In this document: positions 1 to 41,475 of the stretch, one piece after another
How the letters are laid out: the number at the start of each line of letters is the position of its first letter
Position numbering within the stretch: the first letter of the stretch is position 1
Virus record (IMG/VR): IMGVR_UViG_3300044701_000437
Span: 1-41,475 of that record
DNA: 41,475 nucleotides
Source: a virus
Reading direction: 5' to 3' (one strand)
Position numbers and translations under genes: made by a program
Notes under the pieces: model-generated
Told to the model about the DNA's origin: nothing
What the model saw: the letters and a program-made list of their open reading frames with translations, nothing else
Databases searched by the model: none

Positions 1-1
1 T

Positions 2-322
2 GGGAAGCTCTACGACAAGCTGAACCATACGTATATTTGGCCTGCTGGTCAGACGTTGAAATGTGATGTGGTTTGGTTGTTTGACTTTGTAGATGTCCCT
101 CAACCATTCAAGGATTACATCATTGCTAAGTCTTCAGTGATTGCCTCTACCAAGATGATTGGTGACACTGATCAATTCAAGCTTCTGAGAGATCGAGAGA
201 ATACGTGTAAGGCCATGATCTTGCAATACGAATGTGAGCAGGGTAATTACAGCATGTTTGGTTTCCCTCAAGGGGAGAACTATTACAGCAGCTATCAACC
301 GTTCAAAACGCTATCCCGCTAA
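2..322 (+). CDS. Tail tubular protein A (gp11-like), C-terminal part
   Basis: The reading frame is open from base 2 to a TAA at 320-322, so the gene enters from outside the window and only about 106 C-terminal residues are seen. The segment beginning GKLYDKLNHTYIWP, with a later DVPQPFKDYI and IGDTDQF, resembles the C-terminal part of T7 gp11, the gatekeeper ring between portal and nozzle. The ATG at 56-58 is internal to the family and is not the start. The stop shares a base with the ATG of the next gene (TAATG), so translation is probably coupled. Position directly before tail tubular protein B is the standard T7 order and raises confidence. Confidence 0.85.
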   Translation, partial: GKLYDKLNHTYIWPAGQTLKCDVVWLFDFVDVPQPFKDYIIAKSSVIASTKMIGDTDQFKLLRDRENTCKAMILQYECEQGNYSMFGFPQGENYYSSYQPFKTLSR

Positions 323-2745
323 TGCCTGCAGTTACTCAACGTATTGCTAATTTCTTTGGTGGTGTCTCTCAGCAAGCAGATAATAAGAAGCTTCCGACTC
401 AGGTTAAGTCTTGCTTGAATGCTTACCCTGACATCACCTTTGGCTTGATCAAACGATCTGGTGGTCAGTTTATTGCAGAACTGAAGAATGCTGCTGGTGT
501 CGTTTATAGCCCGACTACTTTCGACAACGGTAAGTGGTTCTCGATCTTTAGAGATGGTACTGAGAAGTATCTAGGTGTTATCAAAGGTACTGGTATCTAT
601 GTCTGGGATATTCAGACTGGAGCACCTAAGACTGTCACCATGGTAGGGAGTGCTAGCAGTTATCTGACAGGTACGATCCCCTCGGACTACCAGACCCTCA
701 GCATTAACGATTACACCTACATTACCAATCGTAAGAAGGTCGTCACTGCTCAGGCCACCCCCGCTGCTCAGGTCGCTAATAGGGCCTTTGTATCGATCAG
801 GGCATTGGTCTATAACTCGACCTATAACATCATCCTGAACGGTACGACCTATAGCTACACGAGCCCTACAGACGCCACTGGTGGCCCTTTGACGGTCGAT
901 AAGATCCTCAATAGTACGTCGGCTAACCCTAATCAAGGTCTACGTAAACAGATCGATGACTTGGCTGCCTTCACGGCTACGGCTGCAGGGGCTGGCTTTG
1001 TCATTGAAAGTGCTTCAGCCTTTACCATCTCGGTTAATGGTGGTTCTACAGGTGATGCCCTAGAGGTCTTTCAGCTTAGTGTCCCGAACATTAGCAAGCT
1101 CCCGACCCAATGTAAGAATGGGTACGTGGTTAAGGTTGCTAACACTCAGGAAGAGAACGACGATTACTACGTTGAGTTCAAAGCTGACAATGGTACCTAT
1201 GGCCCTGGTGTATGGGAAGAGACTAGATCTCCTGATGTCTCCCCTGGCTTCACGAACTCGACCATGCCCCATGAGCTAGTAAGGCTCAGTAATGGGACGT
1301 TTGAGTTTAGAGAGGTCTCCTGGGAGGATAGGCTTGTTGGAGATGATACGTCTAACCCCCAGCCTAGTTTTGTCGGTAGTAATATCGAGCAAATGTTCTT
1401 TTATCGGAATAGGCTCGGTATCTTGACCCAGAATAATGTGGTCATGTCCCAATCAGGTGACTACGTTAACTTCTATGCGCAATCCGCATTAACTAACGCA
1501 GACTCTGATTCTATCGACGTAACGGTATCTACGACCAAGCCAGCTACGTTGAAGGCAGTAGTCCCTGTAGTTCAGGGTTTGGTCCTCTTTAGTGCCAACG
1601 AGCAGTTCCTATTGTCTGCCACCTCTGAGTCCCTGACACCCTCATCGGTCAATGTCAAGACGATCTCTCGATATGACTACGACCCCCTCAATAACCCTGC
1701 TGACCTAGGGACCACTATTGCCTTTATCGCTAAGAGCCCAGCTTATACTAGGGTTCATGAGATGGAGACGCTTGGTGGTGAGGAATCACCCTTTGTCGAA
1801 GATAAGACGAGGGTAGTCCCTGAATACATCCCTAGCTCGATTGATCTTATTGCAGGCTCTGGTCAAAGCTCCTTGCTTGCTCTAGGGTCTTCTACTAGCC
1901 GTGATGTCTACCTCTTCTCCTACTTCTCAACTGGTCAAAAGAGGCTGAGTGAGGCTTGGTTCCAATGGAAGCTGTCTGGCATTCTTCAATATCATGTGAT
2001 CGACAATGATGTCTATTGGGCAGTTACCAAGCAGGCATCTAGTTATGTCATTCAGAAGCACAATTTGATCCAAAGCCCTCAGTCCTCTACCCTCCAGACA
2101 ACTGATGGTAGTCGGATTGATCCTAGGCTTGACATGTGGAAGTCGAATGCAACGACTGTCTTAAGTGGTGATAACACTAAGGTCTATCTGCCGTTTAAGC
2201 ATGACTCTAGTTTGCCCCTTTGTATTGTCATTGCTAACTCGACAACTAGCGGTCCTGATTATTCCAACTCTGGTACGATCTTCCTGCCATCGACCATTGC
2301 ACAAGATGGTACTGGCTGGTATGCCTTGATTGAAAATAGGAACCTCACTACTGAGAATCTTATTGTCGGTTACTGCTACAACTACGAGGTTGAGCTACCT
2401 AAAATCTATTACCGCTCTGGTGATAATGGAGAGGTCACTGACTATTCGGCTTATCTGACAATTGCCAGGATGAAGTTCATCTTTGGTTTGACTGGTGATG
2501 TTAGCTTCCAATTAAAGGCTAAGGGGCGATCTGATTGGCAAACCTTGGCTGGTACTAAGACTCTGAACGTCTATAAGCTGAACGACATTCCCTTTGTAGC
2601 TGAGGGTATCTATACCTTACCCATCCATCAACGGACTGATAACTTCTCAGTCAAAGTTACTTCTAACACACCTTTTCCTGTGAGTTTGATTTCTATGATC
2701 TGGGAAGGTAATTATTCCCCTAGGTTCTATACGAGGAAGTATTGA
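322..2745 (+). CDS. Tail tubular protein B (gp12-like nozzle)
   Basis: This 807-residue protein has the length and context of T7 gp12, which forms the tail nozzle. The N-terminus TQRIANFFGGVSQQ is the usual opening of the family, and a central stretch near residues 340-420 (PSFVGSNIEQMFFYRNRLG, then MSQSGDYVNFY) is the conserved nozzle core. The C-terminus near GNYSPRFYTRKY is also family-like. In podoviruses it assembles six copies beneath the tail tubular A ring and carries the genome channel. It follows the previous gene with a one-base overlap and precedes the gp14-like gene by one base, consistent with a late structural operon. Confidence 0.93.
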   Translation: MPAVTQRIANFFGGVSQQADNKKLPTQVKSCLNAYPDITFGLIKRSGGQFIAELKNAAGVVYSPTTFDNGKWFSIFRDGTEKYLGVIKGTGIYVWDIQTGAPKTVTMVGSASSYLTGTIPSDYQTLSINDYTYITNRKKVVTAQATPAAQVANRAFVSIRALVYNSTYNIILNGTTYSYTSPTDATGGPLTVDKILNSTSANPNQGLRKQIDDLAAFTATAAGAGFVIESASAFTISVNGGSTGDALEVFQLSVPNISKLPTQCKNGYVVKVANTQEENDDYYVEFKADNGTYGPGVWEETRSPDVSPGFTNSTMPHELVRLSNGTFEFREVSWEDRLVGDDTSNPQPSFVGSNIEQMFFYRNRLGILTQNNVVMSQSGDYVNFYAQSALTNADSDSIDVTVSTTKPATLKAVVPVVQGLVLFSANEQFLLSATSESLTPSSVNVKTISRYDYDPLNNPADLGTTIAFIAKSPAYTRVHEMETLGGEESPFVEDKTRVVPEYIPSSIDLIAGSGQSSLLALGSSTSRDVYLFSYFSTGQKRLSEAWFQWKLSGILQYHVIDNDVYWAVTKQASSYVIQKHNLIQSPQSSTLQTTDGSRIDPRLDMWKSNATTVLSGDNTKVYLPFKHDSSLPLCIVIANSTTSGPDYSNSGTIFLPSTIAQDGTGWYALIENRNLTTENLIVGYCYNYEVELPKIYYRSGDNGEVTDYSAYLTIARMKFIFGLTGDVSFQLKAKGRSDWQTLAGTKTLNVYKLNDIPFVAEGIYTLPIHQRTDNFSVKVTSNTPFPVSLISMIWEGNYSPRFYTRKY

Positions 2746-2746
2746 T

Positions 2747-3439
2747 ATGGTCGCTATCGCTCCTGCTGCCTTGCTTACAGGTGGTCTTAGCCTGCTTACT
2801 GGTGGTCTAGGTGCTGCTAGTAATGCTGCTGCGCAACGTCAAGCTAGGCGTGAAAATGCAGCCCTTACTAAATACGAGAACCAGACTAACCTTCAGAATT
2901 GGGAATTCGCCAATAAGAATCGAGATTACAACTATAACGAGTCTCTGAGGATTTATAAAAAGTCCAAGGACGTTTATGCTCAGCAGTTGGCCTATAACAA
3001 TAGTGCTGCTGCTAGAAGCTATGAATCAGAGAATCGTAAGATGAATGAAGTCCTGCAAAGCTTAGCCTTTACCAAGCAGGATCAATTCGTCAAATTCCTT
3101 CAGGAGCAAGGACAGTTGGATTCCAGGGAGACTTCAGGTCGATCTACAGGGCGAATGAAGAACGGGCTTCTCAGTCAATATGGCAGAAATAACGCCATCC
3201 TTGCAGAGAATCTTGTAAGTGCAGTCGCTCAGAACAAGATCGATCTTCGTAATATCTCCCTGCAGAAACAAGGTGCTGATCTTGACGCTTACAGTCGTCT
3301 TGGTCTCAAACCTATCAATCCTCCTGCTCCACCTAAACCGATTGAGAAGCCTGTTGCTGGTGGCTCTAGTAACCCCTTGCTCACTATCGGCAATGTGTTT
3401 GCCTCTGCGTTGTCTGCTGGTTATCAAGCTAGTCTCTAA
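2747..3439 (+). CDS. Internal virion protein (gp14-like)
   Basis: A 230-residue protein in the position of T7 gp14, an internal core protein ejected into the host envelope at infection. The N-terminus is a long small-residue hydrophobic stretch (about residues 3-28, rich in Gly, Ala and Leu) that could insert in a membrane. The middle is a charged, Gln/Asn-rich helical region. The C-terminal part has a Pro-rich linker (about residues 195-205) followed by a second small-residue hydrophobic segment. It lies between the nozzle and the large core proteins. Identification rests on size, composition and synteny rather than on a diagnostic motif. Confidence 0.75.
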   Translation: MVAIAPAALLTGGLSLLTGGLGAASNAAAQRQARRENAALTKYENQTNLQNWEFANKNRDYNYNESLRIYKKSKDVYAQQLAYNNSAAARSYESENRKMNEVLQSLAFTKQDQFVKFLQEQGQLDSRETSGRSTGRMKNGLLSQYGRNNAILAENLVSAVAQNKIDLRNISLQKQGADLDAYSRLGLKPINPPAPPKPIEKPVAGGSSNPLLTIGNVFASALSAGYQASL

Positions 3440-3453
3440 TTGACAATCTAATA

Positions 3454-6381
3454 ATGGAACAAGTTGCATTTCAGGGTAGTGCTACGAGCACGTCCTTTGC
3501 ACCTTTGAAGGCAGTTGATCAAACTGACCAGATGCGAGAGCAATTGGCTCAGCGTCTTCAATGGATGCGAGAAGACCAAGGAATTATTAATGATAGTAGG
3601 CGTGATGTTGCTTCGGCTATGGCTGAGCAAAACCGTCTAAACCAAATGAATCGAGAGGTTGATCTTCAAGGGTTGGCCTCTCTTTCTAAGACCCTTACTG
3701 ATTCGGTTGTCAAATACCGTGAGGCTAAGGATAAGGCCGACTTTGAAGAGTATTACAGTAAAGCCTATCTCGATGGCCTAGCTCCTGACGACCAACTCAA
3801 ATGGGATGCAGAGGAAGCCAGGCTGAATCAGATTGATGATGCTCACCAGAAGGTCGGTGACGCCATGCAATCTCAAGGTGCTTCCTTTACGGTCGTCAAT
3901 CGTTGGAGGCAGCTTAGTGGTCGTAAGCAATTGGCCTACGCTACTGCCATCGCTGAGCAAGCTGGGCAGAATTGGGGTTTGACCCTTGATCGTCTCCTCA
4001 AGGAAGACAACGAAACTCAGATCGTCATCGGTGATCGTACCTTCACTCCCTCTGAGGCTAAGACCCCTGAAGAGGTAGCTGCTGCCACAACCCAGCTTCG
4101 GATGCAATTCATGAGGGCTAATGGCCTTCTGGCATTCAAGCCTGAACTCCTCAATAAATATGCGTGGAAAACCATGCGTGAGGATGAGTCGAGGGTGTTG
4201 GCTAGTAGGACTGCTCAATATGAAAAGGAGCAGCAAGGGATCCTGCAGGATGAGGCTATTGGCTCGTTTGAGTCGAGTGTCTCGATTGATCCGACTGGAG
4301 CCTTCAACAAGGCCATCCAAGATCTGACCCGTACAGGTGTTGACCGTGGCACTGCACGAAAGGAGATCATGAGTCGTATTACCGATACTGAGTCTCTGTA
4401 CGCTATTCGTGACTCTGAGTCGTGGGTTGCTGGTAAGACCTGGGGTGATCTCTACAGGACTGAGTTTGACGAAGCTGATCGCCGTATTAAGAGGCAAGCT
4501 TTTGCTGATTATGATGATGATCAAAAGGCTTTGCAGATTGAAGCCAAACAAGTAGCTGATGAAATTATCTCTACCTGGCAGGAAACTCCTCCGTCGGAAG
4601 AAGATATTGAGAATGCTATCAGCACTATGAGCGATAATTTTGGGGGATATATTGATCCTAGGCTTGAGCGTTGGAGATCACGTTCTACTGATGCCACTCT
4701 TGAAGATCGCCTTAATCTTGAATTTGATCGTCTTGAAAGAGCTGGTCGTTTAACTAAAGCCCTGCTCGATGACCCATCGGTTCCCAGGACTGTCCGTGAC
4801 AAATGGCTTCCTTTCGCTCAAAAGCAAGACCAAGGTCGTCGTGATGTTCCTGAATTCAAGCAATTCAACAAAGCTATTGAAGATGGCATCCTAAGCATTG
4901 CCAAGGCGTCAAACCTAGACTCAGTTACGCTTCCCTCGGTTCGCCTAGCTGTTGCTGACGCTCAACAGCGATTTCAAGCTGACTTCATGCGGCGCATTAC
5001 GGCTGGTGAATCTCCTGAATCTGCTGCTAAGAACTCTGCTGCCATTATTCTCAAGGATATTGAATCTGGCGTTGCTGCTGAGGGTAAGACATCTAGTGGT
5101 CGTTATCAATATGACGAAGAAAAAGGTGGTTTTACCTACATCTTAGGTCAGCTGCCTAAGGCTGGAAATGCTCAAATCTCTAGTGCCAATGCAGCTAATT
5201 TTCTCAATGCTATCTCCAACAAAATCAAAGGTGGTGGTGCCGCCTCTCTTGATCGCTTTGCTCTGATCCCCAAGGCTACGTTGGAAGATGCAGTTAAGAA
5301 TGCTGGTAATCCTGGCTACGAGGTTCCTGCTCTTGCGAATTACATCTCGGACAAGTTTGGAGGTAGGATTTCTCCTTATGAAGTCCTCCTGAGGCAAGCT
5401 AGGGCACAAGGGTTGGGTGATATTCCAGTCCCTGACGTTATGCGTGAGGCTCAAAAGACTATTAATCCGCGTTTCGCACAGCTTCTTACTTATCGTCCTA
5501 CAATTCGTCGTATTGATCGGGCTATGGTCAGTGGTGCTAATTTTAATCCTGCTTTGATCCCTAAGGGTTACGGTAAATACATTCAAGAGGCATCCAAGAG
5601 ATACAAGATTCCCCCTGGTCTCCTTGCTGGTCTGATTGAGCAGGAAAGCACTTGGAACCCTACGGCTGCTAATGGCATACATATTGGCCTTGGTCAATTT
5701 AAGCCAGATACTGCTGCTGAGTTTGGTGTTAATCGTACTGATCCTAAATCAAGTATTCTTGGGGCCGCTAAATACCTCGATTACCTTCGTAAGTATTTCA
5801 AGGGTAGCATCAACATGGCTATCTATGCTTACAACGGAGGTATGGGCAATGTCGAAAGATTGGGTGGACCTATCCCTGGAAATAAAGAAAACCAAGAGTA
5901 TCTCACCAAGGTTCTCCAAAGAGCCGCTAAGTACGGTTATGGGAATTCCAGCAATCCCTTCCGTAATGGGGCAGTGATGAACGGTTCCCTTCGTCGGTTC
6001 TATGAGGTTGGTGACATTGGTTCCCCTGGTGCAGTCCACGCAGACGTTAAGCCTGTGATCCCTGGCACTACGACCACTACCCCTTCTATCCGCTATAAGA
6101 AAGGTACGCTTGACCCCTACATTAAGGTAAAAGTCAACGGTAAGTTTGTCCCTATTTCTCAGGGCTTTCCAACTACTGACGACGATACTGCCCACCGTAA
6201 GCGTGATTCTTTCGGTCATGACTACGCCTGGCCTTGGTCTGGGGCTGATAAAGGTCTATTCCTGACTGGTGGTGCTCGTATGGTTGCAGTTATCCCTACT
6301 GCCTGGGGCGATAAAGCCATCATTGAACTTCCTGACAAGCGTCGATTCTCCATTATTCACGGTAGAGCTTCACGTATCTAA
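3454..6381 (+). CDS. Internal core protein with lytic transglycosylase domain (gp15-position)
   Basis: A 975-residue internal virion protein. Residues 1 to about 690 are mostly charged alpha-helical sequence typical of ejection-core proteins. At roughly residues 710-810 there is a soluble lytic transglycosylase (SLT) domain: YKIPPGLLAGLIEQES carries the catalytic Glu, followed by GLGQF and AIYAYNGG, all hallmarks of the Slt70/T7 gp16 fold. The domain would cut peptidoglycan while the core forms a trans-envelope tube. After it the last 100 residues include HRKRD, FGHDY and SIIHG, faintly like an M23 (LytM) metallopeptidase, but I cannot confirm metal ligands. In T7 the SLT domain sits at the N-terminus of gp16, the next gene, so its location here is different. 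The stop overlaps the next ATG (TAATG). Confidence 0.88.
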   Translation: MEQVAFQGSATSTSFAPLKAVDQTDQMREQLAQRLQWMREDQGIINDSRRDVASAMAEQNRLNQMNREVDLQGLASLSKTLTDSVVKYREAKDKADFEEYYSKAYLDGLAPDDQLKWDAEEARLNQIDDAHQKVGDAMQSQGASFTVVNRWRQLSGRKQLAYATAIAEQAGQNWGLTLDRLLKEDNETQIVIGDRTFTPSEAKTPEEVAAATTQLRMQFMRANGLLAFKPELLNKYAWKTMREDESRVLASRTAQYEKEQQGILQDEAIGSFESSVSIDPTGAFNKAIQDLTRTGVDRGTARKEIMSRITDTESLYAIRDSESWVAGKTWGDLYRTEFDEADRRIKRQAFADYDDDQKALQIEAKQVADEIISTWQETPPSEEDIENAISTMSDNFGGYIDPRLERWRSRSTDATLEDRLNLEFDRLERAGRLTKALLDDPSVPRTVRDKWLPFAQKQDQGRRDVPEFKQFNKAIEDGILSIAKASNLDSVTLPSVRLAVADAQQRFQADFMRRITAGESPESAAKNSAAIILKDIESGVAAEGKTSSGRYQYDEEKGGFTYILGQLPKAGNAQISSANAANFLNAISNKIKGGGAASLDRFALIPKATLEDAVKNAGNPGYEVPALANYISDKFGGRISPYEVLLRQARAQGLGDIPVPDVMREAQKTINPRFAQLLTYRPTIRRIDRAMVSGANFNPALIPKGYGKYIQEASKRYKIPPGLLAGLIEQESTWNPTAANGIHIGLGQFKPDTAAEFGVNRTDPKSSILGAAKYLDYLRKYFKGSINMAIYAYNGGMGNVERLGGPIPGNKENQEYLTKVLQRAAKYGYGNSSNPFRNGAVMNGSLRRFYEVGDIGSPGAVHADVKPVIPGTTTTTPSIRYKKGTLDPYIKVKVNGKFVPISQGFPTTDDDTAHRKRDSFGHDYAWPWSGADKGLFLTGGARMVAVIPTAWGDKAIIELPDKRRFSIIHGRASRI

Positions 6382-9300
6382 TGAGTTATTCCCCTATTGA
6401 TAACATGATCCGGGGTAACACTGTTGCTCCCGTTGATCCAATCCAAATCCAAAAAGACCAGGCTCAAATCGACGCCTATAACCGCGAGGAAGAAGAGCGT
6501 AAAAGGCTTGAAGCTGAACAAAAGGCTCAAGAGGCTGAAGCCGCTAACCAAGCTAAACAAGCCCAGGAAAAGGCTGCCAAGGATCAAGCTAACTCCCCTG
6601 TAGCTCTGACTCAAAAAGCCCTTGGCTATGTCAGAGACAAGGCCATGAGCCCTGTTCTTGGCGTCAGTAAGGAGGAGTTGACTGCTGTCGTAGGTGGCGT
6701 CTCGGACTTTATCGAGGGTGTTGGGGAGCGTTATGACATCCCCTTCCTTCGTAACCTCCCAGCTCCTGAGAACGTTACTGAATATGGTAAAGCGTCTCGT
6801 AAGGTAGCTGAGGCATTGATTCCTATTGTCGTTGCTACCAAGCTTGGCAATAAGGCTGCTACTGCCCTCGGTGGCCGCTTTGGCCTAAACCTCAATGGTT
6901 GGCAAAACTTTGGTGCTAGGTCTCTCCTTAACGCAGGTATTGGAGTAGCTGTCGATGATATGTCAAAGCTTGCTGAGGACGATAACCTTGGTGGTTCACT
7001 TAAGAAGGCATTTCCTCAACAGTTCAATTGGATCCCTGATAGTTGGGCTACTACTGATGCTGATTCTCCTGATCTCAAACGAACTAAGAATAAGTTTGAA
7101 GGAATGGGTCTTGGCTTTGTAGGAGACATTGCAGAAGGTCTTTCTTCTCTTAGTCGTATTGCCAAGGGTAAGGCTCCTACTTATCAATTCATTCCTAAAG
7201 ACGACGCTGCTACAGCCTTCCGCAATAATGCAGCCTCCAAGGATGTTGATTTCTTCAGTGATAACCCAGTCATTGATGCCATAGCTCGTAATGCCAAGAG
7301 TCGAGAGGATGCTGTTGATTCCACGGCAATAGCTCGATTCAACCGCCAGGAGAGTGATGATTACGACGCCTTCATTAACTCTCCCTTGTCGGAGACCAAT
7401 GAACTTCTTCCTAAAGCTGTTAAACCAAATGCAGCTTTTGAAGCAATGGTTGATAACTCAAGGATTAAGCGAAACATTGGTACTGTTGATGGCCGCATGG
7501 CTAACTTCATGACTGATGCTGCTGTCGAGAACCTTGATATGACTGATCTTGCTGGACGAACGATGATTCGATCCATGGAAGACGACATCATCAAAGGTTC
7601 TGGCAACTTTGAAGTTAAACTTCCTGATGGTCGGATGCTGACTAAGAAGCAAATCATGGAGGATGCCGATGTGCTCCTTAAAGATGTGCTTCTTAACCCA
7701 GCTATGACCTCGGACAAGATTGATGAAGTCTTTGAGTCCATGCGGAACTTTGAGTCCGTCATGAACCTGAAGCCCATTAATGATGTCGCTTATAAGGCTA
7801 GTTTTAAGGCCGTGAAGGAGCTTCAAAGGTTCTACGTGGGTATGGATACGGCTCGGGCTTCTGCCTACGTACAGGCCTCTCTGGCAGGGGAAGCGGCTGA
7901 TCTTGCTTCGGCTTCTAGGTTGGTTGGTGATGAACTGGATATGCAACGTGCTCAAGAGTTGATCTTCGACAAAATGAAGCTTCTCTGGTACGAATTGGAT
8001 ATGTCCAGTAGTGTTGCCGGTTGGTCGTTGAACAATAAAAAGGTATGGTCAGACGCCATTAAAAATGGTGATTCTAATCGTATTAAGGAGTTGGCCGATC
8101 AGGACGTTAGGAGCTTTAAGCAAAAGGCTTCGGATACTGCCTCTAAAGCCATGGCCTTCTCTGAGACCCTGAAGCAGATTAAGAACGAAAACCCGTCGTA
8201 TCTGCTCCCTCTTCTCCATGCCTACGAACTGACTGATGGTCACGTTGATAGCATTCGGAAGCTCAACATCTTTATGAACAACTCCCTTGGCGTTCTTCGT
8301 AAGGGAATTGTTGATGGTAATCCTGAGATGCCTTCCTTGGTTGTCCAGGGGCTTTGGGGTGTCGCTTATAACAACATCCTGTCTGCCACGTTGACTGCTA
8401 TGAAGGCAGCCTCTGGCAACTTGGCTCAACTCTTCATGAGGCCTGCCAACGTCCTTCTAGGCGCTGCTCTACGAGGTGACGGTAAGACTTTGCATCGTGG
8501 TTGGGTGCAATATGCCACTCACATGGATACGTTTACTAAGTCCTTTGGGCATATGAATCGTATCTTCAAGATGGCTTCTGAGAACCCTGATTCCGTTCGG
8601 ATTTATGAGAAGGGTGATCTGAGTCGGGCTAATGATCAATTGATGGCAACGGCTCGTCTCTTTGCAGAGGCTGAGGCAGAGGCTGGTAATTACGGCCCTA
8701 TGTTCCGTTATAACACGGCCAAGCTTCTACGTGACGTAGGCAACCATCCATGGTTTAGGTATTCGACTAATGCTATGGAAGCCTTCGATGGCTTTGTCAA
8801 GTCTGCAGTTGGTATGGCCGAGGCTAGGGGTAGGGCTTTTGATCAGATCCTTGAGTCTGGTAAGCGGATTACTGAAGAAGATGTCAAACGTGTCTCTCAG
8901 GAGATCTATTCTCAAATGTTTGACGAGAATGGATTGATTACTGACAAGGCTGTTGATTATGCCTCTAGGGAAATCTCCTTGGCTCTTGATGGTCCTATTA
9001 ACGACAGTCTGAATAATGTGCTCAGGCGTGTTCCGATCCTGCGGACATTGATGATGTTCCCTAGGACCTCGATGAATGCCATCACCATTGCAGGTAAATA
9101 CTCCCCGCTTTCGGTTGATCTCTGGAAGGTGCAGAATGCCCAGACTGTCGAGGAAATGACTGAGTTCTTGGCGGCTAAGGGTATTCCGTATTCTCAGCAA
9201 GCCTTCGACACGATGAAGTCTGAGATTGTTGGTCGTGCTGCTATGGGAACCATGTTTGCTGGTTATGGCGCATGGATGGCCCTTAGTGGCAATTTGACTG

Positions 9301-10325
9301 GCAACGGTGTCTACGATAAACAGACCCAGAAATACTCTAGGAATGTTGGTGGTAAACCCTTCCGTAGCTGGCGTGTCCCTGGCACTGACAAGTGGATTAG
9401 CTACGACGGCATTGAACCCATTGCTACTTTCCTTAGCTTGTCGGCTGACATCATCACCATCGGTCAATCGCTTGGTACTGCTACTCAAGAGGATCTCCTG
9501 AAGAAGCTTGGCTTTGCCTTTGCTCAGAACTTTACCAATAAGTCGTTCCTTTCTGGTCTTCAACCGCTTACTGAAATCCTCTCTGGTAACGAAGCTTCTG
9601 CATCTAAATGGGCTGCTAACACTGTCGGGATGGCTATTCCCTATTCCAGCCTGCTCTCTCAGATGTCTCGTCTGATGCTCCCTGGTCTACGTGAAGTGGA
9701 TCTTGAGTTTACTCAGCTTCTACAGAACAAGCAGAACTTTGCTGCTGAAGTCCTTGGTGCTAAACCTCTGCCGTATCAGGCTGATTTTACTAACGGTGAA
9801 AAGGTTGGCTTCAATGACCCATTGGAGAATGCCTTTAACAACTTCCTGCCTTTCAAGACGACCTCTTCCCCATCTGAGGTAAAGCAATTCCTGATTGATG
9901 TCGAATATGATGTCATGCCTCGACTGAAATCCAGCTCTAGGGGAGTTGAATATACGCCTGAGCAACGTAGAGATCTCTCTGAGTTCATGGGTAACTATGG
10001 CAAAGAAGGTAAGGGCAAGCAATCCTTTATTGAGAAGTCCATCATAAAACTCAGCAAAGACCGTAAGGCCCTAGCTGAGATTGAATTCATCCGTCAGCAA
10101 CGACAACAGGGTGTCTCTCAAAACCAATTGGATCTCAGTACCTCCTACGTCCACCAGCAGCTTGATCGGATCTTTCAGCGAGCATTCAAAGCTGGTGAAC
10201 AAGACCTACGGATGAAGTACCCGGATATTAAGCAGCAAGAACGAGCTTTGGTGGGTATGAAGCGAGCCCAACGTCGAGGTGACTTCGCTCAGCAGGTTCA
10301 AGCTATCAGCGAAATCAACAAATAA
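6381..10325 (+). CDS. Large internal core protein (gp16-like)
   Basis: At 1314 residues this is the largest protein in the window and matches the size and place of T7 gp16, the ejected core protein. The N-terminal 75 residues are a highly charged Glu/Lys/Ala/Gln segment (about residues 30-70) likely to form a coiled coil. A glycine- and alanine-containing hydrophobic stretch follows near residues 150-200, and further amphipathic segments lie around 930-1010. I see no SLT motif here; that activity sits in the preceding gene. The C-terminus is basic and Gln-rich. The start ATG shares a base with the previous stop codon, and the tail fibre gene follows after 2 bases. Confidence 0.82.
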   Translation: MSYSPIDNMIRGNTVAPVDPIQIQKDQAQIDAYNREEEERKRLEAEQKAQEAEAANQAKQAQEKAAKDQANSPVALTQKALGYVRDKAMSPVLGVSKEELTAVVGGVSDFIEGVGERYDIPFLRNLPAPENVTEYGKASRKVAEALIPIVVATKLGNKAATALGGRFGLNLNGWQNFGARSLLNAGIGVAVDDMSKLAEDDNLGGSLKKAFPQQFNWIPDSWATTDADSPDLKRTKNKFEGMGLGFVGDIAEGLSSLSRIAKGKAPTYQFIPKDDAATAFRNNAASKDVDFFSDNPVIDAIARNAKSREDAVDSTAIARFNRQESDDYDAFINSPLSETNELLPKAVKPNAAFEAMVDNSRIKRNIGTVDGRMANFMTDAAVENLDMTDLAGRTMIRSMEDDIIKGSGNFEVKLPDGRMLTKKQIMEDADVLLKDVLLNPAMTSDKIDEVFESMRNFESVMNLKPINDVAYKASFKAVKELQRFYVGMDTARASAYVQASLAGEAADLASASRLVGDELDMQRAQELIFDKMKLLWYELDMSSSVAGWSLNNKKVWSDAIKNGDSNRIKELADQDVRSFKQKASDTASKAMAFSETLKQIKNENPSYLLPLLHAYELTDGHVDSIRKLNIFMNNSLGVLRKGIVDGNPEMPSLVVQGLWGVAYNNILSATLTAMKAASGNLAQLFMRPANVLLGAALRGDGKTLHRGWVQYATHMDTFTKSFGHMNRIFKMASENPDSVRIYEKGDLSRANDQLMATARLFAEAEAEAGNYGPMFRYNTAKLLRDVGNHPWFRYSTNAMEAFDGFVKSAVGMAEARGRAFDQILESGKRITEEDVKRVSQEIYSQMFDENGLITDKAVDYASREISLALDGPINDSLNNVLRRVPILRTLMMFPRTSMNAITIAGKYSPLSVDLWKVQNAQTVEEMTEFLAAKGIPYSQQAFDTMKSEIVGRAAMGTMFAGYGAWMALSGNLTGNGVYDKQTQKYSRNVGGKPFRSWRVPGTDKWISYDGIEPIATFLSLSADIITIGQSLGTATQEDLLKKLGFAFAQNFTNKSFLSGLQPLTEILSGNEASASKWAANTVGMAIPYSSLLSQMSRLMLPGLREVDLEFTQLLQNKQNFAAEVLGAKPLPYQADFTNGEKVGFNDPLENAFNNFLPFKTTSSPSEVKQFLIDVEYDVMPRLKSSSRGVEYTPEQRRDLSEFMGNYGKEGKGKQSFIEKSIIKLSKDRKALAEIEFIRQQRQQGVSQNQLDLSTSYVHQQLDRIFQRAFKAGEQDLRMKYPDIKQQERALVGMKRAQRRGDFAQQVQAISEINK

Positions 10326-10327
10326 CA

Positions 10328-11446
10328 ATGGCTTATTCAGAAATCACCTATACGGGGAATGGAGTTACCACCCTTTTCTCCTTCCCTTTTACATATCTTG
10401 ATCAGGATCATGTCTCCGTCAGCCTTAACGCTGTAAAGCAAACTTCTGGTTATACCTTTGCTACTGCCTCGTCTATCCAGTTTGCAGTAGCTCCAGCCAA
10501 CGGTGTTGCCATTCGTATTTGGCGTGATACTCCTAGTGATAGTCTCTTGGCCAACTTCACGGCTGGTACTGCCATTCGAGAGCAAGATCTAGAGCTTGAC
10601 CTTCAACAGGTTCTCAACATCTCCCAGGAAACTAAGCTCTTTGCCGAAAGCCAGACTAACGCTGGTCTACAGGCTCAGATTGATGCAGCTAACAATACGT
10701 CCAACCTGGCGCTTACTACAGCTAATGCAGCTACGGTAACGGCTAACTCTGCTACTGCAACCGCTAACGGTATTGCTGCCACTGCCAATACAGCCCTTAG
10801 TAACTCCAATTCTGCTGTCTCGACTGCTAACTCAGCTACTTCCACGGCTAACTCAGCCTCTTCTGCTGCTGCTGGCGCTCAGGCTACCGCTGATGCTGCC
10901 CTCCCTAAGGCTGGTGGCACGATGACTGGGGTGATCACCTATGCCGCTGCTCAGCCTCGGTTGGTGATGGAAGCGACTAAGGCAACTACGTCTGGTGCCA
11001 GCGTCGACTTCACTGGGATTCCTAGCTGGGCCAAGCGAATCACGCTGAACATGTCAGGAGTCAGCACAACTGGCACAAACCTCATTGTTGTCCGATTAGG
11101 TGATGCTGGTGGGTTTGAGAATAGTGGCTATCTGGGATCTTCCTGCTTTGTCTCTGGCTTGCCCTCATACAACTCCTTTAATCAGTCCACCGGTTTCAAC
11201 GTTGTGGGCGGCACTGCCTCAGTCGCTGGAGTGACCATGTACGGCTCCCTGACCCTTTCAGTCTTGGAGGCTTCGACAAACACTTGGGCCTGCCAAGGGG
11301 TCATTGCCCGTGGCGACACGGCAACAGTGGCGATGGTTGGCGGGGTCAAAGCACTTTCCGACACCCTCACCCAGATTCAACTTGCCAACGTTGGTGGCAC
11401 CGACACCTTTGACGCTGGTAAGGCAAACATCCTCTACGAAGGCTAA
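10328..11446 (+). CDS. Tail fibre protein (gp17-like)
   Basis: A 372-residue tail fibre. Residues 1-115 match the T7 gp17 N-terminal attachment domain (ITYTGNGVTTLFSFPFTYL, then TAGTAIREQDLELDLQQVL), which docks the fibre to the tail. Residues about 120-195 are a repetitive Ala/Asn/Thr/Ser region with the look of a trimeric coiled-coil or spiral shaft, ending in LPKAGGTMTG, a motif common at phage fibre domain borders. The C-terminal 170 residues (VDFTGIPSWAKRITL) resemble the small receptor-binding tips of many unrelated phage fibres. The tip region uses more C-ending codons than the shaft, suggesting exchange of the host-range module. It is much shorter than T7 gp17. Confidence 0.92.
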   Translation: MAYSEITYTGNGVTTLFSFPFTYLDQDHVSVSLNAVKQTSGYTFATASSIQFAVAPANGVAIRIWRDTPSDSLLANFTAGTAIREQDLELDLQQVLNISQETKLFAESQTNAGLQAQIDAANNTSNLALTTANAATVTANSATATANGIAATANTALSNSNSAVSTANSATSTANSASSAAAGAQATADAALPKAGGTMTGVITYAAAQPRLVMEATKATTSGASVDFTGIPSWAKRITLNMSGVSTTGTNLIVVRLGDAGGFENSGYLGSSCFVSGLPSYNSFNQSTGFNVVGGTASVAGVTMYGSLTLSVLEASTNTWACQGVIARGDTATVAMVGGVKALSDTLTQIQLANVGGTDTFDAGKANILYEG

Positions 11447-11468
11447 TCCCTAATACATCCACATAACC

Positions 11469-11690
11469 ATGGTTGAATTCCTCGGCATCAAAATGGGCAC
11501 GGAGACCTTTATCTTCCTTGTCCTGTTCCTCATTGACGAAATCCTCCCTTTCATTCCTGTCAAAGGTAATAGCTTCATTGATCTGCTTCAACAATCGATC
11601 AAGCAACTGAAGCCCTTCCGTAAGGAGGATGACAAGATTGAAGATATTAAACGTGAAGTGAAGGGTATCCGCGACATCTTTAAGGGTTGA
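11469..11690 (+). CDS. Small one-span membrane protein, possible holin
   Basis: A 73-residue protein with one clear hydrophobic segment at about residues 12-30 (ETFIFLVLFLIDEILPFIP) and a strongly charged C-terminal half rich in Lys, Glu and Asp. It lies between the tail fibre and the endolysin, where T7-like phages carry a holin (T7 gp17.5), and its TGA overlaps the TTG start of the endolysin. The location and topology suit a pinholin or class II/III-like holin, but there is no family motif that I recognise. An alternative is an endolysin partner or a membrane anchor. Function is inferred from context only. Confidence 0.5.
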   Translation: MVEFLGIKMGTETFIFLVLFLIDEILPFIPVKGNSFIDLLQQSIKQLKPFRKEDDKIEDIKREVKGIRDIFKG

Positions 11691-12661
11691 GCGTGGCTAA
11701 CGTACTTCTAAACGTACGTCAGTATTACCCCCAAACAGATAGTGCTACCAGGCATGGGGATCGAATGTGCTTTAGCTCTACAAATGCTATGGCAGTTAAA
11801 TACCTCAAGCCTGGTTCCCTTTTAGGGTCTAACGCTGACGATAATTACCTCAACACTGTCCTTAAATATGGGGACACAACGGACTATAACGCTCAGATCA
11901 AGGCGTGTAAGGTTTATGGAGTAGAAGCAACTTACTCTAAAACTGGTAATCAACAGACCATCCTTAACGAATTACAGGCTGGCTTCCCTATTGCCCTCGG
12001 ATTCCTTCATAAAGGTCATGTCTCTAAACCTTCTGGTGGTGGTCATTGGATCCTATGCATTGGTTCTAGCGACAACGCTGGCATCTTTCACGATCCTTAT
12101 GGGCAACTCGATGTAGTGAACGGTGGTTATGTCACCATTGGCTCTGGTGGTAAGGCCGTTTCCTATTCGTGGAAAAATTTCATCCCCAGGTGGTGCGTTG
12201 AAGGGGGTAATTCGGGTTGGTACATGAAATTTCGACCAATTCAACCCTCTAGTCCTGCATTTCTGAACACTTGGCAGGGTGTTACAAGGATTGCTGAGTC
12301 CTTTGGTGCCAAATATCCCCAACTTGTTGCTGCTCAATGGGCCTTGGAGTCCAATTATGGCAAGCATACGTCGGGTAAGAACAATTATTTTGGTCTCAAG
12401 GGTGATGGAACCATGGCTCCTACGTGGGAAGACTATGGGCAAGGGTCAGTAACCATTGTTGATTCCTTCAAAAACTTCCCTACACCTCATGATTGCATCA
12501 AATATCTGATTGACCTTTGGTATAAAGACTACAAAGGCTATCAAGGTGTCAATCGGGCTAACTCTGCCCAGGAAGCTGCTCGTCTCCTGCAACAAGAAGG
12601 GTATGCAACTGACCCTAAATATGCAGCCAAGCTCATTGAGTTGATGGAGACTAATGTTTGA
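11687..12661 (+). CDS. Two-domain endolysin: C39-like peptidase plus glucosaminidase
   Basis: A 324-residue cell-wall hydrolase. Residues about 8-175 look like a C39-type papain-fold peptidase: Cys28 in DRMCFSS, His120 in GGGHWILCIG and Asp136 in HDPYG are in the expected Cys-His-Asp order. Residues about 185-322 look like a FlgJ/LytD-type glucosaminidase (GH73): AAQWALESNYGKH contains the likely catalytic Glu, followed by NNYFGLKG. Together they could cut peptide and glycan bonds of peptidoglycan. The start is a TTG at 11687 overlapping the previous stop; a GTG at 11693 is an alternative. No signal peptide is seen, so release by a holin is likely. The usual T7 lysin is an unrelated amidase. 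Confidence 0.82.
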   Translation: MSVANVLLNVRQYYPQTDSATRHGDRMCFSSTNAMAVKYLKPGSLLGSNADDNYLNTVLKYGDTTDYNAQIKACKVYGVEATYSKTGNQQTILNELQAGFPIALGFLHKGHVSKPSGGGHWILCIGSSDNAGIFHDPYGQLDVVNGGYVTIGSGGKAVSYSWKNFIPRWCVEGGNSGWYMKFRPIQPSSPAFLNTWQGVTRIAESFGAKYPQLVAAQWALESNYGKHTSGKNNYFGLKGDGTMAPTWEDYGQGSVTIVDSFKNFPTPHDCIKYLIDLWYKDYKGYQGVNRANSAQEAARLLQQEGYATDPKYAAKLIELMETNV

Positions 12662-12902
12662 AACAATCGTTGGCTACATTGGTTCAGCAATTCTAGGTGC
12701 TGCTGGTGGGGCCTTTGCTCATTCCATTGGCACTAGAACTAAAATGCAACTTCTAGAAGAAAAGGTAAGTGCTGTTGAGTTACGTACTGCTCAAGATTAT
12801 GTAACTCGCACTGAGCTTGGTAACATTATCAATCGTATGGAATCTCATATGGTTCGCATTGAAAACAAGCTCGATACTATTGCTACAAAACATAATGGAT
12901 AA
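12654..12902 (+). CDS. Membrane-anchored coiled-coil protein, spanin-like (gp18.5 position)
   Basis: An 82-residue protein with an N-terminal hydrophobic, small-residue segment (about residues 5-24, IVGYIGSAILGAAGGAFA) followed by a predicted coiled coil to the C-terminus (EEKVSAVELRT, then NRMESHMVRIENKLDTI). One N-terminal membrane anchor plus a periplasmic coiled coil is the architecture of an inner-membrane spanin such as T7 gp18.5 (Rz). It overlaps the endolysin by 8 bases and precedes the small terminase, in the same neighbourhood as T7 gp18.5. No outer-membrane lipoprotein partner was found. The alternative is a holin. Confidence 0.5.
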   Translation: MFETIVGYIGSAILGAAGGAFAHSIGTRTKMQLLEEKVSAVELRTAQDYVTRTELGNIINRMESHMVRIENKLDTIATKHNG

Positions 12903-13155
12903 GAAGCAAAAAGCTGATGAAGATCAATTTAACAATCTACATCAACTGATTACTAAAGCTCTTATTGATCATCTTAATAATGGTGGTGAGATCTCTCCTG
13001 CCATGGTTGGTAAGGCAATTGATTGGTGCAAAGTTAACGACATAACGGGTGTTGCCACTGACGATAACCCACTTGGTCAACTTGCCAAAATCCTCCCAAC
13101 TATTGACATTGAACAGGTTCGGAGGACGGTGAATGGCTCCAAAGCGTACAACTAA
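12895..13155 (+). CDS. Small terminase subunit-like protein (gp18-like)
   Basis: An 86-residue protein, close to the 89 residues of T7 gp18, the small packaging subunit. It has a Gln/His-rich amphipathic N-terminal helix (QFNNLHQLITKALIDHLNNG), a helix with SPAMVGKAIDWCKVNDI, and the acidic loop DDNPLGQLAKILP, a pattern seen in podoviral small terminases. I chose the ATG at 12895 rather than an upstream in-frame start at 12817, which would overlap the preceding gene extensively. It overlaps the spanin-like gene by 8 bases and the next gene by 23. It would recognise the concatemer junction and regulate the large terminase. Confidence 0.68.
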   Translation: MDKKQKADEDQFNNLHQLITKALIDHLNNGGEISPAMVGKAIDWCKVNDITGVATDDNPLGQLAKILPTIDIEQVRRTVNGSKAYN

Positions 13156-13417
13156 ACCCGGTAAAACTGCTTCATTTTATCGGGATAATCCTGATGCCTA
13201 TCGTAAGAAGTTGGCTTACGACACAGCTTATGGTAAATCTCCAGAGAAGCGTGATTATCGCTCTAAGTTGAAGATTGCCAGGGTCAAGAGAGGCATTGAT
13301 GGCAAGGGTGGTCCTGACCTTTCACATACTACTTCCGGTCGTCTAGTGCTTGAAAATCCTAAGACTAATCGTGCTCGTAATGGGGCAGGGAATCGACCTC
13401 GATTGAAGAAGGCTTAA
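13133..13417 (+). CDS. Conserved small basic phage protein, function unknown
   Basis: A 94-residue very basic protein with PEKRDYRSKLKIARVKRG and a C-terminal DLSHTTSGRLVLENPKTNRA followed by Arg/Gly/Lys-rich residues. Similar short basic proteins with an Asn-Arg-Ala-Arg tail occur in many tailed phages, often near packaging or structural genes, but I know of no assigned function. The start is supported by a perfect GGAGG at 13121-13125, 7 bases before the ATG, one of the clearest ribosome-binding sites in the window. It could be a DNA- or RNA-binding virion component; that is inference from charge alone. Confidence 0.72.
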   Translation: MAPKRTTKPGKTASFYRDNPDAYRKKLAYDTAYGKSPEKRDYRSKLKIARVKRGIDGKGGPDLSHTTSGRLVLENPKTNRARNGAGNRPRLKKA

Positions 13418-13419
13418 TC

Positions 13420-13728
13420 ATGGCTACTAAACGTAAAAACCTCAGTAAATCCGGTCCTAGTAGAGCTACTGGTACTTCCTTTGGTTCTATCATACGAGAT
13501 CAAAGGGGCCGAGAAGAGGCTGTTAATCGAGCACTTAAGATCAGTAAATCCTCTTATTCAGGCAGAGCAACAGAAGCTAGTCGTTTGAATTGGTCAGCAC
13601 CTCATCCTAACTACCAAGGCCCTATTGAAGATGTTGGTAAAGGTACTAACGACCAAATGCCAGGTGCTGATTACCCAAACAAAAAGCGTGTAAGGCGTAA
13701 GCGTAATCCATTGGAAAATTACATTTGA
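13420..13728 (+). CDS. Small basic hypothetical protein
   Basis: A 102-residue Arg/Lys/Ser-rich protein following the previous gene after 2 bases. It has no membrane segment and no motif that I recognise. The N-terminus is Ser/Lys/Arg-rich, the centre contains a short acidic/amide stretch (EDVGKGTNDQMPGADYPN) and the C-terminus is basic (KRVRRKRNP). The repeated occurrence of basic low-complexity proteins here (13133-15264) suggests a nucleic-acid- or capsid-related role, but no function can be assigned. Confidence 0.6.
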   Translation: MATKRKNLSKSGPSRATGTSFGSIIRDQRGREEAVNRALKISKSSYSGRATEASRLNWSAPHPNYQGPIEDVGKGTNDQMPGADYPNKKRVRRKRNPLENYI

Positions 13729-13729
13729 T

Positions 13730-14059
13730 GTGACTCCATTATTGCCTAGTCCTGATCATTACATCCACAACCTATTAACGATGACAAGCTCTGAAGCAAA
13801 ACGGCTACATCGTCAAGCAATTAAAGAAGCATTTGATTTTCAATGTGTCTATTGTGGAGTTAAACATGAACCAGATCAATTGACTATTGACCATGTCAAG
13901 CCTAGGGCTTTTGGTGGCCATTCGTTTACCAATAATCTAGTCCCTTGTTGTCGTAAGTGTAATCAGGCTAAAGGTAGTAATAATTGGCTTCAATGGATGA
14001 GAGACACGTTTGGTCTTACTCATCGGGAACAACTTATCCTTTCTCATATTAATTATTAA
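13730..14059 (+). CDS. HNH endonuclease
   Basis: A compact HNH nuclease of up to 109 residues. The zinc pair CVYCG, then LTIDHVKPRAFGG (the catalytic DH) and NNLVPCCRKCNQAKG (the HNH Asn and second Cys pair) make a complete motif. HNH proteins beside terminase genes assist cohesive-end packaging in some phages, while others are free-standing homing nucleases; either fits. Two starts are possible: GTG at 13730, almost touching the previous stop, or ATG at 13781, which begins 13 residues before the first zinc cysteine region. Neither has a good ribosome site. The stop overlaps the next ATG (TAATG). Confidence 0.85.
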   Translation: MTPLLPSPDHYIHNLLTMTSSEAKRLHRQAIKEAFDFQCVYCGVKHEPDQLTIDHVKPRAFGGHSFTNNLVPCCRKCNQAKGSNNWLQWMRDTFGLTHREQLILSHINY

Positions 14060-15264
14060 TGGCACCTAAAGTAACGTCTTCTAGGACCCGTGGCTCCCGC
14101 ACTGCCTCTCGTCGTCCTACGTCTTCTGCCACTCGTCCCCAACGATCCAGGGCCTCGACTGCACAAACGACTCAAGGTCGAGGTGGTTCTGCAGCTAAAC
14201 CTACTAATCGAGTTACTAATGCCTCTAGGAGGCCCACAGGTGGCTCAGGAAGGGGCTCTCAACGTGTAACTGGTGGTACCCAGCCATCTAGGCCTCAATT
14301 GCCTGCTGGACGCTCTGGAGGGGCTATGGCTGTGCGTCCTACTGGTACGAGGGCTGTCCTTAACGGTAAGCCTGTTGTATGGACTGGCAGCGGTTGGAAA
14401 CCTTCTGGTGGAGGTTCTCCCCTTGCAACTCGTGGTAACTCCAGCCCTTCCTCCCCTAGACCTGCTCGCCCGACGGTTCAGCCTGTCAACGTGCGTGATC
14501 TTGGTAGTCCTCAAACCCCTAAGGTTTCTGGTGGATCTCGTCCTGCAATTTCTCCTGGACGTAATGGTGGATCGTCTGCCGCTCGTCCTCAACTTCCCCC
14601 TGGACGTCCTGGTGGAGTATTGACTCAAGTCGGTCGAGCTGGTCTCGGTGCTGTGCTTGGTGCTGCTGGTCAGGCTGCTTTGGTTGGTGCTCAGGCTCTT
14701 AGCGTTATTGATCGTCTGAACCCCAACAGCGATTACAACAAACAACGGAATGCTGAGATCGGCAATCAAACGGCTCGGAACACGGAACAACGTACTACTG
14801 ATCGTTTGCGCCGTGAAAGGTCCCAAGGCCCCGTTCGCCCTGAGCGTCTTCGTCAGCAACCAGCTCCTACCGCTCGACCTTCCTCGTCGTCTCGTTCGCA
14901 GGCACCAATTTCCACCACTCGTCCTGCTTCCCAACCAGCCTCTCGTCCTTCTTCGTCTCAAGCTTCCTCTTCTCGACCTTCTCAACCTGCAGCTAATCAA
15001 GATAATTTCCCCCAACCTCCTGCACCTCCTAAGGTCGATCCTCAATCGACTCAGGCTAAGGAGCCTAAGGGTGATCAGCAGGCTGGTACGGGTGACTTCT
15101 ATGGGCCTCCGACCTCTCTTCGTCTGAATCGAGCTAATAAGCCCAAGGAGGAATCGAAGTCTACTTCTGCAGCTCGCCCACGTAGCAATGGTCCTATTGC
15201 TGGTCGTGATCAGCTTCTTCAATATAATCTTGATCGAGTAAAGAGAAAGAAGCAAGGTAACTAA
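14059..15264 (+). CDS. Arg/Ser/Pro-rich disordered protein between HNH and terminase
   Basis: A 401-residue protein of very low complexity. About residues 1-190 are rich in Ser, Arg, Thr, Gly and Pro with repeated PAGRSGG, SPGRNGG and PPGRPGG elements. Residues about 190-225 form the only hydrophobic, Ala/Gly-rich segment (GAVLGAAGQAALVGAQALS), which could be a membrane or packing helix. Residues 230-401 are again disordered (Ser/Arg/Pro/Gln), ending with a charged helix-like tail. The start overlaps the HNH stop. I recognise no family. A DNA-condensing, capsid-internal or head-completion role is possible from charge and location. A 336-codon open frame on the opposite strand is a compositional shadow. 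Confidence 0.72.
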   Translation: MAPKVTSSRTRGSRTASRRPTSSATRPQRSRASTAQTTQGRGGSAAKPTNRVTNASRRPTGGSGRGSQRVTGGTQPSRPQLPAGRSGGAMAVRPTGTRAVLNGKPVVWTGSGWKPSGGGSPLATRGNSSPSSPRPARPTVQPVNVRDLGSPQTPKVSGGSRPAISPGRNGGSSAARPQLPPGRPGGVLTQVGRAGLGAVLGAAGQAALVGAQALSVIDRLNPNSDYNKQRNAEIGNQTARNTEQRTTDRLRRERSQGPVRPERLRQQPAPTARPSSSSRSQAPISTTRPASQPASRPSSSQASSSRPSQPAANQDNFPQPPAPPKVDPQSTQAKEPKGDQQAGTGDFYGPPTSLRLNRANKPKEESKSTSAARPRSNGPIAGRDQLLQYNLDRVKRKKQGN

Positions 15265-15267
15265 TCT

Positions 15268-17016
15268 ATGAATATCCTCCAGGCTTATAGGGAGGATTTC
15301 AAAGTATTCTTGTCAGCTATTTGGCATCAATTGGGCCTTCCTCAACCGACGAGGGCTCAGTTGGCTATTGCCGATTACCTGCAAAATGGCCCCAAGCGAT
15401 TACAGATCCAAGCCTATCGTGGTGTTGGTAAATCTTGGATCACTGGGGCCTTTATTCTTTGGACTCTCTTTAACGACCAAGAGAAGAAGATCATGGTTAT
15501 CTCTGCCTCAAAAGAACGGGCAGATAACATGTCAATCTTTCTTCAGAAGCTCATTATTGAAACCCCTTGGTTACGGCATCTCCAACCAAAGGAAGACAAC
15601 TCAAGATGGTCTAGGATCTCGTTTGATGTTAATTGTAAACCTCACCAAGCTCCATCCGTCAAGAGTGTAGGTATCACAGGTCAGCTTACAGGTTCTAGGG
15701 CAGATATTATTGTCCTTGATGACGTTGAGGTTCCGTCTAATAGCCTCACGGAAATGATGCGTGAGAAGCTGCTTCAACTTTGTACAGAGGCTGAATCTAT
15801 CTTGACGCCTAAGGATGATTCGAGGATTATGTACCTTGGAACTCCACAGACTACGTTTACAATTTATCGTAAGCTAGCAGAACGCTCTTATCGACCTCTT
15901 GTTTGGCCTGCTCGATACCCCAAGACCAACATTAGTTCATACGAAGGATTACTTGCATCTCAGCTTGTTGAAGATATAGATCAAGGTGTCAAACCCTGGA
16001 CTCCTACTGATCCCGACCGCTTTACTGAGGAAGATCTGATCCAACGTGAAGCGTCAATGGGGCGCAGTAACTTCATGCTTCAGTTTATGCTTGATACAAG
16101 CCTAAGTGATGCAGAGAAATTTCCTCTTAAGTTTGCTGATTTGATTGTTACCTCAGTTAATCCAGAGGTCGGTCCTGACTCTATTATCTGGTGCTCTGAT
16201 CCTCGAAACATTATTAAAGAGTTACCTGCTGTTGGTTTGCCAGGGGATCGGTTCTATAGTCCTATGGTGATCCAAGGGGAATGGACTCCGTATCAAGAGA
16301 CTATATGTTCGGTTGACCCATCTGGTAGAGGTAGGGACGAGACTGCTGCTTGTATCTTATCGCAGAAGAATGGATACATTTACCTTCACGAGATGCTAGC
16401 GACAAAGGATGGGTATTCAGATACAACTCTCCTTAACGTTTTGAAGATGTGTCGGAAGTACAAGGCATCGACTCTTCTCATCGAAACTAACTTTGGTGAC
16501 GGTACGGTCGGTGAATTGTTCAAGAAGCATGTTCAGCAGCTTAAGATGAATATCTCCATCGAAGAGACTAGGGCAACTGTTCGTAAGGAAGAGAGGATTA
16601 TTGATGCTCTTGAACCCATCATGAACCAACATAGATTGGTCGTAGATCAAAAGGTCATCGAATGGGATTATCGATCGAATGAAGATTCAGCTTCAGAAGA
16701 GAGATTGCTATACATGCTCTTCTACCAAATGTCTCGAATGTGTCGGGAGAAGGGGGCAGTTAAGTTTGACGACCGTCTTGATTGTTTGGCTCAAGGTGTT
16801 AAGTATTTCACTGACGCCATGGGTATTTCTGCCTACGAAGCTGTCAAGTCCAGACGACAGGAGGATTGGCAGGATCAGCTTGAATCGTGGCTTGACGACC
16901 CTCAGAGAGCCTGTAACCATTTGGCCCTAGGCTTCGACTTGAACCAACGACGCATGGCTAGGGGCTACTCCCAGAACGGAAAATCAACCCCGTCTTGGAT
17001 CACCTTACCGAAATAG
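15268..17016 (+). CDS. Large terminase subunit (gp19-like)
   Basis: A 582-residue DNA-packaging motor. The ATPase has a Walker A at about residues 50-57 (RGVGKS), an upstream Q/R-rich adenine-binding stretch (RLQIQAYRG) and a Walker B ADIIVLDDVEV at about residues 145-155. The C-terminal nuclease region carries SVDPSGRGRDETA near residue 350 and a late DDRLDCLAQG segment, supplying the metal-binding acidic residues of the RNase H-like fold. It would translocate DNA into the prohead and cut concatemers at the terminal repeat. It is the last late gene; the non-coding region starting at 17017 follows directly. Confidence 0.95.
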   Translation: MNILQAYREDFKVFLSAIWHQLGLPQPTRAQLAIADYLQNGPKRLQIQAYRGVGKSWITGAFILWTLFNDQEKKIMVISASKERADNMSIFLQKLIIETPWLRHLQPKEDNSRWSRISFDVNCKPHQAPSVKSVGITGQLTGSRADIIVLDDVEVPSNSLTEMMREKLLQLCTEAESILTPKDDSRIMYLGTPQTTFTIYRKLAERSYRPLVWPARYPKTNISSYEGLLASQLVEDIDQGVKPWTPTDPDRFTEEDLIQREASMGRSNFMLQFMLDTSLSDAEKFPLKFADLIVTSVNPEVGPDSIIWCSDPRNIIKELPAVGLPGDRFYSPMVIQGEWTPYQETICSVDPSGRGRDETAACILSQKNGYIYLHEMLATKDGYSDTTLLNVLKMCRKYKASTLLIETNFGDGTVGELFKKHVQQLKMNISIEETRATVRKEERIIDALEPIMNQHRLVVDQKVIEWDYRSNEDSASEERLLYMLFYQMSRMCREKGAVKFDDRLDCLAQGVKYFTDAMGISAYEAVKSRRQEDWQDQLESWLDDPQRACNHLALGFDLNQRRMARGYSQNGKSTPSWITLPK

Positions 17017-17405
17017 GGGCCTAGGAGCCTCTACAAGGGGCCTCTACTACCTCTTGGCTACCCTTTACCCTAAAACCTACTACAAGGGCCTTACAGCCTC
17101 TTCTAGGGGCCTCTCAGGAGCTTGTACGACCAAAGCTCATTCTAACGACAACATAGAGCTAGGTGGTAAAAGCTTAGCTTAACGACACAAAGATACCCCT
17201 AGCTCAGTCCAGATCCTTGTCGTAGCAAGCTTTCTTGGCTGATGGCCTATGTTTGCCGGAAAGAATGGGTGGATTCTGATCCCGCTGTGTAGGGGGAGAT
17301 CCCAAGGGTTTCCCTCTCGCACTCAATCACGCCCCCGGCTCACACGTACACACATATAAACACGCACGCGTTAGATAATAATATATAATAATATCAATAT
17401 AGAAC

Positions 17406-17510
17406 TAAGAATAAAACCAAAACCAAGAGTAAACCAACAGCCAAAGAAGAAAACCAAAGACAACAAAGAAATAAACTAAAGACAATAAGAATAAAACCAA
17501 CAGCCAAAGA
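17406..17510 (+). repeat. Dispersed direct repeats in the A-rich tract
   Basis: Two repeat pairs are visible. TAAGAATAAAACCAA occurs at 17406-17420 and 17486-17500, exactly 80 bases apart. AAACCAACAGCCAAAGA occurs at 17431-17447 and 17494-17510, 63 bases apart. The differing offsets imply more than one duplication event or slippage. The tract has almost no T on this strand. Confidence 0.85.
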
Positions 17511-17723
17511 CAGAAAGACAAGAAGAAGAAAGACAACAAAGACAGATTAAACTAAAACCAAACGACACAGGGAATCATAGGCTGATTAAATCATAAGGAC
17601 TATCTGGGTTACTAAGACATAAAGCCTTAATCCAAGACGTAGACAAAGGAGTAAGAAGTATGTCGAGGAACACCGGCTATTTATGATAAGAACTACTGTA
17701 TCTATCTCTAGTAGATTAAACTA

Positions 17724-17878
17724 ACTAAGACTAGTTAATAAAGACACAAGAAGTAAGACTGGTTTATAGATCTAAGACTGAAGCCAGGGGTAAGACTGAT
17801 TAGAGGTAGTAGATTGGTTTATAGATCTAAGACTGACTCTAGGTAGTAGACTGACTCAAGATCCAAGACTACAAGACT
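17724..17878 (+). repeat. AAGACT short-repeat array with one longer duplication
   Basis: TAAGACT occurs at 17724, 17754, 17773, 17791 and 17828, and AAGACT again at 17865 and 17873, all in the same orientation. Within the array a 21-base element starting GGTTTATAGATCTAAG is exactly duplicated at 17761-17781 and 17816-17836. The arrangement recalls in style, not in sequence, the short CCTAAAG arrays that lie next to the T7 terminal repeats. Confidence 0.8.
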
Positions 17879-17957
17879 GTAACTGATGGAGTCTAAGCGT
17901 AGCGTTCTGATGGATTAATATATTAAACCTCTAAGAGCCTAACTCGTACCTTCTAGC

Positions 17958-18001
17958 AGTCTTTACCAGTCTTGCCTATCCAGGTAGTCCTCACCAGTCT
18001 T
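17958..18001 (+). repeat. Inverted counterparts of the AAGACT array
   Basis: AGTCTT, the reverse complement of AAGACT, occurs at 17958-17963, 17968-17973 and 17996-18001, each time preceded by C (CAGTCTT). With the direct copies to the left they form an inverted arrangement centred near 17915, and the strand composition flips from purine-rich to pyrimidine-rich across it. Confidence 0.7.
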
Positions 18002-18117
18002 TGAAATCCATAGCTCCCTAGCTACCTCCTCGTACCTCGTACTTCCTCCTATCTCCAATCCTGTCTTCTAGAACCTCCTACCACCTGTCTTCCTCCATCT
18101 ACCACCCACCCCTAGAG

Positions 18118-18744
18118 ATGCATCTTCCTGAAGTCAAGCTGATCCATGTCACTCCAGAAGCTGAAGCACAAGTCACCTACCTGGCTCGTGTCTCGAACCC
18201 TAAGGCAGTCAAAGAGCCTAACGACAAGCTCCTGCAGTATTTGATCAAACACAAGCATTGGTCTCCCTTTGAGATGGCTTCGATGTGTCTTGAGATAAAT
18301 ACCACCAGATCCATCTCCTCTCAGATCCTTCGTCATCGATCCTTTTCGTTTCAGGAGTTCTCTCAACGGTATGCCCAGGTCCAGGAGATCAATCAAATCC
18401 CTGAGCTTCGTAGACAGGATCAAACTAATCGACAGAACTCAATCAATGACCTTGATCCAAAAGTTGTCGAGGAAGCTACCAAGCTAACCCTTGAGTCGTA
18501 TCAGAAAGCCTTTGACACCTACCATCAGCTTCTAGACCTTGGTGTCGCTAAGGAATGTGCCAGGGAGGTCCTACCTCTTGCATCTCCTACCAAGCTTTAC
18601 ATGCATGGAACGATCAGATCTTGGATTCATTATTGCGACGTAAGGACAGACCCCTCGACTCAGAAGGAACATAGGCTCATTGCGATTGCGTGTCGTGAGA
18701 TCTTGTACGACGTTTTTCCTAGCCTTAAACCCCCTGAATGCTGA
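18118..18744 (+). CDS. thyX: Flavin-dependent thymidylate synthase ThyX
   Basis: A 208-residue ThyX, which makes dTMP from dUMP using FAD, NAD(P)H and methylenetetrahydrofolate. The signature RHRxxSxxxxSxRY is intact at residues 72-85 (RHRSFSFQEFSQRY), and a C-terminal VRTDPSTQKEHRLIA region supplies the conserved substrate-binding Arg. Length matches phage and bacterial ThyX. It stands alone between two non-coding regions. The ATG at 18118 follows a pyrimidine-rich leader with no clear ribosome site (only AGAG just before it). Phage ThyX typically supports dTTP supply during replication, alongside the NrdA/NrdB pair at 33963-36106. Confidence 0.95.
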   Translation: MHLPEVKLIHVTPEAEAQVTYLARVSNPKAVKEPNDKLLQYLIKHKHWSPFEMASMCLEINTTRSISSQILRHRSFSFQEFSQRYAQVQEINQIPELRRQDQTNRQNSINDLDPKVVEEATKLTLESYQKAFDTYHQLLDLGVAKECAREVLPLASPTKLYMHGTIRSWIHYCDVRTDPSTQKEHRLIAIACREILYDVFPSLKPPEC

Positions 18745-19086
18745 GAGGTCTTTTATCCCTGTAATTTACCCTCTAAGCACCTAAATACGTGATTGACGTC
18801 TATAAGCCCCTAGAAGGGCCTTGAATGGCTTTGAATGGTTCCATATAGCCAAGGAACAGGTTAAAGGCCTTCTAGCGCCTTCTAGGGCCCTCTCGTGGGG
18901 GCATAGGGGCCACAGGGGGTGAGGGGTGAAGAATTCTGACAGAAATTTGTGAAGTCTTTACGGATAGGCAGGGACGCAGGATTCCCCCCATGGGGTACCT
19001 TTGTACTAGCCAGGAGCCTTTTTGTATGTCGTTAGTTGCAGTATCTAGCGCACGAGTGTGCCCTGGTGAACCATTTAGGGGTCATT

Positions 19087-19103
19087 GATAAGCTTGTCTT
19101 ATC
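19087..19103 (+). promoter_or_regulatory. Operator-like dyad 1
   Basis: GATAAG-5 bases-CTTATC, a perfect 6+6 inverted repeat, inside the longer shared context CATTGATAAG...CTTATCGTT. It matches a second dyad 43 bases downstream. The form is that of a binding site for a homodimeric helix-turn-helix regulator. Confidence 0.65.
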
Positions 19104-19129
19104 GTTAAGCTAATGAATGATACGGCATT

Positions 19130-19146
19130 GATAAGGTGTACTTATC
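19130..19146 (+). promoter_or_regulatory. Operator-like dyad 2
   Basis: GATAAG-5 bases-CTTATC again, with the same flanks (CATT before, GTT after) but a different central 5 bases (GGTGTA region instead of GCTTGT). It ends 24 bases upstream of the TTGACA box. Same-face spacing to dyad 1 (43 bases, about four helical turns) suggests cooperative binding or looping. Confidence 0.65.
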
Positions 19147-19170
19147 GTTGTCTGTAGCGAGTACGAAGGG

Positions 19171-19199
19171 TTGACACCTAGCTCGACTCATGCTATTCG
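19171..19199 (+). promoter_or_regulatory. Sigma70-type early promoter
   Basis: A perfect -35 TTGACA at 19171-19176, a 17-base spacer and TATTCG at 19194-19199 preceded by TGC, an extended -10. The -10 itself matches only three of six consensus bases. Position just upstream of the first early gene and downstream of two dyads suggests a regulated host-read promoter. Confidence 0.55.
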
Positions 19200-19318
19200 C
19201 GCCCACACGTTCTATCCCTTATCAGCTTCCGAAATACTCTCAGCCATTCTTAAGCTTTAGATCGTTGCACGCTTGCACTCGGCAAGTCATACTGTCTGCA
19301 GATCACACATCACCACCC

Positions 19319-19624
19319 ATGGACATCACCACCACGACCGCCAACACCACCCAATTCGTCAGCCTCGCCCCCGGTTTCACCTTCGATCCCTACCAAGCCC
19401 AAGCCGTCACCGAGGCCCGTGCCCTCCTGCAGGCTCAGGGACTCACCGTGCGTTCTTTCTCTGACGATGATCTTGTGGAGTTCGAGCTTCAGAGCATCGA
19501 CGGCCTGGACCTTGCCTATGGCCCCTTTGCAACTGTTGCCGAGGCTCTCACCTTTGCTCAGCAGAACAAGGTTGCAATTCAAAACGACATCAGGGCCGAG
19601 ATCATGGGCGAGGTTGCAGCCTGA
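19319..19624 (+). CDS. Early protein of unknown function
   Basis: A 101-residue protein and the first gene after the early promoter. The longer open frame to 19190 is rejected because it would start within the promoter. The chosen ATG follows CACCACCC, the C/A-rich start context common to this early block. The protein is acidic, opens with Thr-rich residues, then has a predicted helical segment (YQAQAVTEARALLQAQG) and a second helix near the C-terminus. The first 40 codons are unusually rich in C at the third position compared with its neighbours, suggesting recent acquisition. No family recognised; host-takeover function is inferred from position. Confidence 0.7.
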   Translation: MDITTTTANTTQFVSLAPGFTFDPYQAQAVTEARALLQAQGLTVRSFSDDDLVEFELQSIDGLDLAYGPFATVAEALTFAQQNKVAIQNDIRAEIMGEVAA

Positions 19625-19660
19625 GTTTTACCCAACACTTTCACTCAACACGCAAAGATC

Positions 19661-19819
19661 ATGTACTCACCTGAAAGCTCTTGGACTAAACGACCAATCA
19701 AGGAGGGTGACCTTCCATCTCAATCAAGGCCAGCATGGATGATGAAACCATGGGAGAACAAGGAGCCAATTCAACTGTTCATTTTTGAGAAGAAAGTAGA
19801 TGGTATCAGTCGGGGTTGA
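19661..19819 (+). CDS. Small early protein, 52 residues
   Basis: A short open frame from the ATG at 19661 to TGA at 19817-19819. The product is Trp/Pro/Lys-rich in the middle (RPAWMMKPWENKEP) and hydrophobic near the end (IQLFIFEKK). It lies between two well-supported early genes with the same direction, and the following promoter candidate overlaps its stop. No family recognised and no Shine-Dalgarno sequence. Confidence 0.5.
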   Translation: MYSPESSWTKRPIKEGDLPSQSRPAWMMKPWENKEPIQLFIFEKKVDGISRG

Positions 19820-19844
19820 CACTCACAGACTGAACCTAAATACT
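19816..19844 (+). promoter_or_regulatory. Second candidate sigma70-type early promoter
   Basis: TTGACA at 19816-19821, 17-base spacer, AATACT (4 of 6 consensus bases) at 19839-19844, upstream of the gene at 19894. A related TTGACAC...CTAAATAC arrangement recurs at 22026-22051 with shorter spacing, at a gene start, and is less convincing there. Confidence 0.4.
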
Positions 19845-19862
19845 TTAACTCAACAACAAACC

Positions 19863-19880
19863 TCAGGGATTCACCTTAAC
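19863..19880 (+). repeat. Start-associated leader element
   Basis: TCAGGGATTCACCTTAAC, 31 bases before the next ATG. It differs at one base from the third tandem copy at 21464-21481. See the tandem array entry for the family. Confidence 0.7.
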
Positions 19881-19893
19881 CCACCAACCCATC

Positions 19894-20142
19894 ATGGCTA
19901 ACCTCCAATACTTCTTTGCTAAGAATGACGTTAATGGTAACCCTCGCCGTATCTTTGTCTATTCAGACGAAAACGGTAAGATCCTGGCAGCATGGGACGA
20001 GGGATATATAGGGATCGATTGTCTCCCTGGTGATCTTCGCCAACGTGGCAGGAATGCTGCTCCTATCTACATCAAGGTCCATCAGTATAACTGGTTGAAG
20101 AAGTTACCATCGCCTGCTTATTCTGATCAATTGCCTGCTTGA
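19894..20142 (+). CDS. Small early protein, 82 residues
   Basis: An 82-residue protein with aromatic and basic residues (MANLQYFFAKNDVNGNPRR, then WDEGYIGIDCLPGDLRQRG). The alternation of short strands and turns suggests a small beta-rich fold. The ATG is preceded by the start-associated element at 19863 and by CCACCAACCCATC, not by a Shine-Dalgarno sequence. It has no membrane segment. No family recognised; being in the early block it may act on host functions. Confidence 0.65.
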   Translation: MANLQYFFAKNDVNGNPRRIFVYSDENGKILAAWDEGYIGIDCLPGDLRQRGRNAAPIYIKVHQYNWLKKLPSPAYSDQLPA

Positions 20143-20165
20143 TACTTACACTCACCCATAGAAAA

Positions 20166-20178
20166 TCAAGGACTCACC
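20166..20178 (+). repeat. Start-associated leader element
   Basis: TCAAGGACTCACC, 20 bases before the ATG of the next gene; member of the same leader family as 19863 and the array at 21428-21481. Confidence 0.65.
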
Positions 20179-20185
20179 ACCAATC

Positions 20186-20473
20186 ATGACCACCACAACC
20201 ACAACAGCACCCAAGTTCCAAACCTTTGAGCTAACCATCCCCGCTCATTGGCTCTCAGCCATCATCAATGGAGACGAGACTGGGTTTGACTATGACGGAG
20301 ACGAAGAAGATTATCAGGCTTACCTGTCGTTTTGTGAGAATGAAATCCCATCTAATGCCATCATCGAGCCAATGGATGATGAATCTGAGATCATGGTTTA
20401 TCACGACGCCAGGGATTATGGAGTCCTTGCATGTGATGTAGTTCGTTGTCTGGTTTGTGCGCCTATTGATTGA
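20186..20473 (+). CDS. Acidic early protein, 95 residues
   Basis: A strongly acidic 95-residue protein with a Thr-rich N-terminus, then FELTIPAHWLSAIINGDETG and a Asp/Glu-dense centre (DYDGDEEDYQAYL). The pattern of a short strand, an aromatic helix motif and acidic loop occurs in small uncharacterised phage and plasmid proteins that often sit near antirestriction genes, but I cannot name a family. Its neighbour ArdA is an acidic DNA mimic, and a similar charge-mimicry role is a reasonable guess. Confidence 0.65.
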   Translation: MTTTTTTAPKFQTFELTIPAHWLSAIINGDETGFDYDGDEEDYQAYLSFCENEIPSNAIIEPMDDESEIMVYHDARDYGVLACDVVRCLVCAPID

Positions 20474-20475
20474 CT

Positions 20476-20487
20476 TTCACGATCAAA
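20476..20487 (+). repeat. TTCACGATCAAA element
   Basis: One of four exact copies of this 12-mer on the + strand (20476, 21416, 23157, 29092), with a fifth differing at the first base at 22128. This copy lies in a leader, just after a stop codon. Confidence 0.7.
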
Positions 20488-20551
20488 CAGTTGCACTCAA
20501 CCAAGACTAGACCATCATCTTTTGATTCGTTCACCACCAAACTAAACCGCC

Positions 20552-21133
20552 ATGACCTCCACCATCATGAACCCAACCAACACCAAGACACAAGCTGTCG
20601 ATGCTAGGTTCCGCTGTTATGTTGCAGATCTAGCTGCTTACAACTCAGGACAACTCATAGGAGAATGGATCGACCTAGACGGTTTGACTGCTGAAGAGAT
20701 GCAGGAAGCAGTCTCCGATGTTATCAAGCGTTCTCCTTTTCCTGAAGCTGAAGAATACGCCATCCATGATTGGGACGGTTTGCCTAGTTCCTTTGGAGAA
20801 TGGCCAGACTGGAATGTTGTCGCTAATTATGTTGCAGCGATGGAAGAGCTTGAACAAGTAGCAGAAGAGGCGTTTAAGATTTACTGTCAGCATCTGGGAG
20901 AGTTGGATAATGATGATCTGATTTCTAATTTCAGGGAGGCCTATAGGGGGTGCCATGAATCTGGAGAAGATTATGCACAAGAGTATGCGGAAGATGTTGG
21001 ATTTAACGCCGACGATGCACCTTGGCCCTTTTACTACATCGACTGGTCAGCAGCCTTTAGAGACCTTGAAGTCGGTGGTGATATTTGGTCACATCGTGGT
21101 CATTATGGTTTGCATGTATTTAGCAATTATTGA
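20552..21133 (+). CDS. ardA: ArdA-family antirestriction protein
   Basis: A 193-residue, strongly acidic protein of the ArdA family, which mimics bent B-form DNA and blocks type I restriction enzymes by occupying their DNA groove. Visible motifs are YVADLAAYNSGQLIGEWID near residues 24-42, EEYAIHDWDG near residues 67-76 and the antirestriction signature FREAYRGCHESGEDYA near residues 128-143. Length is in the 165-200 range of the family. It sits in the middle of the early block, where it would be made before most of the genome is exposed. A nearer in-frame ATG (residue 6) could also be used. Confidence 0.9.
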   Translation: MTSTIMNPTNTKTQAVDARFRCYVADLAAYNSGQLIGEWIDLDGLTAEEMQEAVSDVIKRSPFPEAEEYAIHDWDGLPSSFGEWPDWNVVANYVAAMEELEQVAEEAFKIYCQHLGELDNDDLISNFREAYRGCHESGEDYAQEYAEDVGFNADDAPWPFYYIDWSAAFRDLEVGGDIWSHRGHYGLHVFSNY

Positions 21134-21178
21134 GTAGCTAATTTTTTCCATTCACCCAAAGAATCACAGGTACCCACC

Positions 21179-21352
21179 ATGTTTTACGTTTGCCAGATTA
21201 AACAGGCCGAATGTATCGTGCGGAATGTCTTTGTTGGTAAAGATGCTGCCGATGCTAAATGTTCAGAGCTTCAGGCTAAATGGGTAAAAGCTACCTTCTC
21301 AGTCTTTAACGAGGCTGGCATGGATAAGGTCGAGCTTCCTGTTAAGTGCTAA
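21179..21352 (+). CDS. Small early protein, 57 residues
   Basis: An open frame from ATG 21179 to TAA 21350-21352 giving a 57-residue Cys-containing protein (MFYVCQIKQAECIVRNVFVG). Strand-helix-strand alternation is likely: a hydrophobic strand, a helix AADAKCSELQAKWVK, then a strand. The next gene but one (21506) has the same shape, MEFHIVELT followed by a helix, and the two may be distant paralogues. The start follows CCCACC with no Shine-Dalgarno sequence. It ends just before a terminator candidate. Confidence 0.6.
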   Translation: MFYVCQIKQAECIVRNVFVGKDAADAKCSELQAKWVKATFSVFNEAGMDKVELPVKC

Positions 21353-21376
21353 TCCTTCCACTCAGTCAGGGCCTTA

Positions 21377-21411
21377 CCTCTTAGACAAGATCGAGAGGCC
21401 TTCTTCTTTTT
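21377..21411 (+). terminator. Rho-independent terminator candidate
   Basis: Stem CCTCT (21377-21381) with AGAGG (21394-21398), a 12-base loop, followed by the T-rich tract TTCTTCTTTTT (21401-21411). The stem is short but GC-containing. It would divide the early block into two transcription units. Confidence 0.5.
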
Positions 21412-21415
21412 AAGG

Positions 21416-21427
21416 TTCACGATCAAA
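21416..21427 (+). repeat. TTCACGATCAAA element
   Basis: Exact copy of the 12-mer, here abutting the tandem leader array so that the two read as TTCACGATCAAATCAGGG. Confidence 0.7.
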
Positions 21428-21481
21428 TCAGGGACGCACCTTAGATCAAGGACTCAGCAAACTTCAGGGACTCACCTTAAC
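21428..21481 (+). repeat. Tandem 18-bp leader repeats, three copies
   Basis: Three imperfect copies begin at 21428, 21446 and 21464, exactly 18 bases apart, with the core TCARGGACKCASC. The third copy, TCAGGGACTCACCTTAAC, recurs with one change at 19863. Single members occur at 20166, 22140 and 22346, and a weak one at 25179. All lie on the + strand, and all but the last are within about 45 bases of a start codon. Confidence 0.75.
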
Positions 21482-21505
21482 TCTCCACCTAATCACCTCT
21501 CAACC

Positions 21506-21679
21506 ATGGAATTCCACATTGTCGAATTGACTCCAACCAAGTGTGAGCAATTGGCTGTCTACGATTCACAGGAAGAGGCCTTTAACAATGCTTGCAAGTT
21601 CATTGACGTTTATCCTGATGGATACATAGAGATCTTATCTACTGATGAACTCATCGCCATGCAGCACATCAAAGGTTAA
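21506..21679 (+). CDS. Small early protein, 57 residues
   Basis: A 57-residue acidic protein from ATG 21506 to TAA 21677-21679. It begins with a strand (MEFHIVELTP), then a Glu/Ala/Asn-rich helix (SQEEAFNNACKFIDV) and a second strand/helix. No family recognised. Its leader carries the three tandem 18-bp repeats and the 12-mer, the densest repeat cluster in the early block, so expression may be specially regulated. Confidence 0.6.
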   Translation: MEFHIVELTPTKCEQLAVYDSQEEAFNNACKFIDVYPDGYIEILSTDELIAMQHIKG

Positions 21680-21701
21680 ACCATAAAGGCACCCACTCAC
21701 C

Positions 21702-21992
21702 ATGAACTATCCACCTTCCTGCACCTTCTTTCCTTTTGTTCTAGATAAGATGAGCTTCAACGCTAACACTCAATACAAAGCCATTGATGTTGATCTCCTG
21801 GCTGCTCAATGCAGGGATGCAGTTTGCACCAATGACTCTATTGGTAAAGAGCATGTGTATGTGATTGTCAACCATTGGAACTTCCCTGTTCAAATCTTCA
21901 AGACTGCAAAGGACTGTTACCAGGGACTCAAGGAGTTTAACCAAGATAAGGATAAGGATTTCTATTCCATGGTCGCCTTTGAGCTTCACTGA
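21702..21992 (+). CDS. Small early protein, 96 residues
   Basis: A 96-residue protein with Phe/Tyr-rich N-terminus, then a helix with LLAAQCRDAV and a strand HVYVIVNHW. Two starts are possible: ATG 21702, preceded by CCCACTCACC as in the neighbouring genes, or ATG 21750 (residue 17, MSFNANTQ). I prefer the first because of its context. The C-terminal half contains a Lys/Asp run (NQDKDKDF). No family recognised. Confidence 0.6.
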   Translation: MNYPPSCTFFPFVLDKMSFNANTQYKAIDVDLLAAQCRDAVCTNDSIGKEHVYVIVNHWNFPVQIFKTAKDCYQGLKEFNQDKDKDFYSMVAFELH

Positions 21993-22039
21993 TCCTTGCA
22001 CTCAGCCAGTATCTACCACCCAACATTGACACCCATCTC

Positions 22040-22156
22040 ATGTCTAAATACCTTTCCTTTCTTGTTGTCGTCTTTGTCTTTAGCCTCATCTCCCACGACC
22101 TAGTAGATGCCTCGATGTACCAACCCAGTCACGATCAAATCAAGGTCTCACAATGA
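22040..22156 (+). CDS. 38-residue peptide with signal-like hydrophobic segment
   Basis: A short frame from ATG 22040 to TGA 22154-22156 encoding MSKYLSFLVVVFVFSLIS, a signal-peptide- or membrane-like segment, then a short polar tail of about 20 residues. A cleavage point after DASM or VDA is conceivable. Its stop overlaps the next start as ATGA, so it may be translationally coupled to it. Part of its tail is encoded by the GTCACGATCAAA element. Whether it is truly translated is uncertain. Confidence 0.4.
   Translation: MSKYLSFLVVVFVFSLISHDLVDASMYQPSHDQIKVSQ
22128..22152 (+). repeat. GTCACGATCAAA joined to a leader element
   Basis: One-base variant of the 12-mer at 22128-22139, followed immediately by TCAAGGTCTCACA (22140-22152), which abuts the ATG at 22153. 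This is the same composite order as at 21416-21440. AAGG lies 8 bases before the ATG and may serve as the ribosome site. Confidence 0.65.
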
Positions 22157-22341
22157 AAGAGTACATCTTTGCAGAGGACACTACAGGGACCAAGTTAATT
22201 GCCTATGCCTATGTTGAAGATGAGGCTTATTCCCAAGCTTTGATTCAATACGGTCACACTAACTTCTCTTTGATTGACATACGTGTAAAGCCTGAGGAGT
22301 CGTTTGATGATCTCTTTCCTACGTGGAGGAAGAAATGGTGA
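22153..22341 (+). CDS. Small early protein, 62 residues
   Basis: A 62-residue acidic protein, MKEYIFAEDTTGTKLIAYAY followed by a helix (EDEAYSQALIQYG) and a C-terminal acidic/aromatic tail (EESFDDLFPTW). The strand-helix-strand pattern repeats that of the small genes at 21179 and 21506. It overlaps the preceding peptide gene by 4 bases. No family recognised. Confidence 0.65.
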   Translation: MKEYIFAEDTTGTKLIAYAYVEDEAYSQALIQYGHTNFSLIDIRVKPEESFDDLFPTWRKKW

Positions 22342-22374
22342 TTGATCAGGGATCCACTAAAGAAGGAGACTTCG

Positions 22375-22560
22375 ATGGCTAAACCATGCATCAAGAAAGG
22401 CTCGATTTGGTGGTGCAGCAACCGAGATAAATACGGCGTTGTTGAGTATGCGAACAGCGCGAGAGTCAGAGGAATGTGGACCGACGGTGGAACCTTTGAC
22501 TACGACCGAATCACTTTTCTTAAAGACTTCAATCCGCCCACTCGTAGTGACAACCTCTAA
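22375..22560 (+). CDS. Small early protein, 61 residues
   Basis: A 61-residue basic protein. The ATG at 22375 is chosen over an upstream TTG at 22342 because AAGGAG (22363-22368) lies 6 bases before it, a true Shine-Dalgarno sequence. Residues about 8-50 (IKKGSIWWCSNRDKYGVV, then GMWTDGG and DYDRITFLKDF) suggest a small all-beta barrel like SH3-type nucleic-acid-binding modules, but I recognise no specific family. Confidence 0.65.
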   Translation: MAKPCIKKGSIWWCSNRDKYGVVEYANSARVRGMWTDGGTFDYDRITFLKDFNPPTRSDNL

Positions 22561-22570
22561 AGCCACCACC

Positions 22571-22822
22571 ATGAACGACACACCAACGCTCAGCCCTGCC
22601 GCTCAGGCGGTCAAAAATGCCGTACTGGCCCTATACCAAGAGGGGCAGGTTCGGGACAGTGCCTGGCTGTTAGAGCGTCCGATGGTTGCCGCCGCCCTAC
22701 GTGCTACTGCTGATCAGGTGGTGCCAATGGTTGATTACACGTCCAGTGAAGTGATGTTGATTGCAATGAACATACGCGTCAAGTTGCTCCTCATCGCCGC
22801 CGAACTGGAAGACGCTCAATAA
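22571..22822 (+). CDS. Small helical protein, 83 residues
   Basis: An 83-residue helical protein with LSPAAQAVKNAVLALYQEG, then a Leu-rich C-terminal helix (LLLIAAELE). Small proteins with this Ala-rich AAQAV...ALRA.ADQVVP pattern are found in cyanobacteria and their phages, without known function. The upstream in-frame extension to 22439 is rejected because it overlaps the previous gene. Third-position G/C is higher than in the flanking genes, consistent with import from a GC-rich host. Confidence 0.65.
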   Translation: MNDTPTLSPAAQAVKNAVLALYQEGQVRDSAWLLERPMVAAALRATADQVVPMVDYTSSEVMLIAMNIRVKLLLIAAELEDAQ

Positions 22823-22868
22823 CTTCATTATCTCACTACCTATTCAATCAAGAACCCACCCTTCACCA

Positions 22869-23006
22869 ATGACTGAATACGTCTTCTGGAACATCAGAAC
22901 TGAAGAAATGTGTCATGTCAAAGCTCACTCTTTAGAGGAGGCACGCAACCAACTCCCTAACAAGCAATCCGACTGGCTTCAAATCGTAGACGACACTTAC
23001 GAATGA
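22869..23006 (+). CDS. Small early protein, 45 residues
   Basis: A 45-residue frame (MTEYVFWNIRTEEMCHVKAH, then a helix LEEARNQLPNKQ and strand WLQIVDD) with the same strand-helix-strand shape as other small genes here. The start follows CACCCTTCACCA. Its stop overlaps the next start as ATGA. No family recognised. Confidence 0.55.
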   Translation: MTEYVFWNIRTEEMCHVKAHSLEEARNQLPNKQSDWLQIVDDTYE

Positions 23007-23320
23007 TAATGAAAGAATTCCCTAACGATTGGCAAATGATCAAGAACATCAAGCCTAAACATTTCAAGCGATTGTCGTTTGACGAGATGTATCACGGCTT
23101 TGCATGTTCATGGATGCTAATGCCAGGTGTCAAGGTTGTGATTCGTGCGACAAGGATTCACGATCAAAAAGTTCAGGAACGTGCCTTTAAAACTCGTAAA
23201 CAAGCTCTGCAATTCCTAAAACAACTCGGGGAACGTTCAAATTATGAGGTTTTCATCTGCGAGGAAGGGCAAACCACCCACGCCTTCATCACTGACGATC
23301 CTGACCAAGCCCAAGCTTGA
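23003..23320 (+). CDS. Small early protein, 105 residues
   Basis: A 105-residue basic protein with aromatic-rich N-terminus and a central strand pair (GVKVVIRATRIHDQKV) followed by the helix TRKQALQFLKQLG. The segment resembles small beta-alpha DNA-binding modules such as the integrase arm-binding type in length and charge, but no motif is decisive. Two ATGs at 23003 and 23009 are in frame; the first overlaps the preceding stop by 4 bases. One TTCACGATCAAA copy (23157-23168) is inside this gene. Confidence 0.6.
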   Translation: MIMKEFPNDWQMIKNIKPKHFKRLSFDEMYHGFACSWMLMPGVKVVIRATRIHDQKVQERAFKTRKQALQFLKQLGERSNYEVFICEEGQTTHAFITDDPDQAQA

Positions 23321-23327
23321 GCTTTTA

Positions 23328-23432
23328 ATGCATGATCTGCATAAACACCCACATTGTGAAGAAATTTTAACAATTCTTCGCGAACAAGAGCTAGATGAGC
23401 GAGAGTTCAAGCTAGTTCAAATGTACCAATGA
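23328..23432 (+). CDS. Very small helical protein, 34 residues
   Basis: A 34-residue frame beginning MHDLHKHPHCEEIL and continuing as a charged amphipathic helix (REQELDEREFKLVQMYQ). The upstream extension to 23244 is rejected because it lies wholly inside the previous gene. The stop overlaps the next ATG as ATGA, which is the main reason to accept it. No family recognised. Confidence 0.4.
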   Translation: MHDLHKHPHCEEILTILREQELDEREFKLVQMYQ

Positions 23433-23593
23433 CTCTTTTCTACATCCGGGGACTGTACGTAGGAATCGAGGACGGTCAGTGGACACTACACTGTGAATGG
23501 TTCCATTCCACCAAGAGGACCCCTAATGACAGCAGTAAGCGACAAACGAATAGACAGGCTCAGGAGGGCGGTCGATCTACTCCGAACTCTTGA
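23429..23593 (+). CDS. Small overlapping ORF, 54 residues
   Basis: A 54-residue frame coupled to the previous stop by ATGA. The first 26 residues (MTLFYIRGLYVGIEDGQWTL) look like a real small protein with strand character, but the last 22 residues are low-complexity polar sequence read through the start of the MarR-type gene, overlapping it by 68 bases. The true coding value is uncertain; a ribosome site for the next gene also lies inside it. Confidence 0.35.
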   Translation: MTLFYIRGLYVGIEDGQWTLHCEWFHSTKRTPNDSSKRQTNRQAQEGGRSTPNS

Positions 23594-23876
23594 GCATGAG
23601 TTTCCTGGGCAATTGATGTCAGTGTTGTTCTATGTAGCAGCACATGACGGATGTACCACACTTGAAGCCCGTGATGCCATCGGTCTTGGTGACTCTTCGG
23701 TTTCAAGATGTACGGACTGGTTATGCGACCGTCATCGATTGGGCAAGCCAGGATTAGGACTCATTGTTAAAAAGGTAGACCCTGTAGATCGTCGTTATCG
23801 TCGTCTGACCTTGACCACTAAAGGTCGCTTCTTCATGAATCAAATTAAGGAGATCATCTATGATGACCAAGATTAA
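23526..23876 (+). CDS. MarR-type winged-helix regulator
   Basis: A 116-residue winged-helix DNA-binding protein. Helices around residues 20-70 include HDGCTTLEARDAIGLGDSSV, where the recognition helix is SVSRCTDWLCD, and the wing GLIVKKVDPVDRRYRRLTLT ends in TKGRFF, all typical of MarR proteins. MarR dimers bind 16-20 bp dyads. The ATG at 23526 is preceded by AGAGGA at a suitable distance; a GTG at 23493 is the alternative. It overlaps the integrase start by 17 bases. It is the only clear regulator in the window and therefore the leading candidate for the dyads at 19087 and 19130. Confidence 0.78.
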   Translation: MTAVSDKRIDRLRRAVDLLRTLEHEFPGQLMSVLFYVAAHDGCTTLEARDAIGLGDSSVSRCTDWLCDRHRLGKPGLGLIVKKVDPVDRRYRRLTLTTKGRFFMNQIKEIIYDDQD

Positions 23877-24723
23877 AACATGGGGTGAAGCAGAGGATTA
23901 TACCTTTGCTACCCGTGACACATGGAGACACGGTAATGGGGCTGTCACGGCTCGCATTAACTGTGGACATTTCACCAGGCTACGAGGTCGAAGCTTCCCC
24001 ATCTTGAAGATCACAGCACCTGTTGTGGCTCAAGTCTCGATGGAGTTGGAAGAGGAGGGGAAATCAGATGCCACGATTAATCGAATTGTGTCGGCTGTCT
24101 CCACCGTCCTTAACCATCTGGCCTTCGACGGTCTCATCCCTTCTGCCCCGAAACTCAGGCGCCGCAAGGAGTTAGAGCATCGAATTGCCTACTTTACCAA
24201 GGAAGATGTCGAGGCCATGGTCCAAGCCAGTAAAGACTTGTGGGAACGCAACGATCTTGCTGACATCATCTTGACTGCGGCTTACACGGGCTTGCGTCAA
24301 GGTGAATTGATGAACCTCAAGGTGCAAGACATTGATCTTTATAGTAAACAGATTCATGTCGGTGGTCGTGATGGGTTTGTGACCAAGGCTGGTAACTACC
24401 GGACGGTGCCAATCCATGATCGAATACTTCCTTTGCTCTCCACTCGTCTTGAACATGCCACACCCAACGTTCGGATCTTTGCTCAGGATTGGAACGATAA
24501 AGATCAACTGCTTCGGTCGTTCAAAAAGGTCAGACGTTTCATTGGTCGTGATGAGACTTACGTCTTCCACACCTTGCGTCATTCCTTTGCCACGTGGATG
24601 ATCGAAGCCGATGTGAACATCAGGGTCTTGCAACAGATCCTTGGGCATAAGCGAATTGAAACCACCTTGCGTTATGCCAAGGTGACAGATTCCACCTCCC
24701 GTAATGCTATGAATTCTATTTAG
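23860..24723 (+). CDS. int: Tyrosine-family site-specific integrase
   Basis: A 287-residue tyrosine recombinase. All catalytic positions are visible: Arg146 in AYTGLRQGEL, Lys176 in FVTKAGN, His237 and Arg240 in HTLRHSF, His263 in LGHKRIE and the nucleophile Tyr272 in TTLRYAKV. Residues 1-110 carry a SAM-like core-binding domain; a short N-terminus suggests a small or absent arm-binding domain. A clean AAGGAG (23847-23852) lies 7 bases before the ATG. The gene is followed by a 102-residue ORF and the tRNA-Leu half site at 25076, as in the cyanophage P-SSP7 arrangement. It should integrate the phage at a host tRNA-Leu gene. Confidence 0.95.
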   Translation: MMTKIKTWGEAEDYTFATRDTWRHGNGAVTARINCGHFTRLRGRSFPILKITAPVVAQVSMELEEEGKSDATINRIVSAVSTVLNHLAFDGLIPSAPKLRRRKELEHRIAYFTKEDVEAMVQASKDLWERNDLADIILTAAYTGLRQGELMNLKVQDIDLYSKQIHVGGRDGFVTKAGNYRTVPIHDRILPLLSTRLEHATPNVRIFAQDWNDKDQLLRSFKKVRRFIGRDETYVFHTLRHSFATWMIEADVNIRVLQQILGHKRIETTLRYAKVTDSTSRNAMNSI

Positions 24724-24732
24724 GTATTCGTT

Positions 24733-25041
24733 ATGTCAAATCACGTTTTTAATTTGTTCCATTGGGGTAAGCGCAACCAAGCTCCCCAAGCCCTTGACTC
24801 AAAGGAGGCCACGTCCGTCCCTGCTCCCTCGTCCCTTGGCACCCCTTACGACCCGGTCAAAGCCTTGGATGCAGCGTTGAGCGATCAGCAGCTTCTGGAT
24901 GCCTTCATGGAGGACCCTGGTGAGGCCCTGCGCCTGATGGGGTTGCAACGGGATGATTCATGCCCTAAAGTGATCCACAACGGTCATCTAGGCGCATCTA
25001 GCAGGCCCCCTGTGGTACCATTCACAGGTTCAAGCGGTTGA
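24733..25041 (+). CDS. Unknown 102-residue protein between int and attP
   Basis: A 102-residue protein with Pro/Ser/Ala-rich N-terminal linker, then an acidic amphipathic segment (DQQLLDAFMEDPGEALRLMG) and a Gly/His/Pro/Ser C-terminal tail (NGHLGASSRPPVVPF). The centre faintly resembles the leader part of nitrile-hydratase-type or Nif11-type RiPP precursors, which end in a Gly-containing cleavage point, but no modification enzyme is present and the similarity may be chance. It starts 10 bases after int and ends 34 bases before the attachment core. Codon use is more GC-rich than in flanking genes. Confidence 0.55.
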   Translation: MSNHVFNLFHWGKRNQAPQALDSKEATSVPAPSSLGTPYDPVKALDAALSDQQLLDAFMEDPGEALRLMGLQRDDSCPKVIHNGHLGASSRPPVVPFTGSSG

Positions 25042-25075
25042 GATTCTCCTTGAGTCTCATCGCTGGAATCCCCAC

Positions 25076-25117
25076 GCGGATGTGGCGGAATTGGTAGACG
25101 CGCTAGTTTCAGGTTCT
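25076..25117 (+). other. Candidate attP core: 5' half of a tRNA-Leu gene
   Basis: These 42 bases read as the start of tRNA-Leu: acceptor GCGGATG, D-arm with GGAATTGGTAGACGC, and an anticodon arm with CAG at the anticodon position. The sequence leaves the tRNA pattern immediately after, so no T-arm or 3' acceptor strand exists and it is not a functional tRNA. It lies beside int, and P-SSP7 is reported to carry a 42-bp match to a host tRNA-Leu in the same position. Recombination here would leave the 5' half at both prophage ends. Confidence 0.8.
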
Positions 25118-25144
25118 CCATAGACTTCGTGTCCACATTGAAAG

Positions 25145-25173
25145 GGTCAGGTGCCAATGCCTGACCTTCTTTT
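25145..25173 (+). terminator. Rho-independent terminator upstream of RNA polymerase
   Basis: Perfect 7-bp stem GGTCAGG (25145-25151) with CCTGACC (25160-25166), an 8-base loop and the T tract TTCTTTT (25167-25173). It sits between the tRNA-Leu half site and the RNA polymerase gene. The remaining gap (25174-25265) holds no other structure I can support. Confidence 0.8.
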
Positions 25174-25265
25174 CTCTCTCAAGGTTCCACTAGGCCAGGC
25201 ATCTAAAACCGGGTTCTAGCGTGGGTTCCTTGCGATGAGACAACCAATCACATTTACATCCAAAG

Positions 25266-27614
25266 ATGGCAACAAAGGCTGAGATTGCTAAACAAGTCGA
25301 GCTTGAAAGAGAGGCCATTAGGTATGGCTTGCGACGTCTAAAAGAGACCACTCAGCATCTTGAAGGCAAGACTTATGCCTCTGCCACTGTCTATGGAGCC
25401 GCTTCAATCAAAACTCTGATACCACTCTTGGCGGCTGAAATCACTAGAACAAGTCACGATCGAATCAAAAAAGGGGACAATGGGAGGTTTCTTGCTGAGA
25501 TCAATAAGCACCTAATTGGTATCGAACCTGAGGTAGCTGCTGCCATTTGTTTGAAGATTACATTTGATAAAGTCTTCTCCTATAAAGACTCAGATCGCCT
25601 ACTTAACGAGGTTGTTGCATCAATTGGTGCAGGTCTTGAAGGTGAATGTCAAATGCGATATTACGAGCAAACTGATCCTAGGCTTCTACAAAATATCCAA
25701 CGTAGATATTGGCATTCAGCAGTTGGTACGGCAAATAAACTGAAGCTGACCAAGATTTTGATGAGGCGTAAGGAAATCCTCTGGGATAAATGGCCGAGGG
25801 TTGCCCAGGTAAAGCTCGGTGGATGGCTCCTCGACTGCCTGATCAGAATCTCAAGTTGGTTTCAAAAGGAGATCACCTTTCACGGGCCGAAGAAGGTCTT
25901 GCGCTTGGCACCGACTGAGACGTTCTTGGCGATCAAGGACGAGCTGATGCATAACGCTGAACTCTTCTCCCCTTGTGCCTGGCCCATGCTGATCGAACCG
26001 AACGACTGGTCGAACGATCATGCTGGTGGGTACCTCCTAAACGAGGTGATGAGGGGTCATCGCATGGTGAGAGTCCGCTCTGACACTGATGGCCTATGTA
26101 AGCAGGGACCGAAACCCATTCAATTCCTGAACCACCTACAGAAAGTCCCCTACCGGCTGAACCCCTTTGTGGTTGAGGTCTCGGAGGCTCTATTTGAGCA
26201 GAGGATTCAAGTGGGGAAGTTCCTGCCTCTTGTCGAGTTGCCTTTGCCTCCTAAGCCCTTTGACATTGCAGACAACGCTGAATCAAGACAGTCCTACCGC
26301 CGAGAGGCTGCAGAGACGTTAAACCAGAACGCTGCCATGTTCAGGAAGTCATGCCGTACAAGGTCCACCATGGATCTGATCAGCCGCTTTAAGGGAGTCG
26401 ATCGATGGTTTATCCCCTGGTCGTTTGACTATCGAGGTCGTGTGTATCCCATTCCTGCCTTCCTGACCCCACAGGATACGGATTGGGGTAAGTCACTCCT
26501 GAGGTTTGCCGATGAATCCCCGATGACCCCTGAGGTTGAGACATGGCTGGCGTTTCAAGTTGCTACCACTTATGGTTTGGATAAAGCGACGATTGATGAG
26601 CGCCTTCAATGGGTCGCTGACAACGTTTCCCTGATCTCTAAGGTTGCAATGCTTCCACTCGACCAACGAGAGGATTGGGCAGCAGCCGATGAACCATGGC
26701 AATTTCTAGCTGCTTGTGAGGAGTATTACGCCTGTGTGATTGCTCGTACTAGATCAACCACAGGATTACCAGTTGCTGTCGATGCTACTTGTTCAGGCTT
26801 GCAAATCCTTGCAGGTTTAGCACGAGATAAAAGCACGGCTCAATTGGTCAATGTATTGCCATCGGACAAACCACAAGACGCCTATGCAGCGGTGGCAGAG
26901 GCAGCTAAACCTCATCTTCCTCAGCGCCTAGCAGATCTTTTAGATCGAAAGGTTACTAAACGCACAGTGATGACGATCCCTTACAACGCTAAGGAATATA
27001 GCAATCGTCACTACATCAAAACTGCGTTAAAAGATAAGGAAGCTGAGTTTAATGCAGAGGATGTACGGACCATTACAAAGGCTGTACGTGCTGCAATGCA
27101 AGAGGTTGTTCCTGGCCCAATGCGGGTTATGGAATGGGTAAATGAGGAGATTAAACTTAAACTTAAGGATGGTATTGACCAATTAAATTGGGTAACACCT
27201 TCTGGGTTTAGGGTTAAACAATACCTCATGAAACCCTTGTTAGTGACTGTAAAGTTGCAACTCCTTGGCCTATGTAAGATTCAAGTTGCTGATGGCGATT
27301 CACACGTCATTGACACCAATAGGCATAAGGCAGCAACAGCACCTAATTTAATACATAGCCTTGATGCAAGTATATTGCACTTGGCGTTTCTAAAGTTCAA
27401 TGAGCCATTCACAGTGATCCACGATTCCATCCTATGTCGTGCTACTGAAATGACTCGATTGAATGAAGTCATCAGGGAAACCTATGCAGAGATCTTTGGC
27501 AAACAAGATTATCTATCTGAATTTGCCAGACAGATTAATGCAGTAAATAGTCCACCGATTGTTGGTGACTTTAGCCCTGAAGACGTAATCAATTCCACTT
27601 ATTTCTTTTCATGA
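25266..27614 (+). CDS. T7-like single-subunit RNA polymerase
   Basis: A 782-residue phage RNA polymerase. Catalytic positions match T7: Asp506 in VDATCSGLQ (T7 Asp537), Lys565 and Tyr573 in TKRTVMTIPYNAKEY (T7 Lys631, Tyr639) and Asp720 in VIHDSILC (T7 Asp812). The C-terminal residues YFFS replace the T7 FAFA foot, keeping an aromatic end. It is shorter than T7 RNAP (883), mostly in the N-terminal promoter-binding half. It lies just after attP and its terminator; the stop overlaps the SSB start as ATGA. It would transcribe middle and late genes from phage promoters, whose sequence I could not identify. Confidence 0.97.
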   Translation: MATKAEIAKQVELEREAIRYGLRRLKETTQHLEGKTYASATVYGAASIKTLIPLLAAEITRTSHDRIKKGDNGRFLAEINKHLIGIEPEVAAAICLKITFDKVFSYKDSDRLLNEVVASIGAGLEGECQMRYYEQTDPRLLQNIQRRYWHSAVGTANKLKLTKILMRRKEILWDKWPRVAQVKLGGWLLDCLIRISSWFQKEITFHGPKKVLRLAPTETFLAIKDELMHNAELFSPCAWPMLIEPNDWSNDHAGGYLLNEVMRGHRMVRVRSDTDGLCKQGPKPIQFLNHLQKVPYRLNPFVVEVSEALFEQRIQVGKFLPLVELPLPPKPFDIADNAESRQSYRREAAETLNQNAAMFRKSCRTRSTMDLISRFKGVDRWFIPWSFDYRGRVYPIPAFLTPQDTDWGKSLLRFADESPMTPEVETWLAFQVATTYGLDKATIDERLQWVADNVSLISKVAMLPLDQREDWAAADEPWQFLAACEEYYACVIARTRSTTGLPVAVDATCSGLQILAGLARDKSTAQLVNVLPSDKPQDAYAAVAEAAKPHLPQRLADLLDRKVTKRTVMTIPYNAKEYSNRHYIKTALKDKEAEFNAEDVRTITKAVRAAMQEVVPGPMRVMEWVNEEIKLKLKDGIDQLNWVTPSGFRVKQYLMKPLLVTVKLQLLGLCKIQVADGDSHVIDTNRHKAATAPNLIHSLDASILHLAFLKFNEPFTVIHDSILCRATEMTRLNEVIRETYAEIFGKQDYLSEFARQINAVNSPPIVGDFSPEDVINSTYFFS

Positions 27615-28201
27615 AATCCACCATCCACAAGACTGCTGAGCCTGTCGTTCTCGATGGCTACCAGGCAATCCTCAAGCCCACTGAATATGGCTTTACCCTG
27701 AAGTGCATCCTGACTGATGAGACCATCATTGATGCATTGAATGCCGAACGTGAGGAGCTGATGCAAGCTCAACAAAGTCGGCTGAAGAATCCCAAGCGGG
27801 CTACCCCTAAGCCTGAACCTTGGGAAGAGGTTGCTGAAGGTTCCTACGCTCTTAAGTTCTCTTGGAAGGCTACGAACAAGCCTGCCATTGTAGATGCTGA
27901 AGGTGTGCTTATCGACAACGAGAACCTCAAAGTCTTTAGTGGTTCTAAGGTCAAGATTGCATTCATCCAAAAGGGTTATACCCTCAAAGATGGTGTGACC
28001 TATGGAACGTCGGTAACTCTCCTGGGCGTACAGATCATCAGCCTGTCGTCCAACGGTGATCCGACCATGAGTGCTGAAGAGGCTGCTGGTTTCTTTGGTA
28101 AGACTGATGGCTTCAAGCTTTCTGAGTTCAGTTTCCCTGAGGCTGCTCAGATTGTTGATGATGAAGTCATGGATGAAAGTGTTGGGGCTGAAGAGTTCTG
28201 A
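27611..28201 (+). CDS. Single-stranded DNA-binding protein (gp2.5-like)
   Basis: A 196-residue protein in the position of T7 gp2.5. The core has a beta-rich OB-fold pattern (AYALKFSWKATNKPAIVD, then VKIAFIQKGYTLKDG), and the C-terminus is acidic and ends in an aromatic residue (VMDESVGAEEF), the hallmark tail that contacts polymerase and helicase. It overlaps the RNA polymerase stop by 4 bases and precedes endonuclease I by 2. It would coat lagging-strand DNA and coordinate the replisome. Confidence 0.88.
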   Translation: MKSTIHKTAEPVVLDGYQAILKPTEYGFTLKCILTDETIIDALNAEREELMQAQQSRLKNPKRATPKPEPWEEVAEGSYALKFSWKATNKPAIVDAEGVLIDNENLKVFSGSKVKIAFIQKGYTLKDGVTYGTSVTLLGVQIISLSSNGDPTMSAEEAAGFFGKTDGFKLSEFSFPEAAQIVDDEVMDESVGAEEF

Positions 28202-28203
28202 AG

Positions 28204-28644
28204 ATGGCTCGTTTCCGCTCAAAGCTAGAGGAAAGGGTCTCTGATCTCCTACTCCACCACCGAGTCGGTTACGAATACGAATCAGCCAAGCTTCCGTACA
28301 CACTTCATTGCAGCTACTGCCCTGACTTCCTGTTGCCCTCTGGGGTTTTCTTGGAAGTCAAGGGCGTGCTCGATGCAGATGATCGACGGAAGATGCTTGC
28401 AGTCAAACGGAACCACCCTGACGTTGACATTCGATTTGTCTTTCAGAACCCATTCAGTCGTATGCCCCATTTGAAAACTACTCATGCTCAATGGGCTGAG
28501 AAGAATGGTTTTCAATGGTGTCATTACCAATCCATCCCTAAATCATGGCTGAACCCACCAACTATCAATTCACCTTCACAAGCAAGTCCGAACGACACAC
28601 CCAAAGCTACACCAGCGACGGACTCCCAGGAACAGATCAAATGA
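28204..28644 (+). CDS. Endonuclease I (gp3-like Holliday-junction resolvase)
   Basis: A 146-residue homologue of T7 gp3. It opens with FRSKLEERVSDLL, and the active-site core YCPDFLLPSGVFLEVKG contains the catalytic Asp, Glu and Lys of the PD-(D/E)xK nuclease fold; HPDVDIRFVF follows as in T7. A Pro/Ser/Thr-rich C-terminal extension of about 30 residues (after NPPTINSPSQ) is not typical and overlaps the next gene. T7 gp3 resolves branched DNA and degrades host DNA to recycle nucleotides, which fits the dNTP-related genes downstream. Confidence 0.93.
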   Translation: MARFRSKLEERVSDLLLHHRVGYEYESAKLPYTLHCSYCPDFLLPSGVFLEVKGVLDADDRRKMLAVKRNHPDVDIRFVFQNPFSRMPHLKTTHAQWAEKNGFQWCHYQSIPKSWLNPPTINSPSQASPNDTPKATPATDSQEQIK

Positions 28645-28745
28645 TTAGTCAAATGATTAAGTTTCTGATTGTTTGTGGCTACGACGAGGCATCTATTTTT
28701 GATTGTCTCGATGACCTTTGTGAACAACATTTCTCCACCATTTGA
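28545..28745 (+). CDS. Small acidic hypothetical protein, 66 residues
   Basis: A 66-residue protein whose first 100 bases overlap the endonuclease extension in another frame. The C-terminal part (MISQMIKFLIVCGYDEASIF, then CLDDLCEQHF) is a plausible small helical domain of a type common in phage replication clusters. The unusual polar tail of endonuclease I may simply be the by-product of this overprinting. No family recognised. Confidence 0.5.
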   Translation: MAEPTNYQFTFTSKSERHTQSYTSDGLPGTDQMISQMIKFLIVCGYDEASIFDCLDDLCEQHFSTI

Positions 28746-28747
28746 CA

Positions 28748-28960
28748 ATGAAACTCAAGTCTGAAGTCAAACGTAAGCTTAGTGACTTCTTTTCTGACAC
28801 TCTAATGGAGGCAGAAGAATACATCATTGACGGTGAAATCACTCCTGAAGACACCATTGATGCTTTTGTTGATGCCATTGTCGATTGGGCCAAATACTAC
28901 CGAGATCGGAACAAGGTCTATGGTCTCCTGACTGATGCTATCTACCGAAAGGCAAAGTGA
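28748..28960 (+). CDS. Small acidic helical protein, 70 residues
   Basis: A 70-residue helical protein with acidic central part (MEAEEYIIDGEITPEDTIDA) and basic ends. The ATG at 28748 is preferred to a TTG at 28742. It overlaps the primase-helicase by 26 bases. Similar short acidic proteins often precede the helicase gene in cyanophages, without known function. Confidence 0.55.
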   Translation: MKLKSEVKRKLSDFFSDTLMEAEEYIIDGEITPEDTIDAFVDAIVDWAKYYRDRNKVYGLLTDAIYRKAK

Positions 28961-30527
28961 GTTTCTAAACCACGAACCATGTCCGCATTGTGGCTCGTCT
29001 GACGCTGGATCACGGTATTCAGACGGGCACTTCTATTGCTTCAAGTGTCACTCTTACGTTCATGGAGATGATGATTCTACGGGATCTTATGTTCACGATC
29101 AAATGAAGCATCAAGTGGAACTACAAGGTGAAGCTGTTAGGCTGCCCACTCGCAACATTAAACAGTCAACGTGTAAGAAGTACACTTGTTTGAAAGAAGG
29201 TGATCGACTTCGCTTCTATTACAGGAGCAAGTCAGGAGCTATTGTCGGAGCCAAGGTAAAGACAAAGGATAAGGAGTTTTGGTGGGAAGGGTCTAACCAA
29301 GATCATCAATTCTTCGGACAACATCTTTTCCCTGGTAAGGGTAAACGGGTTGTGATCTTTGAAGGTGAGATCGATGCAATGTCAGGTTGGGAGGCAATGC
29401 CTAATTGGCAAATGGTTTCCCTTCCTGATGGTGCTGCCTCAGCTAAAAAGTCAATCCAAAAACAATTGGAATGGCTTCAAGGCTACGAAGAGATCGTCTT
29501 GTTCTTTGACAACGATGATGTCGGTAAAGCAGCAGCAGAAGAGGCAGCTTCAATAATTCCACCTGGCAAAGTAAAGATTGCCAAGTTGGATCCTCAGTTC
29601 AAAGATGCCTCTGACGCACTTCAAGCTAACCAAGCAGAGGAAGTACGTAAGGCCATTTGGAACGCTGAGCCATGGGCACCTGGGGGAATTGTCGCTGGGC
29701 AAGATCTCCTATCAGTCATCACCACACCTAACCCACCTTGCATCCATGAATATCCCTACGTTGGACTCCAAAGGAAGCTTCACGGGATCAGGTACGGTGA
29801 ACTTGTTACGATTACTTCGGGCTCTGGACAAGGAAAGTCATCGATTTGTCGGGAGTTGGCAAATCACCTTCTCGGAAACAACGAGCGGGTTGGTTATCTG
29901 GCACTTGAAGAATCGAACCGAAGAACTGCCCTTGGACTTATGTCGTCGTGCCTTGGAAAAGCTTTCCATATTGGAGAGCATTCAGCCGACGAGTTACGTT
30001 TCGCGTATGATCAAACCCTTGCGAAATGGAACCTATTCCTCTTCGATGGCTTTGGCTCCTATGACCCAGATGTGATCTACAACAGGGTTGAATACCTAGC
30101 CCTTGGTCTTGACGTAAAGATCATCTTCCTTGATCACTTGTCGATCCTGCTTTCAGGCCTTGACGGTGATGAGCGTCGAATGATCGATCAGACCATGACC
30201 AAGCTACGTAGCCTTGTGGAGCGGACTGGAATCACCATGTTCCTTGTTTCCCACCTACGTCGCTCAGGAGGGGATCAGAACCATGAGGAAGGGGCCAGGG
30301 TGACACTTGGACAGTTGAGAGGCTCAGCAGCCATCGCTCAATTGTCTGACACAGTGATCGCCCTAGAACGTAACCAGCAGAACGACACTGGCACCACTGT
30401 TCGTATTCTAAAGAATCGATATACAGGGGAAGTGGGTGTTGCTTGCAAGCTTGAATACGATCTACAAACTTGTCGTTATCGTGAGGTTCCAGAGGACATT
30501 AACTACTTTGAGCAGGAGGATTTTTAA
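28935..30527 (+). CDS. DNA primase-helicase (gp4-like)
   Basis: A 530-residue bifunctional replication protein. The zinc-binding domain has Cys16, Cys19, Cys35 and Cys38 (CPHCGSSDAGS, FYCFKCH), close to T7 gp4A. The TOPRIM primase centre shows VVIFEGEIDAMSG and LFFDNDDVGKAAA. The helicase has a Walker A SGSGQGKSS with Lys301 and a Walker B IIFLDHLSIL, followed by the arginine-finger region. The C-terminus is acidic (INYFEQEDF), as expected for polymerase contact. It overlaps the preceding gene by 26 bases and shares a base with the polymerase start. One TTCACGATCAAA copy (29092-29103) lies inside it. Confidence 0.96.
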   Translation: MLSTERQSEFLNHEPCPHCGSSDAGSRYSDGHFYCFKCHSYVHGDDDSTGSYVHDQMKHQVELQGEAVRLPTRNIKQSTCKKYTCLKEGDRLRFYYRSKSGAIVGAKVKTKDKEFWWEGSNQDHQFFGQHLFPGKGKRVVIFEGEIDAMSGWEAMPNWQMVSLPDGAASAKKSIQKQLEWLQGYEEIVLFFDNDDVGKAAAEEAASIIPPGKVKIAKLDPQFKDASDALQANQAEEVRKAIWNAEPWAPGGIVAGQDLLSVITTPNPPCIHEYPYVGLQRKLHGIRYGELVTITSGSGQGKSSICRELANHLLGNNERVGYLALEESNRRTALGLMSSCLGKAFHIGEHSADELRFAYDQTLAKWNLFLFDGFGSYDPDVIYNRVEYLALGLDVKIIFLDHLSILLSGLDGDERRMIDQTMTKLRSLVERTGITMFLVSHLRRSGGDQNHEEGARVTLGQLRGSAAIAQLSDTVIALERNQQNDTGTTVRILKNRYTGEVGVACKLEYDLQTCRYREVPEDINYFEQEDF

Positions 30528-31045
30528 TGAAGCTGGTCTTTGACATTGAGACCAATGGCTTGTATTTTGATCTAACTCAAATTCATTGTGTTGTTATCCA
30601 AGACCTTGGTTCTGGTGAGATTACTGTCTATAACGACGAGGGTAATCGAGCTAGTATTACTCAAGCTGCAACCTTTATTGATGGGGCTGACCTTCTTATC
30701 GGCCACAATATAATTGGTTACGACATGCCAGTCATGAGGAAGTTCTTTCCCTTCCTAGATGGCTCAGGCAAGATGCTCGATACCCTTGTCCTATCAAGAC
30801 TTCGATATCCCAATCTCATCCTCCTAGACAAAGCTAAGCCGAGTGTAGGTATGCCTGAGAAGCTTCACGGAAGACATTCTCTTGAGGCATGGGGTTATCG
30901 CTTGAGTAATAACAAAGGCTCTTTTGCTAAGGCAACGAACTGGCAAGAATGGTCTCCTGAAATGGAAGACTATTGCATTCAAGATGTCAAACTCACCAAC
31001 CATCTATGGTCCCACTTCCACCAAACTTGGCCTGGATTGCCTTAG
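30527..31045 (+). CDS. DNA polymerase, 3'-5' exonuclease part (split gp5)
   Basis: A 172-residue ORF equal to the exonuclease domain of T7 gp5. Exo I is DIETNGL with Asp6 and Glu8, Exo II is LIGHNIIGYDMPV, and Exo III is YCIQDVKL with Tyr149 and Asp153, so proofreading residues are intact. The frame ends with TAG at 31043-31045, exactly where a full-length polymerase would continue. The polymerase domain follows after 2 bases in a different frame (-1). It either works as a separate subunit or is joined by a frameshift. No canonical slippery heptamer is visible near the stop. Confidence 0.9.
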   Translation: MKLVFDIETNGLYFDLTQIHCVVIQDLGSGEITVYNDEGNRASITQAATFIDGADLLIGHNIIGYDMPVMRKFFPFLDGSGKMLDTLVLSRLRYPNLILLDKAKPSVGMPEKLHGRHSLEAWGYRLSNNKGSFAKATNWQEWSPEMEDYCIQDVKLTNHLWSHFHQTWPGLP

Positions 31046-31047
31046 AG

Positions 31048-32277
31048 ATGAGGGTTCAAGAGATCCTCACTGAACAGGAGATCTACGGTTGGTCGTTCAA
31101 TCAAGTTGAGGCTCAGTTCCTAGAAGGAGAACTTCGTAGTGAACTAGAAATCCTTTACCAAGAGACGACACAAAGATTTCCTTACATCCCTGGTGAAGTC
31201 TTTACTCCAAAGGTAAAGAATGCAACTAGGGGTTATGTAAAAGATGCTCCCTTTACCAAGCTGATTGATTTCAACCCTACTAGCCGAGAGCACATCGCTC
31301 ATGTCTTGCAGACCTTCGATGGGTGGAAACCCACTAAGAAGACTGAGACCCAAAAGGTAGTGGTTGATGAAGTCACCTTGAATGAGCATGGAACTCCCTT
31401 GGCTCTAAAGTTCTATCGAATGCTAGAGCTAACTAAACATCTAGGAATGCTATCGGAAGGTGCTAATGCGTGGCTTAAGTTGGTACGTAATGGAAGGGTT
31501 CACCACCATTGCTCAGTCGCTACAGCAACGCATAGGGCAGCGCATCGTAACCCCAATTTGGGGCAAGTTCCCTCAGACCTACGTTTCAGAAAGCTCTTTA
31601 CAGCTTCACCCGAAATGGTCATGGTTGGTGCTGATCTTAGTGGCATTGAACTTAGGATGTTCGCCCATTACCTCGCCAGGTTTGATGATGGACGTTACGC
31701 CGACATCCTTCTCAATGGCGACATACATCAGGTCAACGCAGACAAGATCGGAATTGGTAGGCGAGAGGTGAAGACCATCACTTACGCCTTTCTCTATGGT
31801 GCTGGTGATCAGAAGATTGGTTGGTCCTATGACCCCCAGCTTCCACCAACTAAAGCCAGGGAAAAGGGTAAGGAGATCCGACAAGCCTTCATGAATGCTA
31901 TCGATGGCCTAGAGCAATTCGTCAAGGCTGTAAAGGCTAAGGCTGAATCCTTTGGTTACATCAACTCCATTGACGGTCGTCAGATCCTAGTTGAATCCCC
32001 TCATAAGGCATTGAACTATCTTCTGCAATCAGGAGCTACCGTCATTGCTAAACGTTGGATGGTGATTGTCAATGATTGGATCAAGGAACGAAACCTCGAT
32101 GCCCATCAATTGGCCTTCATCCACGACGAGTTGCAATTTGACTGTGAGCCCCAGCATTCAGACGACCTAGCCCTACTCCTGGGCCTAGCTGCTGAGGATG
32201 CAGGAAGGGCTTACCAACTTCGTATCCCGATTGCTGCTGAGTCAAAGATTGGTTCCGACTGGTCCGCTGTCCATTAA
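31048..32277 (+). CDS. DNA polymerase, polymerase part (split gp5)
   Basis: A 409-residue family A polymerase domain. Motif A is GADLSGIELRMFAH with Asp196, motif B is REVKTITYAFLYGAG with Lys242 and Tyr246, and motif C is FIHDELQFD with Asp360. Tyr246 aligns with T7 Tyr526 and E. coli Phe762, the residue often linked to lifestyle. The open frame extends upstream to 30973, and NLAWIALE just before the ATG resembles continuous polymerase sequence. The two ORFs together total about 580 residues, somewhat smaller than T7 gp5 (704). Confidence 0.93.
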   Translation: MRVQEILTEQEIYGWSFNQVEAQFLEGELRSELEILYQETTQRFPYIPGEVFTPKVKNATRGYVKDAPFTKLIDFNPTSREHIAHVLQTFDGWKPTKKTETQKVVVDEVTLNEHGTPLALKFYRMLELTKHLGMLSEGANAWLKLVRNGRVHHHCSVATATHRAAHRNPNLGQVPSDLRFRKLFTASPEMVMVGADLSGIELRMFAHYLARFDDGRYADILLNGDIHQVNADKIGIGRREVKTITYAFLYGAGDQKIGWSYDPQLPPTKAREKGKEIRQAFMNAIDGLEQFVKAVKAKAESFGYINSIDGRQILVESPHKALNYLLQSGATVIAKRWMVIVNDWIKERNLDAHQLAFIHDELQFDCEPQHSDDLALLLGLAAEDAGRAYQLRIPIAAESKIGSDWSAVH

Positions 32278-32297
32278 TTCCACTCAACAAGTAAAAA

Positions 32298-32429
32298 ATG
32301 GCTAAACCCAAGGGCTCGATGAACAAGGTGACGCATGTCCCTGGCCCTCCCAAGCTCACCCGTCAAGGGCAAGGGCAACGTTCTAAACCCAACCATGGTC
32401 GGAAGCAAACGCGAGGTCAAGGTAAATGA
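32298..32429 (+). CDS. Small basic protein, 43 residues
   Basis: A 43-residue, strongly basic, Gly/Gln/Lys/Arg-rich peptide (MAKPKGSMNKVTHVPGPPKL, then RGQGK). Its stop overlaps the exonuclease start as ATGA. Comparable basic peptides sit at this position in other cyanopodoviruses, from memory. Nucleic-acid binding is likely from charge; no function is known to me. Confidence 0.6.
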   Translation: MAKPKGSMNKVTHVPGPPKLTRQGQGQRSKPNHGRKQTRGQGK

Positions 32430-33163
32430 TCGTCAGGATTGACTGTGACTACCTTGTCTATAAAAGTGCCGTCTGCTGTGAATACGACGTTGATTATGGT
32501 GATGATCTGATTGTCGTTCAAAGTCGGTTCTCTGAGGTGCAATCTTTAATCACCAACGAGATCAAGAAGATTTGTGCAACCCTTGAAACTAAACAAGACG
32601 ACGTTGTACTTTACTTCTCCGACTCCAAGAACTTCCGTAAGATCCTTTACCCCGACTACAAGGGGCATCGTAACCGTAAGAAGCCTTGTGGTTACAAGCG
32701 AGCTATCAACTGGCTCCGGGAGCATTACCAAGTTGTCTCGATGCCTTATCTAGAGGCTGACGACGCCTTGGGTATTGATGCCACCAAGGATCAAGACAAT
32801 ACTTCAATCATTGTCTCCCCTGATAAAGACCTTAGGCAAATCCCTGGTCGTCTCTATGACTTCAATGAAGTTGTGAACGTAACGCCAGAGGAAGGTACTA
32901 GGTGGCATTTGATTCAAACCTTGGCAGGTGATCAAACAGATGGCTACCCAGGCTGCCCTGGCATAGGTGTCAAAAAGGCAGAATCTCTCTTCAATAAATA
33001 TGGGGAGAATTGGAAGACAGTTGTCAAAGCATTTGAATCTGCTGGATTGACTGAAGAGAACGCTCTACTTAACGCTCGCCTTGCACGTATCCTCCAACAC
33101 ACAGATTATGACTTCGTCGCCAACACCTTCATTCCCTGGAGCCCCACCACCGCCAACGTTTGA
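32426..33163 (+). CDS. 5'-3' exonuclease (gp6-like)
   Basis: A 245-residue member of the FEN/T7 gp6 nuclease family. Acidic metal-binding clusters are MIVRIDCDYL at the N-terminus, YLEADDALG near residue 111 and SPDKDL near residue 129, and the helix-hairpin-helix region is LAGDQTDGYPGCPGIG near residue 170. T7 gp6 removes RNA primers and degrades host DNA. The last 56 bases also encode the N-terminal extension of the NblA-like protein in another frame; the C-terminal residues ANTFIPWSPTTANV do not appear functionally important. Confidence 0.92.
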   Translation: MIVRIDCDYLVYKSAVCCEYDVDYGDDLIVVQSRFSEVQSLITNEIKKICATLETKQDDVVLYFSDSKNFRKILYPDYKGHRNRKKPCGYKRAINWLREHYQVVSMPYLEADDALGIDATKDQDNTSIIVSPDKDLRQIPGRLYDFNEVVNVTPEEGTRWHLIQTLAGDQTDGYPGCPGIGVKKAESLFNKYGENWKTVVKAFESAGLTEENALLNARLARILQHTDYDFVANTFIPWSPTTANV

Positions 33164-33398
33164 GTTGACCCTTGAGCAACGATTGGCAATTAGCAAGATG
33201 GAAGTCTTTCTTCCTAAAGCTGATAAGGAAACGCTTGTCCAATTGCTCGTAGCACTTCAAACCCAAGCTTTTTGTCTTGGTAATAACGTCACTCAACTCG
33301 TCAAACAATGGCCCAAAGCAACTCCACCAGTCGCGGTCCTTCTTACTACAAAAGAGGAAGCATCGAAGTTTGGGATTTCATCCGAGATCAACGACTGA
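33108..33398 (+). CDS. nblA: NblA-like phycobilisome degradation protein
   Basis: A 96-residue protein with the NblA core at about residues 18-68. FELTLEQ is the exact family opening, the following two-helix region has the right length, and QLVKQW corresponds to the family end LLKHQW. NblA dimers tether phycobiliproteins to the ClpC protease, causing phycobilisome breakdown. A Pro/Ser-rich extension precedes the core and a 28-residue extension follows; both are encoded in DNA shared with neighbouring genes. A start at ATG 33198 would destroy the core, so ATG 33108 is chosen. Helix residues differ from cellular NblA, so I am confident of family but not of activity. Confidence 0.75.
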   Translation: MTSSPTPSFPGAPPPPTFELTLEQRLAISKMEVFLPKADKETLVQLLVALQTQAFCLGNNVTQLVKQWPKATPPVAVLLTTKEEASKFGISSEIND

Positions 33399-33637
33399 AC
33401 TATCACCTAGGTAATGCCGTGAAGTATATCTGCCGCGCAGGATACAAGGACGACGCAATCACTGATCTTCGTAAAGCCATCCATTACCTTGAAGATGAAC
33501 TCCACCATGTCCAACAACTCTACGATCAACTCCAGCAGCCTGAACTCCAGCAACCAAACCTGTCAAGAGCAAAGCCTTCTGAATCAGGCGAGGATGTTTC
33601 GGAATGCTATGGGTCAGCCGATGAATTCGACAGATGA
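33308..33637 (+). CDS. DUF3310-family protein
   Basis: A 109-residue protein with the conserved segment IEVWDFIRDQRLNYHLGNAV, then KYICRAGYK and DLRKAIHYLEDEL, which identifies the DUF3310 family found in many phages and sometimes annotated as nucleotide-kinase-like. Role is unproven. The last 40 residues (Gln/Pro/Ser-rich) are non-conserved and overlap the MazG-like gene. The start lies 91 bases inside the nblA-like gene. It stands in the nucleotide-metabolism cluster. Confidence 0.8.
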   Translation: MAQSNSTSRGPSYYKRGSIEVWDFIRDQRLNYHLGNAVKYICRAGYKDDAITDLRKAIHYLEDELHHVQQLYDQLQQPELQQPNLSRAKPSESGEDVSECYGSADEFDR

Positions 33638-33935
33638 TCAAATCCTGTCGATGCAAGAACGGTTGATTGATGAAGAGGCAGATGAATTCCAAAAGGCTGT
33701 AATCCACGAACAGCTTGGAGACCCTACAGAAAACGTCCTCAAAGAGTTGTGCGATCTAGTCTTTGTTTGTTATCAATATGCCGCCTGTAGGGGTTGGGAT
33801 CTTGATGAAGCAATGCATAGGGTCTTTCTTTCCAACATGAGCAAACTGGTCAACGGTAAGCCCATGCGTAGAGCAGATGGAAAAATTCTCAAAGGGCCTA
33901 ATTATGAAGAGCCCATGCTACTTGATCTTGTCTAA
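33507..33935 (+). CDS. MazG-like nucleotide pyrophosphohydrolase
   Basis: A MazG-type protein. The core RLIDEEADEFQ carries the acidic metal-binding ExxE pattern, and NVLKELCDLVFVCYQ gives the second ExxD helix. The C-terminal NGKPMRRADGKILKGPNY is typical of short phage MazG-like enzymes. Such proteins hydrolyse nucleoside triphosphates or modulate alarmones. The start is uncertain: ATG 33507 (ACC before it), ATG 33495 and ATG 33594 are all in frame. The first 29 residues are Ser/Asn-rich and overlap the DUF3310 gene, so the shorter form from 33594 is possible. Confidence 0.78.
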   Translation: MSNNSTINSSSLNSSNQTCQEQSLLNQARMFRNAMGQPMNSTDDQILSMQERLIDEEADEFQKAVIHEQLGDPTENVLKELCDLVFVCYQYAACRGWDLDEAMHRVFLSNMSKLVNGKPMRRADGKILKGPNYEEPMLLDLV

Positions 33936-33962
33936 TTAACCTTTCAACTTTTACCTTCACCA

Positions 33963-35384
33963 ATGGCTCGTCAACTGATCACACGTACTGGTCGTGTTCA
34001 ATCTTGGATCGATAATCCCCAATCCCGTCTTCCTGTTTCCTGTACTGTCTTCGTGGTAGAGGATTCGATGGAGGGGCCTGATGGTATTGAGGCTTCGTGG
34101 AGGTTTGTATCTCATGCCCTTCGTAATGGTGCGGGTGTAGCTGTCCATTTGTCGAAGCTTCGGGCTAAAGGTGCTGACAACGGTAAGGGCCTGGTCTCGT
34201 CTGGTCCTGTCTCCTTTGCTCGTATTTACTCTGCCCTGAACGAGACTCTTCGTCGCGGTGGGGTTTACAAGAATGGAGCCGTGGTCTGCCACCTTGACCT
34301 CGACCATCCTGACATCCTTGAGTTTGTCACTGCTAGTCGCTCGGACCTTGCATGGGTGAAGCGTTGTGTTGACCTTCTCCCTGAGATGTGGGAAGCAGCT
34401 ACTGATGAAGTGAAGCAAGCCATCCTCGATGGAATCAAACGAGGTGACATTTGGCTGAACAAGATCCGCTTCGATCAAGACAACCAACGGATCTACGGTA
34501 ACGTCTGCCTTGAGGTCTACCTGCCCCATCGTGGTACGTGTCTCCTGCAGCATGTCAACCTGGGGCAATGTGAGGTTCCAAACCTTGTAGCTGCCTTTGT
34601 CATGGGGATGAATGAGCTTTGTAATCTTCATGCCAAGACTGGGGTTGGTTCCACGGGTGAATACCTGAAACCTGAGATCGACCGTCAAGTTGGTCTAGGT
34701 GTCCTTGGTTTGGCTAACTTCCTTGCCCGTGAGAAGGTGACGTATGAGCAATTTGGTAATGCCTTAGAGCTTCTCAACTCTGGTGACATGACGGGTGTTT
34801 CCTGGGCTGATGAAATTGCCTTTGCCTTTAAGGCTGCTATTGACTCGGCTGCTGAGATTGCCCGTAAGCATCAAATGTCCAGGGCCTTTGCCATCGCTCC
34901 TACGGCCTCGTGCAGCTACAAGAGCCAAGACCTTGAGGGTAATACCTGCACCCCTGAGATCATGCCCCCTATTGCCCGTCTGGTGGACCGTGACAGCGAC
35001 ACGTTTGGTGTTCAGGCCTATGACTACGGCAACGTAGAGATTGCGTCTGAGGTGGGCTGGGAAGCCTTTAAGAAGGTTGCTGATAACCTCCTGATCCTCT
35101 TTCAAGAAACTGGCCTCTTTCATGGCTATAGCTTTAACTCATGGAGTGATGTTGTCACCTATGACAATGACTTCATTCTCAATTGGCTTGATTCGCCACA
35201 AACCTCCCTTTACTACTCGCTTCAGGTAATGCCTGACACTCAAAACAAGACTGATGCCTTGGCTGCATTGTCGGAAGATTATCGTGATCTCTTCGGCTTT
35301 GGTGGTCTGGATACGTCGAAGTTTGAAGATGACGAGGAAGTAAGTGGATTCTGCCCATCTTCTTGTACCTCTTGTGCCGAATGA
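33963..35384 (+). CDS. nrdA: Ribonucleotide reductase large subunit, compact
   Basis: A 473-residue NrdA-like protein that reduces ribonucleotides to deoxyribonucleotides. The redox Cys pair is Cys27 (PVSCTVF) and Cys203 (GQCEVP), the active-site triad is Asn180, Cys182 and Glu184 (NVCLE), and the radical-transfer tyrosines are in SLYYSLQ near residue 423. The C-terminus ends in CPSSCTSCAE, the shuttle cysteines. The N-terminal ATP-cone regulatory domain of cellular NrdA is absent and total length is well under 750, so it is probably free of dATP inhibition. Its stop overlaps the beta-subunit start as ATGA. Confidence 0.93.
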   Translation: MARQLITRTGRVQSWIDNPQSRLPVSCTVFVVEDSMEGPDGIEASWRFVSHALRNGAGVAVHLSKLRAKGADNGKGLVSSGPVSFARIYSALNETLRRGGVYKNGAVVCHLDLDHPDILEFVTASRSDLAWVKRCVDLLPEMWEAATDEVKQAILDGIKRGDIWLNKIRFDQDNQRIYGNVCLEVYLPHRGTCLLQHVNLGQCEVPNLVAAFVMGMNELCNLHAKTGVGSTGEYLKPEIDRQVGLGVLGLANFLAREKVTYEQFGNALELLNSGDMTGVSWADEIAFAFKAAIDSAAEIARKHQMSRAFAIAPTASCSYKSQDLEGNTCTPEIMPPIARLVDRDSDTFGVQAYDYGNVEIASEVGWEAFKKVADNLLILFQETGLFHGYSFNSWSDVVTYDNDFILNWLDSPQTSLYYSLQVMPDTQNKTDALAALSEDYRDLFGFGGLDTSKFEDDEEVSGFCPSSCTSCAE

Positions 35385-36106
35385 AACCCTCCCCGTATCA
35401 ACAAGTTATCTCCCGTAAAAGGAAATGGACTCCTGTAGCCGTTAGGCCTGGGCGTCTGGTAGATGGTTCTGAAGAGGCCATGTATCGAGCTTTGGCCTTA
35501 CGTAATCTTGAACTTCCTGTTGCCACTTTCCTTCAGGATGGTCTAGAGAAGGAACTACCTAAGACTCAAGGTGTTGTTGAAGCCTTGCATTCCAACATCC
35601 TTGATGAAGAACGACACGACCAAGCTTTGAGTTATGTCATTGATGCCCATGGTATTGATGATAAAGCTGAGGCTGAATCCAAGCGAATCTTGCAAGCCTG
35701 GATGGATAGCCCTGAGCATCCGATTCTTAAAGCAGCAATCCTTGAACGTAGTGTCTTCTTCGTCCTCCTCCCCTTCTATCGATTCAACGGAGACATCGGA
35801 ATCCGTACCACTGCAGCAGACATCAGTCGAGATGAGCAAGCCCATGTTGCCATCCACTCAATGGTCTGCTCAGAGCTTGGCCTGCAGTCCACACCAAGCC
35901 TCAATCGCCTTCGTCGAGCGACTGTGGGATGGGTGATGGATGGTTTGAAATCCACCACTAACAAATATCTAAACCTTGATTTCTGGATCAGTCAATCTGA
36001 TTCTCTTTATTATCAAGGTAAAGCTCCTGGGTTGAGTGATACCCAACGTGCTCGGATGCCTGCATTCTTTGAAGCATCCAACACTGACCTCCCTCAGTAT
36101 GCCTAA
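35381..36106 (+). CDS. nrdB: Ribonucleotide reductase small subunit, compact
   Basis: A 241-residue ferritin-like protein following nrdA with a 4-base overlap. Diiron ligands can be traced as Glu44 (RNLELP), Glu76 and His79 (DEERHD), Glu122 (ILERSVF) and Glu152/His155 (RDEQAH). Four residues after His79, where canonical NrdB has its radical tyrosine, there is Leu83; Tyr85 is nearby but shifted. It is also much shorter than the 320-375 residues of typical NrdB. It may use a metal-based radical as in class Ic, or the shift may be a feature of this phage family. The in-frame start at 35363 is rejected in favour of the coupled ATG 35381. Confidence 0.88.
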   Translation: MKPSPYQQVISRKRKWTPVAVRPGRLVDGSEEAMYRALALRNLELPVATFLQDGLEKELPKTQGVVEALHSNILDEERHDQALSYVIDAHGIDDKAEAESKRILQAWMDSPEHPILKAAILERSVFFVLLPFYRFNGDIGIRTTAADISRDEQAHVAIHSMVCSELGLQSTPSLNRLRRATVGWVMDGLKSTTNKYLNLDFWISQSDSLYYQGKAPGLSDTQRARMPAFFEASNTDLPQYA

Positions 36107-36320
36107 CCAACCTCCTGATCTTGATCATATCCTCCAGCATTTGAAGCAAAGCACTTTAGGTCTTACACCTAGATCTTTGTTGAATGAACTGGAGGATGTT
36201 TTTCCTGAACAATCCCCTGAGTTCGGTGAGTCCTATAACGACTTGCGATGGAGAGGTGGTCAACGAAGTGTCGTGAGGTGGATCAAAGACCGCATTGAAA
36301 CCGATCAGGTAAATGGCTAA
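36099..36320 (+). CDS. Small hypothetical protein, 73 residues
   Basis: A 73-residue protein with two predicted helices (DLDHILQHLKQSTLGLTPR, LNELEDVFPEQSP) and a basic C-terminal helix (GQRSVVRWIKDRIE). The upstream extension to 36036 lies inside nrdB and is rejected. It overlaps nrdB by 8 bases and the next gene by 8. No family recognised. Confidence 0.6.
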   Translation: MPNQPPDLDHILQHLKQSTLGLTPRSLLNELEDVFPEQSPEFGESYNDLRWRGGQRSVVRWIKDRIETDQVNG

Positions 36321-36816
36321 AAGTAATCAATCGTATATGGATCAAACCCTTGGCTTCTTCAAATCATCGAAGAGGGATAAGGTGCTTGACATCATTAATA
36401 ATAGGACTAGCAGGCCATATAACATGAAGCCTGGTGAGTCCTTGAACCCTAAGGATGGGCTTGGTATTGTCCGTTATCAAGACGTACAAAGCAATAATCC
36501 AAAGAGCGGTTCCACCACCAGTCGTATCCCGATCTACGGAAAGGTTCAAAGTACCCCTGCTCCTCAAGCACCAGCTGCACCTAAACCAGTCTCTGACCCT
36601 ACCCCTCAAGCCCCTCGTATTGATGCTGGTACTGATAGCACCGCTGGCGGCGTACCTGCTCTTACGATCCCTGGTGTGGACGTTCGACTTATGGGTGAGC
36701 AAATAGGCATCAAGGCTAAACGTTCTAAAGCACGTATGGCAGGGATGATTAATAAGGGTGCATCTCGTCTGACGATTCCTCGTTCCTCTGGGGCATCTAC
36801 TCTTAACATTGCATAA
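36313..36816 (+). CDS. gp7.3-like tail/connector assembly protein
   Basis: A 167-residue protein just upstream of the portal gene, the same place as T7 gp7.3. The middle (about residues 80-110) is Pro/Ala/Thr-rich and disordered. The C-terminal stretch RSKARMAG followed by LTIPRSSGASTLNIA resembles the T7 gp7.3 C-terminus (RKKARAGG followed by LSVARSSGGGINI), a tail-assembly and host-specificity factor. The N-terminal half has no counterpart I recognise. The match is short, so this is a family-level suggestion supported by synteny. Confidence 0.62.
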   Translation: MAKSNQSYMDQTLGFFKSSKRDKVLDIINNRTSRPYNMKPGESLNPKDGLGIVRYQDVQSNNPKSGSTTSRIPIYGKVQSTPAPQAPAAPKPVSDPTPQAPRIDAGTDSTAGGVPALTIPGVDVRLMGEQIGIKAKRSKARMAGMINKGASRLTIPRSSGASTLNIA

Positions 36817-36821
36817 ACATA

Positions 36822-38450
36822 ATGGCAGCACGTAGTAGGTATGACTTTCTGACTTCATACCGTACCCAATTTCTTAACGTAGCTGTTCAATGCTCTAAAC
36901 TTACCCTGCCCTATCTCATTCAAGATGATGAGCTTAGCGGTAAGTCTTCTACTAAAACCCTCATCACACCTTGGCAAAGTGTAGGAGCTAAGGGAGTTGT
37001 GACGTTGGCATCTAAATTGATGCTTGCTCTACTGCCTCCCCAGACTAGCTTCTTCAAATTGCAACTTGATGATTCTAAACTTGGTCAGGAATTTACTCCT
37101 GAAGTTCGCTCTGAGCTAGACACTAGCTTTGCAAAGCTTGAACGACAAGTGATGGAATCTATTGCTGCCTCTAGTGATAGGGTTGTTGTCCATCAGGCTC
37201 TAAAGCATCTTGTCGTAGGTGGCAATGGCTTGGTCTTTATGGCAAAGGAAGGTCTTAAGTTTTACCCATTGAACCGATACGTTGTAGATCGTGATGGTAA
37301 CGGTAACGTCATTGAGATCGTAACCAAAGAACGTATCAGTCGTAAGCTTCTTCCACCAACTGTCATCCAACAGATCTCTGACGACCCGAACAAACCAGGG
37401 CACGATGGAGGTATGGATGCTAACGATGATGAAGTTGATGTCTTCACCCATGTCTATCAATCTGATGGTCGATGGAAATGGCATCAAGAGGTCTTTGATA
37501 AAGTCATCATCGAGACTAAAGGTAACGCCCCTCTTAACTCGTCCCCCTGGCTCGTCCTTCGCTTCAATACGGTGGATGGCGAATGCTATGGCCGTGGTCG
37601 AGTCGAAGAGTTCCTAGGCGATCTACGGTCCCTAGAGGCTTTGATGCAGGCTCTTGTCGAGGGTTCTGCAGTGGCAGCTAAAGTCCTCTTCCTCCTTAAC
37701 CCAGGCTCTACCACTAAACCATCTTCCGTATCCTCTGCCCCTAACGGTGGCATCATTCAGGGTAAAGATGGTGATCTAGTGCCTGTCCAAGTGGGTAAGG
37801 CCATGGACTTCAGGACTGCCTCCGACATGGCAGCAACCCTTGAACGTCGAATCAATGAAGGGATGCTTGTCCTAAGTGTAAGGGCTTCAGAACGTACCAC
37901 TGCTGAAGAAGTACGTATGACCCAGATGGAACTGGAGCAGCAGCTTGGGGGCCTATTCTCCCTCCTGACTGTTGAATTCCTTGTTCCATATCTGAACCGT
38001 AAGCTCAGCATTATGCAGCGTACTGGTGAGATCGTTCGTATTCCTAAGGGACTCGTTCGACCAACTATTGTCGCTGGTATTAATGCCTTGGGTCGAGGGC
38101 AGGATCGGGAATCTCTCGTGAACTTCCTGACCACCTTGACTCAAACCATGGGGCCTGAAGCAATTCAAGGTCTTATTGATCCTTTGGAATTCACCAAACG
38201 ACTAGCTGCTGCTCAAGGTATCGATGTCTTGAACCTTGTGAAAACTCAACAGCAAGTCGAGCAACAGAAACAAGAGGGGATTGAGATGCAGAAACAAATG
38301 TCTCTCACTAACCAAACTGCTGCTTTGGCTGGTACGCCATTGATGGACCCCACCAAAAATCAACAACTAGCTAATCAAATCAGTGGACAAACAGATCCCC
38401 AGCAAGCCAGTCAGGGCCAAACGGACCAGCTTCCAACCGCTCCCGTCTGA
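36822..38450 (+). CDS. Portal (head-tail connector) protein (gp8-like)
   Basis: A 542-residue portal protein, close to T7 gp8 (536). Conserved parts include LPYLIQDDELS and TPWQSVGAKGVVTLASKLM near residues 30-65, APLNSSPWLVLRFN and GECYGRGRVEEFLGDL near residues 235-270, and the clip/wing region with RASERTTAEEVRMTQMELEQ near residue 350. A Gln-rich C-terminal tail follows. It forms the dodecameric ring through which DNA is packaged and ejected. Confidence 0.96.
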   Translation: MAARSRYDFLTSYRTQFLNVAVQCSKLTLPYLIQDDELSGKSSTKTLITPWQSVGAKGVVTLASKLMLALLPPQTSFFKLQLDDSKLGQEFTPEVRSELDTSFAKLERQVMESIAASSDRVVVHQALKHLVVGGNGLVFMAKEGLKFYPLNRYVVDRDGNGNVIEIVTKERISRKLLPPTVIQQISDDPNKPGHDGGMDANDDEVDVFTHVYQSDGRWKWHQEVFDKVIIETKGNAPLNSSPWLVLRFNTVDGECYGRGRVEEFLGDLRSLEALMQALVEGSAVAAKVLFLLNPGSTTKPSSVSSAPNGGIIQGKDGDLVPVQVGKAMDFRTASDMAATLERRINEGMLVLSVRASERTTAEEVRMTQMELEQQLGGLFSLLTVEFLVPYLNRKLSIMQRTGEIVRIPKGLVRPTIVAGINALGRGQDRESLVNFLTTLTQTMGPEAIQGLIDPLEFTKRLAAAQGIDVLNLVKTQQQVEQQKQEGIEMQKQMSLTNQTAALAGTPLMDPTKNQQLANQISGQTDPQQASQGQTDQLPTAPV

Positions 38451-38619
38451 ACCTCAAGCTCCCTCAACTGATGAGGAAGTGGAGAATAAATATGCTCGGA
38501 AGGTAAAGATTGGTAGACCTACTATCGGCGCACCTAATCGAGTTGAAACCATTGGCCTTAACGGTCTTCGCGTAATTACCACCAAAGGTTATGAATCTGA
38601 CGTACGACCCCAGCAATGA
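38383..38619 (+). CDS. Overlapping hypothetical protein between portal and scaffold
   Basis: A frame of up to 78 residues beginning with GTG at 38383 and overlapping the portal by 68 bases and the scaffold by 29. The first half is Lys/Pro/Ser-rich; the second half (YARKVKIGRPTIGAPNRVET, then NGLRVITTKGYESDV) looks like a small conserved beta-containing domain, so the true start may be a later GTG near 38478. Coupling at both ends supports translation. No family recognised. Confidence 0.5.
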   Translation: MDKQIPSKPVRAKRTSFQPLPSEPQAPSTDEEVENKYARKVKIGRPTIGAPNRVETIGLNGLRVITTKGYESDVRPQQ

Positions 38620-39358
38620 TCCTGATGCTATTGCAGATGCAGAGGCACGTGATGCTGAAACTCTTGCAATTGGACAGGAACTAGAAGACCAACAGAATGC
38701 CCTTCTGGCTGGTAAGTTCACAGATGCTGAAGAGCTGGAGAAGGCCTACATTGAACTCCAGAAGAAATTTAGCTCTCGCCAGAGTGATGACGCTGATGAG
38801 CCTGAAGCTGAGGCAGAAGAGGCTCCTGATGAAGAAGAGGCTGAACTTCCCGACGAACTGCAAGGGCTTTATTCTGAATTCACTGAATATGGTCAACTGA
38901 CTCAAGAGACTGCAGAACGTCTTGGTGAGGAGTCTACTCAGATCATCGAGGAACTCTTTAATCAGCTTCAACAGGATCAGCCTAATACTGAGCTTTCTAA
39001 CGAGGAAGTGGAATCTCTTCAAAGTATTGTTGGTGGTCCCTCTGAATACAACCAACTGGTTACGTGGGCTGCTGAGAACCTTTCTGAAGCTGAGCAAAAT
39101 GCCTATGACAACGTGATGAACTCAGGTCAACCTGAAGCCATCTACTTTGCCATTCAGGCACTTAAGAGTAAATACGACAATAACGTTGGAGTCGACGGTG
39201 ATCTGATTCAAGGTCGAGCACCTTCTAACAGTCGTGATGTATTCCGTAGCCAGGCTGAACTGGTCAGGGCTATGGAAGATCCTCGTTATGATAATGACCC
39301 TGCCTATCGTAACGATGTATTGAATAAGCTGGAACGATCTAACGACCTTAACTGGTAG
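38591..39358 (+). CDS. Capsid scaffolding protein (gp9-like)
   Basis: A 255-residue acidic protein with the scaffold features: strongly acidic helical N-terminal half (about residues 10-95 with a Glu/Ala/Asp run) and a conserved C-terminal coat-binding part (VFRSQAELVRAMEDPRY, then DPAYRNDVLNKLERS), as in T7 gp9. In T7 the major capsid gene comes next; here an accessory cassette intervenes. The coiled, acidic composition is typical. Confidence 0.93.
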   Translation: MNLTYDPSNDPDAIADAEARDAETLAIGQELEDQQNALLAGKFTDAEELEKAYIELQKKFSSRQSDDADEPEAEAEEAPDEEEAELPDELQGLYSEFTEYGQLTQETAERLGEESTQIIEELFNQLQQDQPNTELSNEEVESLQSIVGGPSEYNQLVTWAAENLSEAEQNAYDNVMNSGQPEAIYFAIQALKSKYDNNVGVDGDLIQGRAPSNSRDVFRSQAELVRAMEDPRYDNDPAYRNDVLNKLERSNDLNW

Positions 39359-39411
39359 TTTCAGCGTGTGATGGACGAGTAAGCAATATAAATGTTCTTC
39401 GCTTTTACCTC

Positions 39412-39714
39412 ATGTCTTTTCTTTCTACGTTGACCCTTATTGCTCAAGTTGCCTCTTGGTATGGTGTTCCGTATCACGGTAGGCAGACTGCTTCTGGTGA
39501 AATCTACAACATGTATGCCTATACAGCAGCCCATCGATGGTATCCATTTGGTACTAAGTTGAAGGTTTGCCATAGGTCTTGTGTTGTCGTTCGTGTTAAT
39601 GACCGTGGTCCCTTTGTCAATGGCAGAGAGATCGATTTAAGTCAAGCAGCAGCAGAAGCCATTGGGCTTAAGAGTCAAGGTATTGGAGAAGTGACCATCA
39701 CACCTATTAACTAA
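39412..39714 (+). CDS. RlpA-like double-psi beta-barrel protein
   Basis: A 100-residue protein with a clear RlpA-type double-psi barrel: ASWYGVPYHGRQTASGE, then AAHRWYPFGTKLKV, VVVRVNDRGPF with the catalytic-type Asp, and GREIDLSQAAAEAIGL. RlpA proteins are lytic transglycosylases that act on peptide-free glycan, and this barrel is also found in expansins. The N-terminus (MSFLSTLTLIAQV) is hydrophobic but short for a signal peptide, so it may be a virion protein or an exported enzyme. It is not part of the T7 gene set and lies between scaffold and (expected) capsid genes. Confidence 0.85.
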   Translation: MSFLSTLTLIAQVASWYGVPYHGRQTASGEIYNMYAYTAAHRWYPFGTKLKVCHRSCVVVRVNDRGPFVNGREIDLSQAAAEAIGLKSQGIGEVTITPIN

Positions 39715-39716
39715 TC

Positions 39717-39938
39717 ATGCCTGCTACAACCTATACCATTCCTCATAGTCGATATTCGGCTGAGTCTATTGTCACGGGTCTTTCGATCCCTGAACATGAT
39801 TACATTTCCCTGAGCTACACGGGATCCAACCTTACGGGTGTCGTCTACAAACTCGGTGGTGCCTCCGGTCAAACGGTAGCAACTTTGGCTCTTACGTATG
39901 ACGGTGGCGACAATCTTCTTACCATTACCAAGAGCTAA
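39717..39938 (+). CDS. Small beta-rich protein, 73 residues
   Basis: A 73-residue Ser/Thr/Gly/Tyr-rich protein with alternating strands (DYISLSYTGSNLTGVVYKLG, then VATLALTYDGG) ending in LLTITKS. Such small proteins accompany phage fibre and decoration genes and may be a fibre adaptor or capsid decoration. The start is 2 bases after the RlpA-like stop and the stop is 2 bases before the next ATG. No family recognised. Confidence 0.6.
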   Translation: MPATTYTIPHSRYSAESIVTGLSIPEHDYISLSYTGSNLTGVVYKLGGASGQTVATLALTYDGGDNLLTITKS

Positions 39939-39940
39939 AG

Positions 39941-40996
39941 ATGGGATATAAATTTAACCCCTTTACAGGGAACCTTGATCTTGAAGGGGCTGGTGGTGGA
40001 GGTGGTACTGGAGACATCACTGCTGTTGTTGCTGGTACTGGTCTCTCTGGTGGTGGTACAAGTGGTGGCGTCACACTGAACATTGCTAATACTGCTGTCA
40101 CGGCAGGTAGCTACACCTACGGCTCATTCACCGTTGACGCCCAAGGCCGGATTACCAGCGCCAGCAATGGCACTGCTCCTGTCACTAGTGTTTCAGCTAC
40201 AGGACCAATTAGCAGCAGCGGCGGCACCACGCCAACGATCAGCACCAGCATGGCGACCAACCGCCTGCTGGGACGCTCCACGGCGGGGGCAGGTGTTGCC
40301 GAGGAGATCAGCATTGGCAGTGGCCTGAGCCTCAGCGGTGGCACGTTGTCCAGCACGGGCGGTGGCGGCACCCCCGGCGGCAGCGACACCCAGATTCAGT
40401 TCAACGATGCGGGGGCGTTTGGCGGCGACGTTGACCTGACCTACAACAAGACGACCAACAAGCTCACGACAAAGGGTGACGTTGAGATCAATGATGGTGG
40501 CAGTTTCACCAGCACAATTCAATGTGTCAGTCCAACTGCCAACCGGACTATTTCGTTTCCTGATAGCACAGGTACGGTTGCACTCGTAGCTGGTAGCTCT
40601 GGGCAAGTAATCTTCAACAATGCTGGCGCATATGGTGGAGGTAATCTTGGCTATAACACAACCACAGGTGCATTTGGCTACCTGAATGGTACGGGTACTG
40701 TCACGCAGGCAACCAACAAAGCCACTGGCGTAACGCTTAATAGCCCTAGTGGTCAGATCACCTTGAATGGTGCTGCCCTTGCTGCTGATACTACTGTTAG
40801 TTTTACGTTGACTAATAGTTCAATTACAGCAAACGATGTCCTGATCCTTAATCATCTTAGCGGTGGCACGGCTGGATCCTATTTGCTCAATGCCCAATCT
40901 GCCGCTGGATCAGCCAGCATTAATGTCCGCAACATTACAGCGGGTTCCCTTAGTGAAGCTATTGTCATTGGCTTTGCTGTCATCAAAACACCGTAA
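39941..40996 (+). CDS. Fibre-like structural protein
   Basis: A 351-residue Gly/Ser/Thr/Ala-rich protein. The N-terminus MGYKFNPFTGNLDL is a motif seen at the start of many phage structural proteins. Repeated GTGLSGGG, SVSATGPISSSG and DTQIQFNDAGAFGG blocks, then a second QVIFNNAGAYGGG, indicate repeated fibre domains, and SFPDSTGTVALV is a frequent fibre motif. Bases about 40190-40450 are much more GC-rich with C/G third positions than the rest, suggesting a mosaic gene. It probably makes an accessory fibre or spike, possibly host-binding. Confidence 0.78.
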   Translation: MGYKFNPFTGNLDLEGAGGGGGTGDITAVVAGTGLSGGGTSGGVTLNIANTAVTAGSYTYGSFTVDAQGRITSASNGTAPVTSVSATGPISSSGGTTPTISTSMATNRLLGRSTAGAGVAEEISIGSGLSLSGGTLSSTGGGGTPGGSDTQIQFNDAGAFGGDVDLTYNKTTNKLTTKGDVEINDGGSFTSTIQCVSPTANRTISFPDSTGTVALVAGSSGQVIFNNAGAYGGGNLGYNTTTGAFGYLNGTGTVTQATNKATGVTLNSPSGQITLNGAALAADTTVSFTLTNSSITANDVLILNHLSGGTAGSYLLNAQSAAGSASINVRNITAGSLSEAIVIGFAVIKTP

Positions 40997-41001
40997 CAGT
41001 C

Positions 41002-41268
41002 ATGGCACAATTTACAATTGAAATCCCCGATCAACTGCTGCCTGCTCTGGTAGTTGAGTTTGGTTTGGTGCAAGGCAGCACTAGTGCAACTACGCCTGAA
41101 GAATATTTTGAGGCAAGCATTGTAGAAACTGTTCGTCAACGGGCTGAGATCTACAAGGTTGGCCCCTACTACACCGGCCCTATTCCGCCCAAATTCAATG
41201 CCGATGGCACCCCTTATGTGCCCCCTGCGCCTGAACCTCCTGTAGTGGAGTCAGGAGTGGGGGAGTGA
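41002..41268 (+). CDS. Small hypothetical protein, 88 residues
   Basis: An 88-residue protein with an N-terminal strand/helix (MAQFTIEIPDQLLPALVVEF), a helix with EEYFEASIVETVRQRA and a Pro-rich C-terminal tail (about residues 60-84). Similar small proteins next to fibre genes in phages may act in assembly. Its stop overlaps the next start as TGATG. No family recognised. Confidence 0.6.
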   Translation: MAQFTIEIPDQLLPALVVEFGLVQGSTSATTPEEYFEASIVETVRQRAEIYKVGPYYTGPIPPKFNADGTPYVPPAPEPPVVESGVGE

Positions 41269-41402
41269 TGGCGGGTTCGACGACATTGGTTCGAGCCCGC
41301 AACGCCGACGGCACCTACATAGCTGACGATCCCTCGACGCCTGACGTGGATGAGGCGTGGGTCGCCGTAGACAACGACACTACGACGGGAGGTGAGGTAT
41401 GA
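41268..41402 (+). CDS. Small hypothetical protein, 44 residues
   Basis: A 44-residue acidic peptide from ATG 41268 to TGA 41400-41402, coupled to genes on both sides (TGATG before, ATGA after). Sequence is Asp/Thr-rich (ADDPSTPDVDEAWVAVDND). Codon use is GC-rich like the following partial gene, unlike the late core genes. No family recognised. Confidence 0.5.
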   Translation: MAGSTTLVRARNADGTYIADDPSTPDVDEAWVAVDNDTTTGGEV

Positions 41403-41475
41403 CGCTGATTGTGCGGCCTGGTTTCCAGTTCGACACTGACGCTTCGATGTACATCGAGGCCGTGGAGGTCGCTGA
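41399..41475 (+). CDS. Truncated open frame at the window end
   Basis: Starts at ATG 41399, overlapping the previous stop as ATGA, and runs off the end after 25 full codons (MTLIVRPGFQFDTDASMYIE and a few more). Too little is present to identify. It continues the accessory cassette rather than starting the capsid gene, because the sequence has no resemblance to a T7-like capsid N-terminus. Confidence 0.5.
   Translation, partial: MTLIVRPGFQFDTDASMYIEAVEVA

Follow-up and report, generated by a model that had tools for sequence, protein, structure and literature searches.

NblA bridges phycobiliproteins and ClpC (PMC4103541, PMC7966870). The cellular members of the family (PF04485), such as those of S. 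elongatus (3cs5) and Anabaena (1ojh), form a helix-loop-helix, with a PPLP-like N terminus in S. elongatus and a terminal (Q)W in many of them. In our survey of 386 genomes of the cyanobacterial phylum, 128 had a PF04485 match. Phage-borne versions are found in the freshwater cyanophages Ma-LMM01, MaMV-DC and PaV-LD, for which antenna-degrading activity has been reported. These are different types of phage, and the marine podovirus sequences cluster separately in the account given in PMC9602691. The same article (2022) relates that Nadel et al. 2019 had predicted 14 cyanopodovirus isolates to carry nblA and demonstrated that a marine phage NblA is active, and that cyanobacteria in which marine and freshwater phage NblA was expressed lost phycobilins (it cites Nadel 2019, Ou 2015 and Gao 2012). 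An earlier note on the DNA studied here had called an nblA uncommon in T7-like cyanophages, which is wrong, the gene being standard in the MPP-B-type clade and already on record, as PMC9602691 notes with reference to Nadel et al. 2019.

We have analyzed a virus record of 41,475 bases (the window), a T7-like marine cyanopodovirus that, on our reading of its nearest relatives, belongs with MPP-B (the names MPP-A and MPP-B follow PMC4646655). An open reading frame for 96 residues that starts with the ATG at 33108 and codes for MTSSPTPSFPGAPPPPTFELTLEQRLAISKMEVFLPKADKETLVQLLVALQTQAFCLGNNVTQLVKQWPKATPPVAVLLTTKEEASKFGISSEIND is located between a T7-like exonuclease gene and a gene for a DUF3310 protein (labelled "nucleotide kinase" in phage annotation), overlapping the first by 56 nt and the second by 91 nt (Table 1). 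A search of the whole record with the profile of alignment A1 matched this site alone (E 5.8e-35). The explanation that we favor, with a probability of roughly 0.78, is that this is the selected nblA of an MPP-B-type cyanopodovirus, coding for an NblA-type adaptor, the core of which was most likely lost in one sub-lineage. It is the same gene in the same place as the marine cyanopodovirus nblA of Nadel et al. 2019 (per PMC9602691; phrog_27006), although the window copy is only 29-50% identical to the isolate copies (alignment A1) and combines an early exonuclease stop with a long tail of 28 residues. The gene type was thus already known in cyanopodoviruses; the double overlap is unusual yet clade-wide. 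The coordinates in the earlier note were all correct: the F codon of FELTLEQ is at 33159-33161, the exonuclease stop TGA at 33161-33163, the Q67-W68 codons at 33306-33311 and the DUF3310 ATG at 33308, with 28 residues following W68.

Table 1. Features of the nblA locus in the window
Feature	Position	Strand	Evidence or remark
T7-like 5'-3' exonuclease (gp6-like), 245 aa	32426..33163	+	phrog_107 E 5e-63; Pfam 5_3_exonuc_N E 5e-12
nblA, 96 aa, ATG to stop	33108..33398	+	
Extension at the N terminus of NblA, 11-12 residues or so, in the +1 frame of exonuclease DNA	33108..33143	+	frame open, weakly conserved
NblA-proper: PPPP, FELTLEQ, helix 1, helix 2, terminal QW	33144..33311	+	Pfam NblA 1-49/50
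Helix 1 of NblA	33171-33218	+	AlphaFold2
Helix 2 of NblA	33225-33305	+	AlphaFold2
NTG-G junction: DUF3310 start codon shared with the conserved NblA Trp codon	33308..33311	+	
C-terminal run-on tail of NblA, 28 aa, inside DUF3310	33312..33398	+	predicted disordered
DUF3310 protein, 109 aa	33308..33637	+	Pfam DUF3310 E 1.9e-13; phrog_236 E 1.2e-23

The place of nblA in the operon, between the exonuclease and DUF3310/MazG/ribonucleotide reductase, is conserved. The operon has a third overlap at the 3' end of DUF3310, which is shared, in a different frame, by a MazG-like ORF at 33489-33935 (start uncertain). Upstream, the DNA polymerase is read in two overlapping frames, 30527-31045 for the exonuclease domain and then 30973-32277 for the polymerase domain; the records of S-TIP37 and P-SSP7 note the same split. 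The window also codes for ThyX (18118-18744), an ArdA antirestriction protein (20552-21133), a tyrosine integrase (23860-24723) and an endonuclease I (28204-28644). A search of the record, which is possibly incomplete, found no psbA (PF00124).

Taken alone, the window protein scores 18.1 bits against PF04485 (E 0.0037, profile positions 1-49 of 50), below the cut-off of 25 bits, and a PI3Ka match scored similarly in the same single-sequence search. This weakness would suit a frame that is open by chance, or a small hairpin of helices that is unrelated to NblA and resembles it by accident. We consider that reading highly improbable, since at least 514 IMG/VR relatives keep the gene at this one place, codon-level selection is strong and profile searches put all the NblA structures on top. 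The PI3Ka match was dismissed as chance, being found in one member only. Among 18 relatives at the same place Pfam NblA was the leading family (12 matches, best E 2.9e-7) and the NCBIfam NblA matched eight; scores reached 31.3 bits and the close relative MedDCM-OCT-S28-C3 is above the curated Pfam cut-off. When the PDB was searched with a profile of these 18, the top four matches were the solved NblAs 3cs5 (the best, E 1.9e-4), 1ojh, 2q8v and 2qdo, with the phage PPPP-x-x-EL aligned opposite PPLPDFSL of S. elongatus NblA. The hhalign comparison with 62 cellular NblA sequences gave E 6e-8 (probability 94.7, 52 columns). The window protein also matches phrog_27006, of unknown function in PHROGs, over residues 23-96 (E 4e-17). 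The NblA motif L-[ST]-x-E-Q is present as LTLEQ, and so is the C-terminal region L64..K66-Q67-W68, the cellular counterpart being ELSLEQ..LLKHQW. L20, T21, E23, Q24, L64 and W68 are invariant in alignment A3. At K66 conservation is not strict (81 of 99), and the use of this residue as a marker of host type was rejected, as the Synechococcus-phage copies vary there too. AlphaFold2, run as a monomer on 41 aligned sequences (the window plus 40 IMG/VR relatives), predicted a helix-loop-helix with helices at 22-37 and 40-66 (pLDDT about 90) and a disordered tail (residues 73-93, pLDDT below 50). For the model, a short helical hairpin, Foldseek against the PDB and VIA-align returned zero matches, and BFVD returned one viral protein, 46% identical and without a name. 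The identity with cellular NblA is about 23% in the profile alignment, where the match is full-length, and the N-terminal extension and C-terminal tail are additional. The profile search of the PDB, the hhalign value and the predicted fold bear out the claim of an NblA homologue, and the ORF at 33108-33398 is a genuine member of the family.

The earlier note had also left to a synonymous-site analysis whether this frame is selected. At the codon level the nblA core is under purifying selection: codon position 2 is nearly invariant (pairwise difference 0.02-0.15 against 0.49-0.58 at position 3), and dN/dS was about 0.14 in Synechococcus phages and about 0.1 in the four usable pairs of Prochlorococcus phages (range about 0.04-0.2, few pairs). 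For the stretch that overlaps the exonuclease, the null model was obtained by shuffling the exonuclease codons synonymously and reading the NblA frame again. The 58 non-redundant homologues contained no internal stops there, against 12.5 +/- 2.7 expected. In the PPPP segment the pairwise identity in the NblA frame was 0.78 as compared to 0.22 after shuffling, so this segment is NblA sequence, whereas in the far N-terminal extension the identity was 0.25 against 0.18, with 0 stop-containing sequences against 12.3. This outer extension is, by these values, kept open and loosely conserved. A bias in the Tyr codon at the start ATG of nblA was set aside, being ascertained by the choice of the ATG itself.

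The exonuclease gives the complementary picture. Its diversity at fourfold sites (58 non-redundant loci) falls from 0.61 upstream to 0.40 within 33110-33136 and to 0.08 within 33137-33163. In phages devoid of nblA the exonuclease ends in ..PIL[WFY]TP(VL) or a few residues later, and therefore the carrier residues beyond W-S-P (33137-33145, the ancestral end), TTANV in the window, are read from nblA DNA. Since PPPP is constrained as NblA and aligns with PPLPDF of S. elongatus, the exonuclease tail is the passenger frame here and, judging from the codons, the exonuclease is the overprinting partner beyond WSP. The view that the whole N-terminal extension came from the exonuclease holds for the first 11 residues or so, which lie on DNA that codes for exonuclease with or without nblA, but not for PPPP. 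Nor is the exact fit of the core between its neighbors general. Among 100 loci, the exonuclease stop lies five nucleotides into the core, as in the window, in 19, at +44 in 42, at +59 in 20 and elsewhere in the remaining 19; in most relatives it falls 29-65 nt inside the core.

At the other end, the start of DUF3310 is tied to the NblA Trp codon as NTG-G, with ATGG in 79, TTGG in 18 and GTGG in two of 100 loci. In two loci a different ORF (LAFTDRELLILRGMVESRAMYRG..., by eye like Syn5 gp30) starts at NTG-G in place of DUF3310. A Trp is found at the matching place in 44 of the 62 cellular sequences, and since these also end in ..LLKHQW, this residue probably belonged to NblA from the outset, its codon being recruited for the start of DUF3310. 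Beyond it, the fourfold diversity of DUF3310 is the same inside the overlap (0.48-0.55) as outside (0.545). The tail length in the window equals the shuffled median of 29, and across loci the tails are on average shorter than expected by chance (20.8 against 27.6). As had been proposed, the C-terminal 28 residues come from the 5' end of DUF3310, and by these measures they are a run-on without detectable selection.

The gene has this location in most of the MPP-B-type cyanopodoviruses that we examined. We found nblA at this place in 15 records of Synechococcus or uncultured podoviruses and, by reading all six frames, in the Prochlorococcus phages P-SSP7 (annotated as 019A), P-SSP2 and NATL1A-7 and in MedDCM-OCT-S05-C849, with a diverged copy in P-GSP1. 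P-SSP3 keeps it too, with a core stretch identical to that of P-SSP2 (dN 0, dS 0). Scarce tblastn matches had pointed to Prochlorococcus phages without nblA, an idea that the six-frame reading ruled out. In the outgroup phages Syn5, S-CBP42, S-TIP28 and SS120-1 nblA is absent and other small ORFs occupy the slot. Many GenBank records leave the slot unannotated, annotate the exonuclease alone or misannotate nblA. The exonuclease gene itself is unannotated in HQ317389, HQ317388, GU943054 and HQ332140, and its frame appears broken in HQ317389, HQ317388 and HQ332140, perhaps by sequencing errors.

A search with the DUF3310 protein recovered 47 loci devoid of nblA, all with one common junction, the exonuclease meeting DUF3310 directly and overlapping it, the comparison with such relatives being one that the earlier note had asked for. 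There the exonuclease ends in ..PILWTPVL (with slight extensions) and DUF3310 begins as MT.KNQSYGP-QYYKRG at an ATG internal to the exonuclease, the one that in carriers starts nblA, within the conserved Tyr-Asp codons TATGAC. The observed join would result if the DNA from the GP codons of nblA to those of DUF3310 had been deleted. These empty junctions could instead be ancestral, a host core having been inserted in a tight junction and both ends then extended by overprinting, as first suggested. The location of the first 11 residues and of the C-terminal tail on neighbor DNA agrees with such a history. It is not refuted by the AU test either, in which monophyly of the carriers was not rejected (p=0.206). 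We nevertheless regard it as rather unlikely: PPPP is constrained in the NblA frame, the exonuclease runs over the core in relatives (overprinting the other way round), and the insertion is old, common to nearly the whole clade. Moreover, in the exonuclease tree the phages without nblA form a clade nested among carriers, beside two (L076 and L105) that have the gene, and 0% of the bootstrap trees put all carriers on one side of a branch, as one change would require. Given this nesting and the AU value, loss is the more likely origin of the nblA-less state, although not proven.

In the explanation that we favor, a near-complete NblA (PPPP...QW) lies exactly between the last ancestral exonuclease codons and the start of DUF3310. 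It borrows its start codon from the Tyr-Asp codons inside the exonuclease and lends its terminal Trp codon to the start of DUF3310. The exonuclease then came to extend into nblA, by some 5-25 residues according to the position of a stop, and nblA in turn continues into DUF3310. Tangaroavirus and its kin most likely lost the core, and their DUF3310 starts at what had been the ATG of nblA.

The product would be an NblA-type adaptor, a short and presumably dimeric helix-loop-helix that would bring phycobilisome proteins to the ClpC-ClpP protease of the host during infection. Since NblA bridges phycobiliproteins and ClpC, antenna proteins would be degraded in the infected cell. The nblA gene probably makes the cell dismantle its light-harvesting antenna, which may release amino acids or cut excess light absorption. 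The Prochlorococcus phages complicate this picture. Phycobilisomes are not used by Prochlorococcus, which reportedly lacks nblA (PMC7439483), but its podoviruses P-SSP7, P-SSP2, P-SSP3 and NATL1A-7 keep a selected gene, and their copies no longer match Pfam NblA. The NblA-like gene kept under selection in Prochlorococcus podoviruses is present in five of our loci, with 019A of P-SSP7 at 1874-2185 of its locus (L023; the others are L022, L024, L025 and L197). An NblA-derived protein that now serves as ClpC adaptor, or anti-adaptor, for a host protein outside the phycobilisome would account for this. As an explanation of the gene as a whole we find it quite unlikely, because the known hosts of most carriers are Synechococcus, which has phycobilisomes, the Synechococcus-phage copies remain closest to cellular NblA, and marine phage NblA is reported to be active on phycobilisomes (as related in PMC9602691). 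With doubt prevailing, the Prochlorococcus-phage copies may have been re-aimed at a different ClpC client, and the core may behave as a detachable module that leaves its start codon to DUF3310 when it is lost.

The locus shows a regulatory gene of host type that is built into the replication operon of a phage and shares its coding DNA at either end. For each overlap the leading frame can be told from the codon-level data, and on the 5' side the answer is opposite to the first impression. The presence of nblA in Prochlorococcus phages raises a testable question, that of the role that an NblA-like adaptor may play in cells without phycobilisomes.
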